Assembly (NCBI RefSeq): GCF_014202505.1
Contig: NZ_JACHGW010000002.1
Location: forward strand, 62,001-126,000
Direction: 5' to 3'
DNA: 64,000 nucleotides
DNA from: Armatimonas rosea
Lineage (GTDB): Bacteria; Armatimonadota; Armatimonadia; Armatimonadales; Armatimonadaceae
In this document: positions 1 through 64,000 of the stretch, one piece after another
How positions within the stretch are numbered: position 1 is the first letter of the stretch
How the letters are laid out: every line of letters starts with the position of its first letter
The notes under the pieces: generated by a model
Told to the model about the DNA's origin: nothing
The model's input: only the letters and a program-made list of their open reading frames with translations
The model's database searches: none
Translations under genes and position numbers: made by a program

Positions 1-76
1 ACACCCACTTTGGTAGCTTTGAAATCATGCTCCCTCAGTATAGGCAATTTTTGAGTACAGGGTTGGAGGAGCTTGC

Positions 77-658
77 TCAGATGCCGGCACACTCGGGAGC
101 GAAGCCGACTAGGACGGGGAGTGCCTCGGGGAGGTACTCGGGAGCAAGCAGGTAGGCCGTGAGGCGGACGTGGCCTTCCAAGACCGTCAGAGGCGAGCGG
201 GGGGAGGCGGCGACAAGGATTAGCTCGGGAAAGTGCGCTCCGGCACGTAGGGCCTGTGCCGCCTTGAGGAAGCCCGCGTTACTGACACCAAATACCTCTT
301 CACCCGATCGAATCGCCTCCGCCGCGACACGGGGAAGGCGTGTGTGGCGGGAGAGCTCGTTCCAGTAGGAGTAGTCCATGTAGCGCACCATGGCCACCTC
401 AGTGGGGGGTAGCGTTGCTCGGTACCACTGCACGTGCTCCGGGAGATCGTCGAAGAGATAGGCGCGATAGCCTGCCAGGACCCGACGGCGGAGGGCACAT
501 TCGGTTGGGCTTGTGGTATCTGGGCTCTCGACCACCGACCGGCTCGCACCCTCGCGCTCGAGCTGGGCCTCGACCTGCGTGCCGAACCGCCCCGTCAGCT
601 CCGCGCGGAGATAGAGCGCGATCATCTCGTCGAAGGAAGCGGTACTGACTAGCTGCAT
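77..658 (-). CDS. Hypothetical protein, 193 aa
   Basis: I do not recognise this protein. It has no signal peptide or membrane segment and is moderately acidic. Around residues 160-165 the string LEGHVR followed by a hydrophobic stretch faintly recalls the E-G-H-x-R signature of ParB/sulfiredoxin-like folds, but the rest does not support that assignment. It starts with ATG only 15 bases after the stop of the large membrane protein upstream on the same strand, so the two are probably co-transcribed. No clear ribosome binding site precedes the ATG. Confidence 0.6.
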   Translation of the reverse strand: MQLVSTASFDEMIALYLRAELTGRFGTQVEAQLEREGASRSVVESPDTTSPTECALRRRVLAGYRAYLFDDLPEHVQWYRATLPPTEVAMVRYMDYSYWNELSRHTRLPRVAAEAIRSGEEVFGVSNAGFLKAAQALRAGAHFPELILVAASPRSPLTVLEGHVRLTAYLLAPEYLPEALPVLVGFAPECAGI

Positions 659-673
659 ATTGTTGTGTACCGT

Positions 674-2578
674 TTAGTTCGGGAAAGTACGGTAGATCTC
701 CGCGCCCAGCCCCAGCCCGACCAGGGACCAGAACGCGCCCGTGACAAAGTCGCCGAGGATGAGGCCGAGGAAGAAGGGGAGCGCGGTGCGGTAGAGCTTG
801 ATGCCGCCGTAGCGCAGGACGCTGGCTTTTAAGATCCAGGCGATGAACAAGTCCAGCCAGAAGAGCTCGTTGGCCCAGGTGAGGTTGAGGACATAGGCCG
901 CGGGCGAGAGCGGGAAGCCGACAAAGCGCGTGCGCAAATAGCCTAAGAGCAGGGTCATGCCCGCGCCGAAGAGTGCGCCCAGCCAGGCGTGGGAGTCTGG
1001 GGGGCGCGGCTGCGAGACCCAGCCCGCGAGGCGCGCCCACGGGGAGCTGCTGGCGAGCAAGCGGTAGGGGTTGACATTGGCGGTGCCCGCGCCGTTGACA
1101 TGGTAGAACTGCATGTCCCAGAGCAGGGCGCTGGTGATCGCAACCGCGAGCGCGAGCAGGCAGGCGAGGGCAAAGGGGCGCAGGCGGGCGGCGGAGCGCT
1201 GCATCCCCACAAAGCCTTGGAGCGCCTGCGGCAGGAGCCCCGCGCGGTAGTCCAGGTTGAACCAGGAGAGGGTCGCCAGGTGGGAGAGATCGGTGGGGGA
1301 GAGGGCTGCGGTCCCGGCGAGGGTGGTGATCATGCTCTGTGGGTCCACCCAGTTCAGCAGCGGCGAGAGCACCGCAGTCTCGGCGCTGAGGCGGGCGAGG
1401 GTGAGCTGGAGGAGAATGTAGATCGTCAGCAAGACCAGCGGGAGCCACCAGGGCGCACCGGCAAGCACGAGCATCACCCAGATCGCCAGGAAACCGACCA
1501 CGGCTCCCGTCAGTGCGACCCGGGCGCCGGGCTGCTGGGGGAGAGTGGCGAAGTAGCGCCGGGCGGCGAAGAGCGCCGCGAGACACACCACGAGCCAGGC
1601 ACCCCAGGCCTGAAACTGGATAAAGGGGAACTGGTCGGGGTGCTCGTTTTGGGTGTCCGTGCCCAAATCCCGCCAGTTTTGGGTGACACCCCAGAAGTTG
1701 AGGAGCTTCTTGCCCAGATGAAACACCCAGAGCGAGAAGAGCATGTCGGCGTTGATGAGGAACCCAAAGCCGATCCCCGACGGATGGATCAGGGCGACCA
1801 CCATCCCAAACCCACTGTAGGGCGGGGCGTTGAGCGCCATGAGATCGACGGGCTTGTTGAACGGCAGCGACGGCAAGCTGGGGTACATGCCGGCCAAGGT
1901 GTTGAGGGTGTAGAAGAACGCTGGGATGCCAAACCCCGCCCAGAACAGCTTGTTCCGAAAGAGGGGAATACCCTCGCGGCAGAGCTCCAGCGGGAGCGCG
2001 ACCACGGGAAACGTCAGGTGCTCCTGATCGGCCCAGCGCTGGCGCAAGAGATAGGCCAGGCATAGTAGGGTCGAGAAGAGCAAGAACAAAAACACGCCCC
2101 AGAACACCAGCGCCGGTGCCCAAGCGGTGAGCGTCTCGGGCGTGAAGAAGCTGGTGTGCCCCTCGTAGAAGGCCTTGAGCCGCGCCGGGTCGCGCGGGCC
2201 GAGGAGGTTTGCCGGTAGGTACGGGAAGAACTTCTCCCAGCCGCGCTCGGGGCCGTAGCGCCAGGCATTGACCAGAAAGGGCGTGAAAAAGCCCAGGTTG
2301 CCGATGCCCGCCACCGACGAGCTGAGCGAGAGGAGGACATAGACCGCAAAGAGCTCCGCCGGGCGCAGAGCCGCTCGGGGGGCGAGCCGTCGCACCAGCG
2401 CGTTGCCGAGACTCAGCAGAAAGAGCAGAAATGCCACCCCGATAAACAGAGTCGTGATCGTGATCTCGGTGACCTTGGTGCGCATCTCCGAGTTGGCGAT
2501 CCAGCCCGTGTTGAGCACGATCAGCGGCAAGGCCAGCCCCAGTGTTCGCCCCCACCGCACCGCTGCCTTGTCTGTCAT
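674..2578 (-). CDS. DUF6785/DUF6784-like polytopic membrane protein
   Basis: This 634-residue integral membrane protein has roughly 12-14 hydrophobic segments spread over its length. The first segment (residues 14-28) is followed by a second (40-57), and loops contain many Trp and aromatic residues. The pattern (an N-terminal run ending in LFAVYVLLSL, a central conserved stretch FGMVVALIHPSGIGFGF, and a C-terminal SWFNLDYRAGLLPQ block) matches large membrane proteins of Armatimonadota and Planctomycetes classed as DUF6785/DUF6784, which are distantly like oligopeptide transporters. The substrate is unknown. It is probably first in a two-gene unit with the downstream hypothetical gene. Confidence 0.75.
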   Translation of the reverse strand: MTDKAAVRWGRTLGLALPLIVLNTGWIANSEMRTKVTEITITTLFIGVAFLLFLLSLGNALVRRLAPRAALRPAELFAVYVLLSLSSSVAGIGNLGFFTPFLVNAWRYGPERGWEKFFPYLPANLLGPRDPARLKAFYEGHTSFFTPETLTAWAPALVFWGVFLFLLFSTLLCLAYLLRQRWADQEHLTFPVVALPLELCREGIPLFRNKLFWAGFGIPAFFYTLNTLAGMYPSLPSLPFNKPVDLMALNAPPYSGFGMVVALIHPSGIGFGFLINADMLFSLWVFHLGKKLLNFWGVTQNWRDLGTDTQNEHPDQFPFIQFQAWGAWLVVCLAALFAARRYFATLPQQPGARVALTGAVVGFLAIWVMLVLAGAPWWLPLVLLTIYILLQLTLARLSAETAVLSPLLNWVDPQSMITTLAGTAALSPTDLSHLATLSWFNLDYRAGLLPQALQGFVGMQRSAARLRPFALACLLALAVAITSALLWDMQFYHVNGAGTANVNPYRLLASSSPWARLAGWVSQPRPPDSHAWLGALFGAGMTLLLGYLRTRFVGFPLSPAAYVLNLTWANELFWLDLFIAWILKASVLRYGGIKLYRTALPFFLGLILGDFVTGAFWSLVGLGLGAEIYRTFPN

Positions 2579-2591
2579 CGTGGCGTATTTT

Positions 2592-2618
2592 ACCCCTAAC
2601 CCCCGCTCGGCGGGGGCA
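2592..2618. repeat. Short GC hairpin repeat
   Basis: A perfect 7-bp stem with a 3-base loop (CCCCCGC-tcg-GCGGGGG, 2600-2616) lies between the divergent membrane-protein and prmC genes. Its flank (CCCTAACCCCCGC) recurs almost identically at 19072-19097, so this is one copy of a dispersed repeat rather than a terminator. Confidence 0.5.
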
Positions 2619-2726
2619 CATGGAGCGCATGGACGGTAAACGTCCTGCTATGGGGCGCGTTCGCGCCGCCTCCCTCGTCCCTCGGTCGGGATTTCATCGT
2701 GTGCTGTAGAGCGATACACTGCCGGT

Positions 2727-3770
2727 GTGACGCTCTCTCTCTTTCTTGCAAGTGCCACCCAGCGCCTCGCCGATGCGGGCATTCCCGCTGCGGAGGCCCG
2801 CACCGAGGCTCGGATTCTGGTGCAACACGCCCTCGGTCTCACCCGCGAGCAGCTGATCTTGCGCTCGGATTCCCCCGTGGATGGGGGCCAGGGGGCACTT
2901 CTGGAGCCGCTTCTAATCCGCCGTGCAAACCGCGAGCCGCTGGCCTATATCCTTGGGGAGCGCGGGTTCTACGGCCTGAGCTTTCAGGTCACCCCCGCCG
3001 TGCTCATCCCCCGCCCGGAGACGGAGCATTTGCTGGAAGCTGTGCTTGCGTTTTCGCCTCCCCCGGCCGCTCTACCTCCCCCGGCCGCTCTACCTCCCCC
3101 GGCCGCTCTACCTCCCCCGGCTCGCTTAGGCTCGCCACCCCCTCCGGCTTCGCGAAGGGGGGCGGCATCCCCTCCATCCCCCCCTTCGCAGCGAGGAACG
3201 AGCGATCAGCCGGAGGGGGGGACCGAGTGGTGCGAGGTCGGGGGAGGTAAAAAGCGCGGGGCTCTCCTGGATATCGGCACGGGCTCGGGGTGCATTGCGG
3301 TGACCCTCGCCAAGCTCTTGCCCGAGGTGCAGGTCTGGGCGACCGATATCTCCGAGGCGGCACTGGACGTAGCCCGGGAGAACGCGGTGCGGCACGGGGT
3401 ATCGGTGGAGTTTCGGCGGGGGGACTTGCTTGCGCCCTTGCCACCGGAGCTCTGCTTTGAGGTGATTGTCAGCAACCCGCCCTATATCGCCCCTGCCGAG
3501 GCACCCACCCTGGAGCCCGAGGTGCGCGACTTCGAGCCGCACACCGCGCTCTTTGACCCGAGTTTGGGGGGCGATGGGCTAACGCTCTACCGCCGACTGG
3601 CGGCCGAGGCACCGGCGCGGCTTGTGGCGGGGGGGCTGCTCGCGGTGGAGGTGGGGCAGGGGCAGGCCGAGGCCGTGGCGCAGCTCTGGCGGGAGGCGGG
3701 GTTGGCAGAGGTCGCGATCACGCTGGATCTGGCGGGGATTGGGCGCGTCGTCTCGGGGAGAAAGCCCTAG
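2727..3770 (+). CDS. prmC: Peptide chain release factor N5-glutamine methyltransferase
   Basis: PrmC methylates the glutamine of the GGQ motif in release factors RF1/RF2 using S-adenosylmethionine. The N-terminal helical domain ends at LIPRPETE (about residue 93-100). The Rossmann methyltransferase domain shows motif I (LDIGTGSG, residues 181-188) and the diagnostic N-P-P-Y at 250-253. At 347 residues it is about 60 longer than usual. The excess is a Pro/Ala/Ser/Gly-rich insertion at residues 111-174 encoded by tandem and palindromic repeats, placed in the linker between the two domains, so the enzyme may still fold. It uses a GTG start and ends 3 bases from the convergent TOBE-domain gene. 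Confidence 0.93.
   Translation: MTLSLFLASATQRLADAGIPAAEARTEARILVQHALGLTREQLILRSDSPVDGGQGALLEPLLIRRANREPLAYILGERGFYGLSFQVTPAVLIPRPETEHLLEAVLAFSPPPAALPPPAALPPPAALPPPARLGSPPPPASRRGAASPPSPPSQRGTSDQPEGGTEWCEVGGGKKRGALLDIGTGSGCIAVTLAKLLPEVQVWATDISEAALDVARENAVRHGVSVEFRRGDLLAPLPPELCFEVIVSNPPYIAPAEAPTLEPEVRDFEPHTALFDPSLGGDGLTLYRRLAAEAPARLVAGGLLAVEVGQGQAEAVAQLWREAGLAEVAITLDLAGIGRVVSGRKP
3057..3110 (+). repeat. 18-bp tandem repeat, three copies, inside prmC
   Basis: The unit CCTCCCCCGGCCGCTCTA occurs three times exactly (3057-3074, 3075-3092, 3093-3110) and starts a fourth time before diverging. It encodes the hexapeptide PPAALP in frame with prmC. It abuts the palindromic element that follows. Confidence 0.9.
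3109..3249. repeat. Palindromic element inserted in prmC
   Basis: The left end (3109-3124, TACCTCCCCCGGCTCG) is complementary to the right end (3233-3249) with one extra base and a mismatch. A nested pair, CCCCCTCCGGCT and AGCCGGAGGGGG, lies inside. The element stays open in the prmC frame. It resembles the GC-rich palindromes found between genes elsewhere in this window. Confidence 0.8.
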
Positions 3771-3773
3771 CGC

Positions 3774-4454
3774 CTAGCTCTTGGCGAGCGAGACATCGAG
3801 CGCCTTGAAGAGCGCGGTCACCTCATCGCCCACCTTGAGCTCGATCTGCTCCGCGGCGGAGGGGATCATCGCGGAGACCACCTGGCCTGCGGGGGTGTCG
3901 ATATAGATAATCACGAGGGTGGAGCTGGAGATGATATTGACCACCTTGCCCCGGATCTGGTTGGGAAAGCTTAGCTTCATAGGGTTCTCTTCTTGGTCGG
4001 TGCGTGCCAGCGAGATGCTGGTCGCCTTGCAGAGCGCCAGGACCTCCGCGCCGGGGACAATGCCCAGCGGCTCGCACTCATCGCTGTCGATCAGGGCGCA
4101 GATCGTGTCCCCCGAGCGGAGCCGCAGGGTGGCAAGCCCGACAACGCCATCGCTCTGGACCTGCTCGACAATTGCCTGGAGCTGGTTGGGGATGCCCATG
4201 CGTGCGGGGCGGATCACCCCGACATGGCCCTCCAGCTCCAGCTCGGTGACGCCATCCAGGGGCAGCCCGACTTTCTTGCACCACGCCACGACCGCCTCCT
4301 TGCTGGGGGCATCCAGGAGCCAGACAATGCGACCCTCTTGCAGGCTGTGGAAGCTGCGGTAGCCCCGCACGACCGGGTCCTGCTGGCCGAGGCGCGCGAT
4401 CTGCTCAATCCGCTCAGGCGTGAAGGCACCCGGCGGCAGGGTGTGGATACTCAT
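3774..4454 (-). CDS. DUF4242-like domain fused to two TOBE (Mop) domains
   Basis: The N-terminal 85 or so residues look like the small DUF4242/SCO4226 family: a ferredoxin-like fold with the ending DAPSKEAVVAWCKKVGLP. Two TOBE/Mop domains follow at about residues 90-155 and 160-225. The second begins MKLSFPNQIRGKVVNI and contains the I/V-rich strand TLVIIYIDTPAG. TOBE/Mop domains bind molybdate or other small oxyanions in ModE, ModC and molbindins. The likely role is cytoplasmic oxyanion storage or sensing. The ATG at 4454 is preferred; an in-frame GTG at 4466 would add four residues. No mod transport genes are nearby. Confidence 0.75.
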   Translation of the reverse strand: MSIHTLPPGAFTPERIEQIARLGQQDPVVRGYRSFHSLQEGRIVWLLDAPSKEAVVAWCKKVGLPLDGVTELELEGHVGVIRPARMGIPNQLQAIVEQVQSDGVVGLATLRLRSGDTICALIDSDECEPLGIVPGAEVLALCKATSISLARTDQEENPMKLSFPNQIRGKVVNIISSSTLVIIYIDTPAGQVVSAMIPSAAEQIELKVGDEVTALFKALDVSLAKS

Positions 4455-4506
4455 AAACAGCGGCACGTCCCATTGTACGCGCTGGCGGTGCGTGGGGTCC
4501 CTGCCT

Positions 4507-5031
4507 TCAGGCGCTCAGGGGGCGCGGGGGCTGAACGGGGCAGTCGGGGTCGTGGGCGCCGGGGAGGTAGCCACAGCTCATCAGAAACTCCCCCACAATC
4601 TCGCCGCCGGTGAAGGCAAAGGTCTTCTTAAAGAGCGCGACCCAGGCGGGCTTCTCTTGGGGATGGTGGGAGTCAAGCCAGCTCTTGAAGCTCCCGTAGC
4701 TTGCCTGAAGCTCCAAGATCTTGCGGGCGTTGGTGACCGCGGCGCGCACCTTGAGCCGGTTGCGGATAATGCCCGGGTCGGCCAGCAAGCGCGCGATGTC
4801 GTCGTCGCCGTAGGCCGCCACTCTCGCGATCTCGAAGCTATCGTAGGCTGCGCGGAAGCCCTCTTGTTTCTTGAGGATCGTCTCCCAGCTCAGCCCTGCC
4901 TGGTTGATCTCCAGCACCAGCCGCTCAAAGAGGGCATCGTCGCTCTCCACCGGGAAGCCGTAGACCTGGTCGTGGTAGTGGACATGGACCGGGTGCGCCT
5001 TGCCGGAGCGGACAAACTCGCAGTAGCTCAT
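4507..5031 (-). CDS. tag: DNA-3-methyladenine glycosylase I
   Basis: Tag excises 3-methyladenine from alkylated DNA to start base-excision repair. The protein is 174 residues and collinear with the family from MSYCEF to the end. The conserved Cys4 and the later His/Cys (HDPDC near the C terminus) fit the structural zinc site. The block LEINQAGLSWETILKK carries the conserved Glu and Trp of the base-binding pocket. The reading frame is open for another 54 codons upstream, but that stretch encodes only Arg/Pro/Ser-rich sequence and overlaps the neighbouring lipoprotein gene, so the ATG at 5031 is chosen. Confidence 0.92.
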   Translation of the reverse strand: MSYCEFVRSGKAHPVHVHYHDQVYGFPVESDDALFERLVLEINQAGLSWETILKKQEGFRAAYDSFEIARVAAYGDDDIARLLADPGIIRNRLKVRAAVTNARKILELQASYGSFKSWLDSHHPQEKPAWVALFKKTFAFTGGEIVGEFLMSCGYLPGAHDPDCPVQPPRPLSA

Positions 5032-5047
5032 AGAGATTCCCCGTGGC

Positions 5048-6562
5048 TCATGCCGATTTTTTATCGGGCTCGGTGGTCTTCTTCTCGGGCTCGGTCGCTT
5101 TCTTTTCCGGCTCCGCGGCTTTTTTCTCTGGCTCGGGCTTGGGGAGCGGGGCGACCAGGGAGAGCTTGGTTGCCGCAAGGCGACCGTCGCCATCGAGCAG
5201 GCCCACGGCGCTGGCGGACTTCTCCTTGAGCGCGCTCAGGAACGCCTCGCGGGTGAGGGAGCCGCCCTTTTCATCGAGGTAGAGAGTCGCCTCGGTGGTG
5301 GTGAGGGGCAGGGGTTTCTCGCTGGGGGCGAAGCCATCCCACTCGGTGGGCTGGGCCAGGGTGAGCGCTCCGGTCTTGGGCTCCGCGGTTACCGTGCCCG
5401 TGGCCATTGCCTCGCGCAGGCTCTTGCCCAGTAGCCAGGCGCGGCGCACGGAGAGCGCGCCGGTGGCGGGCTCGTAGCTCCCCTCGATACGGACACGGGT
5501 GCCGGACTGGGAGAGTGCGGTCAGGAACGCCTCCGCGCTGATCGGAAGCCCGCCTCGTCCCCGGAGAACCGCCTTGTCGGCAAGTGTGGCGGAGACCGCC
5601 AGGTGGGTGGGCAAGATCCCCGTGGCGCGGCTCAGGCTCAGGGTGAAGGTGCCGAGCTTGCTGTCCACACTGCCCGGTGTCCCCTCCAGCGAGGCGTCCT
5701 CGGGGCGGCCCAGGGTCAGGCGGCTGGCGGTGAGAGTCTTACCATCGGCGGAGAGAGCTCCCTCGACCAAGGCTGGGGCACCGTCGCTGAGCTTGGGGCG
5801 GCCACTGCCATCGGCGTTGGCGAGCTGGGCGCTCTCCAGGGCGAGGGCAAGCCGTCCGCCGTTGGGCAGGAGGAGGGTTGTCCCCTTGAGCTGGCCCGCG
5901 ACTGTCACCGGGAGCGCAGTCTTGGGAGCCTCCCCGAGGCTGAGCTCTAGCCCGGCCTTGCCCGCGTTCGGGACAAACTTGGTCAGATCGACCGCCAGCG
6001 CCAGGGCACCGCTCTCAAAGGGCTTGCCCAGGGTCAGGGTTGCGACCGCGCGGCCATCGGCATCTTTGGGTAGTGCGGGGAGCAGGGAGATGGTCTCCAC
6101 CGCGCTCTGGTCGGGCTTGCTGGCCTGGACCGCGGGGCCCAGAGTCACCCGAATCCGGTTCAGGCCCGGCAGGGAGCTGAGCGCCGCTCCCGCACCGGGA
6201 AGCACGCCCGGCTGGGTCAGGTCCAGGAGAAAGCCTTCGCCGCTGGAGAAGAGAGTGATGGGCTTGTTGTCCAGCCCAACTCCCTCCACTTTGTAGACAC
6301 TCGCCCAGACATGGCCCCAGGTGGGCTGCGCGGCATCGGTGCCGGTCACAAACACCCCGACCGGCGTGAAGGGCGCACTGGCCGCGGTGGGCTCGGCAGG
6401 ATCGACCGCACTGGCGCTTCCGCTCCCGAGCCCGGCCGCGGCGCGGTTTGCCGCAGAGCCGCCCGCCGGGGAGCCGCTGTCCGTGGCCGTCCCGGAGCCA
6501 CCACAGCCCGTGAGGGAGAGCAACAACGCGAGGGGCACGAGGGCCAGTGTAGGTCGTTTCAT
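5048..6562 (-). CDS. DUF5666-type repeat lipoprotein
   Basis: This 504-residue protein begins with a lipoprotein signal peptide (LLLSLTGC, lipid Cys at residue 20) and a Ser/Gly/Ala-rich linker. It then carries repeated beta-rich modules of the type '...GTV..........L...G..V.L.....' that resemble DUF5666 domains (modules near residues 225-300, 300-365 and 390-470). The C-terminal 40 residues are a charged tail of four EPEKK(A/T)-type repeats. It is probably anchored in a membrane facing the periplasm or surface. It ends 16 bases upstream of the tag start. Function unknown. Confidence 0.75.
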   Translation of the reverse strand: MKRPTLALVPLALLLSLTGCGGSGTATDSGSPAGGSAANRAAAGLGSGSASAVDPAEPTAASAPFTPVGVFVTGTDAAQPTWGHVWASVYKVEGVGLDNKPITLFSSGEGFLLDLTQPGVLPGAGAALSSLPGLNRIRVTLGPAVQASKPDQSAVETISLLPALPKDADGRAVATLTLGKPFESGALALAVDLTKFVPNAGKAGLELSLGEAPKTALPVTVAGQLKGTTLLLPNGGRLALALESAQLANADGSGRPKLSDGAPALVEGALSADGKTLTASRLTLGRPEDASLEGTPGSVDSKLGTFTLSLSRATGILPTHLAVSATLADKAVLRGRGGLPISAEAFLTALSQSGTRVRIEGSYEPATGALSVRRAWLLGKSLREAMATGTVTAEPKTGALTLAQPTEWDGFAPSEKPLPLTTTEATLYLDEKGGSLTREAFLSALKEKSASAVGLLDGDGRLAATKLSLVAPLPKPEPEKKAAEPEKKATEPEKKTTEPDKKSA

Positions 6563-6615
6563 AACACTATTATTGACCGGCTGACCCAGATCTCCTTCAT
6601 TTTGTTTTCGGGAGG

Positions 6616-6939
6616 CTAGCTGCTCTCTCGCTCAAAGCCGCAGAACCAGGAGCCGCGCGTGTGGAGCTGCCCCGACTGGCCCGCATGGACTTCCTTGTAG
6701 AGGCTCTCCGACACCGCGAAGTTACGGTGGGAGCCATCGGCGAGGGCGAAGACCAGCACGTGGCGCTGGTCGGGGTCCCAGCCACTCCCCGGCTCGTGGA
6801 CCAGGGCTTTCTCGATAATCGTGGCGGGCTCGGTGTACTCGGTTTGGTGGCGGTTGAGAGACCAGAGGCGCAGGGCCTGCGCCGCCCAGAGCGCTAGGCT
6901 GCCCCCCAGAACCGCGATAACGATAAGCTCTGTGGACAT
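6616..6939 (-). CDS. Small membrane-anchored protein, DUF2500-like
   Basis: This 107-residue protein has one N-terminal transmembrane helix (residues 5-25) followed by a soluble beta-rich domain. The pattern VLVFALADGSHRNFAVSESLYKEV...GQSGQLHTRGSWFCGFE fits the DUF2500 family (E. coli YhhM type), whose role is unknown. The ATG at 6939 is chosen because the hydrophobic segment starts directly after it. It lies in the gap between the lipoprotein gene and the DUF1537-like gene on the same strand. Confidence 0.7.
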   Translation of the reverse strand: MSTELIVIAVLGGSLALWAAQALRLWSLNRHQTEYTEPATIIEKALVHEPGSGWDPDQRHVLVFALADGSHRNFAVSESLYKEVHAGQSGQLHTRGSWFCGFERESS

Positions 6940-6997
6940 GCTCTGATGGTGCCCGGACATCGGGCGGTGTACCTCCCCCAAATGGCGGATTCTGCCT

Positions 6998-8128
6998 CTA
7001 GGCGCGTGGGCTCTGGCGGAGGCGGCCCAAGAACGCGGGATCGGCGGGCGGTGTGGCGCTGACCACGACTTCTTTGCCTGCGAAGGGCCCCCCGATAAGC
7101 CGGCAGAGGGGCGCTCCCGGCTCCAGAGCCGCGACCCACTCCAGCCCCTCGACCGCGAGCTCCGTGGCGATAGCGCGCAGGAGCTCCTGGCCATAGACCA
7201 CGAGGCGTGCGGTGCTCTGCTGCTCCAAGATGCCGCGCAGGGCATGTGCCAGCTCCTCGGGGATGGGGGCGGGGCTACCGGCGTAGAGAATCCCACTATG
7301 CCCGACCGAGAGGGCGCCTTGGAGCACCTTGACGGCGCGTGCTGCCTCACGGAACGTATGGCAGAAGAAGCCCTGGGTGCGTGCCCAGGTGAGCTGAGGG
7401 TCGAGCTCTCTCAGGTCTACGCCACTGACCACGAGGAGCTGGCGGGCAGGCTCGGAGTGGGGCGTGGTCACGTGCTCCGGGAGGAGCTTGGCTGCCCGCC
7501 AGCCCGCCAGGAGGGTGTGCTCCACCGCCACGGAGCCCGCCACGAGCGGCGGCTTCTGCTCCCAGAGCAGTGTCCCCAGCAGCGCGGTGTGTCTCTCCGT
7601 GAGGGAATCCATAAAGACGACACTGGGCTCGGGGTCGGCCTGGATAGTCCGAAGACGTGCCCGGACGGCATCCATACCGGTCTCCAAGTACAGACAGCTG
7701 AGGTCGTAGAGCGAGAAGCGCGGGGTCTGCTCGTGCAGGGCGACCGCGAGGTCGGGCTCCTGTCGGGCGATCGCCCAGAGCGCCTCGCGGTAGAGCTGGT
7801 GATGCAGGCCGCGAAATGCGACAAAGTGCCCCAGCGCGGGTGCGCCAAAGAGAATCGGGACGGCGCGGGGGCTGCCAAGCTGCTCTGTGGCATGCTCTAG
7901 GATCGCCCCGAGGGTGCGGGGGGAGGCGAGCGCATGGATAAGCGAGGGCCTAAGTGGCGGGAGCGCGGCGGGGGAGTCGGCCCAGAGCCCGAGAGCCTCT
8001 AGGTCTGCGGGAAGACTTGTGGGTGGGCTGAGGCAGAGCTGTGCTCTGACCCCAGCACGGGCGAGGAGCTCCAGAGTGGTCAGGAGCTCGGAAAGCTCAG
8101 AGGTATAGAACGCAAGTCGCAGGCTCAT
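6998..8128 (-). CDS. Degenerate four-carbon acid sugar kinase (DUF1537)-like protein
   Basis: The order of conserved blocks follows the DUF1537 (OtnK/DtnK) kinases: VPILFGAPALGHFVAF, then a Ser/Thr-rich block, FMDSLTERH, VAGSVAVEH, LLVVSGVDL and PGAPLCRL near the C terminus. The family phosphorylates four-carbon sugar acids such as threonate. Two nucleotide-binding signatures are missing: where GGDTS is expected the protein has VYGQELL, and where KGGQVG is expected it has VVSATPPAD. At 376 residues it is shorter than most members. It may be catalytically dead or have another substrate. It stands alone, without an isomerase or aldolase partner. Confidence 0.65.
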   Translation of the reverse strand: MSLRLAFYTSELSELLTTLELLARAGVRAQLCLSPPTSLPADLEALGLWADSPAALPPLRPSLIHALASPRTLGAILEHATEQLGSPRAVPILFGAPALGHFVAFRGLHHQLYREALWAIARQEPDLAVALHEQTPRFSLYDLSCLYLETGMDAVRARLRTIQADPEPSVVFMDSLTERHTALLGTLLWEQKPPLVAGSVAVEHTLLAGWRAAKLLPEHVTTPHSEPARQLLVVSGVDLRELDPQLTWARTQGFFCHTFREAARAVKVLQGALSVGHSGILYAGSPAPIPEELAHALRGILEQQSTARLVVYGQELLRAIATELAVEGLEWVAALEPGAPLCRLIGGPFAGKEVVVSATPPADPAFLGRLRQSPRA

Positions 8129-8141
8129 GTCCTATTGTAGC

Positions 8142-8176
8142 AAAGACGGCGCAGAGCACTGCTCTGCGCCGTCTTT
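8142..8176 (-). terminator. Strong hairpin terminator
   Basis: A perfect 17-bp inverted repeat (8142-8158 with 8160-8176) lies between the small lipoprotein gene and the DUF1537-like gene. Read on the minus strand it ends in TTT. It should terminate transcription from the pseudopilin-lipoprotein pair. Confidence 0.75.
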
Positions 8177-8194
8177 GTGGAGACCAGAGACGCG

Positions 8195-8428
8195 CTACTT
8201 AGGAGCGCCGCCCTGAGCCCCTTTCTTCATGCCGCCGGGGCCTGCGACTCCCGCAGCCTCAAAGGGATTCTGAGGACGGGTTGCACTTGCTGCCTCGGCT
8301 GGCAGGGGCTTTCCATCGCTGGTCTTGATCTCACCCAGCTTGGGGCCCGGATCTTCTTCTTTACTGCAGCCTACGACAAGGCTTCCGAGAAGAAGCGTGG
8401 TCAGGCCGAAAAGAGCTAGTTTTCTCAT
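8195..8428 (-). CDS. Small lipoprotein
   Basis: A 77-residue protein with a clear lipoprotein signal: MRKL, a hydrophobic core, then VVGC with the lipid Cys near residue 21. The mature part is a short Pro/Gly/Ala/Lys-rich disordered chain. It starts one base after the stop of the pseudopilin gene, so it belongs to the same transcript. Small lipoproteins of this kind commonly follow DUF1559 pseudopilin genes in this group. Its function is unknown. Confidence 0.75.
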   Translation of the reverse strand: MRKLALFGLTTLLLGSLVVGCSKEEDPGPKLGEIKTSDGKPLPAEAASATRPQNPFEAAGVAGPGGMKKGAQGGAPK

Positions 8429-8429
8429 C

Positions 8430-9350
8430 TTAGAATTGGGGGTTCCAGTACTGGTAGTAGTACGCGTTGCGGCTTGCATCGTAGGAGCAGCCCTCGAGGG
8501 TGTTGTACTTCATGCTCTTGGCATGGCCATCGCAGAAGCCGACATTCGCAAAGCCACGCTTGTTGGGGTTGACACTGGGATCAGACCGACCGCCGAAGTA
8601 GTTGGCGCTCTCACCCTTGTGGCGGTACCAGGTCCAGCCGTCACCCGAGCCACAGGGGCTTCCCGTGGGGCCTGCAGGCCAGACACCGCCGTTGCCGATC
8701 CCATTGGTCTGGGAACCGTCCCAGCCCCAAGCGCTCTCACCGACGAAGAGGAGGGTCTCCGCGGGGCGGGCGATTGCGGAGAGCTTGCCATTGGGGTGGC
8801 CGGAGATATTGACTCCCCAGTTGATGACATTGATGGAGATCGCCATCTGACCAACCATGGACTGGTAGACCTCTTCCACATCCTTGGCGTAGGTGCCCCA
8901 GGTGATTCCGTAGCCACCGGCGACAGCCTGCTGCCACTTGGTAGGTCCGATCTCAGGGCACTCCCCGATCTTGTAGTTCTTCAGGTAGGGCTGAATCACG
9001 CCGAAGAAGCCGATCTTGGAGTTGGCGATCTGCTCGGCGCGGGTGGCGCCGGGTGCCAGGGTCATGTTGTCCCAGTCCGGGCGGGCGCAGGGGTTCTCGC
9101 CGTAGAGGCAAGCGCCGTTGTTATCCATGCGCGGATAGGTCTCGTCGTAGTCCTGGGAGTACATCATGGCACCCAGACCCACCTGCTTGACGTTGGAGAG
9201 GCAGGAGATCTGACGTGCCGCGGCGCGTGCCTGGGCAAAGACGGGGAAGAGAATCGCCGCAAGAATCGCGATGATCGCGATCACGACGAGGAGCTCGATA
9301 AGTGTAAATGCCCGGCGCGTTTTGCCCAGGCTCTTGGTTTGATAAGACAT
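8430..9350 (-). CDS. DUF1559 type II secretion/pilin-like protein
   Basis: This 306-residue protein has a type IV prepilin leader: a short basic N terminus, then [19 protein letters not shown] with the conserved Glu5 after the expected cleavage site. A globular DUF1559-like domain follows. Near the C terminus a Gly-Phe-Cys-Asp-Gly-His motif stands where the H-x9-DG motif of the family is expected. The family is hugely expanded in Planctomycetes and Armatimonadota and is thought to build pseudopilus or surface structures. The start is fixed by the prepilin leader and by a GAGAGGG ribosome site just upstream. A promoter and a 170-base leader precede it. Confidence 0.93.
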
Positions 9351-9520
9351 GACTACCCTCTCAGAACGATAGAGATTCAAAAAATGAGTGTTTCTGGAGA
9401 GGAAGAGCGGTCAGGCACACAAAGACACCCAACTGCTGATCCCTTAGGGTCTCCAGCAAGAACCGCTGTGTGTCTCGTTATGGGGAGGTAAACCACCGGA
9501 AGGTGGCTTCCTTGATTGTT
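9351..9520 (-). promoter_or_regulatory. Structured 5' leader of the pseudopilin gene
   Basis: The transcript from the promoter at 9527-9555 would carry about 170 bases before the start codon. It contains an 8-bp hairpin with a UUCC loop (9490-9509) and a second hairpin whose outer stem is TGCTG/CAGCA (9434-9458). A helix AGCGGT/ACCGCT (9462-9467 with 9406-9411) conflicts with a GACAC/GTGTC pairing (9470-9476 with 9423-9428). I could not match it to a known riboswitch. Confidence 0.45.
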
Positions 9521-9526
9521 GGCGAC

Positions 9527-9555
9527 AGTCTAGCGGAGAATCTTGGTTCTGTCAA
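9527..9555 (-). promoter_or_regulatory. Sigma-70-type promoter of the pseudopilin gene
   Basis: Minus strand: TTGACA (9555-9550), a 17-base spacer, then TAGACT (9532-9527). The -35 box is a perfect consensus and the spacer is optimal; the -10 box matches four of six positions. It reads toward the DUF1559 gene. Confidence 0.75.
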
Positions 9556-9578
9556 GGCATCTTAGAGGATTGAAAAAA

Positions 9579-10250
9579 TCACAGCGAGGAACAGGCAGTT
9601 CCTACAGGGGAGGACGGTCGTATCCGCCCCAAGCGCACCTCAATCTCGTCCTGGAGAGCCTTGGGATCGCTGAGCGACTCTCCCGTGGCACTGAGGCGCA
9701 GCGTCGTAAGCCAGGACTCGCGCTGGCGGTGGAAGATGGGGATCAGCCAGATGCCGCTACGGTGCTGGGGCTCACCGGGGAGAAAAGTCTCGCCCAGGTT
9801 AAGGCTTGTCCAGCGGTTAGCACAGGCACGCACGGCGTAGGCGGCGAGGGTCTTGCGGAGACGGCGTCTGGTCTCACGCCGCAGCTGGGCACCGATGAGC
9901 TCCTCGGCGATATGCTGGACCTTGCCTTCGAGAGGAAGATTAGGGCGTAGGCTCACCAGGGTCTCCTCCACGCGCTCCTCGATCCAACTGTCGAGCGCCT
10001 CTAGCTGGAGCTTGACCCAGCGGGCGAAGCCATTGCGGCGCTCACTGGCGCTCTCCGGGAGACGGATCGTGTCGCTGTAGAGCTGGAGCGCGAGCTCGTC
10101 CTGGATCATGTCGGCGGCGGCACGCACGAGCTGCCGCGACTCCGGGCGGCTCAGCCACGCGCGGAGCAGCATCAGGATCACCTGGGTCTCAGCATCGATG
10201 GGGGCCTGGGTGTCGAGGAGAGAGTCGGGGATATCAACGAGTGTTTTCAT
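9579..10250 (-). CDS. Hypothetical protein, 223 aa
   Basis: I do not recognise this protein. It is soluble, with no signal peptide. The N terminus is MKTLVDIPDSLLD, a strand-turn-helix typical of short DNA-binding or oligomerisation modules. The middle is strongly helical and rich in Arg, Glu and Leu (for example RRETRRRLRKTLAAYAVRA). The last 30 residues look disordered. It ends 24 bases before the -35 box of the pseudopilin promoter, and its 5' side is flanked by a long palindromic repeat, so it is probably transcribed alone. Confidence 0.6.
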   Translation of the reverse strand: MKTLVDIPDSLLDTQAPIDAETQVILMLLRAWLSRPESRQLVRAAADMIQDELALQLYSDTIRLPESASERRNGFARWVKLQLEALDSWIEERVEETLVSLRPNLPLEGKVQHIAEELIGAQLRRETRRRLRKTLAAYAVRACANRWTSLNLGETFLPGEPQHRSGIWLIPIFHRQRESWLTTLRLSATGESLSDPKALQDEIEVRLGRIRPSSPVGTACSSL

Positions 10251-10300
10251 GGCGTTTCCCCGTAATTATCTGGGGATCGCGCGGAAATCTTTAGGATGCC

Positions 10301-10427
10301 GCCCAATCGAATTGGGCGTCTGCAGTGGCGTTCCGCCGCAAAGCCCGTTCCGGGCTGGGGATTCCGTAGCCCGGAACGGGCTTCGCGGCTGAGGAACGAA
10401 GCCACTGCAGACGTCGGTTTTCAACCG
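10301..10427. repeat. Long quasi-palindrome, dispersed repeat
   Basis: A 13-bp arm CGTCTGCAGTGGC (10317-10329) is repeated inverted at 10401-10413. Inner arms AGCCCGTTCCGGGCT and AGCCCGGAACGGGCT face each other (10342-10356 and 10368-10382). A smaller palindrome GCCCAAT-cga-ATTGGGC precedes it (10301-10317). The right-hand part (ACTGCAGACG-TCGGTTTTCAACCGG) recurs near 20615-20640. The element extends into the end of the mannosidase gene. Confidence 0.85.
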
Positions 10428-13084
10428 GCGGCAAAAAGCCCGTTGCCCGTCCGAAGAATTTTTGGCTCGCCCAGTAGCGCGGTGTCCCACGGGAGCGAGT
10501 ACGGGACGCCCGGAAGCAGATCGAAGCAGTTATCCGCCACGGGCCGCTCACCGTCGGTATCCAAGCACACCCCCCACACAAAGACCTCCGAGCGCAGCGT
10601 GAGCACGCCCTCGTGCAGGGAAAGCACGAGGGTTGGGTTGGGGGCGAGTTTCAGCTCCTGAAAGCAGTGGAAGAAAACCCGGTGCTGGGCGACGGGCTGG
10701 TAGGTTTTATCGTAGAGCACCGCTTGGGCAAACTCGCCCGGTTTCCACGGACGGTGAGGGTCAAGTGTCGCAAGAAGAACCGTGCTGTTTGGGGGGATCA
10801 CCACGGAGCGGCTATCCTGTCTGGGATCGCAGGGACAGCAATCGGTTACCGTATCTATTTGCTCCATCAAATAGCCATGCCATTCTTGATCGGTCTCATT
10901 GATGCCGAAGACGCCAACCCCGTCTGGAGGAAGCTCAGGGTTCTCAAGAGGAGCACAGACCACACTCACGGGCTGGAAGGCTCGGCGCACTGGGTGGTAG
11001 GCGAGCTTCTTTCTTCGGTAGTAGTCCACGATAGTCCAAGAGTGGGTCGTGGGCCAGGAGTCGTTGTACATCCAGAAGATCGCGGCGGAGCTGGAGAACA
11101 TGCGGCGGCGGTAGTTGGTGATGTACTCGGTGAGGCCCTCGGCTTGGAGGAGCGCGGAGGCAAACGCGTAGGTCTCCCAGTCGAGCTGCTCGGCGTGCAG
11201 GCCGGTCCAGTGGGTGAGGGTCTGGTAGGCGCGTCCGGGCTGGCCGGGCGTCATGGGCTGCATGGCGTAGGGGTTGTCGTGGTGGTCCCAGGTGGGGGAG
11301 TTGAGCTGGCGCTGGCCCTCGGGGAGGAACTGGCGCAGGGTGGCGGGGCTCGATGCGCCCAAGACACCGCCTTCGTTGGGGAACCGATCCACATAGGTGC
11401 GATACTCCCACCAGTCGGTCGGGCCATTTTGGCGCAAGGAGACGCCCCAGGGGTGCTGGTCGCCCACGGTCGGGTCGGTGGGGTTCTCGTAGTCCGGCGA
11501 GTAGGGCGAGCTGATCCAGTAGAACGCGTAGGGGGCCTCGCGCTTGGCGATTTGGGGGAAATCATGATGAAACAGCGCGTAGTGCGGGTGCGTCCGAAAC
11601 TGCCTATCGTAGCCCCAGTTCCAGTCGCCCTCCTCGATCTCGTTGTTGCCACACCAGACCACGAGGCTCGGGTGGTGCGCGAACTCCCGCATCCCCCACT
11701 GCACCTCGCGCCGCGCCTCCGCCGCCCACTCCGGGTAGTCGCCGGGGTACTTGGCGCAGGCAAAGAGCAGGTCGTGCCAGACCAGAATCCCACGCTTGTC
11801 GCATAGCTCCAGCAGGTCGTGCCCTGCCCATGTCCCCCCGCCCCAGATGCGGAGCAGGTTGAAGTTCGCCCCCACGGCCAGGTCCACCAGCTCCTCCAGC
11901 CGCTCGGGTGTCACGGTGGAGTACAGCATGTCCGGCGGCACCCAGTTGCCGCCCTTGCAGAAGATGGGCTTGTTGTTGATCTTGAGGATAAAGTGCCTCC
12001 CCTCCTCGGGATGCGCCGACTGATCCACCTCGACCTTGCGAATCCCCACCTTGCGCAGGAGCTCTGTGTTCTCATTATCAATGGCGAGGAAGATACAGGC
12101 AGTGTACTGAAATGGCTCTCCATGACCGATTGGCCACCAGAGTTTTGGATTCGTGATCGTGACTTCCAGAAAGTGAGTTGAAATGCCTTTGCCAAGAATA
12201 AGCTGATCTTCATAGTAAGACTCATCGCCCTCAATGATTGAGAATTGAACAAACCCAGCATGCTCTTCTGAGCTGTTAATAGTTAGTTGCGCATAAACTG
12301 TTGCTTCAGAAAAATCTGGGTTTGGAATGGCATAGACTTGCAACTGAGTAATCTGAAAGGTGCCATACTCCAGCCTGACATCGCCTAAGATACCGACATT
12401 CATTAAGCGTTGTTGCCAGTCCCAGCCACGTTGCCACTGGCCTTTTCGCATCCAGTGATTCTTGGTGAGGAGCGAGAGTTGAGTGGTTTGGTAGTCCGCG
12501 CCGGGCTTGTCGGCGACGGCGTAGAGCCCGGCATCGAGGCGCACGACCAGCGTGTTTTCCTCGCCTTCGGGACGCAGTTTACCGGTGACATCGAAGCGTG
12601 CCGGACGGTGGGCGTTGGCGTGGCACCCGATTTCTTGGCCGTTGAGGTAGATCACGGCATCGTATTCGAGCAGGTCGAAGGTGAGGAAGACTTTGGCATC
12701 CCTCCCCCCTGCCCCCTCCCTTCCCCTGAGAGCCTCCTTCGTCGGCGGGAAGGGAGGGGGGGAACCCACCCCTCTGACTCCCCTCCCTTCGTCCCGACGA
12801 AGTCGGGTTTCAAGCGAAGGGAGGGGCTGGGGGAGGGATGCCGGTGTCACAAACACCTTCCGGTACACCCAGAACTGCTCCTCGACCCAGCGGGCTTTGA
12901 GGGAGTTGAGGCCGATGCGGGGATCATCGAGGAGGCCGTGGCGCATCAGGGTGGTGTGAACGGGCTCGGGGACATGGGCGGTGAGCTGGGTGCGGAGCGG
13001 GGCGGTCTCGGCGGTGAGAAACTGCGGGAAGTCGTCGTGCCAGGCGAGCGACCAGTCGCCATTGAGGGAGAGCGTCTGCGGCAT
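10421..13084 (-). CDS. GH2 beta-mannosidase
   Basis: This 887-residue protein follows the GH2 beta-mannosidase plan: an N-terminal jelly-roll (LNGDWSLAWHD; later YLNGQEIGCHANAHRPARFDV), immunoglobulin-like beta domains, and a TIM barrel with the stretch KGGNWVPPDMLY and the acid/base motif CGNNEIEEG (about residue 481). The candidate nucleophile is the Glu of PNEGG (about residue 571). It removes terminal beta-mannosyl units from oligosaccharides. There is no signal peptide. Three oddities are visible: an in-frame palindromic insertion at residues 81-130, a lower-GC middle section (about residues 218-341), and a C terminus (NGLFAAG-stop) encoded by a dispersed repeat. Confidence 0.9.
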   Translation of the reverse strand: MPQTLSLNGDWSLAWHDDFPQFLTAETAPLRTQLTAHVPEPVHTTLMRHGLLDDPRIGLNSLKARWVEEQFWVYRKVFVTPASLPQPLPSLETRLRRDEGRGVRGVGSPPPFPPTKEALRGREGAGGRDAKVFLTFDLLEYDAVIYLNGQEIGCHANAHRPARFDVTGKLRPEGEENTLVVRLDAGLYAVADKPGADYQTTQLSLLTKNHWMRKGQWQRGWDWQQRLMNVGILGDVRLEYGTFQITQLQVYAIPNPDFSEATVYAQLTINSSEEHAGFVQFSIIEGDESYYEDQLILGKGISTHFLEVTITNPKLWWPIGHGEPFQYTACIFLAIDNENTELLRKVGIRKVEVDQSAHPEEGRHFILKINNKPIFCKGGNWVPPDMLYSTVTPERLEELVDLAVGANFNLLRIWGGGTWAGHDLLELCDKRGILVWHDLLFACAKYPGDYPEWAAEARREVQWGMREFAHHPSLVVWCGNNEIEEGDWNWGYDRQFRTHPHYALFHHDFPQIAKREAPYAFYWISSPYSPDYENPTDPTVGDQHPWGVSLRQNGPTDWWEYRTYVDRFPNEGGVLGASSPATLRQFLPEGQRQLNSPTWDHHDNPYAMQPMTPGQPGRAYQTLTHWTGLHAEQLDWETYAFASALLQAEGLTEYITNYRRRMFSSSAAIFWMYNDSWPTTHSWTIVDYYRRKKLAYHPVRRAFQPVSVVCAPLENPELPPDGVGVFGINETDQEWHGYLMEQIDTVTDCCPCDPRQDSRSVVIPPNSTVLLATLDPHRPWKPGEFAQAVLYDKTYQPVAQHRVFFHCFQELKLAPNPTLVLSLHEGVLTLRSEVFVWGVCLDTDGERPVADNCFDLLPGVPYSLPWDTALLGEPKILRTGNGLFAAG
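12695..12842. repeat. 148-bp palindromic element with 14-bp terminal inverted repeats
   Basis: GGCATCCCTCCCCC (12695-12708) is repeated perfectly inverted at 12829-12842. Inside it, CCCTCCCTTC and GAAGGGAGGG recur several times in both orientations. It lies in frame within the mannosidase gene, encoding a Pro/Arg/Gly-rich loop between two strands of the first beta domain. There is no transposase, so if mobile it would be non-autonomous. Confidence 0.85.
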
Positions 13085-13126
13085 GGCCTAGGGTTCACCA
13101 CACCACAGACGCTCTCCTGCGTGGGG

Positions 13127-14704
13127 TTAGTAGGCACCAGGACGGTCCGCCCCTGAGCGCGCCGAGCCATCGCGGCGGCGGGTGACCGTGTTGCTGAGGG
13201 TGCCTTGGGGGATGCTGGGGCGGCTGGGAAGGTTGGCCCAGTCGAAGTCGGGGAGCGCGACAGCGGCGCGGGGCGCGAGGCTGGCTGCTGCTCGGAAGTC
13301 GGCGCTGAGCTGGGGATTGAGGGTGTTGAAGGCATTGTCCGCCGCGAGCTGGCCGGGGTTGCAAGTCGGGTTGCTCTCGCGGCAGCCCTCGTCACCCCCG
13401 ACCCCGAGCGGGGTCTCGACACCGCCGTTCCAGAAGATATTGCCGCGGATCTGGAGGTTGGTATCGGCGAGCGCGGGGTTGGGAGCGTTCACACCGCCCG
13501 TGTTGGCACGGGGGCCGTAGACCGCGAGAAACTGCTTGTCGCTATTGCCCGTGGAATTGGCAAAAATGTTATTGTACACAAAGACATTCCGGTTGCCAAT
13601 CGCGATCTCCGGCTCCCGCGCCAGCGTGCCCCAGCCGCCCGCATCGAGGCGCTCCCGGCAGTTCTCCGTCTCCCCATCGCACTCGTGGAAGCCGTAGACC
13701 ACCTCCAGCATGTGGCTCCGTGCGCCGCAACGGGTGGCCGTGTTGTAGGCCAGCAGGATGTTGTAGCCCCCATTGACCCCGAGCGCCGCGCCCTCGACAT
13801 CGTGGATCACATTGTTGACCACCTTGATATCGTAGGCCTCGTAGTGCACCCAGGGGAGGGTCATGTACTCGATCCCCGTGCCCTGGCCCGCCGTAAAGCC
13901 GCCCGTGCCCGCGTCGTAGAGCTCATTGCCCTCCACCAGGAAGTAGGCCGAGCCGCCCTTGAGGTACATCGCCCAGTCCTCGGAGTCATGGAGCTTGTTG
14001 TTGAGGAAGTGGCCGTACTGCACCCCAACACAGTCCACGGCGTTGTCGCCCGCGCCGGAGATATCCGAGTTTTCGACAAAGAGGTTCTGGGTCTGGTTTG
14101 CCTTGAAGGCCTCCTGCGCGAGCCGCCGCCCGGCGCAGGAGATGCGGCACTGGCGCACGAGAACATGATCGCAGCGCTCTAGGTGAAAGGTATCGCCCCC
14201 CTCGACCGTCTTGGTGATATTGAGCCCGATAAAGTAGACATAGCGGCAGCTCGCCATGTTGATATCCGAGAGATTGGCGGTTCCTGGCCCATCGACGGCA
14301 TTGAGGAGGATGGGGAACTGCGCCGTGCCGAAGCGCTCCTCCCAGTAGTTGGGAATCCCGGTGTGCGTTCCCGCCATCAGCTGAATCCGGTAGCCGCTCC
14401 CCGTGAGTGTCGAGCCGCGTGGGATACGGTTCCACGCCGCCGCGACCGTCCGCAGCGCCTGCCCCCGGCTCGCGCCGCTATTGCTGTCGTTGCCGCCGCT
14501 CGGGTCCACCCAGAGGTCGGTGACAGTCGGAGCGCCTAGGTCGTACTCGCGGCCCGTGGGGAGCATGCTACCGCCGCCGCTTGGGGGGGTAGGGAGAGTG
14601 GGCGTAGGGGTGGGAGTCGCGGTCCCACTGGGCTGGGGCGAGCCGCCCCCACAGCCCCAAAAGAGCCCGAGCGCGGCAAGGGAAAGAAAGAGACGCTGTA
14701 GCAT
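13127..14704 (-). CDS. Right-handed parallel beta-helix lipoprotein
   Basis: A 525-residue secreted protein with a lipoprotein signal (ALGLFWGCGGG, Cys near residue 18) and a Thr/Pro-rich linker. The domain starts with the DUF1565-like strand LWVDPSGGNDSNSG. Repeated coils follow (VYFIGLNI..., VLVRQCRI..., LFVENSDI..., FLNNKLHD..., FLVEGNELYD..., VFVYNNIF), typical of pectate-lyase-like beta-helices. Members include polysaccharide lyases and epimerases, but I cannot place catalytic residues. It sits 42 bases beyond the mannosidase start on the same strand, consistent with a role in polysaccharide use. Confidence 0.8.
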   Translation of the reverse strand: MLQRLFLSLAALGLFWGCGGGSPQPSGTATPTPTPTLPTPPSGGGSMLPTGREYDLGAPTVTDLWVDPSGGNDSNSGASRGQALRTVAAAWNRIPRGSTLTGSGYRIQLMAGTHTGIPNYWEERFGTAQFPILLNAVDGPGTANLSDINMASCRYVYFIGLNITKTVEGGDTFHLERCDHVLVRQCRISCAGRRLAQEAFKANQTQNLFVENSDISGAGDNAVDCVGVQYGHFLNNKLHDSEDWAMYLKGGSAYFLVEGNELYDAGTGGFTAGQGTGIEYMTLPWVHYEAYDIKVVNNVIHDVEGAALGVNGGYNILLAYNTATRCGARSHMLEVVYGFHECDGETENCRERLDAGGWGTLAREPEIAIGNRNVFVYNNIFANSTGNSDKQFLAVYGPRANTGGVNAPNPALADTNLQIRGNIFWNGGVETPLGVGGDEGCRESNPTCNPGQLAADNAFNTLNPQLSADFRAAASLAPRAAVALPDFDWANLPSRPSIPQGTLSNTVTRRRDGSARSGADRPGAY

Positions 14705-14784
14705 GGTGTTGTTTTGTGTTCCTCCAGGGCCAGTATCGGGGCGGAGCGCAACACAAACGCAACACGTTTTGTTTTAGGGGAGGG

Positions 14785-14802
14785 TGTGATCTCTATATCA
14801 CA
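14785..14802. promoter_or_regulatory. CRP/FNR-like palindrome
   Basis: TGTGAT-CTCTAT-ATCACA is a perfect 6-bp-arm inverted repeat in the gap between the divergent beta-helix and STAS genes. The half-sites are CRP-like, but the 8-base gap between TGTGA and TCACA is two longer than the CRP consensus. It is a plausible operator for a CRP-family or other dimeric regulator. Confidence 0.4.
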
Positions 14803-14898
14803 GGTCTACTGTCGGGGATGCGGTATTTTCCTCGCCAAGACACGGTGTTTTCGGGTGAGATTTACCTTAAGGCATTAATCTTGCAGCGTCTTCAAGAC

Positions 14899-15345
14899 AT
14901 GAACGACTTTGTGCTTTGCAATGCAGAGACCGGGGAGTCCCGTCCTGTCTTTTCGACACCCCGGCGTGGGCGGCCCACGGCGCATGTCCCCGATCACCTA
15001 CTCTGTGTGACCCAGAGCTGGACCAGTGATGGTTGCCTCATACTGACCGCCAACGGGCGTCTTGATCTCAATACCGTGCTCTCTTTTCGGGACAGTGTCT
15101 TCACCGGGCTGGGCGAGCGACCGAGCAAGCTGATTCTCGATCTGCGCCCGCTCCAAGTCGTGGAGGCGGCGGGGATCGCGACCCTGGTGACCCTCTCGCG
15201 GGTGGCGCAGCTGGTGGGGATTCCCTACGAGATTCGCTCGTCGCGCGAGCTGGAGTCGCTCTTTATCGAGACCGGGCTGGATCGCCTGATGAAGGCAGCG
15301 CCCCCCACCTCAGCAGAGATCGCCCAGAAGCTCCTGCTGTCGTAG
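14899..15345 (+). CDS. STAS-domain protein (anti-sigma factor antagonist-like)
   Basis: A 148-residue protein whose C-terminal 100 residues form a STAS domain: LTANGRLDLNTVLSFRDSVF, then LILDLRPLQVVEAAGIATLVTLSR. The position normally holding the phosphorylated Ser of SpoIIAA-type antagonists (D-S-S-G) reads V-E-A-A-G here, so classic phospho-regulation looks absent. About 40 variable residues precede the domain. The frame is open further upstream with another ATG at 14818, and neither start has a convincing ribosome site, so the N terminus is uncertain. No anti-sigma kinase lies nearby. Confidence 0.75.
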   Translation: MNDFVLCNAETGESRPVFSTPRRGRPTAHVPDHLLCVTQSWTSDGCLILTANGRLDLNTVLSFRDSVFTGLGERPSKLILDLRPLQVVEAAGIATLVTLSRVAQLVGIPYEIRSSRELESLFIETGLDRLMKAAPPTSAEIAQKLLLS

Positions 15346-15384
15346 GACGGGTTTGTATAGATTTCCTTTTCTCTAGACCTCCCA

Positions 15385-15417
15385 GCCGCCCGAAGCTCTT
15401 CGGGCGGCCTTTTTTTG
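15385..15417 (+). terminator. Rho-independent terminator after the STAS gene
   Basis: CCGCCCGAAG-ctc-TTCGGGCGG (15386-15408) is followed by CC and seven T residues. It ends the STAS transcript before the DUF1800 pair. Confidence 0.9.
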
Positions 15418-15453
15418 CTGAACTTCTCGGTCGGGGAGGGCGTCCACAAGGGC

Positions 15454-17079
15454 ATGAAGACTCTCCCTCTCTTGCTAGCGGTGTCGCTGAGCTTGGCGGC
15501 CCCCGCGCTCAGTGCGGACAAGGCTCTCACAGAAGAGCAGCGCATTGTCCACGTGCTCAACCGGCTTGGGTTTGGGCCCCGCCCCGGCGATCTTGAGCGG
15601 GTCAAGGCCCAGGGCCTCTCTGCCTATATCCAGCAGCAGCTCCATCCCGAGACCCTCCCCGATACCACGGTTGAGGCGAAAGCGGCGACCTTCGATGGCC
15701 TCGCGATCCCGCCCCGCACGCTGGATCGGCTGGAGGCACAGTCGCGCCAGAAGGGCAAGGCGCTCCGAAAGCAGCTCCAGCGCAAGGCTACCGAGGCGGG
15801 CCAGGAGTCCAGCAAGAAGGCCCTGCGCCAGCAGCTCACCGAGAAGCAGCGCCAGGAGCTGGAGCAGGCCGCGCAGGCCAAGAAGCAGGTGGCAGAGGCG
15901 ACCCAGCAGGTCGTCGCCAATAAGTTTCTCCGTGCGATCGAGAGCGAGAAACAGCTCCAGGAAGTGCTCGTGGATTTCTGGAGCAACCACTTCAATATCG
16001 ATGCCTCGAAGGTCCGAACCGCCAAGATCGCCGATGAGCAGCGGGTAATTCGCCCCCATGTGCTGGGCAAGTTCAGTGAGCTCTTGAACGCATCCGCGCA
16101 CTCCGCGGCGATGATGCTCTATCTCGACAACGACCAGTCCACCGCCGCCACACCTGCCAAGGGGAAGGCCAAGACCAAGAAGAAGCCCGGTGGCCTGAAC
16201 GAGAACTACGCGCGTGAGGTGATGGAGCTGCACACGCTCGGGGTGGACGGCGGCTATACCCAGAAAGATGTCACCGAGCTCGCCCGCTGCCTCACCGGCT
16301 GGGGCGTGGAGAAGGGCAAGTACAGCTCGGTCTTTGCCTACCACGACAACCTCCACGATAAAAAGCCTAAAGAAGTCCTTGGGCTGAGGCTACCGGCGGG
16401 CGGGGGGCAAGAAGACGGCCAAGCGGTGCTGGACCTGCTCGCCCGCCACCCCAGCACGATGCGCCATATCTCGACCCAGCTCTGCCAGCGCTTTGTTGCA
16501 GATAACCCGCCGGCGAGCCTGGTGGAGAAGTGTGTCGCGACCTGGAAGAGAACCGACGGGGATATCCGTGAGATCCTGACGACGATCTTCACGAGCCCTG
16601 AGTTCAACAGCGCGTCTGCGTTCAAGAGCAAGGTGAAGTCGCCCTTTGAGTATGTGGTCTCCGCCGCACGCGCCCTCGGGGCGAGCTACGAGGTGGGGCC
16701 CAAGCCGCAAGAGAGCTTTGGCAAGAAGACACCCACGGGGAAAGAGACCCTGACAAGCGGTCAAGTGGCGCTCCTGGGGCAGCCGCTGTTTCGCTACGCC
16801 TTCCCGACCGGCTACCCCGAGGAGTCGAGCAAGTGGGTCTCCAGCGGGGCGCTGATCGGGCGCATCAACTTCGCGCTACGCCTCACCGAGGGCAAGCTCG
16901 ACGACCTCAAGGTGCCGTCGCTAGCCCCACTCTCCCCGGAGAAGCCCCAGACACTGGCACTGCGGCTCCTGGGGCAGCCACTCTCACCCGCCACGGCCGC
17001 GACCCTGCAAAAACAAGGCGTTACGGGCACCAAGGCGGTCGCGCTCCTCCTCGGCTCGCCCGAGTTCCAGCGCCGCTAG
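15454..17079 (+). CDS. DUF1800 secreted protein, first copy
   Basis: A 541-residue protein with a Sec signal peptide (MKTLPLLLAVSLSLAAPALSA). It matches DUF1800 throughout: RIVHVLNRLGFGPRPGD, then LVDFWSNHFNID, NENYAREVMELHTLG, GGYTQKDVTELARCLTGW, and a C-terminal FPTGYPEES block. The domain's biochemistry is unknown; it is usually encoded beside a DUF1501 protein, as here, and is exported. Residues 100-160 are a Lys/Gln/Ala-rich helical insertion likely to be coiled coil. A near-identical paralogue follows 36 bases later, and several blocks differ by only a few bases. Confidence 0.9.
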   Translation: MKTLPLLLAVSLSLAAPALSADKALTEEQRIVHVLNRLGFGPRPGDLERVKAQGLSAYIQQQLHPETLPDTTVEAKAATFDGLAIPPRTLDRLEAQSRQKGKALRKQLQRKATEAGQESSKKALRQQLTEKQRQELEQAAQAKKQVAEATQQVVANKFLRAIESEKQLQEVLVDFWSNHFNIDASKVRTAKIADEQRVIRPHVLGKFSELLNASAHSAAMMLYLDNDQSTAATPAKGKAKTKKKPGGLNENYAREVMELHTLGVDGGYTQKDVTELARCLTGWGVEKGKYSSVFAYHDNLHDKKPKEVLGLRLPAGGGQEDGQAVLDLLARHPSTMRHISTQLCQRFVADNPPASLVEKCVATWKRTDGDIREILTTIFTSPEFNSASAFKSKVKSPFEYVVSAARALGASYEVGPKPQESFGKKTPTGKETLTSGQVALLGQPLFRYAFPTGYPEESSKWVSSGALIGRINFALRLTEGKLDDLKVPSLAPLSPEKPQTLALRLLGQPLSPATAATLQKQGVTGTKAVALLLGSPEFQRR

Positions 17080-17115
17080 ACTGAACTTCAGGAAGGGAAA
17101 ATCGTCGAAAACGCT

Positions 17116-19065
17116 ATGATCATCACCACCACACTCCTTGCACTGGCGCTGGGCGCGGCGGCCCCGGCACCCCCTGCGGACAAGGCTCTCACGGAGGAGC
17201 AGCGCATTGTCCATGTACTCAACCGGCTTGGGTTTGGGCCCCGCCCGGGTGATATCGAGCGGGTCAAGGCAATCGGGCTAAAGAACTACATCAACCAGCA
17301 GCTCCACCCCGAGACCCTCAAGGACCAAGCGGTCGCTGCCAAGACCGCGGGCTACGAGGCACTGAAGCTCACGGGCCTTGAGATCGCCGAGCTGGAGCGC
17401 GGGGTGCAGATGAACAATGCGCGCCTGCTTCAGCTCCAGAACCAGCTCGCCCAGCGCGGTGCCACGGGGGCATCCCAGGCCATCCAGAACGGAGTCGCCG
17501 CGGCCCAGACCGGCACCCCGCCGCCGCCACAACAGCAAGCCCAGGGCATCATGGAGGTCATGCGCAACGCCACCCCCGAGGAGCGCAAGCAGCTGGAAGA
17601 GGGGCGCATGGCGCGCCAGAGAGTCAACGACGCCGGCTCGCAGCTGGTGATGAACAAGCTTGTGCGTGCCGTGGAGAGCGAGAAACAGCTCCAGGAAGTG
17701 CTCGTGGACTTCTGGAGCAACCACTTCAATATCGATGCCACCAAGGTGCGCGCCGCCAAGGTCACCGACGAAGAGCAGGCGATTCGGCCCCATGTGCTGG
17801 GCAAGTTCAGCGAGCTCCTGAAGGCGAGCGCCCACTCGGCGGCGATGATGCTCTACCTGGACAACGCCCAGTCGGTCGCGGCCCAGCCTGAGCAACCACA
17901 GGGGCGCTTTGGGGCGCAGCGGCAGTTCTCCTTCGACCAGGTCAAGCAGGGGGCTCTGAATGGGATTCCCATGGCGAACCAGCTGATGGCGCGTGTGCGG
18001 GAGATTGCCAAGAATCAAAACCTCTCCGAGGAAGAGGCCTACAAGCGCCTCACGTCGCAGGGACTGCCCAACCGCTCCGCGCTGGCCCAGCGCCAGCGAG
18101 CGGGCCTGAACGAGAACTACGCGCGTGAGGTGATGGAGCTGCACACGCTCGGGGTGGACGGCGGCTACACGCAGAAAGATGTCACCGAGCTCGCCCGCTG
18201 CCTCACCGGCTGGGGGGTCCGCGGTGGGCGCTACGGCGGCGAGTTTGAGTTCCACGCCAACCTCCATGATAAGAACCCCAAAGAGGTGCTGGGTATCACA
18301 TTCCCCGCCGGCGGGGGCCAGGAGGAGGGCGAGAAGATGCTCGATGTGCTCGCCAACCACCCCGCGACCATCAAGAATATCTCCACGAAGCTCTGCCGCC
18401 GCTTTGTCTCGGACACGCCGCCGGCGAGCTTGGTGAATAAGTGCGTCGCGACCTGGAAGAAGACCGACGGCGATATCCGTGAGATCCTGACGACGATCTT
18501 CGCGAGCCCTGAGTTCAACAGCGCGTCTGCGTTTAAGAGCAAGGTGAAGTCCCCCTTTGAGTATGTGGTCTCCGCCGCGCGCGCCCTCGGGGCCACGGTC
18601 GAGACCGCGCCACCCGCCGCGCCGGGGCCGTTTGGCGGAATGCGCCCTGCGGTGGGGATCAATATCTTCGCCCCCAACGGGGCCGGTCAGACCAACCAGC
18701 GCCTGCTCGCCGGGCAGGTGGGGCTCCTGGGCCAGCCGCTCTTCAACTACGCCTTCCCGACCGGCTACCCCGAGGAGTCGAGCAAGTGGGTCTCCAGCGG
18801 CGCGCTGATCGGGCGCATCAACTTCGCGCTCGCTCTGGTCAATGGCCGCATCAGCGATGCCGACCTGAGCAAGGCACTGCCCTTCTCGGAGACCCCCAAC
18901 AAGCCCACCCCGGCCATGATCGAGCTGCTCGGGGAGCAGCTCACGGGGACGCCGCTCTCTGCCGCAACCCGCAAGACCCTGCAAAAACAGACCGAGGGCG
19001 ATGAGTTCTCGGCCAAGCGCCTCGCGGCACTGATCCTGGGCTCGCCCGAGTTCCAGAGGAGATAA
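17116..19065 (+). CDS. DUF1800 secreted protein, second copy
   Basis: A 649-residue paralogue of the preceding gene with the same order of DUF1800 blocks and a short signal peptide (LLALALGAAAPAPP). It is longer because of two insertions: a Gln/Pro-rich stretch around residues 115-150, and a Gln-rich segment around 255-330 between YLDNAQS and GLNENYARE. Blocks at 17674-17740 and 18106-18217 are almost base-identical to 15948-16013 and 16197-16308 in the first copy. The pair and the following DUF1501 gene read as one operon. Confidence 0.9.
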   Translation: MIITTTLLALALGAAAPAPPADKALTEEQRIVHVLNRLGFGPRPGDIERVKAIGLKNYINQQLHPETLKDQAVAAKTAGYEALKLTGLEIAELERGVQMNNARLLQLQNQLAQRGATGASQAIQNGVAAAQTGTPPPPQQQAQGIMEVMRNATPEERKQLEEGRMARQRVNDAGSQLVMNKLVRAVESEKQLQEVLVDFWSNHFNIDATKVRAAKVTDEEQAIRPHVLGKFSELLKASAHSAAMMLYLDNAQSVAAQPEQPQGRFGAQRQFSFDQVKQGALNGIPMANQLMARVREIAKNQNLSEEEAYKRLTSQGLPNRSALAQRQRAGLNENYAREVMELHTLGVDGGYTQKDVTELARCLTGWGVRGGRYGGEFEFHANLHDKNPKEVLGITFPAGGGQEEGEKMLDVLANHPATIKNISTKLCRRFVSDTPPASLVNKCVATWKKTDGDIREILTTIFASPEFNSASAFKSKVKSPFEYVVSAARALGATVETAPPAAPGPFGGMRPAVGINIFAPNGAGQTNQRLLAGQVGLLGQPLFNYAFPTGYPEESSKWVSSGALIGRINFALALVNGRISDADLSKALPFSETPNKPTPAMIELLGEQLTGTPLSAATRKTLQKQTEGDEFSAKRLAALILGSPEFQRR

Positions 19066-19071
19066 GCCCAC

Positions 19072-19150
19072 CCCCTAACCCCCGCCCGGCGGGGGGAAAA
19101 GAAGGAATCCGATTCCCGATATCCCCCCCGTTGCACGGGGGATGGGGGGC
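19072..19150. repeat. GC hairpin repeats between DUF1800 and DUF1501
   Basis: Two hairpins sit here: CCCCCGCC-cg-GCGGGGGG near 19079-19097, and CCCCCCCGTTGCACGGGGG near 19125-19141. The first shares its flank (CCCTAACCCCCGC) with 2592-2618. They may reduce read-through into the DUF1501 gene, but no T-run follows. Confidence 0.5.
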
Positions 19151-19168
19151 AGGCAGGAGATAAAACCC

Positions 19169-20503
19169 ATGAACGTATCACGACGATTGTTTCTGAAAAA
19201 TGGTGGCGTGGCGCTGGCCTCCGTGGGGCTCGTCCCGGCGCTGGGGCCGTCGTTCTTGCAGCGTGCCGCGCTGGCGCAGACCGCGGGCAAGAAAAAGAAG
19301 ACCCTGGTCTGTGTCTTCATGCGCGGTGCCGCCGATGGGCTCTCGGTGGTGGTGCCGCACGGGGAGGCAGAGCTCTACCGCGCCCGGCCCAATATCGCCA
19401 TCCCGCGCAACCAGGTGATCGACCTCGACGGCTTCTTTGGCCTGCACCCGGCGCTGGAGCCGCTGGCCAAGATCTACAAAGACGGCCACCTCGCCGCGGT
19501 GCATGCCTGCGGCTCGCCTAGTAGCACGCGCTCGCACTTCGATGCCATGGACTACATGGAGAGTGGAACCCCTGGCAGCAAGGCGGTCCAAGACGGCTGG
19601 CTGGCCCGCGCGGCGCTACTCTGCCCCGAGGACCGCGCCAAGGCAAAATCAGGCAAGTCGCCGTTTCGTGCCGTGGCGCTCGGGGGCGGCCTGCCCACCG
19701 CGCTCAAGGGTGATGCCGGCGCTCTCGCCATCCCCGACCTGCGCACCTTTGGGATCAACGACCCCGCCGCCAGCCGCCGCCCGGGGCGCCGCACCGATAC
19801 CAACGACACCATGATGGCGGGCGCGTTTGCCGCCGGGAGCACCGCCGGCGGCTTCGAGGCGCTCTACGACCAGGCGGTTGGCGATGTCCTTCATGGCACG
19901 GGCAAGGAGAGCTTCGAGGCGCTGAAGATGCTCCAGGGAATCAACCCGGCCCGCTACACGCCGGCCAGCGGTGCCAACTACCCGACCGGCAAGCTCGGGG
20001 AGTCGCTCAAGCAGATCGCGCAGCTCATCAAGGCCGATGTGGGAGTCGAGGTCGCCTTCGCCGATATCGGGGGCTGGGACACGCACGCCAACCAGATCCA
20101 GAACGGCGCTCCCGCGCAGGGAAACCTGGCCAACAAGCTCCGGGAGGTCGGCCAAGCGCTCGCCGCGCTCTACACCGACTTGGGCGACAAGATGGACGAT
20201 GTGGTGGTGCTGACGATGAGCGAGTTCGGGCGCACGGTCAAGCAAAACGGCACGGGCGGCACCGACCACGGCCACGCGACCTGCTTCTTCGCCCTTGGAG
20301 GAGGCATCAAGGGCGGCAAGGTCTACGGCGACTGGCCCGGCCTCGCCCCCGAGAAGCTCTACGAAAACCGCGACCTGGCGCTCACCACGGACTTCCGCGC
20401 GGTCTTTGGCGAGGTCGCTATGAAGCACCTAGGCGTTCCCAGACTAGAGAAGCTCTTCCCCGGCTACGACGGCGGCACCAAGTCCTTCCGCGGCCTCCTG
20501 TAG
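19169..20503 (+). CDS. DUF1501 protein with Tat signal
   Basis: This 444-residue protein starts with a twin-arginine signal (SRRLFLKNGG followed by a hydrophobic core and ALAQT). The mature part is an alkaline-phosphatase-like fold of the DUF1501 family: LVCVFMRGAADGLS, GGWDTHANQ, then MSEFGRTVKQNGTGGTDHGHA near the C terminus, which carries the conserved Asp and His residues. DUF1501 and DUF1800 proteins occur as operon partners in many phyla and are thought to act together in the cell envelope. AGGAGA nine bases upstream supports the ATG. Confidence 0.9.
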   Translation: MNVSRRLFLKNGGVALASVGLVPALGPSFLQRAALAQTAGKKKKTLVCVFMRGAADGLSVVVPHGEAELYRARPNIAIPRNQVIDLDGFFGLHPALEPLAKIYKDGHLAAVHACGSPSSTRSHFDAMDYMESGTPGSKAVQDGWLARAALLCPEDRAKAKSGKSPFRAVALGGGLPTALKGDAGALAIPDLRTFGINDPAASRRPGRRTDTNDTMMAGAFAAGSTAGGFEALYDQAVGDVLHGTGKESFEALKMLQGINPARYTPASGANYPTGKLGESLKQIAQLIKADVGVEVAFADIGGWDTHANQIQNGAPAQGNLANKLREVGQALAALYTDLGDKMDDVVVLTMSEFGRTVKQNGTGGTDHGHATCFFALGGGIKGGKVYGDWPGLAPEKLYENRDLALTTDFRAVFGEVAMKHLGVPRLEKLFPGYDGGTKSFRGLL

Positions 20504-20504
20504 C

Positions 20505-20640
20505 GGCCTCATGGACGAGGCGATTCCGCTTCGCTGCTGGCCTACGGCCACAATGTCGCGTCCGCGACGAGGGAGCGAACTCCCAGCCCGGCACGGGCTT
20601 TGTGGCCGAAGGTCATTGCAGACGCCGGTTTCAACCGGTG
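20505..20640. repeat. Composite dispersed repeat
   Basis: The left part (GCCTCATGGACGAGGCG ... CGGCCACAATGTCGCGTCCGCGAC) recurs at 53771-53832. The right part (CAGCCCGGCACGGGCTTTG ... CATTGCAGACGCCGG) recurs at 10366-10425. It fills the gap between the DUF1501 gene and the convergent OstA-like gene. No ORF or RNA gene is seen in it. Confidence 0.75.
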
Positions 20641-20641
20641 A

Positions 20642-22228
20642 CTAGAACCCTGTGAGGGCGGGGAGCTTGAGGGTGAAGCCGATCTGCTGGTTCTGGCTGC
20701 GCCAGGTCAGGCGTGGCTCGACGGTCTTGCCGCGCCAGCCGAGGGCCACTTCTCGGTCGAAGAGCTGGCCGCTCTGCAGGTCCCAGCGACCCAGCAGGGA
20801 GATCGTCATGCTCCCGAGCTGGGTCTGGCCGCGGAGCTGCGCCTCGTTGTTGGCCTCCAGCGTGTCGAAGCGAAACGGGGACTGGCCCTGCGCACGCCGG
20901 AGCGCGAGGCCGCCGGAGAGGCCGGTCTGGGGTGTGAAGCCATAGTCCGTGGCGAGACGTAGCTCGGAGATGCTGTAGTGCGAGTGGGGGTAGCGCTGCT
21001 CCGTCTGGCCCACAAAGGCGTGGAGCTGGCCCTGGGCACCGAGCGGCACCCGCGGCGCCTCCCAGCCGAGCGAGGCGACAAAGCGGTCGGACTGAATCAG
21101 CTCCCCGGTATCGTCGAGGCGCTTCTCCCGCGCAGGCCCGCCCGAGAGGGTCGCCAGCCAGCCGCCCTGACCACCTCTGCCCGGGACACGCCCCGTGAGC
21201 TTGGCCTCGGGCAGGCGCGAGCGGAGCAAGACGCCGTCGCGGCGGACAAACTCCCGGTTGGACTCCACGGCGGCATCCAGGGTCAGGCTGGGACGTGCCT
21301 GGCGTGAGAGCGGCTCCAGGGTCGCAGGCGCACTCAGCCCCGTGGCGTAGCGCTGGTTCGAGAGATCGTCTTTTGCTGAGGGAGGCGCGGTGAGCAAGGG
21401 GCGCAGGCGCTCCTGGAAGCTCAGCTCCTTCTTGGTGAGGTTGTTGAAGCGGCCAAAGAGCGAGAGGCTCTCGGTAGGCGGGGCGGTCGGCTGGCCCAGG
21501 AGCTGGCTTCGGACCGTGATGAGAGTGTTGGTGCCTTGGCGGCTGGTGGACTCGGCCAGAAAGACGCCTTGGGCACCGTGAATCGGGGAGAAGGGCAGCC
21601 GCACCCCCGCCGCGACCCCCGAGACCCGCGAGGTGCGGTAGAGAATGGGGATGTCCAGGCTCTGCTGCGGGCCTTGCTTGTTGTAGCGCGGGGTGACGGT
21701 CAGCCGGCGAAGCGTGATCAGGCGGTTGCCCAGCAGGCGCACGGTCGCGTTCTCAAAATAGAGCCGCCCACTGCCGGGTTGGGAGCGCACCCGGTCCGCC
21801 GCGAGCTCGATCTCCCCACGTGGCGCTGGCCCCGGTACAAAGCGCAATCGCCGCGCCTCCGCGCCCGTCTCACTGGAGAAGGTCAGCTCGTCGCTCTGGA
21901 TGTAGAGCACCGACGAGAACAGCTGGGCCTCCGAGAAGCGAAAGCTATAGCCGGACTTGTCCAGGGTCCGGGTGAGCATGTCCAGCCCCGTGAGGGTCAG
22001 CGCCTTCCCCTCGATCCGCTCCGGCCCCAGGCTCACCCGGACATCGTCCTCCGCGGCCAGGGTCTTGGTCTTGACCGTGTAGCTCGCCTTCTGCGCCACG
22101 AGCGAGAGCGCCCCCCAGTCGATCCGCAGACCCTTCAAGAGAAGCGAGCCCGCAAGGGAGCCACTCATCCCCCCCGATGCGGAGTAGTTGAGCGGGGGCA
22201 GAGGCGGCTGCGGCGGCTGGTCGATCAT
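20642..22228 (-). CDS. OstA/LptD-like outer-membrane beta-barrel protein
   Basis: A 528-residue protein. Residues 30-150 carry an OstA/LptA-like pattern (LVAQKASYTVKTKTLAAEDDVRVSLG...IEGKALTL), the fold that carries lipopolysaccharide across the periplasm. From about residue 180 to the end the sequence is alternating amphipathic strands (YRTSRVSGVAAGVRLPF, SISELRLATDYGF, SMTISLLGRWD) ending in Phe, as in outer-membrane barrels such as LptD. Oddly, the start at 22228 gives no signal peptide, only a Pro-rich N terminus. The divergent gene begins 21 bases away, so the start may be wrong. Confidence 0.6.
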   Translation of the reverse strand: MIDQPPQPPLPPLNYSASGGMSGSLAGSLLLKGLRIDWGALSLVAQKASYTVKTKTLAAEDDVRVSLGPERIEGKALTLTGLDMLTRTLDKSGYSFRFSEAQLFSSVLYIQSDELTFSSETGAEARRLRFVPGPAPRGEIELAADRVRSQPGSGRLYFENATVRLLGNRLITLRRLTVTPRYNKQGPQQSLDIPILYRTSRVSGVAAGVRLPFSPIHGAQGVFLAESTSRQGTNTLITVRSQLLGQPTAPPTESLSLFGRFNNLTKKELSFQERLRPLLTAPPSAKDDLSNQRYATGLSAPATLEPLSRQARPSLTLDAAVESNREFVRRDGVLLRSRLPEAKLTGRVPGRGGQGGWLATLSGGPAREKRLDDTGELIQSDRFVASLGWEAPRVPLGAQGQLHAFVGQTEQRYPHSHYSISELRLATDYGFTPQTGLSGGLALRRAQGQSPFRFDTLEANNEAQLRGQTQLGSMTISLLGRWDLQSGQLFDREVALGWRGKTVEPRLTWRSQNQQIGFTLKLPALTGF

Positions 22229-22249
22229 AGTCCTATGATAGCATGCCCT

Positions 22250-22876
22250 ATGCAGACCATGAGCTTCGACGACTGGGTGCGTGCCTGGTTCGACCACCCC
22301 GACGACTGGGACTGGGTATGCGATTTCCCGCTTGTCGAGCTCTCCCCCGACACGACTCTGGCCTACACGACGCAGCTCTTCCAGAACGCGGGAGCACTTC
22401 TTGCCGCTTACTCCGACACGCAGGTAGGGAAGGGGCTCCATGCGCTCATCTGGGAGGGAGACTCGCCGCTGACGATCCTACAAGACACGAGCCTACCGCG
22501 CGCCGAGTGCCGTGCCTGCCTTAAGAGCATCTACCGTGTCTACAAAGAGATCTTTGCCGTGCGCTGCCCTGAGGTCTGCAGCGCGAGGGCAAGGGGCGAG
22601 CTCAGTCATGTTTGCTTCATGTGGTGGGATATCTTTCCACTCTATTACAGCTATCACCCGGCGCTCAATGAGACGGTACTCACGACACTAGAGCGCACAC
22701 TAGGACTGCCGCATCTTGCTTGTCAGGAAGCCGCTCTGCATGGTCTGGGGCACTGGCACTACGCTAACCCAGCGCGGGTGGAGGGGATTATTGATGCATT
22801 TCTTGCCACCCAAAAACGGTGCCGCCCGGAGCTGGTTTCCTATGCTCGGGCGGCGCGTGCGGGGCGGGTTCTGTAG
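22250..22876 (+). CDS. Hypothetical protein with ALHGLGHW motif, 208 aa
   Basis: I do not recognise this protein. It is soluble, acidic and rich in Trp, Cys and His. It begins MQTMSFDDWVRAWFDHP. Notable spaced cysteines occur in RAECRACLKS, VRCPEVCS and HLACQEAALHGLGHWHY; the last resembles short motifs in helical-repeat proteins. The start could also be the ATG at 22235 or 22259. It is divergent from the OstA-like gene with only 21 bases between starts and ends 6 bases from the convergent propeller lipoprotein gene. Confidence 0.6.
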   Translation: MQTMSFDDWVRAWFDHPDDWDWVCDFPLVELSPDTTLAYTTQLFQNAGALLAAYSDTQVGKGLHALIWEGDSPLTILQDTSLPRAECRACLKSIYRVYKEIFAVRCPEVCSARARGELSHVCFMWWDIFPLYYSYHPALNETVLTTLERTLGLPHLACQEAALHGLGHWHYANPARVEGIIDAFLATQKRCRPELVSYARAARAGRVL

Positions 22877-22882
22877 CCTCGG

Positions 22883-23917
22883 CTAGAGCCAGGCGATAGG
22901 CTCGTTGTTGCGGGCGAAGGAGTAGGTGCCCACCGCCCCCCGTAGCTCCAGGTGCTCCGACGGCGGGGTGTCGCTGACATTGGTCCAGTGGTAGGCGATA
23001 CTCTGGAAGTCCGGCGACCAGACCACGCTCGGGGCCGCGAGGAGCGTCCCCGTGGTGGGCAGAGCGATTGTCGCCTCGACGGCGAGCGTGCTGGCGGCGA
23101 TACGGACCGCGACATAGCCGGAGCTCTGGACCGCGGTCACCAGAATGAAGCGACCGTCGCGGGAGTACCGCGCCTCCGTGGCACCGTTGAGGCCAGAGAG
23201 GAGGGGGACCTTGGCGTTGGTGGCGACACTCTGCCGGACCACCTGGAACGAGGCCCCCGCCGGCTCGACCGCCAGCAGGTAGTTGCCGTCGGGGGAGAGC
23301 GCCTGGATGGCGTTGTTGTCGCTCAGGAGCTGCGTGCCGCCCGCGTTTAGGTCCAGCCGGAACGTGCCTGTCAGGTCCAGCCACGCGACTGTCGTGGGGC
23401 CGATCCAGCCGTAGCGCCAGCTGTTTGTCTTGGCGACCGAGCGCACCACCTCCCCCTTGCGGTTGAGCACCGTGAGCTGGAACGGCGGGGGAACCGGGAA
23501 GAGGATCTGGCTGAAGTAGAGCAGCTGCTGGCCATCGGGCGACCAGGCACTGGGGAGGGCATTGAGGGTCGGGGACTCGGCGAGGGCGGGCAGGAGCGCC
23601 TGACGCTCCCCGGCGGTGTTGAAGAGCAGACGATTGCGGGTCCCCGTCGCCTCTTGCACCTCCAGGAGGGCACCGTCGGGCGAGACCGAGAGCAGGCGGT
23701 GCTGGTCGAGGACCACCTTGCGGTCGCTGCCATCGGGGCGCGCGGCGATGATCCGCGCCGAGGCGGTGGCACCCTCGCCGTAGGGCTCGTTGAAGAGCAC
23801 GTAGCCTGCCAGCGATGGTGGCTCGCTCCCGGACCCGCCCGAACCACACCCCGCCCCGAGACCCAGCAGCGTGCTGGCGCTGCCAACCAGAAAGTGCCGA
23901 CGATTGAGTAAGGCCAT
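22883..23917 (-). CDS. PD40-type beta-propeller lipoprotein
   Basis: A 344-residue exported protein. The N terminus NRRHFLVGSASTLLGLGAGC combines a twin-arginine-like start with a lipobox, Cys at about residue 24. The rest shows six or so WD40-like/PD40 blades marked by SVSPDG, AWSPDGQQLLYF, ALSPDGNYLL, YSRDGRFIL and VWSPDFQSIAY. Such TolB-like propellers usually mediate protein contacts in the periplasm. Only 28 bases separate its start from the divergent aldo/keto reductase. Confidence 0.8.
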   Translation of the reverse strand: MALLNRRHFLVGSASTLLGLGAGCGSGGSGSEPPSLAGYVLFNEPYGEGATASARIIAARPDGSDRKVVLDQHRLLSVSPDGALLEVQEATGTRNRLLFNTAGERQALLPALAESPTLNALPSAWSPDGQQLLYFSQILFPVPPPFQLTVLNRKGEVVRSVAKTNSWRYGWIGPTTVAWLDLTGTFRLDLNAGGTQLLSDNNAIQALSPDGNYLLAVEPAGASFQVVRQSVATNAKVPLLSGLNGATEARYSRDGRFILVTAVQSSGYVAVRIAASTLAVEATIALPTTGTLLAAPSVVWSPDFQSIAYHWTNVSDTPPSEHLELRGAVGTYSFARNNEPIAWL

Positions 23918-23945
23918 ATCCCATTTTACAGGTATATTGAGAGGC

Positions 23946-24974
23946 ATGGAATACCGATTTTTAGGGGCCTCGGGCCTCAAGGTCCCGGTCCTCAGCTTTG
24001 GCACCGGCACGTTCGGCGGCAGCGGCGCGTTCTTTGAGGCATGGGGCGCGAGCGATGTGGCGGAGGCGACCCGCCTGGTGGATATCTGCCTCGATGCCGG
24101 GCTGACGATGTTCGACTCCGCGGATGTCTACTCCGGGGGCAAGGCGGAGGAGATTCTGGGTCAAGCGATCAAAGGCCGCCGCGATAAGGTGCTGATCTCG
24201 ACCAAGGGCGGCTTTCGCACCGGCCCCGGCCCCAACGAGACCGGCTCGTCGCGCTTTCACCTCACGGAGACGATCCACAACAGCCTGCGGCGCCTGGGCA
24301 CGGACTACATCGATCTCTTCCAGCTCCATAGCTTCGATGCCTTCACGCCCGTGGAGGAGGTGCTCCAGACCCTCGACGATTTTGTACGCGCGGGCAAGAT
24401 TCGCTATGTCGGCTGCTCGAACTTCTCGGGCTGGCACCTGATGAAGTCGCTGGCCGCGGCGGAGAAGTACGGCCTGCCGCGTTATGTGGCGCACCAGGCC
24501 TACTATTCCCTCATTGGCCGCGACTACGAGTGGGAGCTGATGCCCCTGGGCCTCGACCAGAAAGTCGGGGCCGTGGTCTGGAGCCCGCTGGGCTGGGGCC
24601 GCCTGACCGGGAAGATTCGCCGCGGCCAGCCGCTCCCGGAGAGCAGCCGCCTCCAGTCCAAAGTGGTGGTCGACAATGGCCCGCCCGTGGACGATGAGTA
24701 CCTCTATGGCGTGGTGGATGTCCTCGATCAGCTCGCCGAGGAGACCGGCAAGACCGTCCCGCAGCTCGCGCTCAACTGGCTCCTGCAACGCCCGACGGTC
24801 GCGACTCTGGTGGTTGGGGCGCGCAACGAGGAGCAGCTCAAGCAGAACCTCGGGGCGGTCGGCTGGAACCTGACTGCGGAGCAAGTGGCGCGCCTGGATG
24901 CGGCGAGCAACAAGACCAAGACCTATCCCTACTGGCACCAGGACGGGTTTGATCGGAACCCGTTCCCGACGTAA
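23946..24974 (+). CDS. Aldo/keto reductase
   Basis: A 342-residue NADPH-dependent oxidoreductase of the AKR superfamily, TIM-barrel fold. Visible family motifs are LDAGLTMFDSADVYSGG (catalytic Asp and Tyr), the Lys in LISTKGGF, the DYIDLFQLHSFD strand with the catalytic His, and the C-terminal cofactor-binding region VVGARNEEQLKQNLGA. The sequence resembles the YajO/Tas-type general AKRs. A GAGAGG ribosome site just before the ATG fixes the start. The substrate is unknown. Confidence 0.9.
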   Translation: MEYRFLGASGLKVPVLSFGTGTFGGSGAFFEAWGASDVAEATRLVDICLDAGLTMFDSADVYSGGKAEEILGQAIKGRRDKVLISTKGGFRTGPGPNETGSSRFHLTETIHNSLRRLGTDYIDLFQLHSFDAFTPVEEVLQTLDDFVRAGKIRYVGCSNFSGWHLMKSLAAAEKYGLPRYVAHQAYYSLIGRDYEWELMPLGLDQKVGAVVWSPLGWGRLTGKIRRGQPLPESSRLQSKVVVDNGPPVDDEYLYGVVDVLDQLAEETGKTVPQLALNWLLQRPTVATLVVGARNEEQLKQNLGAVGWNLTAEQVARLDAASNKTKTYPYWHQDGFDRNPFPT

Positions 24975-25029
24975 CCTCTCCCCCTAGCCCCCTCTCCCGG
25001 TCGTTCGTGCCTCACTGGGAAAGGGGGAA
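24975..25029. repeat. GC-rich palindromic repeat fragment
   Basis: CCTCTCCCCCTAGCCCCCTCTCCC is matched imperfectly by GGGAAAGGGGGAA at the other end, 20 bases later. It belongs by composition to the CCCTCCC/GGGAGGG elements at 12695-12842 and 62380-62480. It separates the aldo/keto reductase from the convergent toxin gene. Confidence 0.5.
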
Positions 25030-25425
25030 CTAAGGCTCGTCGTTGGACGAATCCGTACCCTTGAGCACATCACTTGCGGCTTGTGTTCGGGTTCCGATCA
25101 CGCGCAAGACTAGCACGCGGCCTGTCTCTTCTCCCTGCGTGGGATCGTAGAGTGCAAAGAAGATATGGCAGGCCACCGAGGTGGCTGGCTTCTTGTCCGG
25201 GCCGTTGTAGAGCCTCACACGCACCTCAGCACGCCGCCGCTCGCTCTCTTCAATGTTCCGTGGAAAGGAGCGTGGGCCGGGGAAATCTGCCAGCGAATCA
25301 ATCGCCACGCTCAGACCCTCGTCCCATCTGCCGACATACTCAGGCCCACGCAGACGGGCAACACGAGAGGCGAGTTGGTCAATATCAATCTCCGCTCTCT
25401 CTGTCCTTAAAACCACCCAGGTCAT
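25030..25425 (-). CDS. ParE/RelE-type toxin
   Basis: A 131-residue protein with the ParE/RelE plasmid-stabilisation fold: an N-terminal strand (MTWVVLRTERAEIDIDQL) and two helices, a central Arg-rich strand (RAEVRVRLYNG), and HIFFALYDP...RVLVLRVIGTRTQA at the end. RelE toxins cut mRNA on the ribosome and ParE toxins poison gyrase; I cannot tell which applies. It overlaps the upstream antitoxin gene by four bases, the usual arrangement. Confidence 0.75.
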   Translation of the reverse strand: MTWVVLRTERAEIDIDQLASRVARLRGPEYVGRWDEGLSVAIDSLADFPGPRSFPRNIEESERRRAEVRVRLYNGPDKKPATSVACHIFFALYDPTQGEETGRVLVLRVIGTRTQAASDVLKGTDSSNDEP

Positions 25426-25736
25426 GCGGCAGCTTTCTCTATATCTTTGGTGGCAGAAGGTGCTTCATATCCGAACTCTCGCTTGAGTAGCTCGGCAGTA
25501 CGCTTTCGTCTCGCTTCGGAGTCCCAGGGGGCAACCTTGATCGTGCCTGCTTCGATCCCCTCGCACATGGCTTGCAGCTCGTCGGCAAACTCCTGGGTAA
25601 TCACTGGTTCGGGGATAGCGTTCTCTTCCACCTCATCGAGTAGCTCATCGAGGGCCTCCAGGGGAGAGATTCCTCGCGACGCGGCAAAGCGAATCAGTCG
25701 GGCTTTTGTCTCTGGTTTCTCAATCGTCAGTGTCAT
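25422..25736 (-). CDS. Antitoxin of the ParE-type pair
   Basis: A 104-residue acidic protein encoded directly before the toxin with a 4-base overlap. The N terminus (TLTIEKPETKARLIRFAASRG) has the strand-helix pattern of ribbon-helix-helix or VapB-like antitoxins, which bind their own promoter. The C-terminal part is helical and charged and probably wraps the toxin. The ATG at 25736 is chosen because the short extension to 25775 is not antitoxin-like. It probably autoregulates the operon. Confidence 0.7.
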   Translation of the reverse strand: MTLTIEKPETKARLIRFAASRGISPLEALDELLDEVEENAIPEPVITQEFADELQAMCEGIEAGTIKVAPWDSEARRKRTAELLKREFGYEAPSATKDIEKAAA

Positions 25737-26095
25737 GATATTTCCATCATATCTACAACGAAACAGCGGTGCCATAGAGCCATCTCCCTGCCGCCCATCT
25801 CCCTGCCACCCATCTCCCTGCCGCTGAGACGGCTTCCCTCTTCCCCGGATCGCTCGTCCCTCGCTAGGAAGAGGGACGAGCCTACCACGATAGGGGAGCC
25901 TCTCTTCCCGACGAGCTTGCGAGTACCACCCAGAGGGTACCGGGGGAAGAGAGGTGGGTGAGTTCTGCGAACCCGGAGAGATGCCCCGAAACCTACAGCC
26001 TGCCGAGCAAGTCGGGGCGGGCGCGGAGGGCGACCTTGGTGATGCGGTGGAGGGCCTGCATCCAGTCCCGCAGGGCCTTCGTGTATGGGCAGAGT
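25737..26095. repeat. Repeat-rich gap with gene remnant
   Basis: This gap holds three tandem copies of the 15-mer CCATCTCCCTGCCGC (25780-25824, the middle one with one change). Two hairpins follow: CCCTCTTCC/GGAAGAGGG (25836-25844 with 25867-25875) and CCTCTCTTCCC/GGGAAGAGAGG (25899-25909 with 25944-25954). The end of a broken gene (25993-26094) completes it. I see no complete gene. Confidence 0.7.
25993..26094 (-). pseudogene. C-terminal remnant of a lost gene
   Basis: Reading leftward, 33 sense codons and a TAG encode an amphipathic helical tail, including KALRDWMQALHRITK and RARPDLLGRL. Host-like high-GC codons and the absence of any start suggest this is the end of a protein whose 5' part is gone. 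It begins one base after the stop codon of the SRA-HNH gene and is in a different frame. I cannot name the family. Confidence 0.4.
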
Positions 26096-26992
26096 TTATG
26101 TTTCCGTATCTGGGGAACTATACTCTTCTGGCCGCAAGTAACACTGCCGGTGGTATTGTAAGAAATCCGCTCGGATGTGATGCCCTAGCACTGTTCTCAG
26201 ACGTTGTTGTGTTCCTGTTACTGTCAGGTCATCGTCGATCGTGATCGCTCCTGTGTCAAACAAGAGATGACAGTTTGCGCACAGACATAAGATATTGGTT
26301 ATTATGTCTGGGCCATGATGGGGGCGGCCGAGAGGACGAATATGTGCTGCTTCTGCATAGGGGCCTCCTGGAGTTTCAAGACGGACTCCGCATACTTGGC
26401 ACGTGTAGTTATGCATCTGCTTAACTCGATTCGCCAGAGCTGTTGTCCGTACAATGCGTGAGACTATTGCTGCTACGCGCTTGGTTGGACCGTACTCTTC
26501 TTTTGGCTCGCGAATCTGAAACGCGCCTTTTAAGCCAACCTTACTCAGACGGAAACGCCAGATCAGAAATCCTGACTTACCCCTATCCTGCCAATACCTC
26601 TCGACGCGGTAGAGACCAGCATAGACGTAACCGGAGGAGGGAGATAGCTCATGGCGATGACTGGCTCCACGGACAACTCGGATGGGCACTCCCTCCAATA
26701 GATTTTTTACTAAGGCTGCATTACCCCGAATAAGCTGTTGATCGAAGACTTGCTTCTTTGTTTGGGGATCGTTTCCCCCCTCACCCGTGTAGATCAGCTC
26801 ATTGCCAAGGTCCTCATCGTCCTCGTAGCCACCCGAGAGAACGATTGATTCTGCGGGCTCACTCGCACTACCACAAATACCATTCATCGGGGGACGATGA
26901 ACTCCTGCTTGGCTGAGAGCTGCACGATTTTCAAACCAGTGCCCCTCAGGATAACCCGGTATTTCACCATACTGGCGTTTACTGAGGGACAT
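26096..26992 (-). CDS. SRA (YDG)-HNH modification-dependent endonuclease
   Basis: A 298-residue protein. Residues 1-160 are an SRA/YDG domain, which flips and reads 5-methyl- or 5-hydroxymethylcytosine: GGYEDDEDLGNELIYTGEGG, PIRVVRGA, then SGYVYAGLYRVERYW. Residues 200-270 are an HNH nuclease with zinc ligands (CQVC and LCANCH) and the AHIRPLGRPHHGPD core. Known SRA-HNH enzymes cut modified foreign DNA (type IV-like restriction). The gene is clearly lower in GC than its neighbours, starts 3 bases after the MFS stop, and is followed immediately by a gene remnant, which points to acquisition. Confidence 0.88.
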   Translation of the reverse strand: MSLSKRQYGEIPGYPEGHWFENRAALSQAGVHRPPMNGICGSASEPAESIVLSGGYEDDEDLGNELIYTGEGGNDPQTKKQVFDQQLIRGNAALVKNLLEGVPIRVVRGASHRHELSPSSGYVYAGLYRVERYWQDRGKSGFLIWRFRLSKVGLKGAFQIREPKEEYGPTKRVAAIVSRIVRTTALANRVKQMHNYTCQVCGVRLETPGGPYAEAAHIRPLGRPHHGPDIITNILCLCANCHLLFDTGAITIDDDLTVTGTQQRLRTVLGHHIRADFLQYHRQCYLRPEEYSSPDTET

Positions 26993-26995
26993 GGT

Positions 26996-28339
26996 TTACT
27001 CGGGCAGGGGCTTCCCTTTGGTCTCCGGGGCGAAGGCGAGCCCGACAAAGCCGAAGATATAGATGCTGGCGACGATGGCGGCGGCGATTCGGAAGCCGTA
27101 GGCGGGGTCGGTGGGGCTGTTGAAGGCCTTGGCGAGCCCTCCCAGCGCGAACGGTGCGGCGGCGGCCAGCAGGCGGGCGCAGTTGTAGCAGAACCCGATC
27201 CCCGTGGCGCGGAGCCGGGTGGGGTAGAGCTCGGGGAAGTAGACCGCAAACGCCGAGAAGGGGGCCAGGGCGCAGAAGCCCAGCACGAACGAGAGGACGT
27301 AGGCGGTGTTGAGGTCGCGGACGCCCCAGAAGGCAAGCTGGATCGAGCCGTAGGCCAGGAGCAGGAAGAGCGCCAGCGCAGGCTTGCGGCCCACCCGCTC
27401 ACTCAGGGCGGCGTAGCCAAACATCCCCAGAAACGCCCCGACATTCTGGAAGATAAACGCGATACTCACCCACTGCCCGAGCTGCTTCTTGCCCGCGACA
27501 GCGTCCATCGCCGCGACATTGGGCCCCAGCACCGTGCGGATCAGGTCGGGGAGGAAGAAGCCCACGCCCCAGAGCCCACCCACACCGGCGAGAGCGATCA
27601 GGGTTCCGGCGATCGTGTTCTTGCGAAGAGTCGGATCGCTGAAGAGTGAGGCGATATTGCCGATCTCTCCGGTAGTTGCCGCCTTCTCCTTGGCCTCGTG
27701 CCACGCCTCGGGCTCCTTCACCGACGAGCGAATCCAGAGCACCATCAGGGCTGGGGCGGCTCCCACGAAGTAGACCACGCGCCAGTCGGCACCGGCCAGG
27801 AGGTTCACCACGGCCGCGCCCATGTTCCCGATTGCGGAGAGGGCTTGCAGGGTTCCCAGGGCCATCGGGCGGGAGCGGTTGGGCCAGACCTCCGCGACCA
27901 GCGCGGCACCGGCGGCAAACTCCCCGCCCACCCCGAGGGCGGTGATGAAGCGACAGATAAAGTACTGCGGCAGGTTCTGCACCAGCCCATTGAGCCCGGT
28001 GAAGACCGCGTAGATCAGGATCGTCAGCATCATCGTCCGGGTACGCCCCAGCTTGTCGCCGATCATCCCAAAGATAAAGCCCCCGAAGGCCCAGCCCACC
28101 AGAAAGGTCGCGGTCAGCTGCGCCCCCACCAGCTTGGCGGCATCGTCCAGCTCTTTCCCTGCGAGGCCGGTCAGCTCCAGGAGCGCCTTGACCGAGGGAG
28201 CCCGGACCATATTGAAGAGATTCTGGTCCATCGCATCAAAGAGCCAGCCCAGTGCCGCGATAATCAGCACCATCCAGGAGTACTTCGGGATTCCCTGGTA
28301 CCACTTCAGGTTCTTGTCGTCGTGAGAGGCAACACTCAT
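26996..28339 (-). CDS. MFS transporter
   Basis: A 447-residue, 12-helix major facilitator. The loop between helices 2 and 3 has the family signature GMIGDKLGRTRTMML, and RFITALGVGGEFAAGAALVAE fits sugar/aromatic-acid:H+ symporters. A long central cytoplasmic loop (WHEAKEKAATTGEIGNI) separates the halves. Its start overlaps the DUF6807 gene by four bases, so it is the third gene of the Gfo/Idh-DUF6807-MFS operon and probably imports that pathway's substrate. Confidence 0.88.
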   Translation of the reverse strand: MSVASHDDKNLKWYQGIPKYSWMVLIIAALGWLFDAMDQNLFNMVRAPSVKALLELTGLAGKELDDAAKLVGAQLTATFLVGWAFGGFIFGMIGDKLGRTRTMMLTILIYAVFTGLNGLVQNLPQYFICRFITALGVGGEFAAGAALVAEVWPNRSRPMALGTLQALSAIGNMGAAVVNLLAGADWRVVYFVGAAPALMVLWIRSSVKEPEAWHEAKEKAATTGEIGNIASLFSDPTLRKNTIAGTLIALAGVGGLWGVGFFLPDLIRTVLGPNVAAMDAVAGKKQLGQWVSIAFIFQNVGAFLGMFGYAALSERVGRKPALALFLLLAYGSIQLAFWGVRDLNTAYVLSFVLGFCALAPFSAFAVYFPELYPTRLRATGIGFCYNCARLLAAAAPFALGGLAKAFNSPTDPAYGFRIAAAIVASIYIFGFVGLAFAPETKGKPLPE

Positions 28340-29577
28340 TTGGCGAGCTCGACTTTCGGGGGAGTGGCCCAGGCATTGAAGCTCTCGGCAATCTTAGCGG
28401 CGCGGGTATCGCCCTTGTGGAAGAGAACCCGGTAGGCAAAGGTCACGGACTTGCCCTCGGGCGTGATGAGCTGCCCGGCGTGGCGGTCGGTCTTCTTAGT
28501 GGTGTCGAAGTCATGGAGGCCGAAGGGGTTGGCGGCGTAGAGGCCGTAGGTGCGCGAGTGCCAGGTGGTCGGGTAGCGCGGGTTGCTCGGGGAGTCGAAG
28601 ATCGCGATCCCGAAGGTCTCCCCGCCTGCCTCGACTGGGCCCCAGTAGTCGTGCCACGGCGATGGCTTCCCCCAGACCGCGGCGTTCTTCACGCCCTCGG
28701 CGCTCTCCAGGGTGCCCTTGCCCTCTTTCTCCGCCTTCATGATCTCGGGGACGCGTAGCGCAAAAGTCCCTTCCTTGGTATCGCCCCAAGTGAGCGGGCC
28801 ACCGACTGCGGTGACCGTCACCGAGAAGTCCAGCACGATACTCTCCCCGACCGGCGTCACCACGATCTCGCGGGTGTCGCGGGCGATGGTCTTGCCCTGC
28901 TCGGTGATCCAGTCGGTCTTGGTGCCGAGCCTGCCGGAGACCGCGCCGCTCTCCAGGGCGGAGTAGCCGGTATTGACCGTCTTGCCGATCGGATGCCCCG
29001 CCTTGGCGACCTCGGTCCAGAAATCGACATCGTTCATCTCGCCGTGGGTGAACCAGAGCCCGCGGTGGTGCGGGTGGTCTTTCTCCTCGTGGCCCACTTC
29101 TTCCAGCGGCCAGCGACGCGTGAAGTGCTTGCCGCCAAAGGCCTGGATGGGGTAGAGGTAGGGCTTGTTCGGGCCGGTCGTGGTGTCGTAGCGGGTGAAG
29201 AGCTGCCCCCCGATCCGGATCTCCGCGTTCTTGCCCGCCTCCTTCACCTCGACAGTCGCTGCCTTGCCGGGCGTGAGCACAAAGAGCTTGGACTCGCCTT
29301 TCTTGAGGGCAGGGGCCACAAAGACCAGGGTGGCCTTGTCGGCACCGGCGGCCCGGATCTGGCAGACCAGCGGGGTCGCGCCCTTGGGGAGCGTGTGTTT
29401 TTTCTTGAGCTCGGCCTGGGAGAGGGTCAGGGAGACCGGAGCGGCGGCGCTATCGGCTTTCTCAGCGGTGACACGGACGGGGATGCTCTGCGCATCGGCA
29501 GCCCCTGCGGCGAGGGCGACACCGGCAACGGCGGCTCCCGCGACAGCACTGCGGCGGAGAAATTCAGGTTTCGGCAT
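28336..29577 (-). CDS. DUF6807 protein (first copy), exported
   Basis: A 413-residue protein with a signal peptide (FLRRSAVAGAAVAGVALAAGAADA; RR suggests Tat). The DUF6807 (PmoA-like) domain is marked by PYLYPIQAFGGKHFTRRWP, DHPHHRGLWFTHGEMN and, near the end, FDSPSNPRYPTTWHSRTYGLYAANPFG. The His-rich DHPHHRG motif may bind metal. In Planctomycetes and relatives the family sits beside Gfo/Idh oxidoreductases and sugar genes, as here, but no activity is established. It overlaps the MFS gene by 4 bases. Confidence 0.82.
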   Translation of the reverse strand: MPKPEFLRRSAVAGAAVAGVALAAGAADAQSIPVRVTAEKADSAAAPVSLTLSQAELKKKHTLPKGATPLVCQIRAAGADKATLVFVAPALKKGESKLFVLTPGKAATVEVKEAGKNAEIRIGGQLFTRYDTTTGPNKPYLYPIQAFGGKHFTRRWPLEEVGHEEKDHPHHRGLWFTHGEMNDVDFWTEVAKAGHPIGKTVNTGYSALESGAVSGRLGTKTDWITEQGKTIARDTREIVVTPVGESIVLDFSVTVTAVGGPLTWGDTKEGTFALRVPEIMKAEKEGKGTLESAEGVKNAAVWGKPSPWHDYWGPVEAGGETFGIAIFDSPSNPRYPTTWHSRTYGLYAANPFGLHDFDTTKKTDRHAGQLITPEGKSVTFAYRVLFHKGDTRAAKIAESFNAWATPPKVELAK

Positions 29578-29628
29578 GAACCGGTTTTCGACAGGGGAGG
29601 AAGCGATTCCTCCCCTGTCGGTGACAAA

Positions 29629-31068
29629 CTACGCCTTGGGGAGCGTGAAGCCCTTGCGGTACTCGCGGGTGAGCAGGGGAAGCGCGGCCTTGTCCTTGAA
29701 CTGCTCCTTGGCCGCATCAATCTCCAGCAGGCGCCCGAGCTTGAGCTTGGTGTTGGTCAGAGCCACCCCGTTTTTCTCCAGGTGCTCCTTCATGCGGCCA
29801 AACGCCTCGGTGCCATTGCGGCTCTTGCTCCACTCGCGCTCGGCATCGCTGAAGCTGGTCTCCCGCCCGAGCTGGTAGGAGTTGTTGCCCAGGTGACAGA
29901 GCGCGCTGGAGAGGTGCCCCTCCAGAACCGGCGCGGCCAGGTCGGACTGCTGGCGGCTCTTGACGGCGCGGATAAAGGCGGCAAAGTGATCCCCGCCGCC
30001 GTTAAAGGTCGCCAGCGGCTGGCCGTCGTTGGTGAAGGCCGCCGCCTTGCCGTAGCTCGACGTAAACACGACATAGCCGCTCTCGCCGTAGATAATATCG
30101 CCGATATCGGCGCCCTTGAGCTTCTCGGTGGGCAGGCCGCGCACCTCGAAGACCAGCTGTGAGTCCGCGTAGTCGTAGACCGAGACCACGGTGTTGGGGG
30201 TCGTGCCCTGATCGACATAGCCAAAGCGCCCGCCCAGGGTCATCACCGAGCTGGGGAGCTGGTTCTTGCCCAGGGCCCAGCGCGCGATATCCATCTGGTG
30301 GATTCCCTGGTTGCCCAGATCGCCGGCGCCGTAGTCGAAGTTCCAGTGCCAGTTGTAGTGGAAGCGGTTCTTGTTGAAGGGGCGCTTGGGAGCGGCCCCC
30401 AGCCAGATATCGTAGTCCACGCCCGCGGGAACCTCGCTATCGGGGAAGATTCCGATACTGTTGCGGGGCTTGTAGCACAGCCCCCGCGCCACACTGACCT
30501 TGCCGATCTTGCCGTCGTGGATGAACTTGATCCCCTGCTGGACCGCCTTGGCCGAGCGGCTCTGGGTACCGACCTGGCAGATACGGCCCGTGCGCTGCTG
30601 CACCTGGACAATCCGGCGGCCCTCACTGACATTGTGGGAGCAGGGCTTCTCGACATAGACATCTTTTCCCGCCTCCATCGCCCAGGTCGCCGCCAGCGCG
30701 TGCCAGTGGATGGGCAGGGCGCACGAGACCGCGTCGATCTCCTTGTCCTCAAAGAGCTTGCGCAGGTCCTGGTAGACCTTGGGCTTCTTGCCGGTCTTCT
30801 TCTCTATCGCCGCCGCCGCCTTCTCCCCAACCCCGGAGTCGACATCGCAGATCGCCACCACCTCGGCATCCGGCAGCCCGAGATAGCCGTCGATATGCGC
30901 CTTGCCGCGCCCATTGACCCCGATCACCGCGACGCGCACCTTGTCCGCCGCGCCGTAGCGCCGCCGGGGGCGCGCCGGTGTGGGCTCTGCCGCAAACGCG
31001 CCCGCTGCTGTGAGCGATGCGATCGCGGTGGCAAAGAATGCCTCGTCTAGAAAACCTCGTCGTGTCAT
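29629..31068 (-). CDS. Gfo/Idh/MocA oxidoreductase, exported type
   Basis: A 479-residue protein with a Tat signal (TRRGFLDEAFFATAIASLTAAG). The NAD-binding fold is VRVAVIGVNGRGKAHIDGYL, followed by VVAICDVDSG and the catalytic EKP motif (VYVEKPCSHN). The C-terminal alpha/beta domain includes FHYNWHWNFDYGAGDLGNQGIHQMDIARW, typical of the large exported Gfo/Idh clade of Planctomycetes. These enzymes oxidise or isomerise sugars and inositols. It is first in the operon with DUF6807 and MFS. AGGGAG upstream supports the ATG. Confidence 0.9.
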   Translation of the reverse strand: MTRRGFLDEAFFATAIASLTAAGAFAAEPTPARPRRRYGAADKVRVAVIGVNGRGKAHIDGYLGLPDAEVVAICDVDSGVGEKAAAAIEKKTGKKPKVYQDLRKLFEDKEIDAVSCALPIHWHALAATWAMEAGKDVYVEKPCSHNVSEGRRIVQVQQRTGRICQVGTQSRSAKAVQQGIKFIHDGKIGKVSVARGLCYKPRNSIGIFPDSEVPAGVDYDIWLGAAPKRPFNKNRFHYNWHWNFDYGAGDLGNQGIHQMDIARWALGKNQLPSSVMTLGGRFGYVDQGTTPNTVVSVYDYADSQLVFEVRGLPTEKLKGADIGDIIYGESGYVVFTSSYGKAAAFTNDGQPLATFNGGGDHFAAFIRAVKSRQQSDLAAPVLEGHLSSALCHLGNNSYQLGRETSFSDAEREWSKSRNGTEAFGRMKEHLEKNGVALTNTKLKLGRLLEIDAAKEQFKDKAALPLLTREYRKGFTLPKA

Positions 31069-31133
31069 TGCTTTTTTCTCCCTAAGAAAATCTACCCAAA
31101 CCAGTTCGGTTTTATTCTCTTCTTTTCCTCCTC

Positions 31134-31162
31134 TTGCAAGCCGCCCGAAGATACGATATAGT
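31134..31162 (+). promoter_or_regulatory. Promoter of tRNA-Gln
   Basis: TTGCAA (31134-31139), a 17-base spacer and TATAGT (31157-31162) precede the tRNA by 17 bases. TTGCAA is its own complement, so it could also serve as -35 for the divergent Gfo/Idh gene, with AATAAA 17 bases away on the other side. Confidence 0.55.
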
Positions 31163-31179
31163 AGCTGGCGCCGAAATGA

Positions 31180-31250
31180 TCCCGGATCGTTCAACGGCAG
31201 GACGACAGGTTCTGGCCCTGTTAATCGAGGTTCGAATCCTTGTCCGGGAA
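31180..31250 (+). tRNA. tRNA-Gln (CUG anticodon)
   Basis: The 7-bp acceptor stem pairs TCCCGGA (31180-31186) with TCCGGGA (31243-31249), discriminator A. The anticodon arm is ACAGG-TTCTGGC-CCTGT, giving CUG. The T-loop is GTTCGAATC. The 3' CCA is not encoded. Confidence 0.95.
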
Positions 31251-31254
31251 TCTA

Positions 31255-31284
31255 AACCCCGCTACAATCGTAGCGGGGTTTTTT
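31255..31284 (+). terminator. Terminator after tRNA-Gln
   Basis: AACCCCGCTAC-aatc-GTAGCGGGGTT followed by a T-run forms an 11-bp stem and ends the tRNA transcript. Confidence 0.92.
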
Positions 31285-31330
31285 AATTGCTCCCCGCCCG
31301 TTGGAGGGGCGGGGCTGGAGTCTATATTTC

Positions 31331-32497
31331 ATGATCGAGAGCTACCGCGCCGCGTACAACGCCGCCTTCACACCGAGCCGCTACGAGGCGTTCCTGCGCC
31401 GCCTGACCGAGCTCTGCGGGGAGCCCGTGCCCTTTCGCTGCGCGGAGACCCCGTGCTTCTTTGCTGCCGAGACCCTGGCGAGCATGGTGGACGTGGGCCA
31501 GGCGCTGATCGGGCAGCTGATTGCGAACGAGAGCTACTTAGCCCGTGCTGCGGCGGCCATCCCCGAGGCGTTTCGTGTCCCCAACACCGACTCTGCCCCG
31601 CTCTTTGTGCAGGCCGACTTCGGGCTCGACCAGAACCTTGCGCCCAAGCTGGTCGAGATCCAGGGCTTTCCCTCGCTCTATGCCTTCCAACCAACCCTCG
31701 CCGAGGCCTACCGTGATGCCTTTGAGATCGCCCCCCGCCTGAGCCCGTTTTTCGACAGCGGCACGCGAGAGAGCTACGATGCGGCCCTCTCACAGGTGCT
31801 CTGCAACGGCCACGATCCCCGTGAGGTCTTCCTGCTGGAGCTCGCGCCCCATGCCCAGAAAACACGCCCAGACTTTTTCCTCACCGAGAAGCGCTACGGT
31901 GTCCGAACCCTGGATGTGCAGAGCGTGGTCAAGCGTGGCAAGCAGCTCTTCGCCCCCGATGGCACCCCGATCAAGCGCCTCTACAACCGGGTGATTGTCG
32001 ATGAGGTGGTGCGAAAAAGTGTTCCGCTGCCCTTCGACTTCCGCGACGAGCTTGAGGTGGAGTGGGCGGGGCACCCGAACTGGTATTTTTTAGTGAGCAA
32101 GTTCTCTCTGCCGTTTCTGAATCATCCGAGTGTCCCAAAGACGCAGTTTCTCTCGGATGTCACCGCGCTCCCGGAGGATCTAGAGAACTATGTCCTCAAG
32201 CCGCTCTTCTCGTTTGCGGGGCTAGGGGTGAGTGTCGGGCCGACCAAGGAAGAGCTCGCGGCGGTGGCGGATCCGCCCCAGTGGATTCTGCAGGAGCGTG
32301 TGAACTTTATCCCGACCATCGAGACCCCCGAGGGGCCAACCAAGGTCGAGGTGCGGATCATGTTTGTCCGGGTGGGGGGCACCTACCAGGCCATGACCTC
32401 GCTCCTGCGGCTAGGGCGCGGCAAGATGCTCGGGGTGGATCACAACCGCGACTCCACCTGGATCGGGGCCAGCGCCGCATTTATTGTGGAGAATTAA
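31331..32497 (+). CDS. ATP-grasp-like protein
   Basis: A 388-residue soluble protein. The C-terminal third reads like an ATP-grasp domain: YVLKPLFSFAGLGVSVGP (Lys and Gly-rich loop), WILQERVN, then VEVRIMFVRVGG. The N-terminal half has LVQADFGLDQNLAPKLVEIQGFPSLY, as seen in uncharacterised ATP-grasp proteins related to glutathione-synthetase folds, which join a carboxylate to an amine. Substrate unknown. It lies after the tRNA-Gln terminator and has no co-directional partner. Confidence 0.6.
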   Translation: MIESYRAAYNAAFTPSRYEAFLRRLTELCGEPVPFRCAETPCFFAAETLASMVDVGQALIGQLIANESYLARAAAAIPEAFRVPNTDSAPLFVQADFGLDQNLAPKLVEIQGFPSLYAFQPTLAEAYRDAFEIAPRLSPFFDSGTRESYDAALSQVLCNGHDPREVFLLELAPHAQKTRPDFFLTEKRYGVRTLDVQSVVKRGKQLFAPDGTPIKRLYNRVIVDEVVRKSVPLPFDFRDELEVEWAGHPNWYFLVSKFSLPFLNHPSVPKTQFLSDVTALPEDLENYVLKPLFSFAGLGVSVGPTKEELAAVADPPQWILQERVNFIPTIETPEGPTKVEVRIMFVRVGGTYQAMTSLLRLGRGKMLGVDHNRDSTWIGASAAFIVEN

Positions 32498-32522
32498 CGG
32501 GACGTATCTCTCTAGAGTGGCA

Positions 32523-33374
32523 CTACCATGTCCCCGAGCGGACAGTAATTGTCCCCAGGTCGAGGAACTTCCCTTCGTCCACACGGAGATTTTTTATGTG
32601 GATAGGATTGCCTGGCCCCGTGTGGTGGTAGAGAAGAGTATAGTCCGTCTTGGGCACTACCCAGGCAATAAAGCGACCGTCGGGGTAGGTGTGGAGCTTG
32701 GAGAAGAGCTGTGATCCCACATACAGCTCGGGCTGGGCATCGGTAAGGGGAGTGCCCTGCTCGTCCACAAGCTGCCCTGTGACACTATGCACCGGATGCT
32801 CCGAGAGCGCGACCACTTGCTGGCCCTCGCTCACTGTGATCTGCCCCGCTGCAAACAGGCGCTTCGTCGGGCCGAGGCTCCCACTGCCTGCAACGGGGCC
32901 AAGAGTGCCGAATATGGGCTCCTGCTCAAACGAGGCATAGAAGTTCGTGATCCCTTGTGGGGGTAGCAGCAGGTCACCGCTCTGATTGCTTGTCCCCACC
33001 GGCATATCGCTGACCCTCTGAGCAGGAGCCGCACCGGTTCGTGGATTGCTCTTCTCATAGCGCGACAAGCTGACGGACACGCCAGAGACAGGCTTGCCTG
33101 CGTCATCGACAAAGTGGAGCGTAATCGGCCCGGTCTGCACAGGAGTGCGCTGCGCGACCCGCGCTGTCTGGATAGACTGGACAACGAGCAGGCCTCCGCC
33201 GCCGCCAAAGGCGAGCGCGAGTGCGGGAATCAGTACGGTTTTCATGGTGACGTGACCTTTCTTTCGGGAGTATAGGGAGGGAAGCTGCGCGAGGATGTGC
33301 CCGTGGAGCTCGGAGGGAACCTCACACTCGGGGAGCGTCTTAGCCAGACGGCGGAGCTTGGGCTCAAAGGACAT
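32523..33374 (-). CDS. Anti-sigma-like membrane protein with carboxypeptidase-regulatory-like domains
   Basis: A 283-residue protein that starts 11 bases inside the end of the ECF sigma gene. Residues 1-43 are a short cytoplasmic region (PKLRRLAKTLPECEVPSELHGHILAQLP), as in minimal sigma-binding regions. A transmembrane helix follows (about 46-64, ALALAFGGGGGLLVV). Outside are two beta-sandwich modules of the carboxypeptidase-regulatory-like kind: ITLHFVDDAGKPVSGVSVSLSRY, and later VTGQLVDEQGTPLTDAQPELYVG. No zinc-finger motif is present. The likely job is holding the sigma factor until an external signal is sensed. Confidence 0.65.
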   Translation of the reverse strand: MSFEPKLRRLAKTLPECEVPSELHGHILAQLPSLYSRKKGHVTMKTVLIPALALAFGGGGGLLVVQSIQTARVAQRTPVQTGPITLHFVDDAGKPVSGVSVSLSRYEKSNPRTGAAPAQRVSDMPVGTSNQSGDLLLPPQGITNFYASFEQEPIFGTLGPVAGSGSLGPTKRLFAAGQITVSEGQQVVALSEHPVHSVTGQLVDEQGTPLTDAQPELYVGSQLFSKLHTYPDGRFIAWVVPKTDYTLLYHHTGPGNPIHIKNLRVDEGKFLDLGTITVRSGTW

Positions 33375-33942
33375 GGCGTTTCGTTCCTTTCTGGGGGAGT
33401 CCGTCGATGGATGGGGAGAGCGCATGCTGGAGAAGGACGGTGGCTTGGGCGAGGCGGGACTGGACCGTTCCCAGGGGAATCTCCAGCAGCTCGGCGACCT
33501 CCCGGTAGCGCAGCTCTTGCACCCGCACCAGCACGAAGACCTCACGATAGGGGAGAGGAAGTGCTGAGATTGCGGTATTGAGAGCTTGCTTTGCCTCGTG
33601 CTGGGTGTAGCGGGCTAGAGGGTCGCTGGTCAGATCGGCGGCGAGCTCCTCGTGGGCATCCAGTGTCTCGGTAAAGTGGCTCTTGCGGCGCGCCGCCAAG
33701 TGGTGTTTGACCGCGATCCCACAGAGCCAGGTGGAGAGCGCCCCCGTGCCGCGCCAGTCGGCGAGGCGCTGGTAGGCTGTGAGGAAGGTCTCCTGTGTGA
33801 GGTCCTCGGCAAGAGCGGGACTGCCCGTGAGCCGCAAAAGTAGGTTGTACACCCGGCGCGAGTGGCGCGTCAGAAGCGCACCAAACGCGGCCGTGTCTCC
33901 ATTTTTCGCTCGTCGGACCAGCCAGAGGTCAGGAACTTGCAT
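33364..33942 (-). CDS. ECF RNA polymerase sigma factor
   Basis: A 192-residue group-4 sigma factor. Region 2 is residues 10-80 (FGALLTRHSRRVYNLLLRL, AEDLTQETFLTAYQRL, LSTWLCGIAVKH). Region 4 is about 115-170 (LNTAISALPLPYREVFVLVRVQELRYREVAELLEIPLGTVQSRL). It directs RNA polymerase to stress or envelope promoters. Its stop overlaps the start of the membrane protein downstream by 11 bases, the classic sigma/anti-sigma arrangement. Confidence 0.93.
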   Translation of the reverse strand: MQVPDLWLVRRAKNGDTAAFGALLTRHSRRVYNLLLRLTGSPALAEDLTQETFLTAYQRLADWRGTGALSTWLCGIAVKHHLAARRKSHFTETLDAHEELAADLTSDPLARYTQHEAKQALNTAISALPLPYREVFVLVRVQELRYREVAELLEIPLGTVQSRLAQATVLLQHALSPSIDGLPQKGTKRHVL

Positions 33943-34005
33943 CGCCTTTTTCGTCCTTCGCAGTTAAGTGTCGAAAAAAACGGCGTTTGTTCGGATTCTT
34001 GGTGC

Positions 34006-35379
34006 TTAATTTTCGTGGGGGCCAAGCAGGCTATAGACAAGCATCTGTCCTTTGCCCTTGACTTCGATCTCACGTGGGGGGCTAAACATAAACTCAGTGC
34101 CTAACAACATTTGGGTTGCCTCTGTGACCTGGATCTGACCCGGGATACCATGAGACTCCATGCGGCTGGCCGTATTGACCGTATCACCCCAGAGATCGTA
34201 GATAAACTTCTTTGTCCCGATCACCCCCGCGATCACTGGTCCCGAGTGCAGGCCAATGCGCAGGCACAGCGGCTCACCATTCTCGCGCTTAAAACCAGTG
34301 ATGACCGTGCGTAGCTCCAGAGCCATTCGTGCGGCGGATTGGGCGTGGTGGGTGTCGGGCTTGGGGACTCCGGCCACGGCCATATAGGCATCGCCAATCG
34401 TCTTGATCTTCTCCAACCCATGCTTCTCGGCGAGGGCATCAAAGGTGGAGAAGATCGCATTGAGTAGGGTGACAAGTTCCTCCGATGAGAGCGTTGCCGC
34501 GAGCTGTGTGAAGTCCACGATATCGGCAAAGAGCACCGTAGCGGACTCAAAACTATCGGCAATGGTGGTCGGCTCGTCCTTCAGGCGGTGTGCGACCATC
34601 TCTGGCAGAACATTGGCAAGGAGCCGCTCGGACTTGGCACGCTCAATATCCAACAGATAGTTCGCGAGAAACGCTTCGCGTGCGAGGCGCTCTTGGACAA
34701 GGGCAACGGAATAGGCGGCAACGATGGAGGTGCAGCTCACCTGGATCGTTACCCCAATAAACTCTGTGGAAAAACCGACTTGGAGAGGCTTGATGACGCA
34801 CCAGACCGCGATTGCTGCCATTGCAAACATTGCAGAGACTGCCCAACGGAACTGAAGGCGGAAGGCAGCGAGAAACACCATTCCGATGGGGATCATTCGT
34901 ATGAGAAAGTAAGTGTTGCTTCCGTTTAATTCATTTCTAAAAATAAGCAATAAATCGTCATTATTAAATAAGATCTCGTATTGTTTTAAAAAAAGAAAGC
35001 TCCTTAAATTTCTTGCGTAAGATATGGATAGGCATAAGAAAAGAAATAGTAATATTAATAATAATGTAGATAAGGGCTGAAAATATTTTTCGAATGATTT
35101 TAAAAATGTGATTCTGCGAAAAAGCAAAAGTACTGGTATGGATGAAATAGTCCCTGCTAATCCTTTAGCCGTGTTGTTGACAGCATTTGGATCTTTGCTT
35201 GAAAAATAGGCATGTGTCATCTCTCTAAGGACGATGAATGCTATCAGGACGACGAGAGCGAGCAAGATCTTTCTCAGCGAAGGGAGAAACTTTTGGTAGT
35301 AGTCCTGCTGAAAAACAGCCTCAATCTCGTCGGGGAAGCGGAGGCGGCGCAGGTAGCGTGCACGGTCGGCGGCTTGCAT
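34006..35379 (-). CDS. Class III adenylate/guanylate cyclase with membrane sensor
   Basis: A 457-residue protein. Residues 40-225 hold about six transmembrane segments. A short linker helix follows (RAKSERLLANVLPEMVAHRL), then the catalytic domain: VLFADIVDFT (metal-binding Asp), KTIGDAYMAV, RIGLHSGPVIAGVIG and YDLWGDTVNTASRMES (substrate and transition-state residues). It makes cAMP or cGMP. The DNA for residues 51-158 is extremely AT-rich, while the catalytic domain has normal composition, suggesting the sensor was acquired separately. The ATG at 35379 is preferred to longer frames. Confidence 0.92.
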   Translation of the reverse strand: MQAADRARYLRRLRFPDEIEAVFQQDYYQKFLPSLRKILLALVVLIAFIVLREMTHAYFSSKDPNAVNNTAKGLAGTISSIPVLLLFRRITFLKSFEKYFQPLSTLLLILLFLFLCLSISYARNLRSFLFLKQYEILFNNDDLLLIFRNELNGSNTYFLIRMIPIGMVFLAAFRLQFRWAVSAMFAMAAIAVWCVIKPLQVGFSTEFIGVTIQVSCTSIVAAYSVALVQERLAREAFLANYLLDIERAKSERLLANVLPEMVAHRLKDEPTTIADSFESATVLFADIVDFTQLAATLSSEELVTLLNAIFSTFDALAEKHGLEKIKTIGDAYMAVAGVPKPDTHHAQSAARMALELRTVITGFKRENGEPLCLRIGLHSGPVIAGVIGTKKFIYDLWGDTVNTASRMESHGIPGQIQVTEATQMLLGTEFMFSPPREIEVKGKGQMLVYSLLGPHEN

Positions 35380-35416
35380 AAGATAGTGTTCTCTGGGCGA
35401 ATTATACCAGAGCGGC

Positions 35417-36034
35417 TTAGAGAGCGATGACCCGCTGGGCCAGCGCCGCCTCACGGCTGTCGTTGGTGGCGATCAGGGTGAGACCCCCGCGTGTTTTTTG
35501 CTGGGCGACTAGGCTCTCGACCACGGCGACTCCTTTTTCATCGAGCGCGAGGCCGGCCTCGTCGAGGAGCAAGATGGGGGGCTCAAAGAGCGCCGCGAGT
35601 GCCAGCTTCACGCGCTGGCGCAGGCCCGATGAGTACTGCCCAATGGGGTCGTCCTCGCGCCCCCCCAGCCCGACCCACTCCAGGGTGGCGGCGATTCCCT
35701 CGGGGGAGGCACCGCGCACATCGCAGAAGAAGCGCAGGTTCTCGCGTGCCGTGAGCTCGGGGTAGAGCGTGAGGTCCGGCGAGACATAGCCGCAGAGCTG
35801 TCGCCGCCGCTCGGGCTCGCTCTCATCGACCGTGCCCACGGTGAGCGCGATCTTTCCCTTACTCGCCCGCAAGAGCCCCGCGACGAGCTTGACCACGGTG
35901 CTCTTGCCGCTCCCATTGGCCCCGGTGATCGCGACCACTTCGCCGCCCTCCGCCACCAGCGCAAAGTCCCGCAAGACACGCCGCATGCCGTAGCGCTTCT
36001 CGATTCCTGTCAGCTCCAGCCGGATCGTTTCCAC
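35417..36034 (-). CDS. ABC transporter ATP-binding protein
   Basis: A 205-residue single ATPase domain: Walker A GANGSGKST (about residues 38-46), Q-loop region CGYVSPDLTLYP, the signature YSSGLRQRVKLA, and Walker B ILLLDEAGLALDEKG. Size and LTARENLRFF resemble CcmA of the cytochrome c heme exporter, but the ABC2 membrane partner is not adjacent, so a generic exporter ATPase is equally possible. It is flanked by the cyclase (37 bases) and the ankyrin gene (10 bases) on the same strand. Confidence 0.85.
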   Translation of the reverse strand: METIRLELTGIEKRYGMRRVLRDFALVAEGGEVVAITGANGSGKSTVVKLVAGLLRASKGKIALTVGTVDESEPERRRQLCGYVSPDLTLYPELTARENLRFFCDVRGASPEGIAATLEWVGLGGREDDPIGQYSSGLRQRVKLALAALFEPPILLLDEAGLALDEKGVAVVESLVAQQKTRGGLTLIATNDSREAALAQRVIAL

Positions 36035-36044
36035 GGAGTTGATT

Positions 36045-37802
36045 CTACCGCTTCAGCCCCGCTTTTTGGAGCCGCTCCACCACGGCAGGGAGCTTGAAGT
36101 AGCGGGCGTAGGCCAGCGCCGTGCCCCCTTTCCAGTCCTGCTCGGGGGGGAGGGTCACGCTCAGGTCGGGTTTATGCGCAAGGAGCTGCTCCAAAAAAAC
36201 AAGAGCCTCCGGGGCGGTCGGGGCGACTATCGGTTGTTGCTTGTGCATCTCCGAGAGGCTGTAGCGGGTCAGGCCCAGGTAATGGATCAGGCTAAAGAGA
36301 GGCGTTTTTTCATCGCGCCCCCGCACATTGACATCGGCCCCTCGTTTGAGCAGGTCCTCCGCAAGCCCCAGCTCCCCCATGTCGAGAGCCGTGCACAGCG
36401 CCTTGCCCTGGGACTCAGCGTCCTTGGTTTGGGCCATCAGCAGGGTGTAGATCTGCTCTTGCTGCTCCTGGATAACGTCTTTGGAACGGCGCTTTGTTGG
36501 CGACTCTCCTCGGCGGCGCAGGGGCATCTGTCCCTTGCTTTGAACACAGCGCTCCAGCGCATCGCCGACCTTGGCCCCGTGCTCCAGCAGGAGCTTAACC
36601 GCCGCGGCCTCGTTGGCTTGAACGGCCTTTGTCAGTGCTGTCTCTGGGCTGTCCGCACGGCCTGCGAGGGCATCGAGGTCGGCCTTGTGCGCGATGAGGA
36701 GCTGCATCACGGCGACAAAGCCATGTGCCGCGGCGGTATGCAGCGGGGTAGATCCCCGTGTGCCCGGCTCGGGAGGGAACCCCTCAAAGTGCGGGGGCTG
36801 TGTCGCCGCGCTCGGATCGGCGCCACGCTCCAGCAAGAGCTGGACTGCCTCGGCACTCCCCGACTGCGCCGCCAGAAAGAGCAGGGGCGAGCCGTTCTTA
36901 TCACGGCTATTGGGGGAGGTGCCCGAGTCGAGGTGTTTTTTGAGGACCGTGGGAGCTCCCGAGACAGCGGCCTCGAACGCGGTCATGTTGGGGTGAGTGG
37001 CACGCAGAAGCCGCACGACCTCCTCACTCCCCGCACTCTGGGCCAGCTCTAGCGCCGTGAACGTTCGGCTCGTTCGAGAGCGGCTGCTTTGGTTGACGAG
37101 CGCGGGATCGGCGCCATGTTCGAGGAGGAGCGCGACTGTCTTGGGATGGTTCATGAGCGCAGCTTGCATCAAGGGGGTGGTCCCATTGGCTGGGCTGATA
37201 CTATTGGGGTTGGCTCCGCTCTCCAATAAAAACTGAATCAGAGGAACCTCCGGGCCTTCTTTATCCCGTAGGGTCGGCATCATCGCAATCTGTAGCGGGG
37301 TCCCCCCGAGCTGCGAGGGGGCATTGATATCGGCTCCGCGTGCAAGAACCTCTTTGACGAGGTCTAGATCGCCCAGCCGGGTGGCGATATGCAGGGCACA
37401 GATTCCTTCGGCACTGGTCGCATGGATATCGAGGTGGTGTGCCAGAAACTCACGGAAGATCGCGATGGCCTGTGGCTTGTCCGACTCATCGGATTGTTGG
37501 GGCTGTACCAGCAGGATAAAGGGGCTTGGGGCCTGCTGCTGTTCCGGGGGGACTCCCTCCATTTTCCAGGAGAGCGTCGCATTGGCACTGGCTCCGTTTG
37601 CAAAGGCGTGCTGTACCCCGACGACATCGCTTTGGGAGACGGCAGTGTAGAGAGCGTGATTGGCGGGGGTGTCCGGGGAAATGAGCACTTGAGTCTCGAA
37701 GGCACCGGAGAGCCGCGAGGGACGAGAGCGCGAGCGCCGGGCAAGGAGGAGTGCTGTCAGCCCAATGGGAAGAATCATGGCAAGAAACCAGCGTCGCTTC
37801 AT
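36045..37802 (-). CDS. Ankyrin-repeat protein, membrane-anchored or exported
   Basis: A 585-residue protein. One N-terminal hydrophobic segment (WFLAMILPIGLTALLLA, residues 4-20) follows MKRR, so it is exported or anchored. From about residue 60 to the end there are 10 or more ankyrin repeats, visible as G-ADPN/G-TPL patterns: LARGADINAPSQLGGTPLQIA, LESGANPNSISPANGTTPLMQAAL, LLEHGADPALVN, LLERGADPSAA, LKRGADVNVRGRDEKTPLFSL. Such solenoids mediate protein contacts. It is the first gene of the run ankyrin-ABC ATPase-cyclase. Confidence 0.88.
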   Translation of the reverse strand: MKRRWFLAMILPIGLTALLLARRSRSRPSRLSGAFETQVLISPDTPANHALYTAVSQSDVVGVQHAFANGASANATLSWKMEGVPPEQQQAPSPFILLVQPQQSDESDKPQAIAIFREFLAHHLDIHATSAEGICALHIATRLGDLDLVKEVLARGADINAPSQLGGTPLQIAMMPTLRDKEGPEVPLIQFLLESGANPNSISPANGTTPLMQAALMNHPKTVALLLEHGADPALVNQSSRSRTSRTFTALELAQSAGSEEVVRLLRATHPNMTAFEAAVSGAPTVLKKHLDSGTSPNSRDKNGSPLLFLAAQSGSAEAVQLLLERGADPSAATQPPHFEGFPPEPGTRGSTPLHTAAAHGFVAVMQLLIAHKADLDALAGRADSPETALTKAVQANEAAAVKLLLEHGAKVGDALERCVQSKGQMPLRRRGESPTKRRSKDVIQEQQEQIYTLLMAQTKDAESQGKALCTALDMGELGLAEDLLKRGADVNVRGRDEKTPLFSLIHYLGLTRYSLSEMHKQQPIVAPTAPEALVFLEQLLAHKPDLSVTLPPEQDWKGGTALAYARYFKLPAVVERLQKAGLKR

Positions 37803-37940
37803 GGCACAGTCTACCTCTGTCGCGTTTTCCACACCAGGGCTGGGGTGAACAAAAAATAGGGTGGTGCGTCCGAGAATGTACTATAGGATGAAGGGCAGCA
37901 AATGGCACTGGCAACTTTCTGGAATCGGGGCGTGGCGACA

Positions 37941-38525
37941 ATGAACTCAGATACGGTTCTGATCGCGCGCTGTCAAAAAGCCGACGTCGCCGCCTTCAAT
38001 GAGATCGTCGGGCGCTACAAGTCCAAGATCTACAACTATCTCTACCGCATGACGGGCAATGCGGAAGACGCCGAGGACCTCACGCAGGAGGTGTTTGTGC
38101 GGATGTACTCCCACATCCACAGCTTCCGCGCGGAGGCGAGCCTCTCGACCTGGCTCTTTCGGATCGCGGGTAATCTCTGCGTGGACGCGTTCCGGCGCAA
38201 GAAAAAAGAGCGCGGTGTGGTCTCGTCGCTGGATGCTCCGGCCTACCACGACGACGAAGACTCCTACGCGACCCGCGATGTCCCCGACCTAAAGGCCGCG
38301 CCCGAGACCCTCTTCTCGCGCAAGGAGCTGGGGGGGCAGATTGAGGCCGCCTTGGCGAAGCTCCCGCCCAAGCTGCGCTCCGCCGTGGTGCTCCACGATA
38401 TTGAGGGGCTGGCCTACGAAGAGATCGCGGCGGTGGAGGGAATCCCGCTGGGGACGGTAAAATCCCGTATCTTCAATGCCCGTGTGGCCCTGCGAGAGCA
38501 CCTGCGGCCTTATCTGGAATCGTGA
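37941..38525 (+). CDS. ECF RNA polymerase sigma factor (RpoE-like)
   Basis: A 194-residue group-4 sigma factor. Region 2 includes FNEIVGRYKSKIYNYLYRM, AEDLTQEVFVRMYSHI and LSTWLFRIAGNLCVDAFRRKKKER. Region 4 is IEAALAKLPPKLRSAVVLHDIEGLAYEEIAAVEGIPLGTVKSRI. It is followed after 12 bases by a zinc-finger anti-sigma gene and then a RseB-like gene, the layout of RpoE-RseA-RseB envelope stress control. The ATG at 37941 is preferred over one at 37902 because MNSDTVLIARC is a typical sigma N terminus. Confidence 0.93.
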   Translation: MNSDTVLIARCQKADVAAFNEIVGRYKSKIYNYLYRMTGNAEDAEDLTQEVFVRMYSHIHSFRAEASLSTWLFRIAGNLCVDAFRRKKKERGVVSSLDAPAYHDDEDSYATRDVPDLKAAPETLFSRKELGGQIEAALAKLPPKLRSAVVLHDIEGLAYEEIAAVEGIPLGTVKSRIFNARVALREHLRPYLES

Positions 38526-38537
38526 GTCGTAAATAAA

Positions 38538-39071
38538 ATGGCAAGCATGTTAGACTGTAGAAATATTCAAGCGGGGCTCTCGGAGTACATCGACGGTGTG
38601 CTGACCGTGGAGCAGGCCGAGGCGACACAGGCACACCTGCGGTCCTGTGCGGTCTGCGCAAAGGTGGCCGACGAGCTGGCCCAGACCACGCGCCTGCTGG
38701 CGTTTCTGCCCCGTCCCGAGCCGAGCCAAGACTTCGAGCAGAAGCTAGCGGCGCGCCTCGCGGGGCAGGCGCTCCGCCCCAAGCCCATCACTTTAGGCGA
38801 GAAGCTCTCCGCTTGGTGGAGCCGTCCCCGGGTTCGTCCGATCGTGGCCTCGGGGCTCGCGGTGGCCTGCCTCGTGCCCGTGGTGGTCCTCTTCCCCCGA
38901 GCGACGCCCCCAACCGTTGTCGCGACACCTGCGGTCGAGGCCGTGGCTGAGAACGCCGAGGTGGACCAGGCCATGCAGGAGCACCTCTCGGCCAAGGCGG
39001 GTGAGGTCTTGGGCGACTCCTCCGGCCTCTTGCTTGCGTCGGCCCCGGCGGAGCGTGAGACGGGATCGTAG
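38538..39071 (+). CDS. Zinc-finger anti-sigma factor
   Basis: A 177-residue protein with a ZAS domain: an early Cys (LDCRN), then HLRSCAVC supplying the H-x3-C-x2-C zinc ligands. The helix GLSEYIDGVLT precedes it. One transmembrane helix follows at about residues 103-121 (PIVASGLAVACLVPVVVLF). The rest is a short periplasmic tail without a recognisable domain. It should sequester the sigma factor encoded just upstream. The gap to the RseB-like gene is 8 bases. Confidence 0.88.
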   Translation: MASMLDCRNIQAGLSEYIDGVLTVEQAEATQAHLRSCAVCAKVADELAQTTRLLAFLPRPEPSQDFEQKLAARLAGQALRPKPITLGEKLSAWWSRPRVRPIVASGLAVACLVPVVVLFPRATPPTVVATPAVEAVAENAEVDQAMQEHLSAKAGEVLGDSSGLLLASAPAERETGS

Positions 39072-39079
39072 GTAGAGGG

Positions 39080-40111
39080 ATGTCGCGTGTTGCTCTCGGG
39101 GTGGGACTGGCGCTGGTGGCGCTCTCGGCGCAGGCACAGCCGCCCTCGCTACCCAAGGGGGTGCTGAAGAATCAAGAGGCGCTCGCCAAGGCAAGGGCGG
39201 CGCTGGCCCATAAGATCCTGCGCCGCATGGTCCAGGCTGAGGTTGGGCTGGCGTTCCAGGCTCGCGAGGTCACCGTGGGCTCCGAGGGGCGCACCACGGA
39301 GCAGTGGGTCAAGCGCGATCCCAAGCAAGGGATTCGGCGCGAGTCGATCAAGCCCGAGGGAATCCTCCTGATCGACAACCAGCGTCGGCAGTTTCTGATC
39401 CACCAGCGGGAGAAGCGCTACCAAGAGGGCAAGTCTCAGCTCGCGGAGGTGAAAAAACGCTTCCAGGAGGCGCTGCAGGCGGGGCAGGGAGCACTGCTGC
39501 TGGAGCTCCAGGGCACCGACACCATCGCGGGGCGTCCTACGGATGTGGTCTTTGTCCATCCCGGCGATGGCCTCGTGGGGCCGTCGCGCCGCTTCTGGGT
39601 AGACCGCGAGACCGGGCTACGGCTCCGCACCGAGGAGCGTGCCCCCGATGGCCGCATCCTCTCCAATACCTACTACCTCTCTCTGGAGCTCAACCCCAGC
39701 TTCAAGCCCGATGACTTCCAGCCACCGCCGCTCCCGCCGGGGTTCAAGCGGATCTTGGACAACCAGAAGCGCTATAAGTCGCTGGAGGAGGCGGGCAAAG
39801 ACGGGGTGGTGGTACGGCAGCCGGGCTGGCTCCCCATGGGCTACACGCTGCGCACGATCACTGTCACGCGGGAGGCGCGTCCTCGCACCACCCTGCTCTG
39901 GGGCAATGGGCTGACCACGATCTCGCTGGTGAGTGTTCCCAACCCCATGCCCCCGATGCTCCACAAGCTCCTCAATGGTGCCGACTCTGGGATTGTCCAG
40001 CCCGCGCGCGGCGAGCGCTCCTACGCCTGGAAGACCGCGGAGGGCTACGCACTGGTGATCGGGAACCTCCCCGACGACCAGCTCAAGCGGATCTCTGATT
40101 CCGTGCACTAG
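39080..40111 (+). CDS. RseB/MucB-like periplasmic sensor (LolA fold)
   Basis: A 343-residue exported protein (signal peptide to about ALSAQAQ). The N-terminal domain has the LolA/RseB pattern: EQWVKRDPKQGIRRESIKP, ILLIDNQRRQFLIHQREKRY, then IAGRPTDVVFVHP and RRFWVDRETGLRLRTEERAPDGRI. The C-terminal domain contains GWLPMGYTLRTITVTRE...TTLLWGNGLTTISLVSV, as in MucB_RseB C-terminal domains. RseB binds mislocalised lipids or lipoproteins and protects the anti-sigma factor from proteolysis. It is third in the sigma/anti-sigma operon. GAGGG precedes the ATG. Confidence 0.85.
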   Translation: MSRVALGVGLALVALSAQAQPPSLPKGVLKNQEALAKARAALAHKILRRMVQAEVGLAFQAREVTVGSEGRTTEQWVKRDPKQGIRRESIKPEGILLIDNQRRQFLIHQREKRYQEGKSQLAEVKKRFQEALQAGQGALLLELQGTDTIAGRPTDVVFVHPGDGLVGPSRRFWVDRETGLRLRTEERAPDGRILSNTYYLSLELNPSFKPDDFQPPPLPPGFKRILDNQKRYKSLEEAGKDGVVVRQPGWLPMGYTLRTITVTREARPRTTLLWGNGLTTISLVSVPNPMPPMLHKLLNGADSGIVQPARGERSYAWKTAEGYALVIGNLPDDQLKRISDSVH

Positions 40112-40132
40112 CGCTTCTCTGTGCGCTAGCGC

Positions 40133-41101
40133 TTAGGCACCAGGAACAGGGACCTGGGCGAGGAGCTCTCGGATCACGGCGGCATCTTCCAGCCCCCGCA
40201 CCCGTGCCTCGGCGGAGAGGATCAGGCGGTGGGCAAGCACAAAGGGAGCCAAGCGCTTGACATCGTCGGGCGTCGCGAACGTGCGGCCTTGGAGCGCGGC
40301 GTGAGCCTGCGCGGCGTGCATCAGCGCCAGAGAGCCGCGTGGGCTCGCTCCAATCTCCACATGGTCGCTCGTGCGGGTGGCGGCCACGACTTGGGCGATA
40401 TAGCGCTGGAGCGGCTCGGAGACCACGACCTGGCGTACTTTGTCTTGGAGCCGCACGAGCGTGGTGGCGTCCATCACCGGCTGGACATTGACCAGCGGGT
40501 GGCTCTGCACCTGGGAGTTGAGGATCCCGATCTCCTGGTTGAGGTCCGGGTAGCCCAGGCGCACCCGCATCAGGAAGCGGTCCATCTGTGCCTCGGGGAG
40601 CTGGTAGGTTCCGGCGTGCTCGATATTGTTCTGGGTGGCGATCACAAAGAACGGGCGCGGCAGGGTGTGGGTCGTGCCCCCCTCGGAGACCTGGAGCTCC
40701 TCCATACACTCCAGGAGTGCGGCCTGGGTCTTGGGCGTGGCGCGGTTGATCTCATCGGCGAGCACCACCTGCGCGAAGACCGGCCCCGGCATGAAGTAGA
40801 ACTCCTGGGTCTTCTGGTTGTAGATCGATGTCCCGGTGATATCGGCGGGGAGGAGGTCGGGGGTGAACTGAATGCGCTTAAAGGCACACCCCAGCGACTG
40901 CGCCAAGGTCTTGGCCAGCGTCGTCTTCCCGACTCCAGGGATATCCTCGATTAAGAGATGCCCCCCCACCAGGAGGGTCACCAGCGCCATCTCCACCGTC
41001 TCATGTTTTCCAATGATGACGGTCTCGACCTGCGCCATCACACGTTGAATCTCCGCTGCGACATCGGTTTCCAGATCGTTCACGGCGGCAGTGTAGCCCA
41101 T
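40133..41101 (-). CDS. MoxR-family AAA ATPase
   Basis: A 322-residue AAA+ ATPase. Walker A is DIPGVGKTTLAK, Walker B is VLADEINRATPKTQAALLECMEE, sensor 1 is VIATQNNIEHAGTYQLPEAQMDRF, and the C-terminal lid has ASPRGSLALMHAAQAHA. MoxR proteins act as chaperones for maturing enzymes or complexes, normally with DUF58 and von Willebrand-type partners. None is adjacent here. The ATG at 41101 is preferred; a TTG at 41119 would add six residues. Confidence 0.92.
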   Translation of the reverse strand: MGYTAAVNDLETDVAAEIQRVMAQVETVIIGKHETVEMALVTLLVGGHLLIEDIPGVGKTTLAKTLAQSLGCAFKRIQFTPDLLPADITGTSIYNQKTQEFYFMPGPVFAQVVLADEINRATPKTQAALLECMEELQVSEGGTTHTLPRPFFVIATQNNIEHAGTYQLPEAQMDRFLMRVRLGYPDLNQEIGILNSQVQSHPLVNVQPVMDATTLVRLQDKVRQVVVSEPLQRYIAQVVAATRTSDHVEIGASPRGSLALMHAAQAHAALQGRTFATPDDVKRLAPFVLAHRLILSAEARVRGLEDAAVIRELLAQVPVPGA

Positions 41102-41171
41102 CCCTATCTTACTTGTCAATGTTGGCCCTCTAGCCTATATCGCAGGAAAGGGCCAAATTGTTGGTGGCTGG

Positions 41172-44111
41172 TTATTCCCGTGTGATGGCCTCATCGAGGT
41201 TGAGCAGGATACTGGCGGTCATCGCATAGGCGGCGAGCTCGCTGGGGTCGCACTTGGGATCGGGCTTTGTCTCCCCGATCGCCAGGAGCTTTTGTGCCTC
41301 AGCGGGGGTGGCCTTGTAGCGGGCGAGGCGCTTTTCGAGCCCGGCTTTATGCAGGGCGAGCTCCTGCGTGCTGGGGCGGCGCGAGAGCAGGGTGCGGTAG
41401 GCCCAGGTGATGCGGGAGTCGGCAGTGGCGCCGCCCTCCAAGATCATCCGCTGCCCGATCAGGCGCGCCGCCTCCACAAACGTCACTTCATTGAGGAGCG
41501 CCAGCGCCTGGAGCGGCGTGTTGGTGCGGCTGCGCTTGACACGGCAGGTGTCGCGGCCCGGCACATCGAAGAGCCCCATGGTCGGCGGCCCGGCGCTGCG
41601 CTTCCAGATCGTGTAGAGACTGCGGCGGTAGAGTCCGTCGGGCGTCTTATCGTTCTTGTAGTTTCGGAGGTTCCCGTAGACATTGAGCTCGTCCCAGAAC
41701 CCCTCGGGCTGGTAGGGGCGGACACTGCGGCCCCCGAGCTTCTCCACGAGGAGGCCCGCCGCGCAGAGCGCCTGGTCGCGGATCACCTCGCCGGGGAGGC
41801 GCAGGCGCGGGCCACGGGCGAGCAGCCGGTTCTCTGGGTCTCTTTTGAGGAGCGTCGGTGTGGTCTTGGAGCTCTGCTTGTAGGTGGCGCTGAGGACGAT
41901 AGTCTTCTGGATCGCCTTCATGTCCCACTTGAGCCGGATAAACTCCGATGCCAGCCAGTCGAGGAGCTCGGGGTGGCTGGGGTAGTCGGCGCGGGTGCCA
42001 AAGTCCTCGGTGGTGGCGACCAGGCCCATACCAAAGAACTTCTCCCAGAGCCGGTTGACAAAGACGCGCGCCGTGAGCGGGTTCTTCTCGCTGGCGATCC
42101 ACTTGGCAAGCCCCAGGCGGTTGTTCGCCACGCCTGCGGGAAGTGTCCCAAAGGCGGTGGGCAGGCCGGGCTTGACTTCGTCGCCGAGCTGGTCGTACTG
42201 GCCGCGCTTGAGAACATAGCACTTACGCGGCGTCTCCAGCTCGGCCATGACCATCGTCGCTGGGATGGTGGCATCGAAGTCCGCGAGGGTCTTCTTGGCC
42301 GTGGCGAGTGTCTTATCTGCCTCGCGGGCCGCGCTATCCACATTGGCCCGGAACCAGGCGAGGCGCTCGGGTGTCCCGGCGGGCGGGATTCCCTCCGATG
42401 ACGGCGTCTCCGAGTCCGTGAGGGCGACCTTGAAGCGGGCGAACTGGTGCTGGCCGTACTGTGAGCCAAAGCGCAGGGTCAGGGTGACACTCTCGCCCGT
42501 GAGCGGCTTGTCGAGCGTGAAGGTCGCGGTGTGGGGCTTGTCGGTCTGACCATAGATTCCCCAGCCGGTGGCGGGATCACTGTCGATGGCATCGGCGATC
42601 GGGTTGCCGTTCTGCGCAAAATCCGCGACCGCCTTGCTCGGATGCGCCGCGTTGACTGTCACATCGGTCAGGACAAAGTTGCCATTGGACGAGCGCCCGA
42701 CCTTGCCTTTCTCGGGGAAGACTTCGAGCCGGATACCGCGCACGGGCTTGCCGCCGGTGGGGAGGGTAAGCGTGTAGGTCTCGGTGTCGCCGTTCTTTCC
42801 CGTGGCAAAGAGCTGGTTGTCGGGGAGGACCATGAGCTTGGCGCTCTGGGCGGTCGCCTGGCTGGGGCGCACCCCCACCCACGACGTCACCGGGTACTTC
42901 GCCGCCGCGCCGCTCGCCTCCCACGCCGCCAGCAGGCCGGGTAGCTTGGCCTCCGCCGCCTTGACAACGCTCTCTGCGCTGGTTACTTTCTCGCCTAGCT
43001 CCGCGAGCCGCTTTTGCTCGTCGGGGATGGGTGCCTTGAGGGTCGGGGGCGTGTTGATATTGATCCCCTCGGTGCCCGCGCCGCTCTCAGGGACATTGTT
43101 GAAGTAGGAAAAGAGCGCGTAGAACTCTTTCTGGCTGATGGGGTCGTACTTGTGGTCGTGGCAGCGGGCGCAGCCCACCGAGAGCCCGAGCCAGACCGCG
43201 CCGGTGGTCTCCAGGCGGTCGATCACGCCCTCCACCCGCCACTCCTCGGCGATCAGCCCGCCCTCGGTGTTGATGCGGTGGTTGCGGTTAAAGCCGGTCG
43301 CCAGCTTCTGGCTGACCGTGGCACCCGGGAGCATGTCGCCGGCGAGCTGCTCGATGGTGAACTGGTTGAAGGGCATGTTCTTGTTGAATGCCTCGATCAC
43401 CCAGTCCCGCCAGCGCCACTGGTAGCGCTCGTGGTCGTTCTGGAAGCCATTGGAGTCGGCGTAGCGCGCCATGTCCATCCACTGCTGCGCCATCTTCTCC
43501 CCGTAGCGCGGCGAGGCCAGCAACCGATCGACCACTCTCTCATACGCCCCCGGCGACTTGTCGGCCAGAAACGCATCCACTTCTTGCGGTGTCGGCGGCA
43601 GGCCCGTCAGGTCCAGCGCCACCCGCCGGATCAGAGTCGTCTTATCCGCCTCGGGCGAGAGCGCCAGCTTCTCCTTGGCGAGGCGCTGACGAATAAAAAA
43701 GTCCACTCCTCCGGCTCGCTGTGGGGGAAGCGGGCTAAACGCCCAGTGCTGCTCGTACTTACCGCCCTGCCCGATCCAGCGCCGTAGGAGGGTCTTCTCG
43801 CCCTCCGTGAGTGTCTTGCCCGAGTCCGCCGGCGGCATCTGCAGCGCATCGGTCGCCCCGATCCGGTGGCTGAGCGCACTGGCCAGGATATCCCCCCCGA
43901 CCACCGCGCGGTTAGGACCATCCAGCCGCAGACCCGCCGCCCGCTTGCTCTCGTCCTGGCCGTGGCAGGCAAAGCACTTCCCCGAGAGGATCGGGCGGAT
44001 ATCGCGGTTGTAGTCCACGGCAGGCGGCGGCGCACTGACTTGTGGCTTCTGTGCCAGCGCCAGCCCGCTCAGACAGACAGTGATTGCAAGGAGACTCCAG
44101 TGAGACTTCAT
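41172..44111 (-). CDS. PSD1/planctomycete cytochrome c protein (DUF1549-DUF1553)
   Basis: A 979-residue exported protein (signal peptide to ALAQK). A PSCyt1 haem-binding domain holds CFACH at about residue 46-50 and ends with MPP as axial-ligand region. DUF1549 spans about 135-345 (DLTGLPPTPQEVDAFLAD, WMDMARYADSNGFQNDHERYQWRWRDW, CARCHDHKYDPI). A middle beta-sandwich region follows (about 400-560), then DUF1553 from about 670 (NPLTARVFVNRLWEKFFGMGLV...LSATYKQSS). The family is abundant in Planctomycetes and probably moves electrons during sugar oxidation in the periplasm. No DUF1501 partner is adjacent. Confidence 0.93.
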   Translation of the reverse strand: MKSHWSLLAITVCLSGLALAQKPQVSAPPPAVDYNRDIRPILSGKCFACHGQDESKRAAGLRLDGPNRAVVGGDILASALSHRIGATDALQMPPADSGKTLTEGEKTLLRRWIGQGGKYEQHWAFSPLPPQRAGGVDFFIRQRLAKEKLALSPEADKTTLIRRVALDLTGLPPTPQEVDAFLADKSPGAYERVVDRLLASPRYGEKMAQQWMDMARYADSNGFQNDHERYQWRWRDWVIEAFNKNMPFNQFTIEQLAGDMLPGATVSQKLATGFNRNHRINTEGGLIAEEWRVEGVIDRLETTGAVWLGLSVGCARCHDHKYDPISQKEFYALFSYFNNVPESGAGTEGININTPPTLKAPIPDEQKRLAELGEKVTSAESVVKAAEAKLPGLLAAWEASGAAAKYPVTSWVGVRPSQATAQSAKLMVLPDNQLFATGKNGDTETYTLTLPTGGKPVRGIRLEVFPEKGKVGRSSNGNFVLTDVTVNAAHPSKAVADFAQNGNPIADAIDSDPATGWGIYGQTDKPHTATFTLDKPLTGESVTLTLRFGSQYGQHQFARFKVALTDSETPSSEGIPPAGTPERLAWFRANVDSAAREADKTLATAKKTLADFDATIPATMVMAELETPRKCYVLKRGQYDQLGDEVKPGLPTAFGTLPAGVANNRLGLAKWIASEKNPLTARVFVNRLWEKFFGMGLVATTEDFGTRADYPSHPELLDWLASEFIRLKWDMKAIQKTIVLSATYKQSSKTTPTLLKRDPENRLLARGPRLRLPGEVIRDQALCAAGLLVEKLGGRSVRPYQPEGFWDELNVYGNLRNYKNDKTPDGLYRRSLYTIWKRSAGPPTMGLFDVPGRDTCRVKRSRTNTPLQALALLNEVTFVEAARLIGQRMILEGGATADSRITWAYRTLLSRRPSTQELALHKAGLEKRLARYKATPAEAQKLLAIGETKPDPKCDPSELAAYAMTASILLNLDEAITRE

Positions 44112-44200
44112 AGCACCACAGTTCGGTAGAGACCTGTGACTCTCCTGCCAAGCCGGTACGTTTTTCGTTTTCGTAGTATGCTAAGAGAGGCTGACAGACG

Positions 44201-44554
44201 ATGACACAGGAACTGGAAGAGAAACACAATGAGGTAATGGCGCTGGTAGACCAAGCGGACACCGCACGCCGCCGCCGCGACACGGTGCGCGAGAGCCAGC
44301 TACGGCGAGAGGCTTTCCTAAAAGAAAAAGCGGTGGCGCTTGCCTACGCAGACCTCAAGGATGCTCCTGCGGCCACAGTCGCCATTCTTCTTTGTAGCGC
44401 CGCCTCACTCGCCCACGAAACCGGCGAGCCCCGCGAAGCCGAGCGCCTCATCGCCCGTGCCCTCTCTGGCGAGCCTCCACATGCCCTTGCTGAGGAGCTA
44501 CGAGAGTTATGGGATCAGGTGCGGCCCCAGCTTCGCGCCCAACAAGCTGCCTAA
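44201..44554 (+). CDS. Hypothetical helical protein, 117 aa
   Basis: I do not recognise this protein. It is soluble, charged and all-helical. Residues 1-50 (LEEKHNEVMALVDQADTARRRRDTV) look like a short coiled coil; residues 65-100 contain a TPR-like helical pair (SLAHETGEPREAERLIARAL). It is divergent from the PSD1 gene, 89 bases away, and followed by about 145 bases in which I see no further gene or clear terminator. Confidence 0.6.
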   Translation: MTQELEEKHNEVMALVDQADTARRRRDTVRESQLRREAFLKEKAVALAYADLKDAPAATVAILLCSAASLAHETGEPREAERLIARALSGEPPHALAEELRELWDQVRPQLRAQQAA

Positions 44555-44699
44555 TTTTATGTAACTTGGGAGTTTCATGATGGCAGTTTCGGAAGGCAAA
44601 GTATCGGTTTCGGAGGAGGGTAGCACTAAGCGCTAGAGCCGCATGTTTATCGTGCAGGCTTACTTTCCGGGTAAAGGCAGTTGAAGGCAGTACCGCCTC

Positions 44700-45284
44700 A
44701 TGAGAAAAATTGTGGTCGGTTCTTTTGTGACGCTAGATGGAGTGATGCAAGCGGCGGGTGGTCCGGAGGAGGGCTTCCCCTACGGCGGCTGGAGCGCTCC
44801 CTACTACGACGAGGCCCTGGATAAGATCGCGGAGAGCCAAAAACAGCCCGCGCGAGAGCTCCTGCTAGGCCGAAAGACCTTTGAGCTGTTTGCGTCGTTT
44901 TTCCCCGAGCATGAGGACATCTGGCCCGGCGTGAACGCGGTCACCAAGTACGTCGTGAGCAGCACTCTGGAGACGCCCGAGTGGAGCAACTCCGTGGTTC
45001 TGCGAGGCGTGGACGATATCAAAGCGCTCAAGCAATCGGAGGGCGGGGAGCTTCAGGTTCATGGGAGCGGCAAGCTGGCCCAGGCACTGCTCCAACACGA
45101 TCTGGTCGATGAGCTCTGGCTGCTTATCCATCCCGTGGTGCTTGGCACGGGAACCAGGCTCTTTGCCGACGGCACGATCCCCGCGGCCTTTCGTCTCATC
45201 GAGAGCACCGCGACCCCAAGTGGCGTGATTGCGGCTCACTACCAGCGCGCCGGCGACCTTCAGATCGGGACGATGGGGGCGTAG
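44700..45284 (+). CDS. Dihydrofolate reductase-family (RibD C-terminal-like) protein
   Basis: A 194-residue protein of the YyaP/YwjB group, which shares the RibD C-terminal/DHFR fold. Diagnostic stretches are KIVVGSFVTLDGVMQA, LLLGRKTFELFASFFP, KYVVSSTLE, and HGSGKLAQALLQHDLVDELWLLIHPVVLGTGTRLF. These proteins bind NADPH, but most have unknown substrates. It stands alone and ends 10 bases from the convergent epimerase gene. Confidence 0.9.
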   Translation: MRKIVVGSFVTLDGVMQAAGGPEEGFPYGGWSAPYYDEALDKIAESQKQPARELLLGRKTFELFASFFPEHEDIWPGVNAVTKYVVSSTLETPEWSNSVVLRGVDDIKALKQSEGGELQVHGSGKLAQALLQHDLVDELWLLIHPVVLGTGTRLFADGTIPAAFRLIESTATPSGVIAAHYQRAGDLQIGTMGA

Positions 45285-45294
45285 CGGGGGAGCG

Positions 45295-46215
45295 CTAGAC
45301 CCCCCACCAGGGCAGGCCGACATAGGGATAGTAGCTCGTGTCGTTGGATCTGAGGGCGCTCAAAAAGCCGTCGAAGTTGTACTGTGGCTGGTAGCCCAGG
45401 AGCGCCTTCGCCTTCTCGACCGACCAGGCCGTGCGGCCCCAGAGGAGCGGCAGGGGGTCGAGCTGTCTTTCGGCCAGAAGCGCGCCGAGGCCGGGGTAGT
45501 GTGTCTCCAATACTTCCAGCGGGCTCTGGCGCAGGGCCGTGAGCTCGCTCTCCGAGAAGGGAACCTCGGACATGATATTGAAGGCAGCGAAGCCGTTTTC
45601 GGGCGCGTGGTTGAGGGCGCGCTCGGCGGCTTGGGCCACATCGCGGTCATCGACTCCCCCAAAGAGCAGGCGGAAGCCGTAGCGCTCCAGGCTACCTTCG
45701 GGGACAAACATCCCCAGGCGCAGCGCGACTGTTGTCACGCCCCACCGGCGGCCGTAGGTCGCGCCCAGCTCCTCACAGAGCTTCTTGGAGAGCCCGTAGA
45801 CATCGCCGGGGAGCAGGGGAAGCGCCTCGGTGACCAGGTTCCAGGAGTCCTCAGGCGCGCGGGCGCTCTCGCCGTAGACCCCCATGGTCGAGCACAGGAC
45901 AACCCGCTTGATTCCCGCCTCCCGTGCGGCCTCGAAGACATGGAAGGTCCCCGTGACATTGATCGCCCAGAAGTCTTCGGGCTTCCACTTGGAGAGATGA
46001 ATCCCATGGAGCGCTGCGGCGTGGACGATTGCATCGACACCCGCGACGGCACGCCGGACATCCTCCAGGTTGCGGACATCGCCTTGGACTGTCTCAAACG
46101 GCGACGATTCCAGAGGGCGAAAATCGAAGAGGCGTAGCTCGTGGCCGGTGGCGGCGAGGGCGGGGGCGAGGACTCGGCCGAGGTTGCCGCCCGCGCCGGT
46201 GAGAAGGATCTTCAT
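45295..46215 (-). CDS. NAD-dependent epimerase/dehydratase (extended SDR)
   Basis: A 306-residue Rossmann-fold enzyme: TGAGGNLG at residues 6-13 binds NAD, followed by DVRNLEDVRRAV and VDAIVHAAAL. The catalytic Ser/Thr lies in CSTMGVYGES, and the Tyr-x3-Lys is YGLSKK. The C-terminal part binds the substrate and ends NDTSYYPYVGLPWWGV. Such SDRs act on sugars or sugar nucleotides. It follows the zinc-type alcohol dehydrogenase by 3 bases on the same strand, so the two are probably one pathway. Confidence 0.9.
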   Translation of the reverse strand: MKILLTGAGGNLGRVLAPALAATGHELRLFDFRPLESSPFETVQGDVRNLEDVRRAVAGVDAIVHAAALHGIHLSKWKPEDFWAINVTGTFHVFEAAREAGIKRVVLCSTMGVYGESARAPEDSWNLVTEALPLLPGDVYGLSKKLCEELGATYGRRWGVTTVALRLGMFVPEGSLERYGFRLLFGGVDDRDVAQAAERALNHAPENGFAAFNIMSEVPFSESELTALRQSPLEVLETHYPGLGALLAERQLDPLPLLWGRTAWSVEKAKALLGYQPQYNFDGFLSALRSNDTSYYPYVGLPWWGV

Positions 46216-46218
46216 TGG

Positions 46219-47238
46219 TTAGTGCGCCTCGGGGTTGACACGGATCAGGGGCTTGATGAGCTCCCGCCGCTCGATGGCATCGAGCGCGTTGTGGAACGTG
46301 CTGAGGGTAAAGAGCGCCTCGCCGGTCCACCAGGTGCGCTGGTAGTCGCCGTTGCGGAAGCCCTCGACAATCTGGTCGTGCGTCTCCGGCTCGTCGTAGC
46401 TGCCCTGGTAGATCGTAAAGGTCGCGGTTGTCCGGGCGGGGCGCAGGATGAGCTTCTCCCAGTCGTCGAGGCCGTAGATTCCCAGGGTTGCGCCATCGGC
46501 CAAGAAGGGCAGGACATCGTCGCTGGAGCTCTCCTTGCCCACCGTGTCGATCACCTTGTCGAACTTCTCCGTAATCTCCGAGAGCGCCTTGTAGTTCACG
46601 TAGCCGGTCGCGCCCGCCTCGCGGAAGACCCCCTCGCGCGCCGCGCTCCCGATCACGACGATCTGTGCCGCTCCGAGCCGCCGTGCATGCGCGACAAAGG
46701 CCAGCGCGTTGCCCCCGGAGCCGACAATCAGTAGCTTGGTGCCCTCCCCGATCCCCAGGCGCTGGGTGTAGCTCAGGGTCTCGCGGAGCGTGATAAAGAG
46801 TGGCCCCGCCTCGGCCGGGATATCGTCGGGGATGACCTGGTTGATCCGGTAGGTGTCCCAGAGCGCCTTGTCCAGGCCGTCCTCCTGCATCGCCTTCCAG
46901 TCCCGGCAGAACCCAAACTCGGCAAAGCCACCCCAGCCGATATTCCAGCTCCCATCGGCGGCGGGGCCGGTACCCACACGCGCCACCAAGTCCCCGATCT
47001 TAAAGTGCCGCACCTTGGGGCCCACACTCACCACCCGCCCGACACTCTCATGGCCCAGCACCAGCGGGTAGGGCATCTCCCAGGGCAGGCGGTCGTGGAG
47101 GATGTGTCCATCGGTTCCCGCACAGATCGTCCCATAGGGAATCGCCACCCGGCAGTCGTAGTCCGTCGCCAGCGGCGGCTCCTCCACCTCACGCACCGAG
47201 ACGGTCCCATTGGGCGTCTCCACATAGATTGCTTTCAT
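46219..47238 (-). CDS. Zinc-type alcohol/sugar dehydrogenase (MDR)
   Basis: A 339-residue medium-chain dehydrogenase. Catalytic zinc ligands fit TICAGTDGHILH (Cys) and VLGHESVGRV (His-Glu). The NAD-binding loop is LLIVGSGGNALAFVA. The four-cysteine structural zinc lobe is absent; the corresponding region reads VGTGPAADGSWNIGWGGFAEF. It probably oxidises a polyol or sugar. With the epimerase 3 bases downstream it forms a two-gene unit. The 5' flank is a dispersed repeat, so the promoter is not obvious. Confidence 0.88.
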   Translation of the reverse strand: MKAIYVETPNGTVSVREVEEPPLATDYDCRVAIPYGTICAGTDGHILHDRLPWEMPYPLVLGHESVGRVVSVGPKVRHFKIGDLVARVGTGPAADGSWNIGWGGFAEFGFCRDWKAMQEDGLDKALWDTYRINQVIPDDIPAEAGPLFITLRETLSYTQRLGIGEGTKLLIVGSGGNALAFVAHARRLGAAQIVVIGSAAREGVFREAGATGYVNYKALSEITEKFDKVIDTVGKESSSDDVLPFLADGATLGIYGLDDWEKLILRPARTTATFTIYQGSYDEPETHDQIVEGFRNGDYQRTWWTGEALFTLSTFHNALDAIERRELIKPLIRVNPEAH

Positions 47239-47261
47239 GGCCTCAGGATTCGCGCCCGTGG

Positions 47262-47425
47262 TTGGGAAATCCTCTTCCCCCCGATTGGAACGGGGGGGCT
47301 GGAGAGCCTTCGGCTGGAAAGGCCGTGCCGGCCATACCGAATTATGGCCGGAGGCCTTCGTGTCGGAGCTCGCGACGATAGCAAGACGCCCCCCTCCCAC
47401 GGGGGCGGTCTTAAACGGGGGCGAT
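47262..47425. repeat. Dispersed repeat R1, copy 1
   Basis: The core TTATGGCCGGAGGCCTTCG...AAGACGCCCCC (47343-47391) recurs on the same strand at 50288-50338. A CCCCCGATTGGAACGGGGG hairpin (47279-47297) and GGCCGTGCCGGCC lie to its left. It fills the 188 bases between the dehydrogenase and the end of the SARP regulator. No gene is visible in it. Confidence 0.75.
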
Positions 47426-50155
47426 CTACGCAGGAAATACTCGCTTGAGCACCTGGTTCTCCTCGGGATCGCACACGACTCCCAGGCGCTCATGGATCGC
47501 CAGCGCCTCCGTGCAGAGCGCCCGTGCTTGGTCAAGTGCGCCGCGCTCGTAGGCGAGCTCGGCGAGGGCGTAGAGGTCGCTGGCGAGGGCGAACTCGTTC
47601 TTAAACTGACGGTTGAGAGCAAGGCTCTCCTCGTAGTAGCGCTCCGCCTTCTCTAGCTGTCCCGCCTTGAGCGCCACGGAGCCTAGATGCCCCAGCGAGC
47701 GCGCGATCCGCCCCAGATCGCCCAGCTCGCGCCGGAGGGTGAGCTGCTCCTCGTAGAACTGCACAGCCTCGTCGAGCTGGCCCGTGCCGGCGGCGATCCA
47801 GCCCAAGTTCCCCAGGAGCGATGCGATGCGGTTGCGATCCCCCGCGCGCCGCATCAGCGCGAGGCCCTCCTCAAAGAGCCGCTGTGCCTCGGTGGGGTTG
47901 CCCTCCTCATTGGTAAGGATACCAAGGTGCTGGAGGGCATCGCCTTGGGCTGTCAGGTTCCCGGTGGCCCGGAAGTAGGTGAGGGCTTGCTCCGTGTAGC
48001 GACGGCTAGGAGTGAGCTCATTGAAGCGCCAGCAGTGGACTCCCATGCGGAGCAAGGCGCGGGCGCTCAGCTCCGTGTGGGGGCGGGAGCCATGGAGGGC
48101 CAGTCCCTGCTGGCAGCGCTGGTAGGCCTCGCGGAAGTAGCTACGTCGCTCCCAGAAGCGAGAGAGCGAGGCACTGAGCTGGAGGAAGCGCTCGGTGTTG
48201 GGCTCGGTGGGCGTGGCGGCGAGGTTATCGAGGGCGGCGCGGATGTTCTCGTCGTCGCTGTCCATCACGGCGTGCCAGTGGGCCTGCTCGGGGGTGAGCA
48301 GGCCGCGGGATGCCTCCTCCGCCAGCTGGGAAAAGTGCGCGGCGTGGCGGGACTGGGCCTCCTCAAGCCACCCCTGCTCTGTCAGGCGCTCCGTGGCAAA
48401 CTCCCGAACCACCTCCAGCAAGACATACCGGCCTTCGTCGCTGGCCTCGAACTGGATCAGGGAGTGCTCCTCCAGGGTCGAGAGTGCCTCAAGCGCGTCG
48501 GTGATATCCGGTATCTCACAGACCACACTCGCCGCAACGAGGGAGCAACCTCCCCGAAAGACCGCGAGCCGGATGAAGAACCGCTGGAGCTCGGGGGAGA
48601 GCAGGCGGTAGCTCCAGTCGAGGACCGCGCGTAGGCTCCGGTGGCGCTCGGGGATATCGTGGCGGCGGTCGGCGAGAAGCTCCAGGCGGTTCTCTAGGCG
48701 CTGGAGGATCTGGGGGAGGGGGAGGACGCGCAGGGCGCCAGCGGCCAGCTCGATCGCCAGGGGGCTCCCCTCCAGCCGCTGACAGAGAGTGGTTACCTGG
48801 TCGGCGTTCTCGGGGGTGAGCTCCCACTCGGGGCGGAGGCTCTGGGCGCGGTCGCGGAAGAGCGCGATACTGGCGTAGCCAGAGAGCCGCTCTAGGGGGG
48901 TGTTGGGCGCTGGGAGGCTGAGCGGCGGGACCGGAAACTCACGCTCACCCGAGAGCCGCAGCGCAATCCGTGACGTGGTCAGGCAGGTCAGCTGCTCACA
49001 GCCACGCAGGAGCTGACCGACAAGCTGACGAAGCTGGGGAGCCGCGGGATGGGCTAGGAGCTGCTCCAGGTTATCGAGTACCAGAAGGGTGCGCTGCCCG
49101 CTCCGGCTCAGCGCGGTGCGCACACGCTCCAGCGCACCTGACTCAGGGCCTTGGACAACTCCGAGGAGCTGGGTGAGGCTGGGCAGGACTTGCTCGGGCT
49201 CGGTCAGCTCCGCGAGGGCGAGAAAGAGGACACCGCCAGGGAAGAGCGCAGTGACCGCGTGGCCGAGCTCGGTCGCCAGGCGTGTCTTGCCCGCCCCGCC
49301 GGGACCGGTGAGGGTGATGAGCCGGTGCTGAGGCTGCTCCAGGAGGCTGCGGAGGCGACCCGCTTCGCCCTCACGCCCAAAGAACAGGGTGAGGGGCTGA
49401 GGCAGTGAGTTGGGGCGAGCGGGGGTAGTACTCGGGACATGCTGGGCGCTGGCGCGGAGCAAGCGGCGGTAGAGCCGTGTCGTGGTGTCGTCGGGCTCGC
49501 TGTCGAGGGCGCGGCGCAGGTTCTTGCGGAACTGGCGAAAGGCGGCGGTGAGCCCGGCAGTATCGCCCTGCGCGGCCAGCGCCTCCAGGAGTGCCCGCAG
49601 GCTGGGCTCGCGCAGAGGGTCGAGGAGGAGGACTCGGCGCAGGAGGGGGGCGGCTTCGGCGGGGGCTGCCTGAGCGGCCCACCGCTCCAGAGCCTCCAGA
49701 AAGAGAAGCTGGAGGTGCTCACGCTCGCCAAGAATCCAGTCGTCGTGAAAGCCCTCCAGGAGCGGTCCTCGGTAGAGAGCAAGAGCTTCGGGGGCACCGT
49801 CGGGCTGCTTTAGGCTCGCCGCCAAGGCCTGCGTGTCGAGCCAGCCACCCTGGTCTAGGACAAGCTGGAGGGTGTGCCGCGACGGGGAGCACAGCCGCTC
49901 GGCCTCGGTGCCAAGGGCACGTCGCAGGTCCGTGAGAGCCCGCCGCAGGAGCGCAAGTCCATTCTCTTCCGTGGTCTCCGGCCAGAGCATCCCGGCGATA
50001 AAGCGGCGCTCCAGCTCGCGGGGGGAACGGAGCGCAAGAAGCGCCAGCAAGCGGAGCCCCTGGCGGCTTCGCAGACGTGGCAGAGGGGTGCCCTGAACCC
50101 GTATCTCTGCGGCACCGAGGAGCCGTATCGCGAGGGCGGGTGAGGTCTCTTGCAT
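47426..50155 (-). CDS. SARP-type regulator with NB-ARC ATPase and TPR repeats
   Basis: A 909-residue AfsR-like protein. Residues 8-95 resemble a winged-helix DNA-binding domain (IRLLGAAEIRVQGTPLPRLRSRQG...LRRALTDLRRAL). The bacterial transcriptional activation domain follows to about 245 (YRGPLLEGF...RLYRRLLRA). The NB-ARC/STAND ATPase starts near 270 with FFGREGE and Walker A GPGGAGKTRLA; Walker B is LLVLDNLE. TPR repeats fill residues 720-900. It is a ligand- or partner-gated activator. It is flanked on both sides by copies of repeat R1. The ATG at 50155 is preferred, because the upstream extension is encoded by that repeat. Confidence 0.9.
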   Translation of the reverse strand: MQETSPALAIRLLGAAEIRVQGTPLPRLRSRQGLRLLALLALRSPRELERRFIAGMLWPETTEENGLALLRRALTDLRRALGTEAERLCSPSRHTLQLVLDQGGWLDTQALAASLKQPDGAPEALALYRGPLLEGFHDDWILGEREHLQLLFLEALERWAAQAAPAEAAPLLRRVLLLDPLREPSLRALLEALAAQGDTAGLTAAFRQFRKNLRRALDSEPDDTTTRLYRRLLRASAQHVPSTTPARPNSLPQPLTLFFGREGEAGRLRSLLEQPQHRLITLTGPGGAGKTRLATELGHAVTALFPGGVLFLALAELTEPEQVLPSLTQLLGVVQGPESGALERVRTALSRSGQRTLLVLDNLEQLLAHPAAPQLRQLVGQLLRGCEQLTCLTTSRIALRLSGEREFPVPPLSLPAPNTPLERLSGYASIALFRDRAQSLRPEWELTPENADQVTTLCQRLEGSPLAIELAAGALRVLPLPQILQRLENRLELLADRRHDIPERHRSLRAVLDWSYRLLSPELQRFFIRLAVFRGGCSLVAASVVCEIPDITDALEALSTLEEHSLIQFEASDEGRYVLLEVVREFATERLTEQGWLEEAQSRHAAHFSQLAEEASRGLLTPEQAHWHAVMDSDDENIRAALDNLAATPTEPNTERFLQLSASLSRFWERRSYFREAYQRCQQGLALHGSRPHTELSARALLRMGVHCWRFNELTPSRRYTEQALTYFRATGNLTAQGDALQHLGILTNEEGNPTEAQRLFEEGLALMRRAGDRNRIASLLGNLGWIAAGTGQLDEAVQFYEEQLTLRRELGDLGRIARSLGHLGSVALKAGQLEKAERYYEESLALNRQFKNEFALASDLYALAELAYERGALDQARALCTEALAIHERLGVVCDPEENQVLKRVFPA

Positions 50156-50199
50156 GGCAGTGGTGTGTTCGTGAAGGCAAAACAAGAATCCTTCTCTTG

Positions 50200-50360
50200 T
50201 CTTGCTCGCCCCCATGAACGGGGGCGTCTTGCTGTCCTCGTGCCTCGGACGGAAAGGACGCTTCGCGCCCATCCCGAGTTCACTCGGTTATGGCCGGAGG
50301 CCTTCGTGTCGGAGCCTGCGACGATAGTAAGACGCCCCCGTTTATGGGGGTGATCTTAAA
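50200..50360. repeat. Dispersed repeat R1, copy 2
   Basis: The left half (GGGGGCGTCTTGCTGTCCTC...CGCTTCGCGCCCAT, 50219-50272) matches 55094-55146. The right half (TTATGGCCGGAGGCCTTCG..., 50288-50338) matches 47343-47391. The two halves are partly inverted copies of each other. The rest of the 268-base gap up to 50423 holds no gene that I can see; it must carry the promoters for the two divergent genes. Confidence 0.75.
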
Positions 50361-50422
50361 AAGTGACATTTTCCGCGTTTTCGACCACGTTACCGCCACG
50401 CAAGAGGCGCACAATAAACAGC

Positions 50423-51463
50423 ATGCAGAGAGTTGTCCGACAAAAAACACAGGCCCTTCGTTTCGAGACGGTTCTGCTCCCACGGGGGGCGAGTGTCCGG
50501 TCTCTGGCACGCGGTATCCATGCCAACCAAGTGGTCGGGCTGGGGCACGAGCCGGTGGGGGGAGAGTGGGGCTACCACTGGTGGAGCCGCTCTGCTGTCC
50601 GTGGCCTCGCCCCCGGTCAGGCCTGTGGCGTTGCCGAGCACGGCGTCGTGGGCTACCAAGTCCCCCGGCAGCGTCCCTGTGCGACCGAGGCACGCTTCTG
50701 GCCCACCCAGGGCGATGGTGCCGCTTGGGACATCCATCCCACGACCCTGCTCGGGAGCAATAGCCAGTCGTCGGCGCTGGCGATCCACGGGCAGCGGATT
50801 GCCGGTGCTGGCCAGGGGGAGCACACGGGCCAGCGCCGGCAGGCACTCTTGTGGATGGAGCCTCACGCGGAGCGCGCCTACTCCCTCCACCCCGCGGTAC
50901 TGCTGGGCGACGAGAGCTACTCCCATGCCCAGAGCCTAGAGGACTCCTGGGTGGTGGGACATGGGCGCGGAGCCGCGACCCAGGGCAGTGACCGGGCGCT
51001 CCTCTGGCAGGACGCGGGCCCGGCGGATGTCTTGTCGCTCCACCCCGACGAGCTTCTCGGCCCCGATGCGATCTCCTATGCTACGGGGATCTCCCACCAG
51101 CAGATTGTCGGCTATGGGCGCGGCACCAAGACCCAGCGGCGGGTCGAGGCGCTCTTCTGGCCCCACCCCGAGCCCGAGGCGGCCTGCTCGCTCCACCCCA
51201 CCGAGCTCTTGGGCGCGCAGGGGAGCTCTTGGGCCGTGGGAGTCTGTGAGTCGTGGATCGTGGGCTATGGCCGCAGTCCCTACAGTGGGCATGAGTACCA
51301 TGCGCTTCTCTGGCTCGCGGCCCGCCCGGACTGCGCGCTCAACCTCCACGCCGCCGCACCCCCGGGCTCGCGGAGCTCCCGCGCCTACGCGGTCAGCCCT
51401 GAAGGGATTGTAGTGGGCTGCATCGACGACCGTGCGGCGCTCTGGATTCCGCAGTTTTCCTAA
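50423..51463 (+). CDS. HAF-like repeat protein (beta-propeller-like)
   Basis: A 346-residue protein built of about six repeats of 50-55 residues with the pattern 'ALLW....A..LHP..LLG..S.A.GI....IVGYGRG' (for example ALLWMEPHAERAYSLHPAVLLG, ALLWQDAGPADVLSLHPDELLG, ALFWPHPEPEAACSLHP). This resembles the HAF-family extracellular repeats, which probably form a propeller. No signal peptide is visible, which is unusual for the family. It is divergent from the SARP regulator across the R1 repeat and ends before a strong terminator. Confidence 0.7.
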   Translation: MQRVVRQKTQALRFETVLLPRGASVRSLARGIHANQVVGLGHEPVGGEWGYHWWSRSAVRGLAPGQACGVAEHGVVGYQVPRQRPCATEARFWPTQGDGAAWDIHPTTLLGSNSQSSALAIHGQRIAGAGQGEHTGQRRQALLWMEPHAERAYSLHPAVLLGDESYSHAQSLEDSWVVGHGRGAATQGSDRALLWQDAGPADVLSLHPDELLGPDAISYATGISHQQIVGYGRGTKTQRRVEALFWPHPEPEAACSLHPTELLGAQGSSWAVGVCESWIVGYGRSPYSGHEYHALLWLAARPDCALNLHAAAPPGSRSSRAYAVSPEGIVVGCIDDRAALWIPQFS

Positions 51464-51507
51464 TTTTCCGCTTCAAACCTCGCTCATGACTAGTGACCCA
51501 TGAGCCT

Positions 51508-51541
51508 GCCCTGCCCGCCCCGCGGGCAGGGCGTTTTTTTT
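51508..51541 (+). terminator. Rho-independent terminator
   Basis: An 11-bp stem GCCCTGCCCGC-ccc-GCGGGCAGGGC (51508-51532) followed by G and a T-run ends the HAF-repeat gene. The T-run touches the stop codon of the convergent esterase gene. Confidence 0.93.
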
Positions 51542-52184
51542 AGCTCTCCAGCAAGCCGGTCAGGAAGGCCTGTATATCGGCGATACTCTGGGGGGAGACC
51601 TCGTGGCCCATGGGATACTCTTTGTAGGTCATGAGCACGGGGTAGCGCTTGAGCTCGGCCTCGATCGCTCGGCCTTGGTCGATTGGAAGGACGCTATCGT
51701 AGAGGCCATGCGCCACAAAGACCGGCTTGCCCACCAGCTCCATGTAGTGCGCCGCCCGCTCCGCCGCCTCCGGGATCAGGCGGCCGCTCATCAGCACCGC
51801 GGCGCGCAGGCACTCGGGGCGGGTGAGGAGCAGCAGAAGCGACATCGCCGCGCCCTGGGAGAACCCCATCAAGACCGTGCGTGCGGGGTCGGTGCCGTAG
51901 GCGGCGTGGCACTCCTGGATAAACTGCTCCAGGGTCTCCGCGCTCTCAAAGGCAACCTCTTCGTCGAACTCCAGCCCGGTCTCCAGAAAGGCAATCGGGT
52001 ACCAGCCCCAGCCCCCGCCGTGCTTGAGCGGGGCGCGGGGAGAGACCACGGTGTAGCGGCTATCGAGCCAGGGACCCAGCCCGAAGAGGTCGTCCTCGTG
52101 CGAGCCCACCCCGTGCAGGAGAACCAACAAGGGAGGACGAGGCCCGGTGGCTTGCCGAACGCGGTGTGTCAGCGAAAACGACAT
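51540..52184 (-). CDS. Phospholipase/carboxylesterase (alpha/beta hydrolase)
   Basis: A 214-residue alpha/beta hydrolase of the phospholipase/carboxylesterase (YpfH/EstB-like) family. LLHGVGSHEDDL forms the oxyanion region, GFSQGAAMSL holds the nucleophilic Ser, AHGLYDSVLP holds the Asp, and YPMGHEVSP the catalytic His. It hydrolyses short acyl esters in the cytoplasm. Only 22 bases separate it from the start of the divergent LolA-like gene. Confidence 0.92.
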   Translation of the reverse strand: MSFSLTHRVRQATGPRPPLLVLLHGVGSHEDDLFGLGPWLDSRYTVVSPRAPLKHGGGWGWYPIAFLETGLEFDEEVAFESAETLEQFIQECHAAYGTDPARTVLMGFSQGAAMSLLLLLTRPECLRAAVLMSGRLIPEAAERAAHYMELVGKPVFVAHGLYDSVLPIDQGRAIEAELKRYPVLMTYKEYPMGHEVSPQSIADIQAFLTGLLES

Positions 52185-52206
52185 GGCAGTATGGTATCGT
52201 AAAATC

Positions 52207-52869
52207 ATGCAAGAGGGGAAGGGAAACGCGGACGAAAAACGCGTGTCGGCGGAGCAAGTGCTCACGACACTGGCACAGCGCTGGCGGGGAGCCGCCACCC
52301 TGGAGTACCACTCGCGGCTGGTCCTGAGCCACCAAGGCGAGCCGGGACTGCGCGGCGAGCTCCGTGTTCGGCTCCGTCGCCCCAACCTGGCACGCGTGGA
52401 AGTGACGGTCGATAAGCCGGAGTTTTGCTGCCTGCGGGTCTGCGATGGCCGGGTGATCTGGCACCGGGGGCAGGGCACCCCGCTCCGCCCCGCTGTCACG
52501 CGCCAGCAGAGCTTTCGAGGGGAGCTCATGGCGAGCATACCGCACCCTCTGGACGAGGCCTCCTACTCCGTGGACCAGTTTCTGGCGCGCTGGCCATTTC
52601 TGCTGACCGGGGCCGACGTGGAGCGCACCGCACGACGCCATAGAGAGAAGGGGCGCGAGATCTTTACCGTGACCCAGACCCAAGGAACCAGCCGAGATAC
52701 CCTGACAGTTGATGCCAAGACCTACGCACCGCTACTTTTGGTGCGCGTGGGGGACCACGGCGGGACGATCCAGGAGCTGCTGCGCGAGGAGTTTCTGAGT
52801 GTCGGCATGGCCGGTGCGCTCTCCCCGAGCCTCTTTCGCTGGAACCCAGAAGACGAGGCACGACAATGA
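52207..52869 (+). CDS. LolA-like/DUF2092-type protein
   Basis: A 220-residue protein with the half-barrel pattern of LolA-type lipid carriers: ATLEYHSRLVLS, LRGELRVRLRRPNLARVEVTV, CLRVCDGRVIWHR, then RDTLTVDAKTYAPLLLVRVGDHGG. Unlike LolA it has no signal peptide from the ATG at 52207, and longer starts (52183) do not supply one. It overlaps the methyltransferase gene by four bases. Its role is uncertain; the LolA fold is the best match. Confidence 0.6.
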   Translation: MQEGKGNADEKRVSAEQVLTTLAQRWRGAATLEYHSRLVLSHQGEPGLRGELRVRLRRPNLARVEVTVDKPEFCCLRVCDGRVIWHRGQGTPLRPAVTRQQSFRGELMASIPHPLDEASYSVDQFLARWPFLLTGADVERTARRHREKGREIFTVTQTQGTSRDTLTVDAKTYAPLLLVRVGDHGGTIQELLREEFLSVGMAGALSPSLFRWNPEDEARQ

Positions 52870-53657
52870 ACCTAAAACACCCCGCCTTTGAGGCCGCCGA
52901 GCGCCTGCTCAAGCCGCAGGGCCGCCGTGAGACGGGCAGCTACCTGGTAGAAGACCGCCATCTGGTACGCCAGGCGCTGGAGGCACCGCAGGCGACGGTC
53001 GAGGCGGCGTACTGTGTTGCGAGCGAGGTACCCGCACTGGAGCCGCTGTGTGTTGCGCGGGGGATTCCGCTCTATGTCCTGACCGGCGGGCTCCTGCAAA
53101 AGCTCACGGGCACGGGCTACGAGACCAGTGTCACCGCCGTGGCGATTGTCAAGCAACACATCGTCAAGCCTGCGGAGCTTCTCTCGGAAGGCGCGCTGGT
53201 TCTCTGTGGCGAGCGCATCCAGGACCCGCGCAATGTCGGGGTGCTGATCCGAACGGCGGAGGCGATTGGCTGCACGGGCCTGCTGCTCTCCGCCGGGAGC
53301 GCCGAGCCCTTCTCCCGCCAGGCCGTGCGCTCGACCACGGGGAGCATCCTGCGCCTGCCGCTCGCGCTTGCGGGCGACCTGCCCAAGACCCTAGCTCTCC
53401 TGCGCGAGCAAGGCGCGACCGTCGTGGCCTCGTCGGGGGCCGCCACCCAGACAGCCGCGCAGGCGACACTCTCCGTGCGCCCGCTGGTGCTGGTGATGGG
53501 CAACGAGCAGGAGGGCATCTCCGACGAGGTCGCGGCCGCCAGCGATAGAGTCGTGCGGCTTCCCATGGCCCCGAGCACCGGCGCTGACTCTTACAATGTC
53601 ACGGTCGCCGCCGGGATGCTCCTCTACGAAGCCATCCGCCGGGACCATATGGTATAA
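52866..53657 (+). CDS. TrmH-family (SpoU) RNA methyltransferase
   Basis: A 263-residue SPOUT methyltransferase. An N-terminal substrate-binding domain (SYLVEDRHLVRQAL) precedes the trefoil-knot motifs: motif 1 DPRNVGVLIRTAEAIG, motif 2 LVMGNEQEGIS, motif 3 LPMAPSTGADSYNVTVAAGML. The family 2'-O-methylates rRNA or tRNA. The gene overlaps the LolA-like gene by four bases. Its stop codon lies within the -10 box of the following tRNA-Ser promoter. Confidence 0.92.
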   Translation: MNLKHPAFEAAERLLKPQGRRETGSYLVEDRHLVRQALEAPQATVEAAYCVASEVPALEPLCVARGIPLYVLTGGLLQKLTGTGYETSVTAVAIVKQHIVKPAELLSEGALVLCGERIQDPRNVGVLIRTAEAIGCTGLLLSAGSAEPFSRQAVRSTTGSILRLPLALAGDLPKTLALLREQGATVVASSGAATQTAAQATLSVRPLVLVMGNEQEGISDEVAAASDRVVRLPMAPSTGADSYNVTVAAGMLLYEAIRRDHMV

Positions 53658-53658
53658 T
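53653..53658 (+). promoter_or_regulatory. -10 box of tRNA-Ser
   Basis: A perfect TATAAT that overlaps the TAA stop of the methyltransferase gene; the tRNA starts 11 bases beyond it. No good -35 box is visible at 17 bases. Confidence 0.6.
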
Positions 53659-53668
53659 TTTTCCGCGC

Positions 53669-53755
53669 GGAGAGGTGAGCGGAATGGTATCGCAACCGCC
53701 TTGAAAGCGGTCTCACCGGTGAAACGGTGTGCGGGTTCGAATCCTGTCCTCTCCG
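53669..53755 (+). tRNA. tRNA-Ser (UGA anticodon)
   Basis: Acceptor stem GGAGAGG (53669-53675) pairs with CCTCTCC (53748-53754). The anticodon arm ACCGC-CTTGAAA-GCGGT gives UGA. A long variable arm (CTCACCGGTGAAACGGTGTG region) is present, as expected for serine, and the T-loop is GTTCGAATC. CCA is not encoded. Confidence 0.96.
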
Positions 53756-53770
53756 CCTACTCTTCTCTCT

Positions 53771-53832
53771 GCCTCATGGACGAGGCGGGCACGCTTCGCT
53801 CCTGACCTTCGGCCACAAAGTCGCTCCGCGAC
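53771..53832. repeat. Dispersed repeat R2
   Basis: GCCTCATGGACGAGGCG followed by CGCTTCGCT and CTTCGGCCACAAAGTCGC...CCGCGAC is a near copy of 20505-20568. It lies just behind tRNA-Ser. Confidence 0.75.
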
Positions 53833-53923
53833 AGTGGGTGTGTGGGTTACTAGGAGGAAAAGTCTCCTGGTAGGCCGAATGATTTTCCAGGACGTTTTTC
53901 ACATTTTTTGAGGACATAAACAC

Positions 53924-55078
53924 ATGGCAAAACAGGTTCGTATCGGTCTGGTTGGGTATCAGTTCATGGGCAAAGCGCACAGCAATGCCTACCGTCAGCT
54001 GCATCGCTTCTTCCCGGAGCTGGGGGTGGAGCCGGTCTTGAAGGCGCTCTGTGGGCGCAGCGAGGAGAAGGTCAAGGCCGCGGCGGAGAAGTTTGGCTTC
54101 GAGAGCTACGAGACCGACTACCGCAAGCTGGTGGAGCGCGACGATATCGACATTATCGACATCGTGACGCCGGGCGATACGCATGTCGAGATCGCGATCG
54201 CCGCCGCCAAGGCGGGAAAGATGGTCTTCTGTGAGAAGCCGCTGGCGAGCTCGGTGGACAAGGTACAGGTGATGTGCGATGCGGTCAATGCCGCGGGCGT
54301 GCGCAACGCAACTTGTTTCAACTACCGGGGTGTCCCCGCGGTCAAGCTGGCCAAGCAGATGATCCAAGACGGTGTCCTAGGGAAGATCTACCACTGGCGC
54401 AGTGTCTACCTCCAGGACTGGATCGTCGATCCGAACTTCCCGATTGTCTGGCGCTTGCAGGGCGATATCGCGGGCTCGGGCTCCCACGGCGACCTCGTGG
54501 CCCACTCGATCGACCTGGCGCACTACCTGGTCGGGGACATCACCGAGGTCTGTGGGATGATGGACACGTTCATCAAGCAGCGCCCGATCCTGGCCGAGAG
54601 CGACGACCGCCTTGGCGGGAAGGCCTCCGATGAGATGGGCGATGTGACGGTCGATGATAGCTCGATCTTCCTGGCGCGCTTTGCCAATGGCGCGGTGGGG
54701 ACCTTTGAGGCGACTCGCATGGCCGCCGGGCGCAAGAACCACAATAAGTTCGAGATCAACGGTAGCAAGGGCTCGATTGTCTTCAACATGGAGCGCATGA
54801 ACGAGCTGGAGTACTACAACCACGACGATCCCGCGGAGCTGAAGGGCTTCCGGACGATCCAGACCACCGACGGCTGCCACCCCTACACGGGCAACTACTG
54901 GCCGATCGGGCACATCATCGGCTACGAGCACACGTTTATCAACCTGATCCACGACATGCTCCAGGCCTGGGAGAGTGGCGCCGAGTTCCACCCGGACTTC
55001 AACGATGGCCTCAAGTGTCAGAAGGTCCTGGATGCGGTGAAGAGCTCGTCGGATACCCGCACCTGGAAGGGCGTCTAG
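53924..55078 (+). CDS. Gfo/Idh/MocA oxidoreductase, cytoplasmic type
   Basis: A 384-residue NAD(P)-dependent sugar or inositol dehydrogenase without a signal peptide. The N-terminal fold is VRIGLVGYQFMGKAHSNAYR, and EKP lies in VFCEKPLASS. The C-terminal domain has GSGSHGDLVAHSIDLAHYLVGD with the catalytic His, and IIGYEHTFINLIHDMLQAWESG at the end. TTGAGGAC upstream is a plausible ribosome site. It stands alone, with dispersed repeats R2 upstream and R1 downstream. Confidence 0.93.
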   Translation: MAKQVRIGLVGYQFMGKAHSNAYRQLHRFFPELGVEPVLKALCGRSEEKVKAAAEKFGFESYETDYRKLVERDDIDIIDIVTPGDTHVEIAIAAAKAGKMVFCEKPLASSVDKVQVMCDAVNAAGVRNATCFNYRGVPAVKLAKQMIQDGVLGKIYHWRSVYLQDWIVDPNFPIVWRLQGDIAGSGSHGDLVAHSIDLAHYLVGDITEVCGMMDTFIKQRPILAESDDRLGGKASDEMGDVTVDDSSIFLARFANGAVGTFEATRMAAGRKNHNKFEINGSKGSIVFNMERMNELEYYNHDDPAELKGFRTIQTTDGCHPYTGNYWPIGHIIGYEHTFINLIHDMLQAWESGAEFHPDFNDGLKCQKVLDAVKSSSDTRTWKGV

Positions 55079-55207
55079 ATCGCCCCCGTTGGAGGGGGGC
55101 GTCTTGCTGTCCTCGTGCCTCGGACACAAAGGGCGCTTCGCGCCCATGGCCGGAACGGCCTTCGTAGCCGCAGGCTCTCTAGTCCCGCCCCTCCAACGGG
55201 CGGGACA
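55079..55207. repeat. Dispersed repeat R1, copy 3
   Basis: GGGGGCGTCTTGCTGTCCTC...CGCTTCGCGCCCAT (55094-55146) matches 50219-50272. It is bounded by CGCCCCCGTTGGAGGGGG on the left and by CCCGCCCCTCCAACGGGCGGG, itself a hairpin, on the right (55184-55204). No gene is seen here. Confidence 0.75.
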
Positions 55208-55290
55208 AAAAAATCGAGGGAGCCGAAACCTTAGAGGGCGTTTGTTCGTCAGTGTAAGCAGGGGCATTTTCTCTCTGGAGTGTACAAGCA

Positions 55291-56385
55291 ATGGCTCGGT
55301 GTAAAGCGTGCGGGACGGAAGCGCCCGCGATGGCACGATTCTGTAGTATCTGTGGTGCAGCAGTCACGGCCGCGACCCCACCTCCGGTAAGCGCCGCGAC
55401 CTCCGCGGCGCGACCGCAGCCTGCCGCGCGGCCTCAGCAGCCACAGCCCACGGTCTACGGGCAGCCTCAGGGAGCAAGCTACGGACAACCCATGGCTACG
55501 GCGCAGCCTGCCAATGCCAATGGGCTCAACAAGGCCGGGCTTGCCGCACTGATCGCCGGGATTGTCTTGGTGGGGGCGGCGGGCTTTCTCTTTGCCAAGA
55601 GCTCCGGGGTTCTCAATGCGCAGAAGCCCGTTGCTCCCCAAGGGGCGGTGATCAACGCGCCCAACACCCAGCCCGCGCAGGCTCCCGTGCTCAGTGCGCC
55701 CCAGCCGACCTTGCCCAATGCGCCCATCCTAAAGCCTCCGGCCATGGTCGGAAACCCCATGCCCGCCGATGTGATCGCCTGGCTCCGCTGGCTCAAGTGG
55801 TTTGAGGGCGAGCGCAAGCGCCTGGAGGCCAAGAGCGCGGGCGAGCTGATTGTCCAGCTCCAGAACGCCATCAAAGAGTACATGACCGGCGAGTCGCTCG
55901 GCTTGCTGGACGGGAGCTTTGAGAGCGGGGAGAAGCCCAAGAAGCCCGCGCCTAACTACGGCGAGCAGATCGCCAAGGTGATTGGGGAGTGGAACCAGGC
56001 CGCCAATGTCTACAAGACACCCGGTGCGGCCAACAAGCCGCCCCTGCCCGATACCTGCGCCCCGCTAGCATCGGGGTACGGTGAGGCGCTCGATGCTGGG
56101 ATCGCGGAGATGAGCAAGCTCATGAACACCCTCAATGCGACCCTGGGCTCGATGGGCGGCCAGAACGGCGATACCAGTGGTGCCCAGAACGCCGTGCGGG
56201 ACCTGATGGCGCAGAAGAGCAGCAAGAGCGCCTCCAAGAGTGTCGATGCACTCTTCAGCGATGCCAATGCCGCCCTGGATGCGGTCCGCAACCGCTACAC
56301 CGAGATTCCCTCGGATATCGACTCCAGCCACTTCCGCATTGTCTCGGAGGGCGCGAGCCTGAGCCTGCCGATCATGGGAATGTAG
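55291..56385 (+). CDS. Zinc-ribbon membrane protein
   Basis: A 364-residue protein. The N terminus MARCKACGTEAPAMARFCSICGA is a four-cysteine zinc ribbon facing the cytoplasm. A Gln/Pro/Ala-rich linker (residues 30-75) leads to one transmembrane helix (AALIAGIVLVGAAGFLFA, about 85-103). The outer part is mainly helical, with WLRWLKWFEGERKRLEAKS and a stretch of Ser/Lys near the end. Zinc ribbon plus linker plus TM is common in sensory or stress proteins. No known family beyond that. Confidence 0.7.
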   Translation: MARCKACGTEAPAMARFCSICGAAVTAATPPPVSAATSAARPQPAARPQQPQPTVYGQPQGASYGQPMATAQPANANGLNKAGLAALIAGIVLVGAAGFLFAKSSGVLNAQKPVAPQGAVINAPNTQPAQAPVLSAPQPTLPNAPILKPPAMVGNPMPADVIAWLRWLKWFEGERKRLEAKSAGELIVQLQNAIKEYMTGESLGLLDGSFESGEKPKKPAPNYGEQIAKVIGEWNQAANVYKTPGAANKPPLPDTCAPLASGYGEALDAGIAEMSKLMNTLNATLGSMGGQNGDTSGAQNAVRDLMAQKSSKSASKSVDALFSDANAALDAVRNRYTEIPSDIDSSHFRIVSEGASLSLPIMGM

Positions 56386-56407
56386 AAAGAAACCCCACAA
56401 AAAAACA

Positions 56408-56451
56408 CCCCTTCCTTCGTAGGCGGAACGCCGGAAAAGCGAAGGAAGGGG
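56408..56451 (-). terminator. Terminator of the small outer-membrane protein gene
   Basis: CCCCTTCCTTCG (56408-56419) pairs with CGAAGGAAGGGG (56440-56451); on the minus strand a long T-run follows. It also resembles the CCCTTCC/GGAAGGG palindromes found elsewhere. Confidence 0.75.
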
Positions 56452-56467
56452 GACGGGGGGATGGATG

Positions 56468-56980
56468 TTAGAAGCGGTAGCCTAGACGGATATTGGTGCC
56501 GCCCGCATCGACCCCGCCGATCTTCTGGACCGTGGTGTAGTCGATCTCACCCAGCCAGCCGTTGTTGAGCTCGTAGCCGATCCCGAGCTTACCACCCAGC
56601 TTGCTCTGGCTTGCGCCGGACTTGAGGGTGTAGCTTCCCAGCCCAACGAGGGCGTAGGGCTTGCCTGCCGCGTTGGCGGACTCCAGGTAGAAGCGCCCGC
56701 TCACACCGACACCGGTCAGGCTCGTGGTGACACCAGCGGTCTTCTTGCTGTTGTAGTCCACATAGACACCATAGACTGTCGGGTTGGTCGCGGCGGACTT
56801 GCTGAAGTCGTAGCCGATCCCAAGCGCGGTGCGGCTCTTGTTCGCGCCGTTGCTTGCGTTGAAGATCCCGGCCAGCACACGGATGGGCTTCTCCACCTTC
56901 AGCGTGTCGTCAGCCGCGAAAGCGGAGCCTAGGGGGGCGAGCACGGCCACACCCAGGGCGAGCATAGTTGCTAATTTCAT
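56468..56980 (-). CDS. Small outer-membrane beta-barrel protein
   Basis: A 170-residue protein with a Sec signal peptide (KLATMLALGVAVLAPLGSAFA). The mature part alternates amphipathic strands: RTALGIGYDF, TVYGVYVDYNSK, VGVSGRFYLES, KPYALVGLGSYTL, LGGKLGIGYEL, and ends NIRLGYRF with a terminal Phe, the usual insertion signal for barrels. About eight strands fit an OmpA/OmpX-like barrel. A small hairpin (GTGTGGC/GCCACAC) lies in its leader near 57007-57027. Function unknown. Confidence 0.8.
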   Translation of the reverse strand: MKLATMLALGVAVLAPLGSAFAADDTLKVEKPIRVLAGIFNASNGANKSRTALGIGYDFSKSAATNPTVYGVYVDYNSKKTAGVTTSLTGVGVSGRFYLESANAAGKPYALVGLGSYTLKSGASQSKLGGKLGIGYELNNGWLGEIDYTTVQKIGGVDAGGTNIRLGYRF

Positions 56981-57068
56981 GTTTTGTTTTAGCCTCCAGA
57001 GGTTTGTGTGGCACATCGTTGGGGGGCCACACGCTTAAAAAGACAACAAATCAAAAAGAAAGTTTCCG

Positions 57069-58052
57069 CTAATACGGCCCGCGAATATGCTCTCTTACGC
57101 CGGCTTCATAGAACGCAGCCAGCTGCTCATGGAGCGTGTCGGGCAGGGGGGGCAGGGCACTTACCGAGACATTGCTCTCGACCTGCGCGAGGCTGGTCGC
57201 CCCGGGAATGACTGTCGTGACCGCGTCGAAGTCCAGGATCCAGCGCTGGGCGAGCTGTGCCAGGGTCCAGCCCTCAGGGACCAGCGGCTTGAGCTGCTCG
57301 GCGAGAGCGACTCCACGCTCGAAGGGAAGCCCCGCGAAGGTCTCCCCGACATTGAAGGCAGCGCCATCGCGGTTGTAGGTGCGGTGGTCGCTGGGGGCGA
57401 ACTGGGTCTGTGCGGTGAACTTGCCCGAAAGTAGCCCCGATGCCAGGGGAAGCCGGACGATCAGTGCGACATTCTTGGCCTTGGCCTCCTCAAAGAGCGC
57501 GGTGATCGGCTTCTGGCGGAAGAGATTGAAGATAATCTGGAGCGACACCAGCCCCTCTTGCTCCAGGCAGACCAGGGCCTCTTCCATGCTCTCGACACTG
57601 GCCCCGAAGCGGGCGATCAACCCCTCGCTCTGGAGCTGGCGGAGCGAGTCAAAGACCTCTCCCTTGCGAAGTTCATCAGTGGGGATGCAGTGGAGCTGGG
57701 TCAGGTCGAGCTGCTCCACGCCCAGGCGACTCAGAGAGTCCAGTGTGTGCTGGCGCATCGCGGCGTAGGAAAAGTTCTCCGGCCAGCCGGGATCGCCACG
57801 CCGCCCGAGCTTGGTGGCCACAAAGACCCCCGCTGGCTTGGTCTCCGCGAGCCACGCCCCGACCCGCTGCTCGCTGACCCCGCCGCCGTAGACATCGGCG
57901 GTATCGAAGAAGGTGACACCGCGCTCGTAGGCGGCGTGGAGGATCGCGCGTGCGGCGCTGTCGTCGAGGGCGCCCCAGTCGCCGCCCCCGAGCTGCCAGC
58001 AGCCGAGGCCCACCTCGGAGACGGGAGTGCCTTGAAAAAGTCGTGTTTGCAT
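57069..58052 (-). CDS. Aldo/keto reductase
   Basis: A 327-residue AKR-fold oxidoreductase. GVTFFDTADVYGGGVSEQRVG supplies the catalytic Asp and Tyr, FVATKLGRRG the Lys, and LDLTQLHCIP the His position. The C-terminal WILDFDAVTTVIPGATSLAQVESN binds the cofactor. It is only distantly similar to the AKR at 23946-24974. It is 42 bases upstream of nothing on its strand but lies just beyond the end of minE. Confidence 0.9.
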   Translation of the reverse strand: MQTRLFQGTPVSEVGLGCWQLGGGDWGALDDSAARAILHAAYERGVTFFDTADVYGGGVSEQRVGAWLAETKPAGVFVATKLGRRGDPGWPENFSYAAMRQHTLDSLSRLGVEQLDLTQLHCIPTDELRKGEVFDSLRQLQSEGLIARFGASVESMEEALVCLEQEGLVSLQIIFNLFRQKPITALFEEAKAKNVALIVRLPLASGLLSGKFTAQTQFAPSDHRTYNRDGAAFNVGETFAGLPFERGVALAEQLKPLVPEGWTLAQLAQRWILDFDAVTTVIPGATSLAQVESNVSVSALPPLPDTLHEQLAAFYEAGVREHIRGPY

Positions 58053-58093
58053 GGTGTCTATTCTACCGGACGGCGCTGCCCGGTAGAGACAAG

Positions 58094-58351
58094 CTAGCCA
58101 CGGACGCGGCGGATGGGGATATTGGCGACTAGGGCGACTGTCGTATCGGCGCGCTCTAGGTCCACTTTCAGGTCCGCCTCATTGATCTCGACATACTTGG
58201 CGATAACCGCGATGATCTCCTGGCGCATCTGCTCCATCATGGGAGCGGGGATGTCCGCCCGGTCGTGCATCAGAACCAGCTTGAGCCGGTCCTTGGCTAC
58301 CGATTTTGACTTGTCTTCTGACTTGCCGAAGATGCGCTCTAGGAGTGTCAC
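58094..58351 (-). CDS. minE: Cell division topological specificity factor MinE
   Basis: An 85-residue protein collinear with MinE: TLLERIFGK forms the membrane and MinD-binding segment, AKDRLKLVLMHDRADIPAPMMEQMRQEI is the anti-MinCD helix/strand, and a beta-rich dimer domain ends LVANIPIRR. MinE displaces MinC from MinD and drives pole-to-pole oscillation. A GTG start at 58351 with GAGG upstream is chosen. It is last in minCDE, 13 bases behind minD. Confidence 0.93.
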   Translation of the reverse strand: MTLLERIFGKSEDKSKSVAKDRLKLVLMHDRADIPAPMMEQMRQEIIAVIAKYVEINEADLKVDLERADTTVALVANIPIRRVRG

Positions 58352-58364
58352 TCGGGGCCTCTTT

Positions 58365-59186
58365 CTACTTCCCGCCAAAGAGCTTGCGGATACGATCAAA
58401 GAAGCTATTGCTAGCTTCCTTCTCTTCCATCAGATTGAGAAACGGGACTTCTTCCCCACGGAGCCGCCGGGCGATATTGCGGTACGCCTGGCCCGCCAGC
58501 GACTCGGTGTTCATCGATGCCGGCTCGCCGCGGTTGGTGGAGGTGATAATGCTCTCGTCGTCGGGGACCACCCCGATGAGCTTCACCGACGTCCCCAGGA
58601 CATCCTGGACATCGGCGACATCGAGCATCTCCTGGTCCTTGACCATCTTGGGGCGGATGCGGTTGACGATCAGCATGGGGTTGTTGAGGCCCTGTGCCTC
58701 TAGCAGCCCGACAATCCGGTCGGCATCGCGCAGGCTCGACATCTCCGGGTTGGTGACCACGATCGACTCGGTGGCACCGGCGGTGGCGTTCTTGAAGCCC
58801 TGCTCGATACCCGCCGGGCAGTCGATGAGGATCATCGTGTAGCCCAGCTCCTTGATATCGGCGATCACCTTCCGCATCTGGTCTTCGCTCACGGCGGACT
58901 TGTCACGGGTCTGAGCAGCGGGTAGGAACGCCAGGTTGGACTTTCGCTTGTCCTTCACCAGCGCCTTGCGCGCATCCGCACGTCCCTCAACCACATCGAC
59001 AATATCGTAGACGATTCTATTTTCCAGCCCAAGGGCCAGGTCGAGGTTGCGTAGGCCGATATCGGCATCGACCAGCGCCACGGTCTCTCCCAGCTCTGCC
59101 AGGGCCATTCCCAGGTTTGCCGTCGTGGTTGTCTTGCCCACGCCGCCTTTCCCGGAAGTAATCACGATCACTCGCGCATCTGCCAT
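58365..59186 (-). CDS. minD: Septum site-determining ATPase MinD
   Basis: A 273-residue ParA-type ATPase. The deviant Walker A is GKGGVGKTTTTANLG, switch I is LVDADIGLRNLDL, and ILIDCPAGIEQGF is Walker B. The C-terminal amphipathic membrane-targeting helix is NSFFDRIRKLFGGK. It recruits MinC to the poles to block FtsZ ring assembly and is displaced by MinE. The gene is second in minCDE, 42 bases after minC. Confidence 0.96.
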   Translation of the reverse strand: MADARVIVITSGKGGVGKTTTTANLGMALAELGETVALVDADIGLRNLDLALGLENRIVYDIVDVVEGRADARKALVKDKRKSNLAFLPAAQTRDKSAVSEDQMRKVIADIKELGYTMILIDCPAGIEQGFKNATAGATESIVVTNPEMSSLRDADRIVGLLEAQGLNNPMLIVNRIRPKMVKDQEMLDVADVQDVLGTSVKLIGVVPDDESIITSTNRGEPASMNTESLAGQAYRNIARRLRGEEVPFLNLMEEKEASNSFFDRIRKLFGGK

Positions 59187-59228
59187 CCTGATAACACTCT
59201 CTTTACTTAAACCAGCGATTCCTGCGCA

Positions 59229-59975
59229 TTATAGCGGGAAAACTTGAATCTCGCCGTTCTCGATCCGCGCGACCTCTGCCGAGCGCTTCTCCGCGCGGAG
59301 CCCTTCATCGGGGGGGGCGGCGGCGATCTTGCCGGCAATTCGGATCTGCGGTGCCCGAAGCTCACTGGCGATAATCTTGGCGCTCTCATCGCCCTGGCAA
59401 CCCGCGTGGGGTCGTCCCCGCAGCCTGCCCACGACAATAATGTCTCCGGTGGCGATCACCTCGGCGTCCTGGCTAACATCGCCACAGATCACCAGGTTGC
59501 CGCTGTGTTCGACACGCTGACCGGAGCGGACACTGCGGTAGAGGTAGAGCGCATTGTTGAGCTCACTGCTGGGCGCTGCCGGAGCGCTTGCAGGAGCCGA
59601 TGTCGCCGTACTTGTCGCCGCCGTGGTGTGTGTCTCCCAGTCCGCAGTTGCCTTCTGGATGGTCGGGAGGACATCGTAGGTCTTGAGCACCAGCTTCTCG
59701 CACGCGGCGCGGGTCTGCGGATCGGCGGCGACCGCGGCCAGGGGAATCAGCCCCCAGAAGCTCCGCAGCCACTCGCAGAGCGAGCCCACGCCCTCACCGT
59801 CGAGCGTACGCCCCCCAAAATCCAGGGTGACCTGTGCCCCCCGCCAGAATGTCCGCCCGTCTTTTGCCTCGCTCAGCCGCGCCTCCAGCGCCTCGCGGAC
59901 AGTGTCCCACTCGCCCGAGTCCGGGAGCACCACCAGCAAGCCATTGCGCCAGCCTTTAATTTCCAGTTCCTGCAT
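59229..59975 (-). CDS. minC: Septum site-determining protein MinC
   Basis: A 248-residue FtsZ inhibitor. The N-terminal domain (residues 1-105, LEIKGWRNGLLVVLP) is divergent but positioned correctly. A Thr/Ala/Ser-rich linker (115-135) leads to the C-terminal beta-helix: HSGNLVICGDVSQDAEVIATGDIIVVGRLRGRPHAGCQGD, which binds MinD. It heads minCDE. Presence of all three genes supports FtsZ-based division in this organism. Confidence 0.9.
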   Translation of the reverse strand: MQELEIKGWRNGLLVVLPDSGEWDTVREALEARLSEAKDGRTFWRGAQVTLDFGGRTLDGEGVGSLCEWLRSFWGLIPLAAVAADPQTRAACEKLVLKTYDVLPTIQKATADWETHTTAATSTATSAPASAPAAPSSELNNALYLYRSVRSGQRVEHSGNLVICGDVSQDAEVIATGDIIVVGRLRGRPHAGCQGDESAKIIASELRAPQIRIAGKIAAAPPDEGLRAEKRSAEVARIENGEIQVFPL

Positions 59976-60002
59976 CGTGCTCTATCTTACCCCAGCGGTG
60001 TG

Positions 60003-60953
60003 CTATTTCTTAGGAGCAGGCTGCTCGGCGGGCTTGCGGGTGCTACTTGTAAGTGGCTCTTTCTTGCCGGAGTAGCGGTTCCAGAGCGCCTGGATCGCTT
60101 CGGGTGAGGGGAGCTCGCCTCGGTAGACCACGAACCGCGCCTGGATCTTCAGGGTCTCGTCCTTCTTGATCGCGGTTTTATAGAACGCCCCAAAGCGCCC
60201 GTAGTTGCGGTACGCCGACCACGCCGTGCCGCTCGGGTTGCTGGGGTGGGAGAGCATCACCACGCTATACTTCTGGCCGTCGGCGGTGTAGGTCATCCCT
60301 ACCCAGGGATAGTCGCGGTCTTTGTGCGCGTTGGCGTCGGCCTTCGGGTAGAGATAGACCGTGTTGGCGCGCTCGGTCGCATCGGTGGGCCGAAAGTGCA
60401 GCCCCGCGTGCTCCGGGTCGCCGTCAAAGACCGTGTCCCCCGCAACTGCTTTTAGCTCCGACGAAAAATCCACCTGCACAAATGCTCCGGTTGGGGGTGG
60501 GCCGAAGATCATATCGCGCCGCTCCTCAATGAGCGTCTCATCGCGTGTGGCTCCGGTCCAGACAATCTTGGGCGCACTGATGGCGCTCTCGCCCCAGGCC
60601 GAGTTGGCCACCCCTACCTTCTTGACAACTTGTTCGCCGCCCACCATGTGCCATCGGTCGTAGGTCTTGCCGGCAACCGTGAGCTTGTTCCAGCCGATAA
60701 AGATTCCCCGATGGTGCGTGAACTCCCCACCCATGCCCTTGGTGATCGACTTGCCCGTCTCCGGGTCGATAATGTGCAGGTACGGCTTGTAGGTCTCCTC
60801 GCGCTTCTTGGGATCGGAGATATCGTAGGCGGTCATGAACCGCCCGATTGGCTTGGCTTGTGCCCGGATCTCGACATACTGATCCGCCACGAAAGAAGCC
60901 TGGAGCGGTGTCTGGCCTGCCAGCGCCAGCAAGAGGAAAGGTAGGAAATTCAT
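60003..60953 (-). CDS. DUF6807 protein (second copy), exported
   Basis: A 316-residue protein with a signal peptide (MNFLPFLLLALAGQTPLQA). DUF6807 (PmoA-like) features are RPIGRFMTAYDISD-type N terminus, KPYLHIIDPETGKSITKGMGGEFTHHRGIFIGWNKL, and VVMLSHPSNPSGTAWSAYRNYGRFG. The THHRG motif equals DHPHHRG of the first copy. It overlaps the DUF1501 gene by four bases, so it is translationally coupled to that gene and to the DUF1553 gene. Role: probably part of periplasmic sugar catabolism; activity unknown. Confidence 0.82.
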   Translation of the reverse strand: MNFLPFLLLALAGQTPLQASFVADQYVEIRAQAKPIGRFMTAYDISDPKKREETYKPYLHIIDPETGKSITKGMGGEFTHHRGIFIGWNKLTVAGKTYDRWHMVGGEQVVKKVGVANSAWGESAISAPKIVWTGATRDETLIEERRDMIFGPPPTGAFVQVDFSSELKAVAGDTVFDGDPEHAGLHFRPTDATERANTVYLYPKADANAHKDRDYPWVGMTYTADGQKYSVVMLSHPSNPSGTAWSAYRNYGRFGAFYKTAIKKDETLKIQARFVVYRGELPSPEAIQALWNRYSGKKEPLTSSTRKPAEQPAPKK

Positions 60954-62362
60954 GCGATAAGGTCCTTGATGACATTGCCAAAGACACCCGTCAGGCGGAC
61001 ATCTTGGCCGCCGAAGCGCACCGTGAGCTTTTTATGATCGAAGCCCAGCAGGTGGAGCATGGTGGCGTGGAGGTCGTACATCTCCATTTTATTCTCGACC
61101 GCGAAGTAGCCAAACTCATCGGTCGCGCCGTAGATCGTCCCGGGCTTGAAGCCGCCGCCCGCCGCCCAGACCGTGAAGCCAAAGGGGTTGTGGTCGCGGC
61201 CATCGCCGCCCTGCACCATCGGGGTGCGGCCAAACTCGCTGGCCCAGAGGACGATCGTGGAGTCCAGCATCCCGCGCGACTTGAGGTCCTTGAGGAGCCC
61301 CGCGATCGCGGTGTCCACCATGCGGGAGTTGTCCTCGTGGCCTTTCTTGAGGTTGCCGTGCTGGTCCCAGCGGTCGTGGCCGCAGCTCGGGTGCGTCAGC
61401 TCGACAAACCGAACCCCGCGCTCGATCATGCGCCGCGCCATCAGGCACTGGAAGCCGAAGGTGCGCGCGGGCGCAAAGGGATGGTCGAGGCCGTAGAGCT
61501 TCTTGGTCGCCTCGCTCTCGCCCGCCATGCTGGTGAGCTCGGGGACCGCGCTCTGCATCGCAAAAGCCAGCTCGTAGTTCTGGATCGCCGCATCGACCGC
61601 GGCGCTGTTGCCCATGTTGCCCAGCACGCTCTTATCCAGGCGCTTTAATAAATTCAGCTTGCGCTTCTGCTCCGCCTCGGTCTTCTCCAGCGGATTGAGA
61701 TCGGCGACCGCGCTGGGACGTGGCAGGAAGATCGAGCCCTGGTAGGTCGGCGGCAGGAAGCCCGAGCCAAAGCAGTCGAGGCCACCGTTGGGGATGAGCC
61801 CGCCGTTGATGACCACATAGCCCGGAAGATTTTTGGCGGCACTACCCAGCCCATAGGTCACCCACGCGCCCATGCTCGGGCGGCCCTGGGAGCCATTGCC
61901 CGTGTGCAGGAAGTAGTTCGCGTTGGTGTGCTCCGAGAAGTTGGAGGTCATCGAGCGCATCACGCACAGATCGTCGGCGCACTTTGCCACCTCGGGGAAG
62001 AGCTCACTGATATCGATCCCGGCTTGGCCGTACTTCTTAAAGCTCCAGGGAGATTTTAAGATATTGCCGTTGTTGTTAAACTGGGTCGCCGGAACCTCGA
62101 GCGGTAGTGGCTTGCCGTGGTCTTTTTCGAGGCGCGGCTTCGGGTCGAACGTGTCCATCTGGCTCGGGCCGCCGTCCATGTACAGAAAGATCACCGCCTT
62201 GGCCTTCGCCGGGTGATCCAGGGGGCGTCCGCCTGTCTGCCCCCCCTGCCCCCGCCCTGCGGGGGAGCTAGCGGCGGCCTCCTCCGCAAAGAGCGCGGAG
62301 GCTGCCATGCCCCCAAAGCCCGTCGCCGCCGTCGCAAGCATCTCTCGTCGTGTCATGTTCAT
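60950..62362 (-). CDS. DUF1501 protein, planctomycete type, Tat-exported
   Basis: A 470-residue protein. MNMTRREMLATAATGFGGMAA is a twin-arginine signal. A Gly/Gln-rich linker leads to the sulfatase-like fold: AVIFLYMDGGPSQMDTFDPKP at the N terminus, then FVELTHPSCGHDRWDQHGNL, WASEFGRTPMVQGGDGRDHNP and a Gly-rich end. The conserved Asp and His residues of the DUF1501 group are present. It follows the DUF1553 gene by a repeat-filled gap and overlaps the DUF6807 gene. ATGs at 62377 and 62356 are alternatives. Confidence 0.92.
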   Translation of the reverse strand: MNMTRREMLATAATGFGGMAASALFAEEAAASSPAGRGQGGQTGGRPLDHPAKAKAVIFLYMDGGPSQMDTFDPKPRLEKDHGKPLPLEVPATQFNNNGNILKSPWSFKKYGQAGIDISELFPEVAKCADDLCVMRSMTSNFSEHTNANYFLHTGNGSQGRPSMGAWVTYGLGSAAKNLPGYVVINGGLIPNGGLDCFGSGFLPPTYQGSIFLPRPSAVADLNPLEKTEAEQKRKLNLLKRLDKSVLGNMGNSAAVDAAIQNYELAFAMQSAVPELTSMAGESEATKKLYGLDHPFAPARTFGFQCLMARRMIERGVRFVELTHPSCGHDRWDQHGNLKKGHEDNSRMVDTAIAGLLKDLKSRGMLDSTIVLWASEFGRTPMVQGGDGRDHNPFGFTVWAAGGGFKPGTIYGATDEFGYFAVENKMEMYDLHATMLHLLGFDHKKLTVRFGGQDVRLTGVFGNVIKDLIA

Positions 62363-62379
62363 AGTTGTCTTTGTCATCT

Positions 62380-62480
62380 CCCCGCGTTGCGGCCATCTCC
62401 CCGGCTCGTGCCTTGCCTCCCGTTCGTTCCTCACTGTGAAGAGAGGTGCCTGAGCCGTGCGAAGGCGGAGAGATGGCCTT
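62380..62480. repeat. GC-rich palindromic repeat between DUF1553 and DUF1501
   Basis: GGCCATCTCCCCGGC on the left and GGCGGAGAGATGGCC on the right frame the gap. The CATCTCCC/GGGAGATG core is shared with the 15-bp tandem repeats at 25780-25824 and with the mannosidase element ends. It fills almost the whole intergenic gap of the operon. Confidence 0.65.
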
Positions 62481-62484
62481 CCCT

Positions 62485-64000
62485 TTACTTGATAAAAATA
62501 AACTCCTTGACATTGAGCAGGACATGGCAGAGATCGGCCCAGACCTGCTTTTCTCCCCCGCTTGCGGGGGCTGGGGGGGCCACGAACTCTAGGGCGTCTT
62601 TCATCTCTGCGGCGGTGGCGGGGCGGCTGAAGGCGCGCTCATAGAGCCAGGCGATTCGCTGCTCGGGAGTGGCGGTGGGCTGCTCTTTCAGGAGGCGTGT
62701 GGCCCAGACCTCGGCCTGCTGGCGGACGAACGGGCCGTTCATCAGCGCGAGCGCCTGCGCGGGGACATTGCTGATACTGCGCCGCCCGATACAGGTGAAC
62801 GGGGTTGGGAAGTCGAAGGACTGGAGCCAGGGCGAGAGGAAGTTGCGCCGCACCGAGAGGTAGATACTGCGCCGTCCGTTGCCATCCAGTGGACCTTGGC
62901 CGGGGCGTCCACGACCCTCGGAGAACTCGGTGAGGTAGGTATTGACCGGCGGGCCGTAGAGGGTTGGGTCGAGGCGACCGGAGAGCGCCAGCAGGCTATC
63001 GCGGATGCTCTCGCCCTCCAGCCGCAGGACATTCATGCGCCAGAGGAGCTTGTTGGTCGGGTCGAGCTTGGTGGCGGTGGCGGTGGGCCGGACATCACTG
63101 CGCTGTTTGTAGGTCGCGCTGGTGAGGATCAGCTTGTGCATCGTCTTGAGCGACCAGTTCTTCGCCACCAGCTCGCTCGCCAGATAGTCGAGGAGCTCGG
63201 GGTGGGTGGGGGCCTCGCCCATGTGCCCAAAGTCGTCCACCGTCGGGACAATCCCCCGCCCAAAGTGGTGGTGCCAGAGGCGGTTGACAATCACGCGGGC
63301 TGTGAGCGGGTGCTGTGGGCTGGCGATGCGCTTGGCAAGCTCCAGGCGTCCGCTCCCCGTGACTCCCGAGATCGGGGTGTTCTCTGTCCCGCAGAGCGCC
63401 AGCTGGAGGCGGGGTGCCACCGGCCCAGCTGCCTTGTGGTTGCCCCGCAGGAAGACATTCTCGTCCTCACCGTCGCCGTCGGCCATGGCTAAGATGCGGG
63501 TCGGGGCGGGGAGAGCGTTGTCGATCGCCGCGAGCTGCGTGCTGACATCGCCGAGGGGCTTGGTATCCAGCAGCCCCTTGCGCAGCAGCAGATCGAGCAC
63601 CTCTAACACCTGGTCATCGGCGGGAAGGAGGCGATCTTCTACCCAGCGGTCCAGTGTCCCACTGCGAAGTGTCCCACTTAGAAGCGCACGGACTTGCTCC
63701 GGGTCCAGAATCGTGAGGAGGTTGTTTGATCCCGGCGGGACATTGCTATTGCTGAGCACCGCGCCCTCGCAACGAATCCAGCCCTCGTGGCCCTTGTTCA
63801 GATCGCTCAGGTTGCCCAGCGAGAAGTTATCGCGGGCGCTGTCGGTGAGCTCCACGTAGGCGCGGCGGCCCTTGACCATCCGCAGGTCGATCGTCCGCCA
63901 GCCCGGCTCGGGGTTATCAATGGTGTGGGTCAGGAAGCCGTAGAGCGGGTCCCGGATGACCTGGAAGCTCTCGACAATGATGCGCAGCTTCCCGCGCTGC
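62485..64000 (-). CDS. PSD1/DUF1553 cytochrome-type protein, 5' end outside window
   Basis: The coding frame continues unbroken to the right edge, so only the C-terminal 500 or so residues are seen. The visible start has the beta-sandwich segment (LTHTIDNPEPGWRTIDLRM...YVELTD) and then DUF1553: LTARVIVNRLWHHHFGRGIVPTVDDFGHMG, LILTSATYKQRSD, LRLEGESIRDSLLALSGRLD, and CIGRRSISNVPAQALALMNGPF. Family members are exported and usually carry an N-terminal cytochrome domain. It heads the operon with DUF1501 and DUF6807. Confidence 0.9.
   Translation of the reverse strand, partial: QRGKLRIIVESFQVIRDPLYGFLTHTIDNPEPGWRTIDLRMVKGRRAYVELTDSARDNFSLGNLSDLNKGHEGWIRCEGAVLSNSNVPPGSNNLLTILDPEQVRALLSGTLRSGTLDRWVEDRLLPADDQVLEVLDLLLRKGLLDTKPLGDVSTQLAAIDNALPAPTRILAMADGDGEDENVFLRGNHKAAGPVAPRLQLALCGTENTPISGVTGSGRLELAKRIASPQHPLTARVIVNRLWHHHFGRGIVPTVDDFGHMGEAPTHPELLDYLASELVAKNWSLKTMHKLILTSATYKQRSDVRPTATATKLDPTNKLLWRMNVLRLEGESIRDSLLALSGRLDPTLYGPPVNTYLTEFSEGRGRPGQGPLDGNGRRSIYLSVRRNFLSPWLQSFDFPTPFTCIGRRSISNVPAQALALMNGPFVRQQAEVWATRLLKEQPTATPEQRIAWLYERAFSRPATAAEMKDALEFVAPPAPASGGEKQVWADLCHVLLNVKEFIFIK

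Follow-up and report, generated by a model that had tools for sequence, protein, structure and literature searches.

Palindromic elements of paired hairpin units in Armatimonas rosea, with copies in frame within protein-coding genes

The GH2 locus and its palindromic element

The window (the whole stretch of DNA analysed, 64,000 nt of the Armatimonas rosea contig NZ_JACHGW010000002.1) carries on its minus strand a gene for a beta-mannosidase-like GH2 enzyme, and within this gene lies a palindromic element composed of two units arranged head to head (Table 1). The preliminary description had claimed perfect 14-bp ends and an in-frame position in the GH2 gene, and both were found as described. 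It had also placed 148 bp between the ends; the size is right, but the figure is that of the whole element, ends included. The internal repeat and its complement, which it reported as well, correspond to two further hairpins inside the element (12712–12725/12747–12760 and 12780–12791/12815–12826). Base composition alone would give a perfect 14-bp inverted pair, its arms no more than about 200 bp apart, about 0.12 times per 64 kb. Compared with 200 dinucleotide shuffles, the fold of a 158-nt stretch containing the element scored z = -7.3. The 148-bp element was found to have no coding capacity.

Table 1. Coordinates of the palindromic element, its host gene and a second copy of the family in the window
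Feature	Position	Strand	Evidence
GH2 host gene (beta-mannosidase-like), 887 aa; element at about residues 81-131	10421..13084	-	Pfam Glyco_hydro_2_N2
Two-unit palindromic element (unit, spacer, inverted unit)	12695..12842	-	14-bp terminal inversion, fold z -7.3, 53 related elements
Left terminal inverted repeat, GGCATCCCTCCCCC	12695..12708	+	exact inverted match
Unit 1, 66 nt: end motif and hairpin CCCCCTCCCTTCCC..GGGAAGGGAGGGGG	12695..12760	+	covariance model R1, 82.4 bits (C2:74695-74760:+), inverted repeat
Inter-unit spacer	12761..12779	none	
Unit 2, 63 nt, opposite to unit 1	12780..12842	-	covariance model R1, 89.1 bits (C2:74780-74842:-), inverted repeat
Right terminal inverted repeat	12829..12842	-	exact inverse of 12695-12708
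Second family copy: one diverged unit, intergenic, ~20 bp past a stop codon	56407..56469	-	covariance model R1, 55.8 bits (C2:118407-118469:-)

The Pfam profile Glyco_hydro_2_N2, a sugar-binding domain, matches the enzyme in two stretches, the better of which starts at residue 129 (profile position 65), right after the element. An alignment with homologues lacking residues 81–130 had been proposed as a check, and the segment is indeed missing from the closest homologue, a GH2 protein of 64% identity encoded by a genome of another genus (G011), where the alignment covers residues 3–82 and 132–886. The site in G011 consists of 33 nt without a palindrome (11 aa, versus about 54 aa in A. rosea), and more distant GH2 homologues in the alignment lack the segment as well. 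The aligned sequences indicate that the element is an insertion at this site and was not inherited with the protein family. In an AlphaFold2 model computed from five sequences, residues 84–128 (pLDDT 31–44) lie between strands 72–79 and 131–136, but because the model is poor overall (mean pLDDT 49.8) it points only weakly to a loop.

A second palindrome in the window was said to be in frame and of the same family. It is most likely the one at 3079–3261, which does lie in frame, in a PrmC/HemK-like ORF (2727–3770, plus strand) just before the methyltransferase motif DIGTGSG, but it is a different type of repeat; tandem copies of an 18-bp CCTCCCCCGGCCGCTCTA repeat precede it.

Structure, dispersal and positions of the family

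A genome search for further copies had been proposed, and such copies are present: 28 occurrences of the 14-bp end were counted in the 6.33-Mb genome, and none of the reversed control. BLAST with the element against its own genome returned 82 matches, and the covariance model R1, which represents one 66-nt unit, returned 92 (E <= 1e-3). The 69 units scoring at least 50 bits form 53 elements; single-unit half copies are the commonest form, and 14 of the 53 have two units. Each unit (63–66 nt) consists of GGCATCCCTCCCCC(C), 2–3 bases and a long hairpin, CCCC(C)TCCCTTC..GAAGGGAGGGG(G), whose tip is exchangeable; the conserved unit end is GGCATCCCTCC(CCC). Many other copies combine one unit with a second palindromic module (CACTCCCCCGCCTCGTCCCTCGGCACCCCCTCTCC..), and two copies resemble fusions of both units.

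The stems covary. AU, GC, UA and CG were all found at the same pair of the tip stems, both sides changing together, while three loop bases, TTC (GAA on the other strand), are kept in nearly all units. Stem cells are paired in 98.7% of cases, with both-side changes at 8 pairs in 49 cells versus 16 in shuffles, a level that none of 500 shuffles reached. The covariation score was 0.343 (0.108 in shuffles), and sliding the partner positions abolished the stem covariation. The encoded peptides are rich in proline, glycine and arginine and the linkers are variable in homologues, features that would suit ordinary low-complexity C/G-rich linker coding sequence or chance inverted repeats. That explanation is extremely improbable, and is ruled out by the dispersed DNA copies: the same element DNA recurs dozens of times between genes, in either orientation and with compensatory changes.

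Genes were called with a home-made codon score and Pfam, and the genome was read as stretches around the copies, a procedure by which disrupted genes may have escaped notice. Twelve of the 53 strong elements are stop-free in a reading frame whose codon signal is the same on both sides, and about three weak copies are likewise stop-free within genes with a coding signal on both sides. Nearly all the host genes carry Pfam domains. They encode the GH2 enzyme of the window, four PSD1/DUF1549 cytochromes, a halogenase-like FAD enzyme, a GT2 glycosyltransferase, an ABC-2/peptidase M1 fusion, DNA polymerase I (PolA), RecQ, an AlkZ-like protein and a WD40 protein. The in-gene copies sit at variable loops or linkers, in the four cytochromes always shortly after the HWAF/HWSF motif; the remaining copies are mostly intergenic, often directly past a stop codon. 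Two-unit copies within genes leave 4–5 of the six frames free of stops (four copies caught by the pattern), versus 1–3 for intergenic ones, and the core length is a multiple of three in 5/5 in-gene and 4/9 intergenic cases (Fisher P 0.06). This pattern of frame and stop-free length is the one to be expected if the insertions that survive are the harmless ones. The results agree with the preliminary proposal of a family of translated, non-autonomous elements, in that 12 elements lie in frame in unrelated genes; the element peptide is presumably translated and tolerated.

Palindromes at orthologous sites

Among 150 other genomes of the phylum, a match to the family at E <= 1e-5 was found in one, a single unit in a genome of the same genus (G001). 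On this evidence the family is nearly confined to A. rosea; relatives with CACCCCTCCCCCCTGCCCCCTCCC ends occur in the next genus. A scan of named genomes (own genome excluded) with the unit pattern returned four isolated matches in unrelated taxa, one each in a Phycisphaerae MAG, a Chloroflexi MAG, a Planctomycetaceae MAG and Aequorivita todarodis.

Eight of the host genes are kept in G001 at 60–87% identity, together with a PSD1 orthologue at 84%. At five of these nine orthologous sites (RecQ, AlkZ-like, GT2, halogenase and PSD1) G001 has a palindrome of its own in the same linker. The one in RecQ has 23-bp arms (CCCTCCTCCCCGGCCCTCCTCCC) and was missed by a narrower test window; the PSD1 and AlkZ-like sites carry the palindrome CCCTCCTCCC..GGGAGGAGGG, and the GT2 and halogenase sites CTTCCTCCCA..TGGGAGGAAG. 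Of the CCCTCCTCCC..GGGAGGAGGG family, 65 copies are present in G001 and three in A. rosea, and ten further genomes of the taxonomic family gave none; among the G001 copies sampled, some are in frame, e.g., in a dehydrogenase E2 subunit-like gene. The PolA and PSD1 genes of G001 contain in-frame palindromes of smaller size, among them CTCGCCCCCGCAAGCGGGGGAGCC and GCCCCCACGCGTGGGGGA, which suggests that further families of translated palindromes may exist there.

Since G001 has other palindromes at the same sites, the linkers are either shared targets or places of old insertions whose sequence has been replaced. According to the second alternative, the in-gene copies go back to insertions in the ancestor of the genus, and their sequence was afterwards rewritten, species by species, by the family active at the time, through gene conversion or through insertion into, or replacement of, the old palindrome, rather than arising as fresh insertions at hot spots. 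Its chances appear close to even. The proportion of sites with a palindrome, 5/9 in G001 versus 1/24 of those tested in other genera (Fisher P 0.003), speaks for it, as do the tip module ACCCAGAGGGTACCCG, common to the G001 halogenase insert and four A. rosea units, and the build of the units as mosaics of few tips, bulges and stem lengths. Against it, the GH106 site of G001 and the GH2 site of G011 look empty, and other genera already have long, variable linkers that hold no palindrome, so that a tolerated target would suffice. It is tentatively suggested that some linkers in the genus are long-standing homes of translated palindromes, the position being inherited and the sequence overwritten in each species by the active family.

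Outside the genus, no significant palindrome was found in the RecQ linker; an apparent one in G011 failed the shuffle test. Four genomes of one genus have neither Y1_Tnp genes nor palindromes at the tested sites, which, as they form one clade, is weak evidence.

Mode of spread and comparison with known systems

Perfect 14-bp terminal inverted repeats, a length of about 150 bp and the lack of a gene of its own are also features of a MITE, i.e., a classical terminal-inverted-repeat element moved by a DDE transposase with target duplication. The searches for target duplications and for a transposase with matching ends, both proposed in the preliminary description, came back negative, the latter within the Y1_Tnp genes. 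At the 14 two-unit copies there is no excess of flanking direct repeats (mean 2.7 observed, 3.1 shuffled). The genome has seven Y1_Tnp (RAYT-type) genes, six of them full length, and none is flanked by family ends, an absence that is not final with an assembly of 19 contigs at 98.2% completeness; nor did any RAYT gene in the relatives examined have such flanks. The transposase search was one for Y1_Tnp, and no IS-like gene was noticed in the 3–12 kb stretches read around the copies. The lack of a matching transposase and of target duplications leaves the classical element unsupported. The absence of direct repeats, the prevalence of one-unit half copies and the covarying stems of the hairpin units make a MITE unlikely, and the anatomy of REP-type repeats fits better.

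Several Y1_Tnp genes of A. rosea are flanked by long inverted repeats, and in several genera of the taxonomic family such genes often lie within 30–150 bp near-perfect inverted repeats. Those of A. rosea have an upstream DNA motif in common (TTTTATCAGATTTGG..CCGTTATAGGGG). The window palindromes at 50193–50366 and 55080–55205 resemble, with alignment scores of 102 and 109, the flanks of the Y1 gene at C2:819986, and are likely to be related, as non-autonomous forms, to a repeat linked to RAYT. Immediately upstream of RecQ, one of the genes with an in-frame family copy, there is a truncated Y1_Tnp gene (C1:923756-925868).

The explanation preferred here, with a probability of about 0.78, is a species-specific family of small, non-autonomous palindromes with the anatomy of REP doublets (REPIN-like), whose survivors within genes are stop-free, in frame and placed in loops or linkers. 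The observations that carry it are the dispersal of the copies, the covariation of the hairpins, the in-frame positions and the empty GH2 site in the orthologue from another genus. Copies would spread through the genome without target-site duplication, and most survivors would be intergenic, often just past a stop codon. Within a gene, a copy would survive only if stop-free, in frame and in a variable surface loop or interdomain linker, and the protein would simply gain about 20–55 residues. The absence of direct repeats, the hairpin units and the single-unit forms point to a REP-type spread via single-stranded DNA (REPIN model, PMC3116915; TnpA-REP cleavage, PMC8266576). As no Y1_Tnp gene with family ends was found and the GTAG tag is in none of the units listed (n = 44), the mobilising enzyme can only be inferred; copying by way of single-stranded DNA hairpins, on which a Y1 (RAYT/TnpA-REP) enzyme acts in trans, is possible, at somewhat less than even odds.

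By analogy, the family resembles in function the Rickettsia palindromic elements (RPE) and intragenic REP dimers, both of which are known. The RPE were reportedly described by Ogata and colleagues in 2000 and 2002. Translated in-frame palindromes were long thought to be a peculiarity of Rickettsia, and scattered intragenic REPs have been recognised since. RPE are dispersed palindromes of 100–150 bp, many of which sit in frame within conserved genes that are unrelated to one another (PMC10969869, PMC2229807, PMC3767692), and a Rickettsia guanylate kinase with an in-frame palindrome insert is still active (PMC10969869, PMC2229807). Orthologous loci may carry different RPE groups, as with RPE-4, -6 and -7 in R. 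japonica (PMC3767692). The A. rosea palindromes are likewise a family of this size class found in frame in protein genes, with different palindrome groups at orthologous loci, a likeness drawn from descriptions. They differ in occurring outside the Rickettsiales (in PSD1/DUF1549-rich hosts), in being GC-rich and in having two-hairpin units.

REP, BIME and REPIN sequences are hairpin units with an end motif, arranged mainly as head-to-head dimers and mostly extragenic near stop codons (PMC3116915, PMC8266576, PMC3733652); intragenic in-frame REP dimers have been described in Opitutus terrae, Rickettsia conorii and Thioalkalivibrio (PMC3733652). Short hairpin units, inverted doublets and copy numbers in the range of tens to thousands are shared by the A. 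rosea family, but its units are longer (63–66 versus 20–50 nt), do not carry the GTAG tag and have no RAYT gene beside them, so that membership in the GTAG class of REPs or in a RAYT-paired family is not indicated. MITEs such as Correia/NEMIS and ERIC (100–160 bp, with terminal inverted repeats and occasional in-frame gene fusions; PMC2229807) are similar in size, ends and gene fusions, whereas the A. rosea family has covarying hairpin units and single-unit forms, and no target duplication was found. What is new here is the lineage, together with the end motif, the unit's size and modular build, and the replacement of one family by another at the same site between two species of one genus. Another bacterial group thus carries putatively translated palindromes, in PolA, RecQ, glycosidases and cytochromes, and offers a system in which comparison of strains could test how proteins acquire loops from mobile DNA and whether the sites are inherited or hit again.

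Follow-up and report, generated by a model that had tools for sequence, protein, structure and literature searches.

The gene at positions 26096–26992 (minus strand) of the 64,000-nucleotide stretch of Armatimonas rosea DNA analysed here (the window) encodes, in one open reading frame (ORF), a protein of 298 aa in which an SRA domain and an HNH domain are joined. The explanation that best accounts for the locus as a whole, and that we consider very likely, is a TagI-type, modification-dependent (type IV) restriction enzyme that was probably acquired and that resides in a variable slot. Judged by its sequence, the protein is a clear member of the SRA-HNH (TagI) family, an enzyme type that is already known and ordinary, and the local interest is limited to the exact slot of the nuclease gene and its neighbours.

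We infer the mechanism and the cleavage specificity by carrying them over from TagI. The SRA domain would flip 5-methyl- or 5-hydroxymethyl-cytosine (5mC or 5hmC) from the helix into a pocket formed by Tyr56, Asp59 and Tyr68, and the C-terminal HNH domain (His217, Asn233, His242 and Asp246, plus a four-cysteine zinc site) would cut nearby, as a dimer and without NTP. Incoming 5mC or 5hmC DNA would be cut and glucosylated DNA spared, and the host, having no 5mC of its own, would tolerate the enzyme. The gene sits in a variable slot between two conserved genes, for DUF6807 and an aldo/keto reductase, which it shares with a ParE-type toxin–antitoxin (TA) pair and with what is left, at its tail end, of a PQLLE gene; its expression would probably depend on read-through from the operon of an MFS transporter gene. 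A role in defence, and the order of the events that built the slot, are presumed in the same conditional sense. Genomes are labelled below with G numbers (G000, the window's own genome; G001, that of the sister species) and contigs with C numbers.

Domain architecture and conserved residues

Pfam placed SAD_SRA in the N-terminal part (E = 2.8e-48; residues 8–151, positions 26540–26971) and HNH_2 in the C-terminal part (E = 1.2e-11; residues 198–253, positions 26234–26401) of one chain, both on the minus strand and with window coordinates derived from protein positions. The best solved relative is TagI (PDB 6ghs), matched over query residues 5–283 of 298 (E = 3e-72) with 131 of 279 aligned residues identical (47%); the TagI residues kept are Tyr55, Asp58, Tyr67, Cys210, Cys213, His229, Asp241, Asn245, Cys250, His254, Asp258 and His288. 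In the window protein, the flipped-base pocket (Tyr56, Asp59, Tyr68), the HNH catalytic residues (His217, Asn233, His242, Asp246) and the structural zinc ligands (Cys198, Cys201, Cys238, Cys241) are all present, and the pocket is invariant in 77 of 77 rows of an alignment composed of the window and 76 TagI-like loci; these come from the 80 best of 179 such loci, four having been left out for stops or short matches. The initial annotation had proposed a modification-dependent restriction gene, and the two domains, the homology to TagI and the pocket and catalytic residues bear this out at the level of sequence. The domains, like the composition and the gene remnant described below, exceed chance. 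PADLOC returned weak matches only for the nuclease (best 4.9e-6, HNH).

At the thumb position, 56 of the 77 rows have Gln; the window protein has Met, as do three other Armatimonadota rows (L121, L123, L125). By eye the residue is Gln in G177, which holds the fifth Armatimonadota SRA-HNH sequence and stands outside the 77-row alignment; a Met thumb is common to four of the five such sequences seen. The position of TagI Asn259, a residue reported to be important for TagI activity (PMC6212794), is Thr247 in the window and is variable, with Asn in 16 of the 77 rows. An SRA-HNH relative in G086 (L117:3820-4851) has, by eye, Arg at the second HNH histidine and Glu at the metal-binding Asp, and may for this reason be inactive; the same replacements were seen in two and one of the 77 rows, respectively.

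Genomic context of the nuclease gene

On the minus strand, the nuclease gene follows the MFS transporter gene (26996–28339), whose start is overlapped by the DUF6807 gene (28336–29577, minus strand), a conserved flank of the variable segment. The MFS stop codon TAA is followed by ACC and then by the nuclease ATG, a gap of 3 nt, and the nuclease TAA is separated by one base from a 33-codon open stretch that lacks a start codon and ends in TAG (25994–26094, minus strand). Both junctions agree with the initial annotation, and only the last 28–29 codons of the stretch match anything. Next come a putative antitoxin of 104 aa (25422–25736) and a toxin of 131 aa with a predicted ParE fold (25030–25425), both on the minus strand with a 4-nt overlap at the toxin start, and then the convergent flank gene, encoding an aldo/keto reductase (23946–24974, plus strand) whose protein is 98.5% identical in the sister genome.

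Hairpin-forming intergenic sequences lie at 24975–25029, resembling several places in the sister genome, and at 25798–25993, from the TA pair to the remnant and partly repeated in the window's own and the sister genome. The hairpin-forming stretches 24969–25034, 25778–25923 and 25900–25994 flank the TA pair; parts of the last are found again at 10 other places in the host genome, and sequence similar to the first two occurs at several places in the sister. Farther along the window, a tRNA gene lies at 31180–31250 (plus strand), and an Rfam scan of 24000–37000 returned nothing but one tRNA. The translation of 34006–35454, where a low-GC stretch lies at 34–35 kb (GC 0.53), resembles a membrane-bound adenylate/guanylate cyclase on reading of the sequence.

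The sister genome is arranged differently. Its contig C59 carries the reductase, 23 bp and then an MFS gene 59% identical to that of the window, and the 23-bp interval holds no nuclease, TA pair or remnant, so that the MFS-to-reductase interval measures 2021 bp in the window versus 23 bp in the sister. At the DUF6807 end of this contig, all 33 residues compared agree with the window. A further sister contig, C46, holds DUF6807 together with an MFS gene whose first 344 residues are 97% identical to those of the window's transporter; the contig end cuts it off there. C46 (L085) and C59 (L089) are identical over exactly 104 nucleotides at the end of DUF6807, beyond which each continues into a different MFS gene; because this shared end looks like an assembly fork, the sister population may hold two MFS alleles at this place, or the segment may have been duplicated. 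The sister has two different MFS genes, each preceded by the same 104-nt end of DUF6807, and one of the two ends 23 bp short of the reductase. From this we also raise, tentatively and with more doubt than conviction, the possibility that the stretch from DUF6807 to the reductase is an exchange slot of the genus, in which alternative MFS alleles and small defence modules would be swapped as blocks between fixed flanks.

The remnant is real: by sequence similarity it is the C-terminal end, through the stop, of a PQLLE-family (NF052641) gene. It matches positions 182–207 of the 211 in the NCBIfam profile PQLLE_fam (E = 9.6e-4) with 18.9 bits, well under the whole-protein cut-off of 80, and because only the last profile positions are present we regard it as a fragment and not as a member gene. 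Its best match among intact genes of the sister is 83% over 29 residues (E = 6.5e-12), and the DNA match to the sister is 89% over window positions 25992–26079, beginning 16 nt past the nuclease stop. The sister genes on C126 and C20 encode PQLLE-family proteins (NF052641; E = 1.9e-31 and 5.3e-30). In all, PQLLE matches number five in the sister genome (one with an internal stop) and one intact plus the remnant in the host, and none was found in the 19 other genomes of that search; PQLLE-family genes (NF052641) include L084:11183-11947, L086:2917-3606 and L091:2095-2777. A search of the accessible literature on the PQLLE family found no paper.

The initial annotation had the nuclease replacing the front of a resident gene. 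The lost gene is genuine, as its PQLLE tail attests, but replacement in place is no more than a possibility, no relative having been seen with an intact PQLLE gene at the site. As the sister contig that spans the site has only 23 bp there, the remnant may have arrived with the inserted block or may stem from an older rearrangement. A move of the PQLLE gene from the place that it occupies in the sister was considered and rejected: the counterpart of its neighbour on sister contig C126 lies on host contig C1, where the next ORFs are housekeeping-like and include no PQLLE gene. The only close DNA match in the host genome is the remnant in the window. A fusion of nuclease and PQLLE tail by frameshifting was likewise set aside; the +1 frame, in which the tail lies, is free of stops for about 30 codons upstream, within the nuclease gene, with no sign of use.

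The TA pair that had been noted beside the nuclease is credible, with a toxin of predicted ParE fold behind a small overlapping ORF. The toxin scored 15.5 bits against Pfam ParE (PF05016; cut-off 23) and the antitoxin 16.8 bits against Unstab_antitox (cut-off 23.3), both below the Pfam cut-offs; ParE was matched by two of the four members of the toxin alignment (best E = 2.7e-4). A sequence search with a profile of the four toxins brought up no toxin of solved structure, and neither the toxin nor the antitoxin was assigned to a family by PADLOC or NCBIfam. The best structural model of the toxin, built from an alignment of only four sequences, had a pLDDT of 79 and a pTM of 0.78 (pLDDT 46–67 in the other four models). 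Its 21 best PDB matches are all described as toxin–antitoxin complexes, 14 of them naming ParE or ParDE, although the matches are modest (two at E <= 0.001), and a ParE/RelE fold is credible on the model. A search of 21 genomes found relatives of the toxin in 6. Four loci were examined out of seven other toxin matches: at three the pairing is kept, with a small ORF upstream that reaches or overlaps the start of the toxin gene, the toxin frame being broken by a stop in one of them, and the fourth is ended by the contig end. The putative antitoxins are 27–29% identical.

Expression

In a scan of 24900–27200, which covered the last 200 bp of the MFS gene, there was no promoter-like match before the nuclease gene on its strand, and the sole minus-strand promoter-like match precedes the antitoxin. 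A terminator-like match on the minus strand falls within the nuclease gene, with no excess in the count (2 versus 2.5 in shuffles), and no clear Shine-Dalgarno sequence was seen by eye directly before the nuclease ATG. The 3-nt gap and the lack of a promoter-like match immediately ahead of the nuclease make read-through transcription from the MFS operon plausible; it is the simplest idea, and the nuclease is probably expressed in this way.

The missing promoter-like match and Shine-Dalgarno sequence, together with the low GC3 reported below and the adjoining gene remnant, would also fit an intact gene with little or no expression, carried along in an intergenic slot prone to recombination. We consider this unlikely because the 298 codons have stayed open and the TagI catalytic and pocket residues have been kept while the PQLLE neighbour has decayed to a tail, and because translation could be coupled across the 3 nt that separate the nuclease from the operon gene ahead of it. 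Read-through expression of a working enzyme is the reading that we prefer.

Tight packing was also considered as a habit of the TagI family and rejected. A same-strand upstream gene within 30 nt was found at 12 of 65 TagI-like loci and in 117 of 446 other neighbouring ORF pairs, and thus is no commoner in the family by this rough comparison, in which longest-ORF starts shrink the background gaps and the two sides were counted under slightly different rules. The 65 loci were judged by a rough ORF rule from the best 80 of 179, 14 without a start codon and one without upstream sequence having been left out.

Origin of the nuclease gene

The nuclease gene has a GC content of 0.511 versus 0.639 for the window, which confirms the lower GC than the surroundings reported at the outset. 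Its GC3 is 0.465, whereas eight of the nine other non-TA genes measured lie at 0.81–0.88 and one at 0.705; the toxin (0.636) and the antitoxin (0.571) are low too.

Of 291 sampled genomes of the phylum, 7 carry SAD_SRA; the sister is not among them. Judged from the ORFs, SRA-HNH proteins are encoded in five (G000, G003, G004, G086 and G177), and no HNH part could be seen in the SRA ORFs of the other two, G010 and G261; in G010 (L094:3087-4448), the SRA is followed by a different C-terminal part and stands behind a large ORF that, on reading of the sequence, resembles a restriction-methylation enzyme. The full-length relatives from the same family, in G004 (65%) and G003 (56%), both lie beside unrelated genes, and the nuclease and the transporter share a contig only in the window's genome (21 genomes searched for both). 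Occurrence in the same place in distant relatives would have spoken against the acquisition proposed by the initial annotation; the gene is absent from the sister, and the G003 and G004 copies lie in other contexts. With the odd composition, the absence from the sister and the other neighbours in G003 and G004, the nuclease gene was probably acquired horizontally.

Phage and plasmid origins were tried and rejected. None of three matching phage records, and one of 65 matching plasmid records (Janthinobacterium, 49.7% identity), covers 80% of the protein, so no close phage or plasmid carrier was found. In a tree of 79 rows, the nuclease groups with three other Armatimonadota sequences (support 99/90), which suggests that the gene probably circulated inside the phylum; its donor may have been another member of the phylum, and many relatives may have lost it. 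This grouping of four of the five Armatimonadota SRA-HNH sequences, two of whose holders belong to the window's own family, might instead reflect an ancient gene passed down vertically in the family and lost repeatedly, the composition being atypical for other reasons. We regard such a history as decidedly unlikely because the gene neighbours differ in G003 and G004, the sister site is 23 bp, GC3 is far below that of most neighbours, and the fifth sequence (G177) is placed elsewhere in the tree, albeit on a long and unsure branch. Horizontal acquisition remains the favoured origin.

Target and host DNA methylation

A target other than 5mC or 5hmC, for example phosphorothioate DNA or another base, to which a resemblance of the HNH part to the phosphorothioate-dependent family NF045808 (E = 1.9e-14; 53.5 bits versus a cut-off of 180) and the thumb residue Met in place of the Gln of TagI might point, is highly improbable, no sulfur-binding domain being among the Pfam matches and the cytosine pocket Tyr/Asp/Tyr being found in 77 of 77 aligned members. 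As to modified cytosines, TagI reportedly leaves glucosyl-5hmC uncut (PMC6212794), and in the window protein the segment to which the clash with glucose is attributed reads Thr-Gly-Glu-Gly; on this basis glucosylated T4 DNA is predicted to be spared, and both the cleavage of glucosylated DNA and the restriction of wild-type T4 by the window enzyme are predicted to be negative.

The window's genome (98.2% complete) has no match to the C5-cytosine methyltransferase family (PF00145), and the sister, which is without the nuclease, has two. A host that makes no 5mC is the best explanation of how the nuclease would be tolerated, and the lack of a C5-methyltransferase is a trait that one would expect with such an enzyme, although it does not define the family. 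The TagI host, T. agreste, is likewise reported to be without C5 methylation, and the authors argue that TagI is thereby tolerated (PMC6212794). We caution against extending this to the phylum: PF00145 occurs in one of seven SRA-bearing genomes versus 113 of 284 others, which is not significant (Fisher p = 0.25), and a phylum-wide link between SRA and the lack of a C5-methyltransferase was rejected. G177 has its SRA-HNH gene together with two PF00145 matches. For the window, the prediction is a host without 5mC and an enzyme that would restrict 5hmC but not glucosyl-5hmC phage DNA.

Comparison with known systems

The TA pair resembles ParDE-type modules (PF05016) in its predicted toxin fold and in the small upstream ORF with a 4-nt overlap, but differs from them in a toxin sequence below the Pfam cut-off and in the modest structural matches. 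The nuclease shares with TagI of Thermocrispum agreste the whole architecture, the base pocket, the HNH triad, the metal-binding Asp and the Thr-Gly-x-Gly segment. It differs in having Met36 where TagI has Gln35, Cys where the fourth zinc ligand of TagI is Asp253 (a Cys also reported for ScoA3IV), Thr247 for Asn259 and Glu214 for Gln226, and in coming from a different phylum. With it, the SRA-HNH family gains a clear member in a phylum unnamed in the accessible part of the TagI paper (PMC6212794). ScoA3IV (Sco5333) and TbiR51I, both reported to be toxic to Dcm+ E. coli (PMC6212794), have the same architecture as the window protein, a likeness by description and not by sequence comparison, and ScoA3IV is reported to have, as the window protein does, a CxxC zinc motif (PMC6212794).
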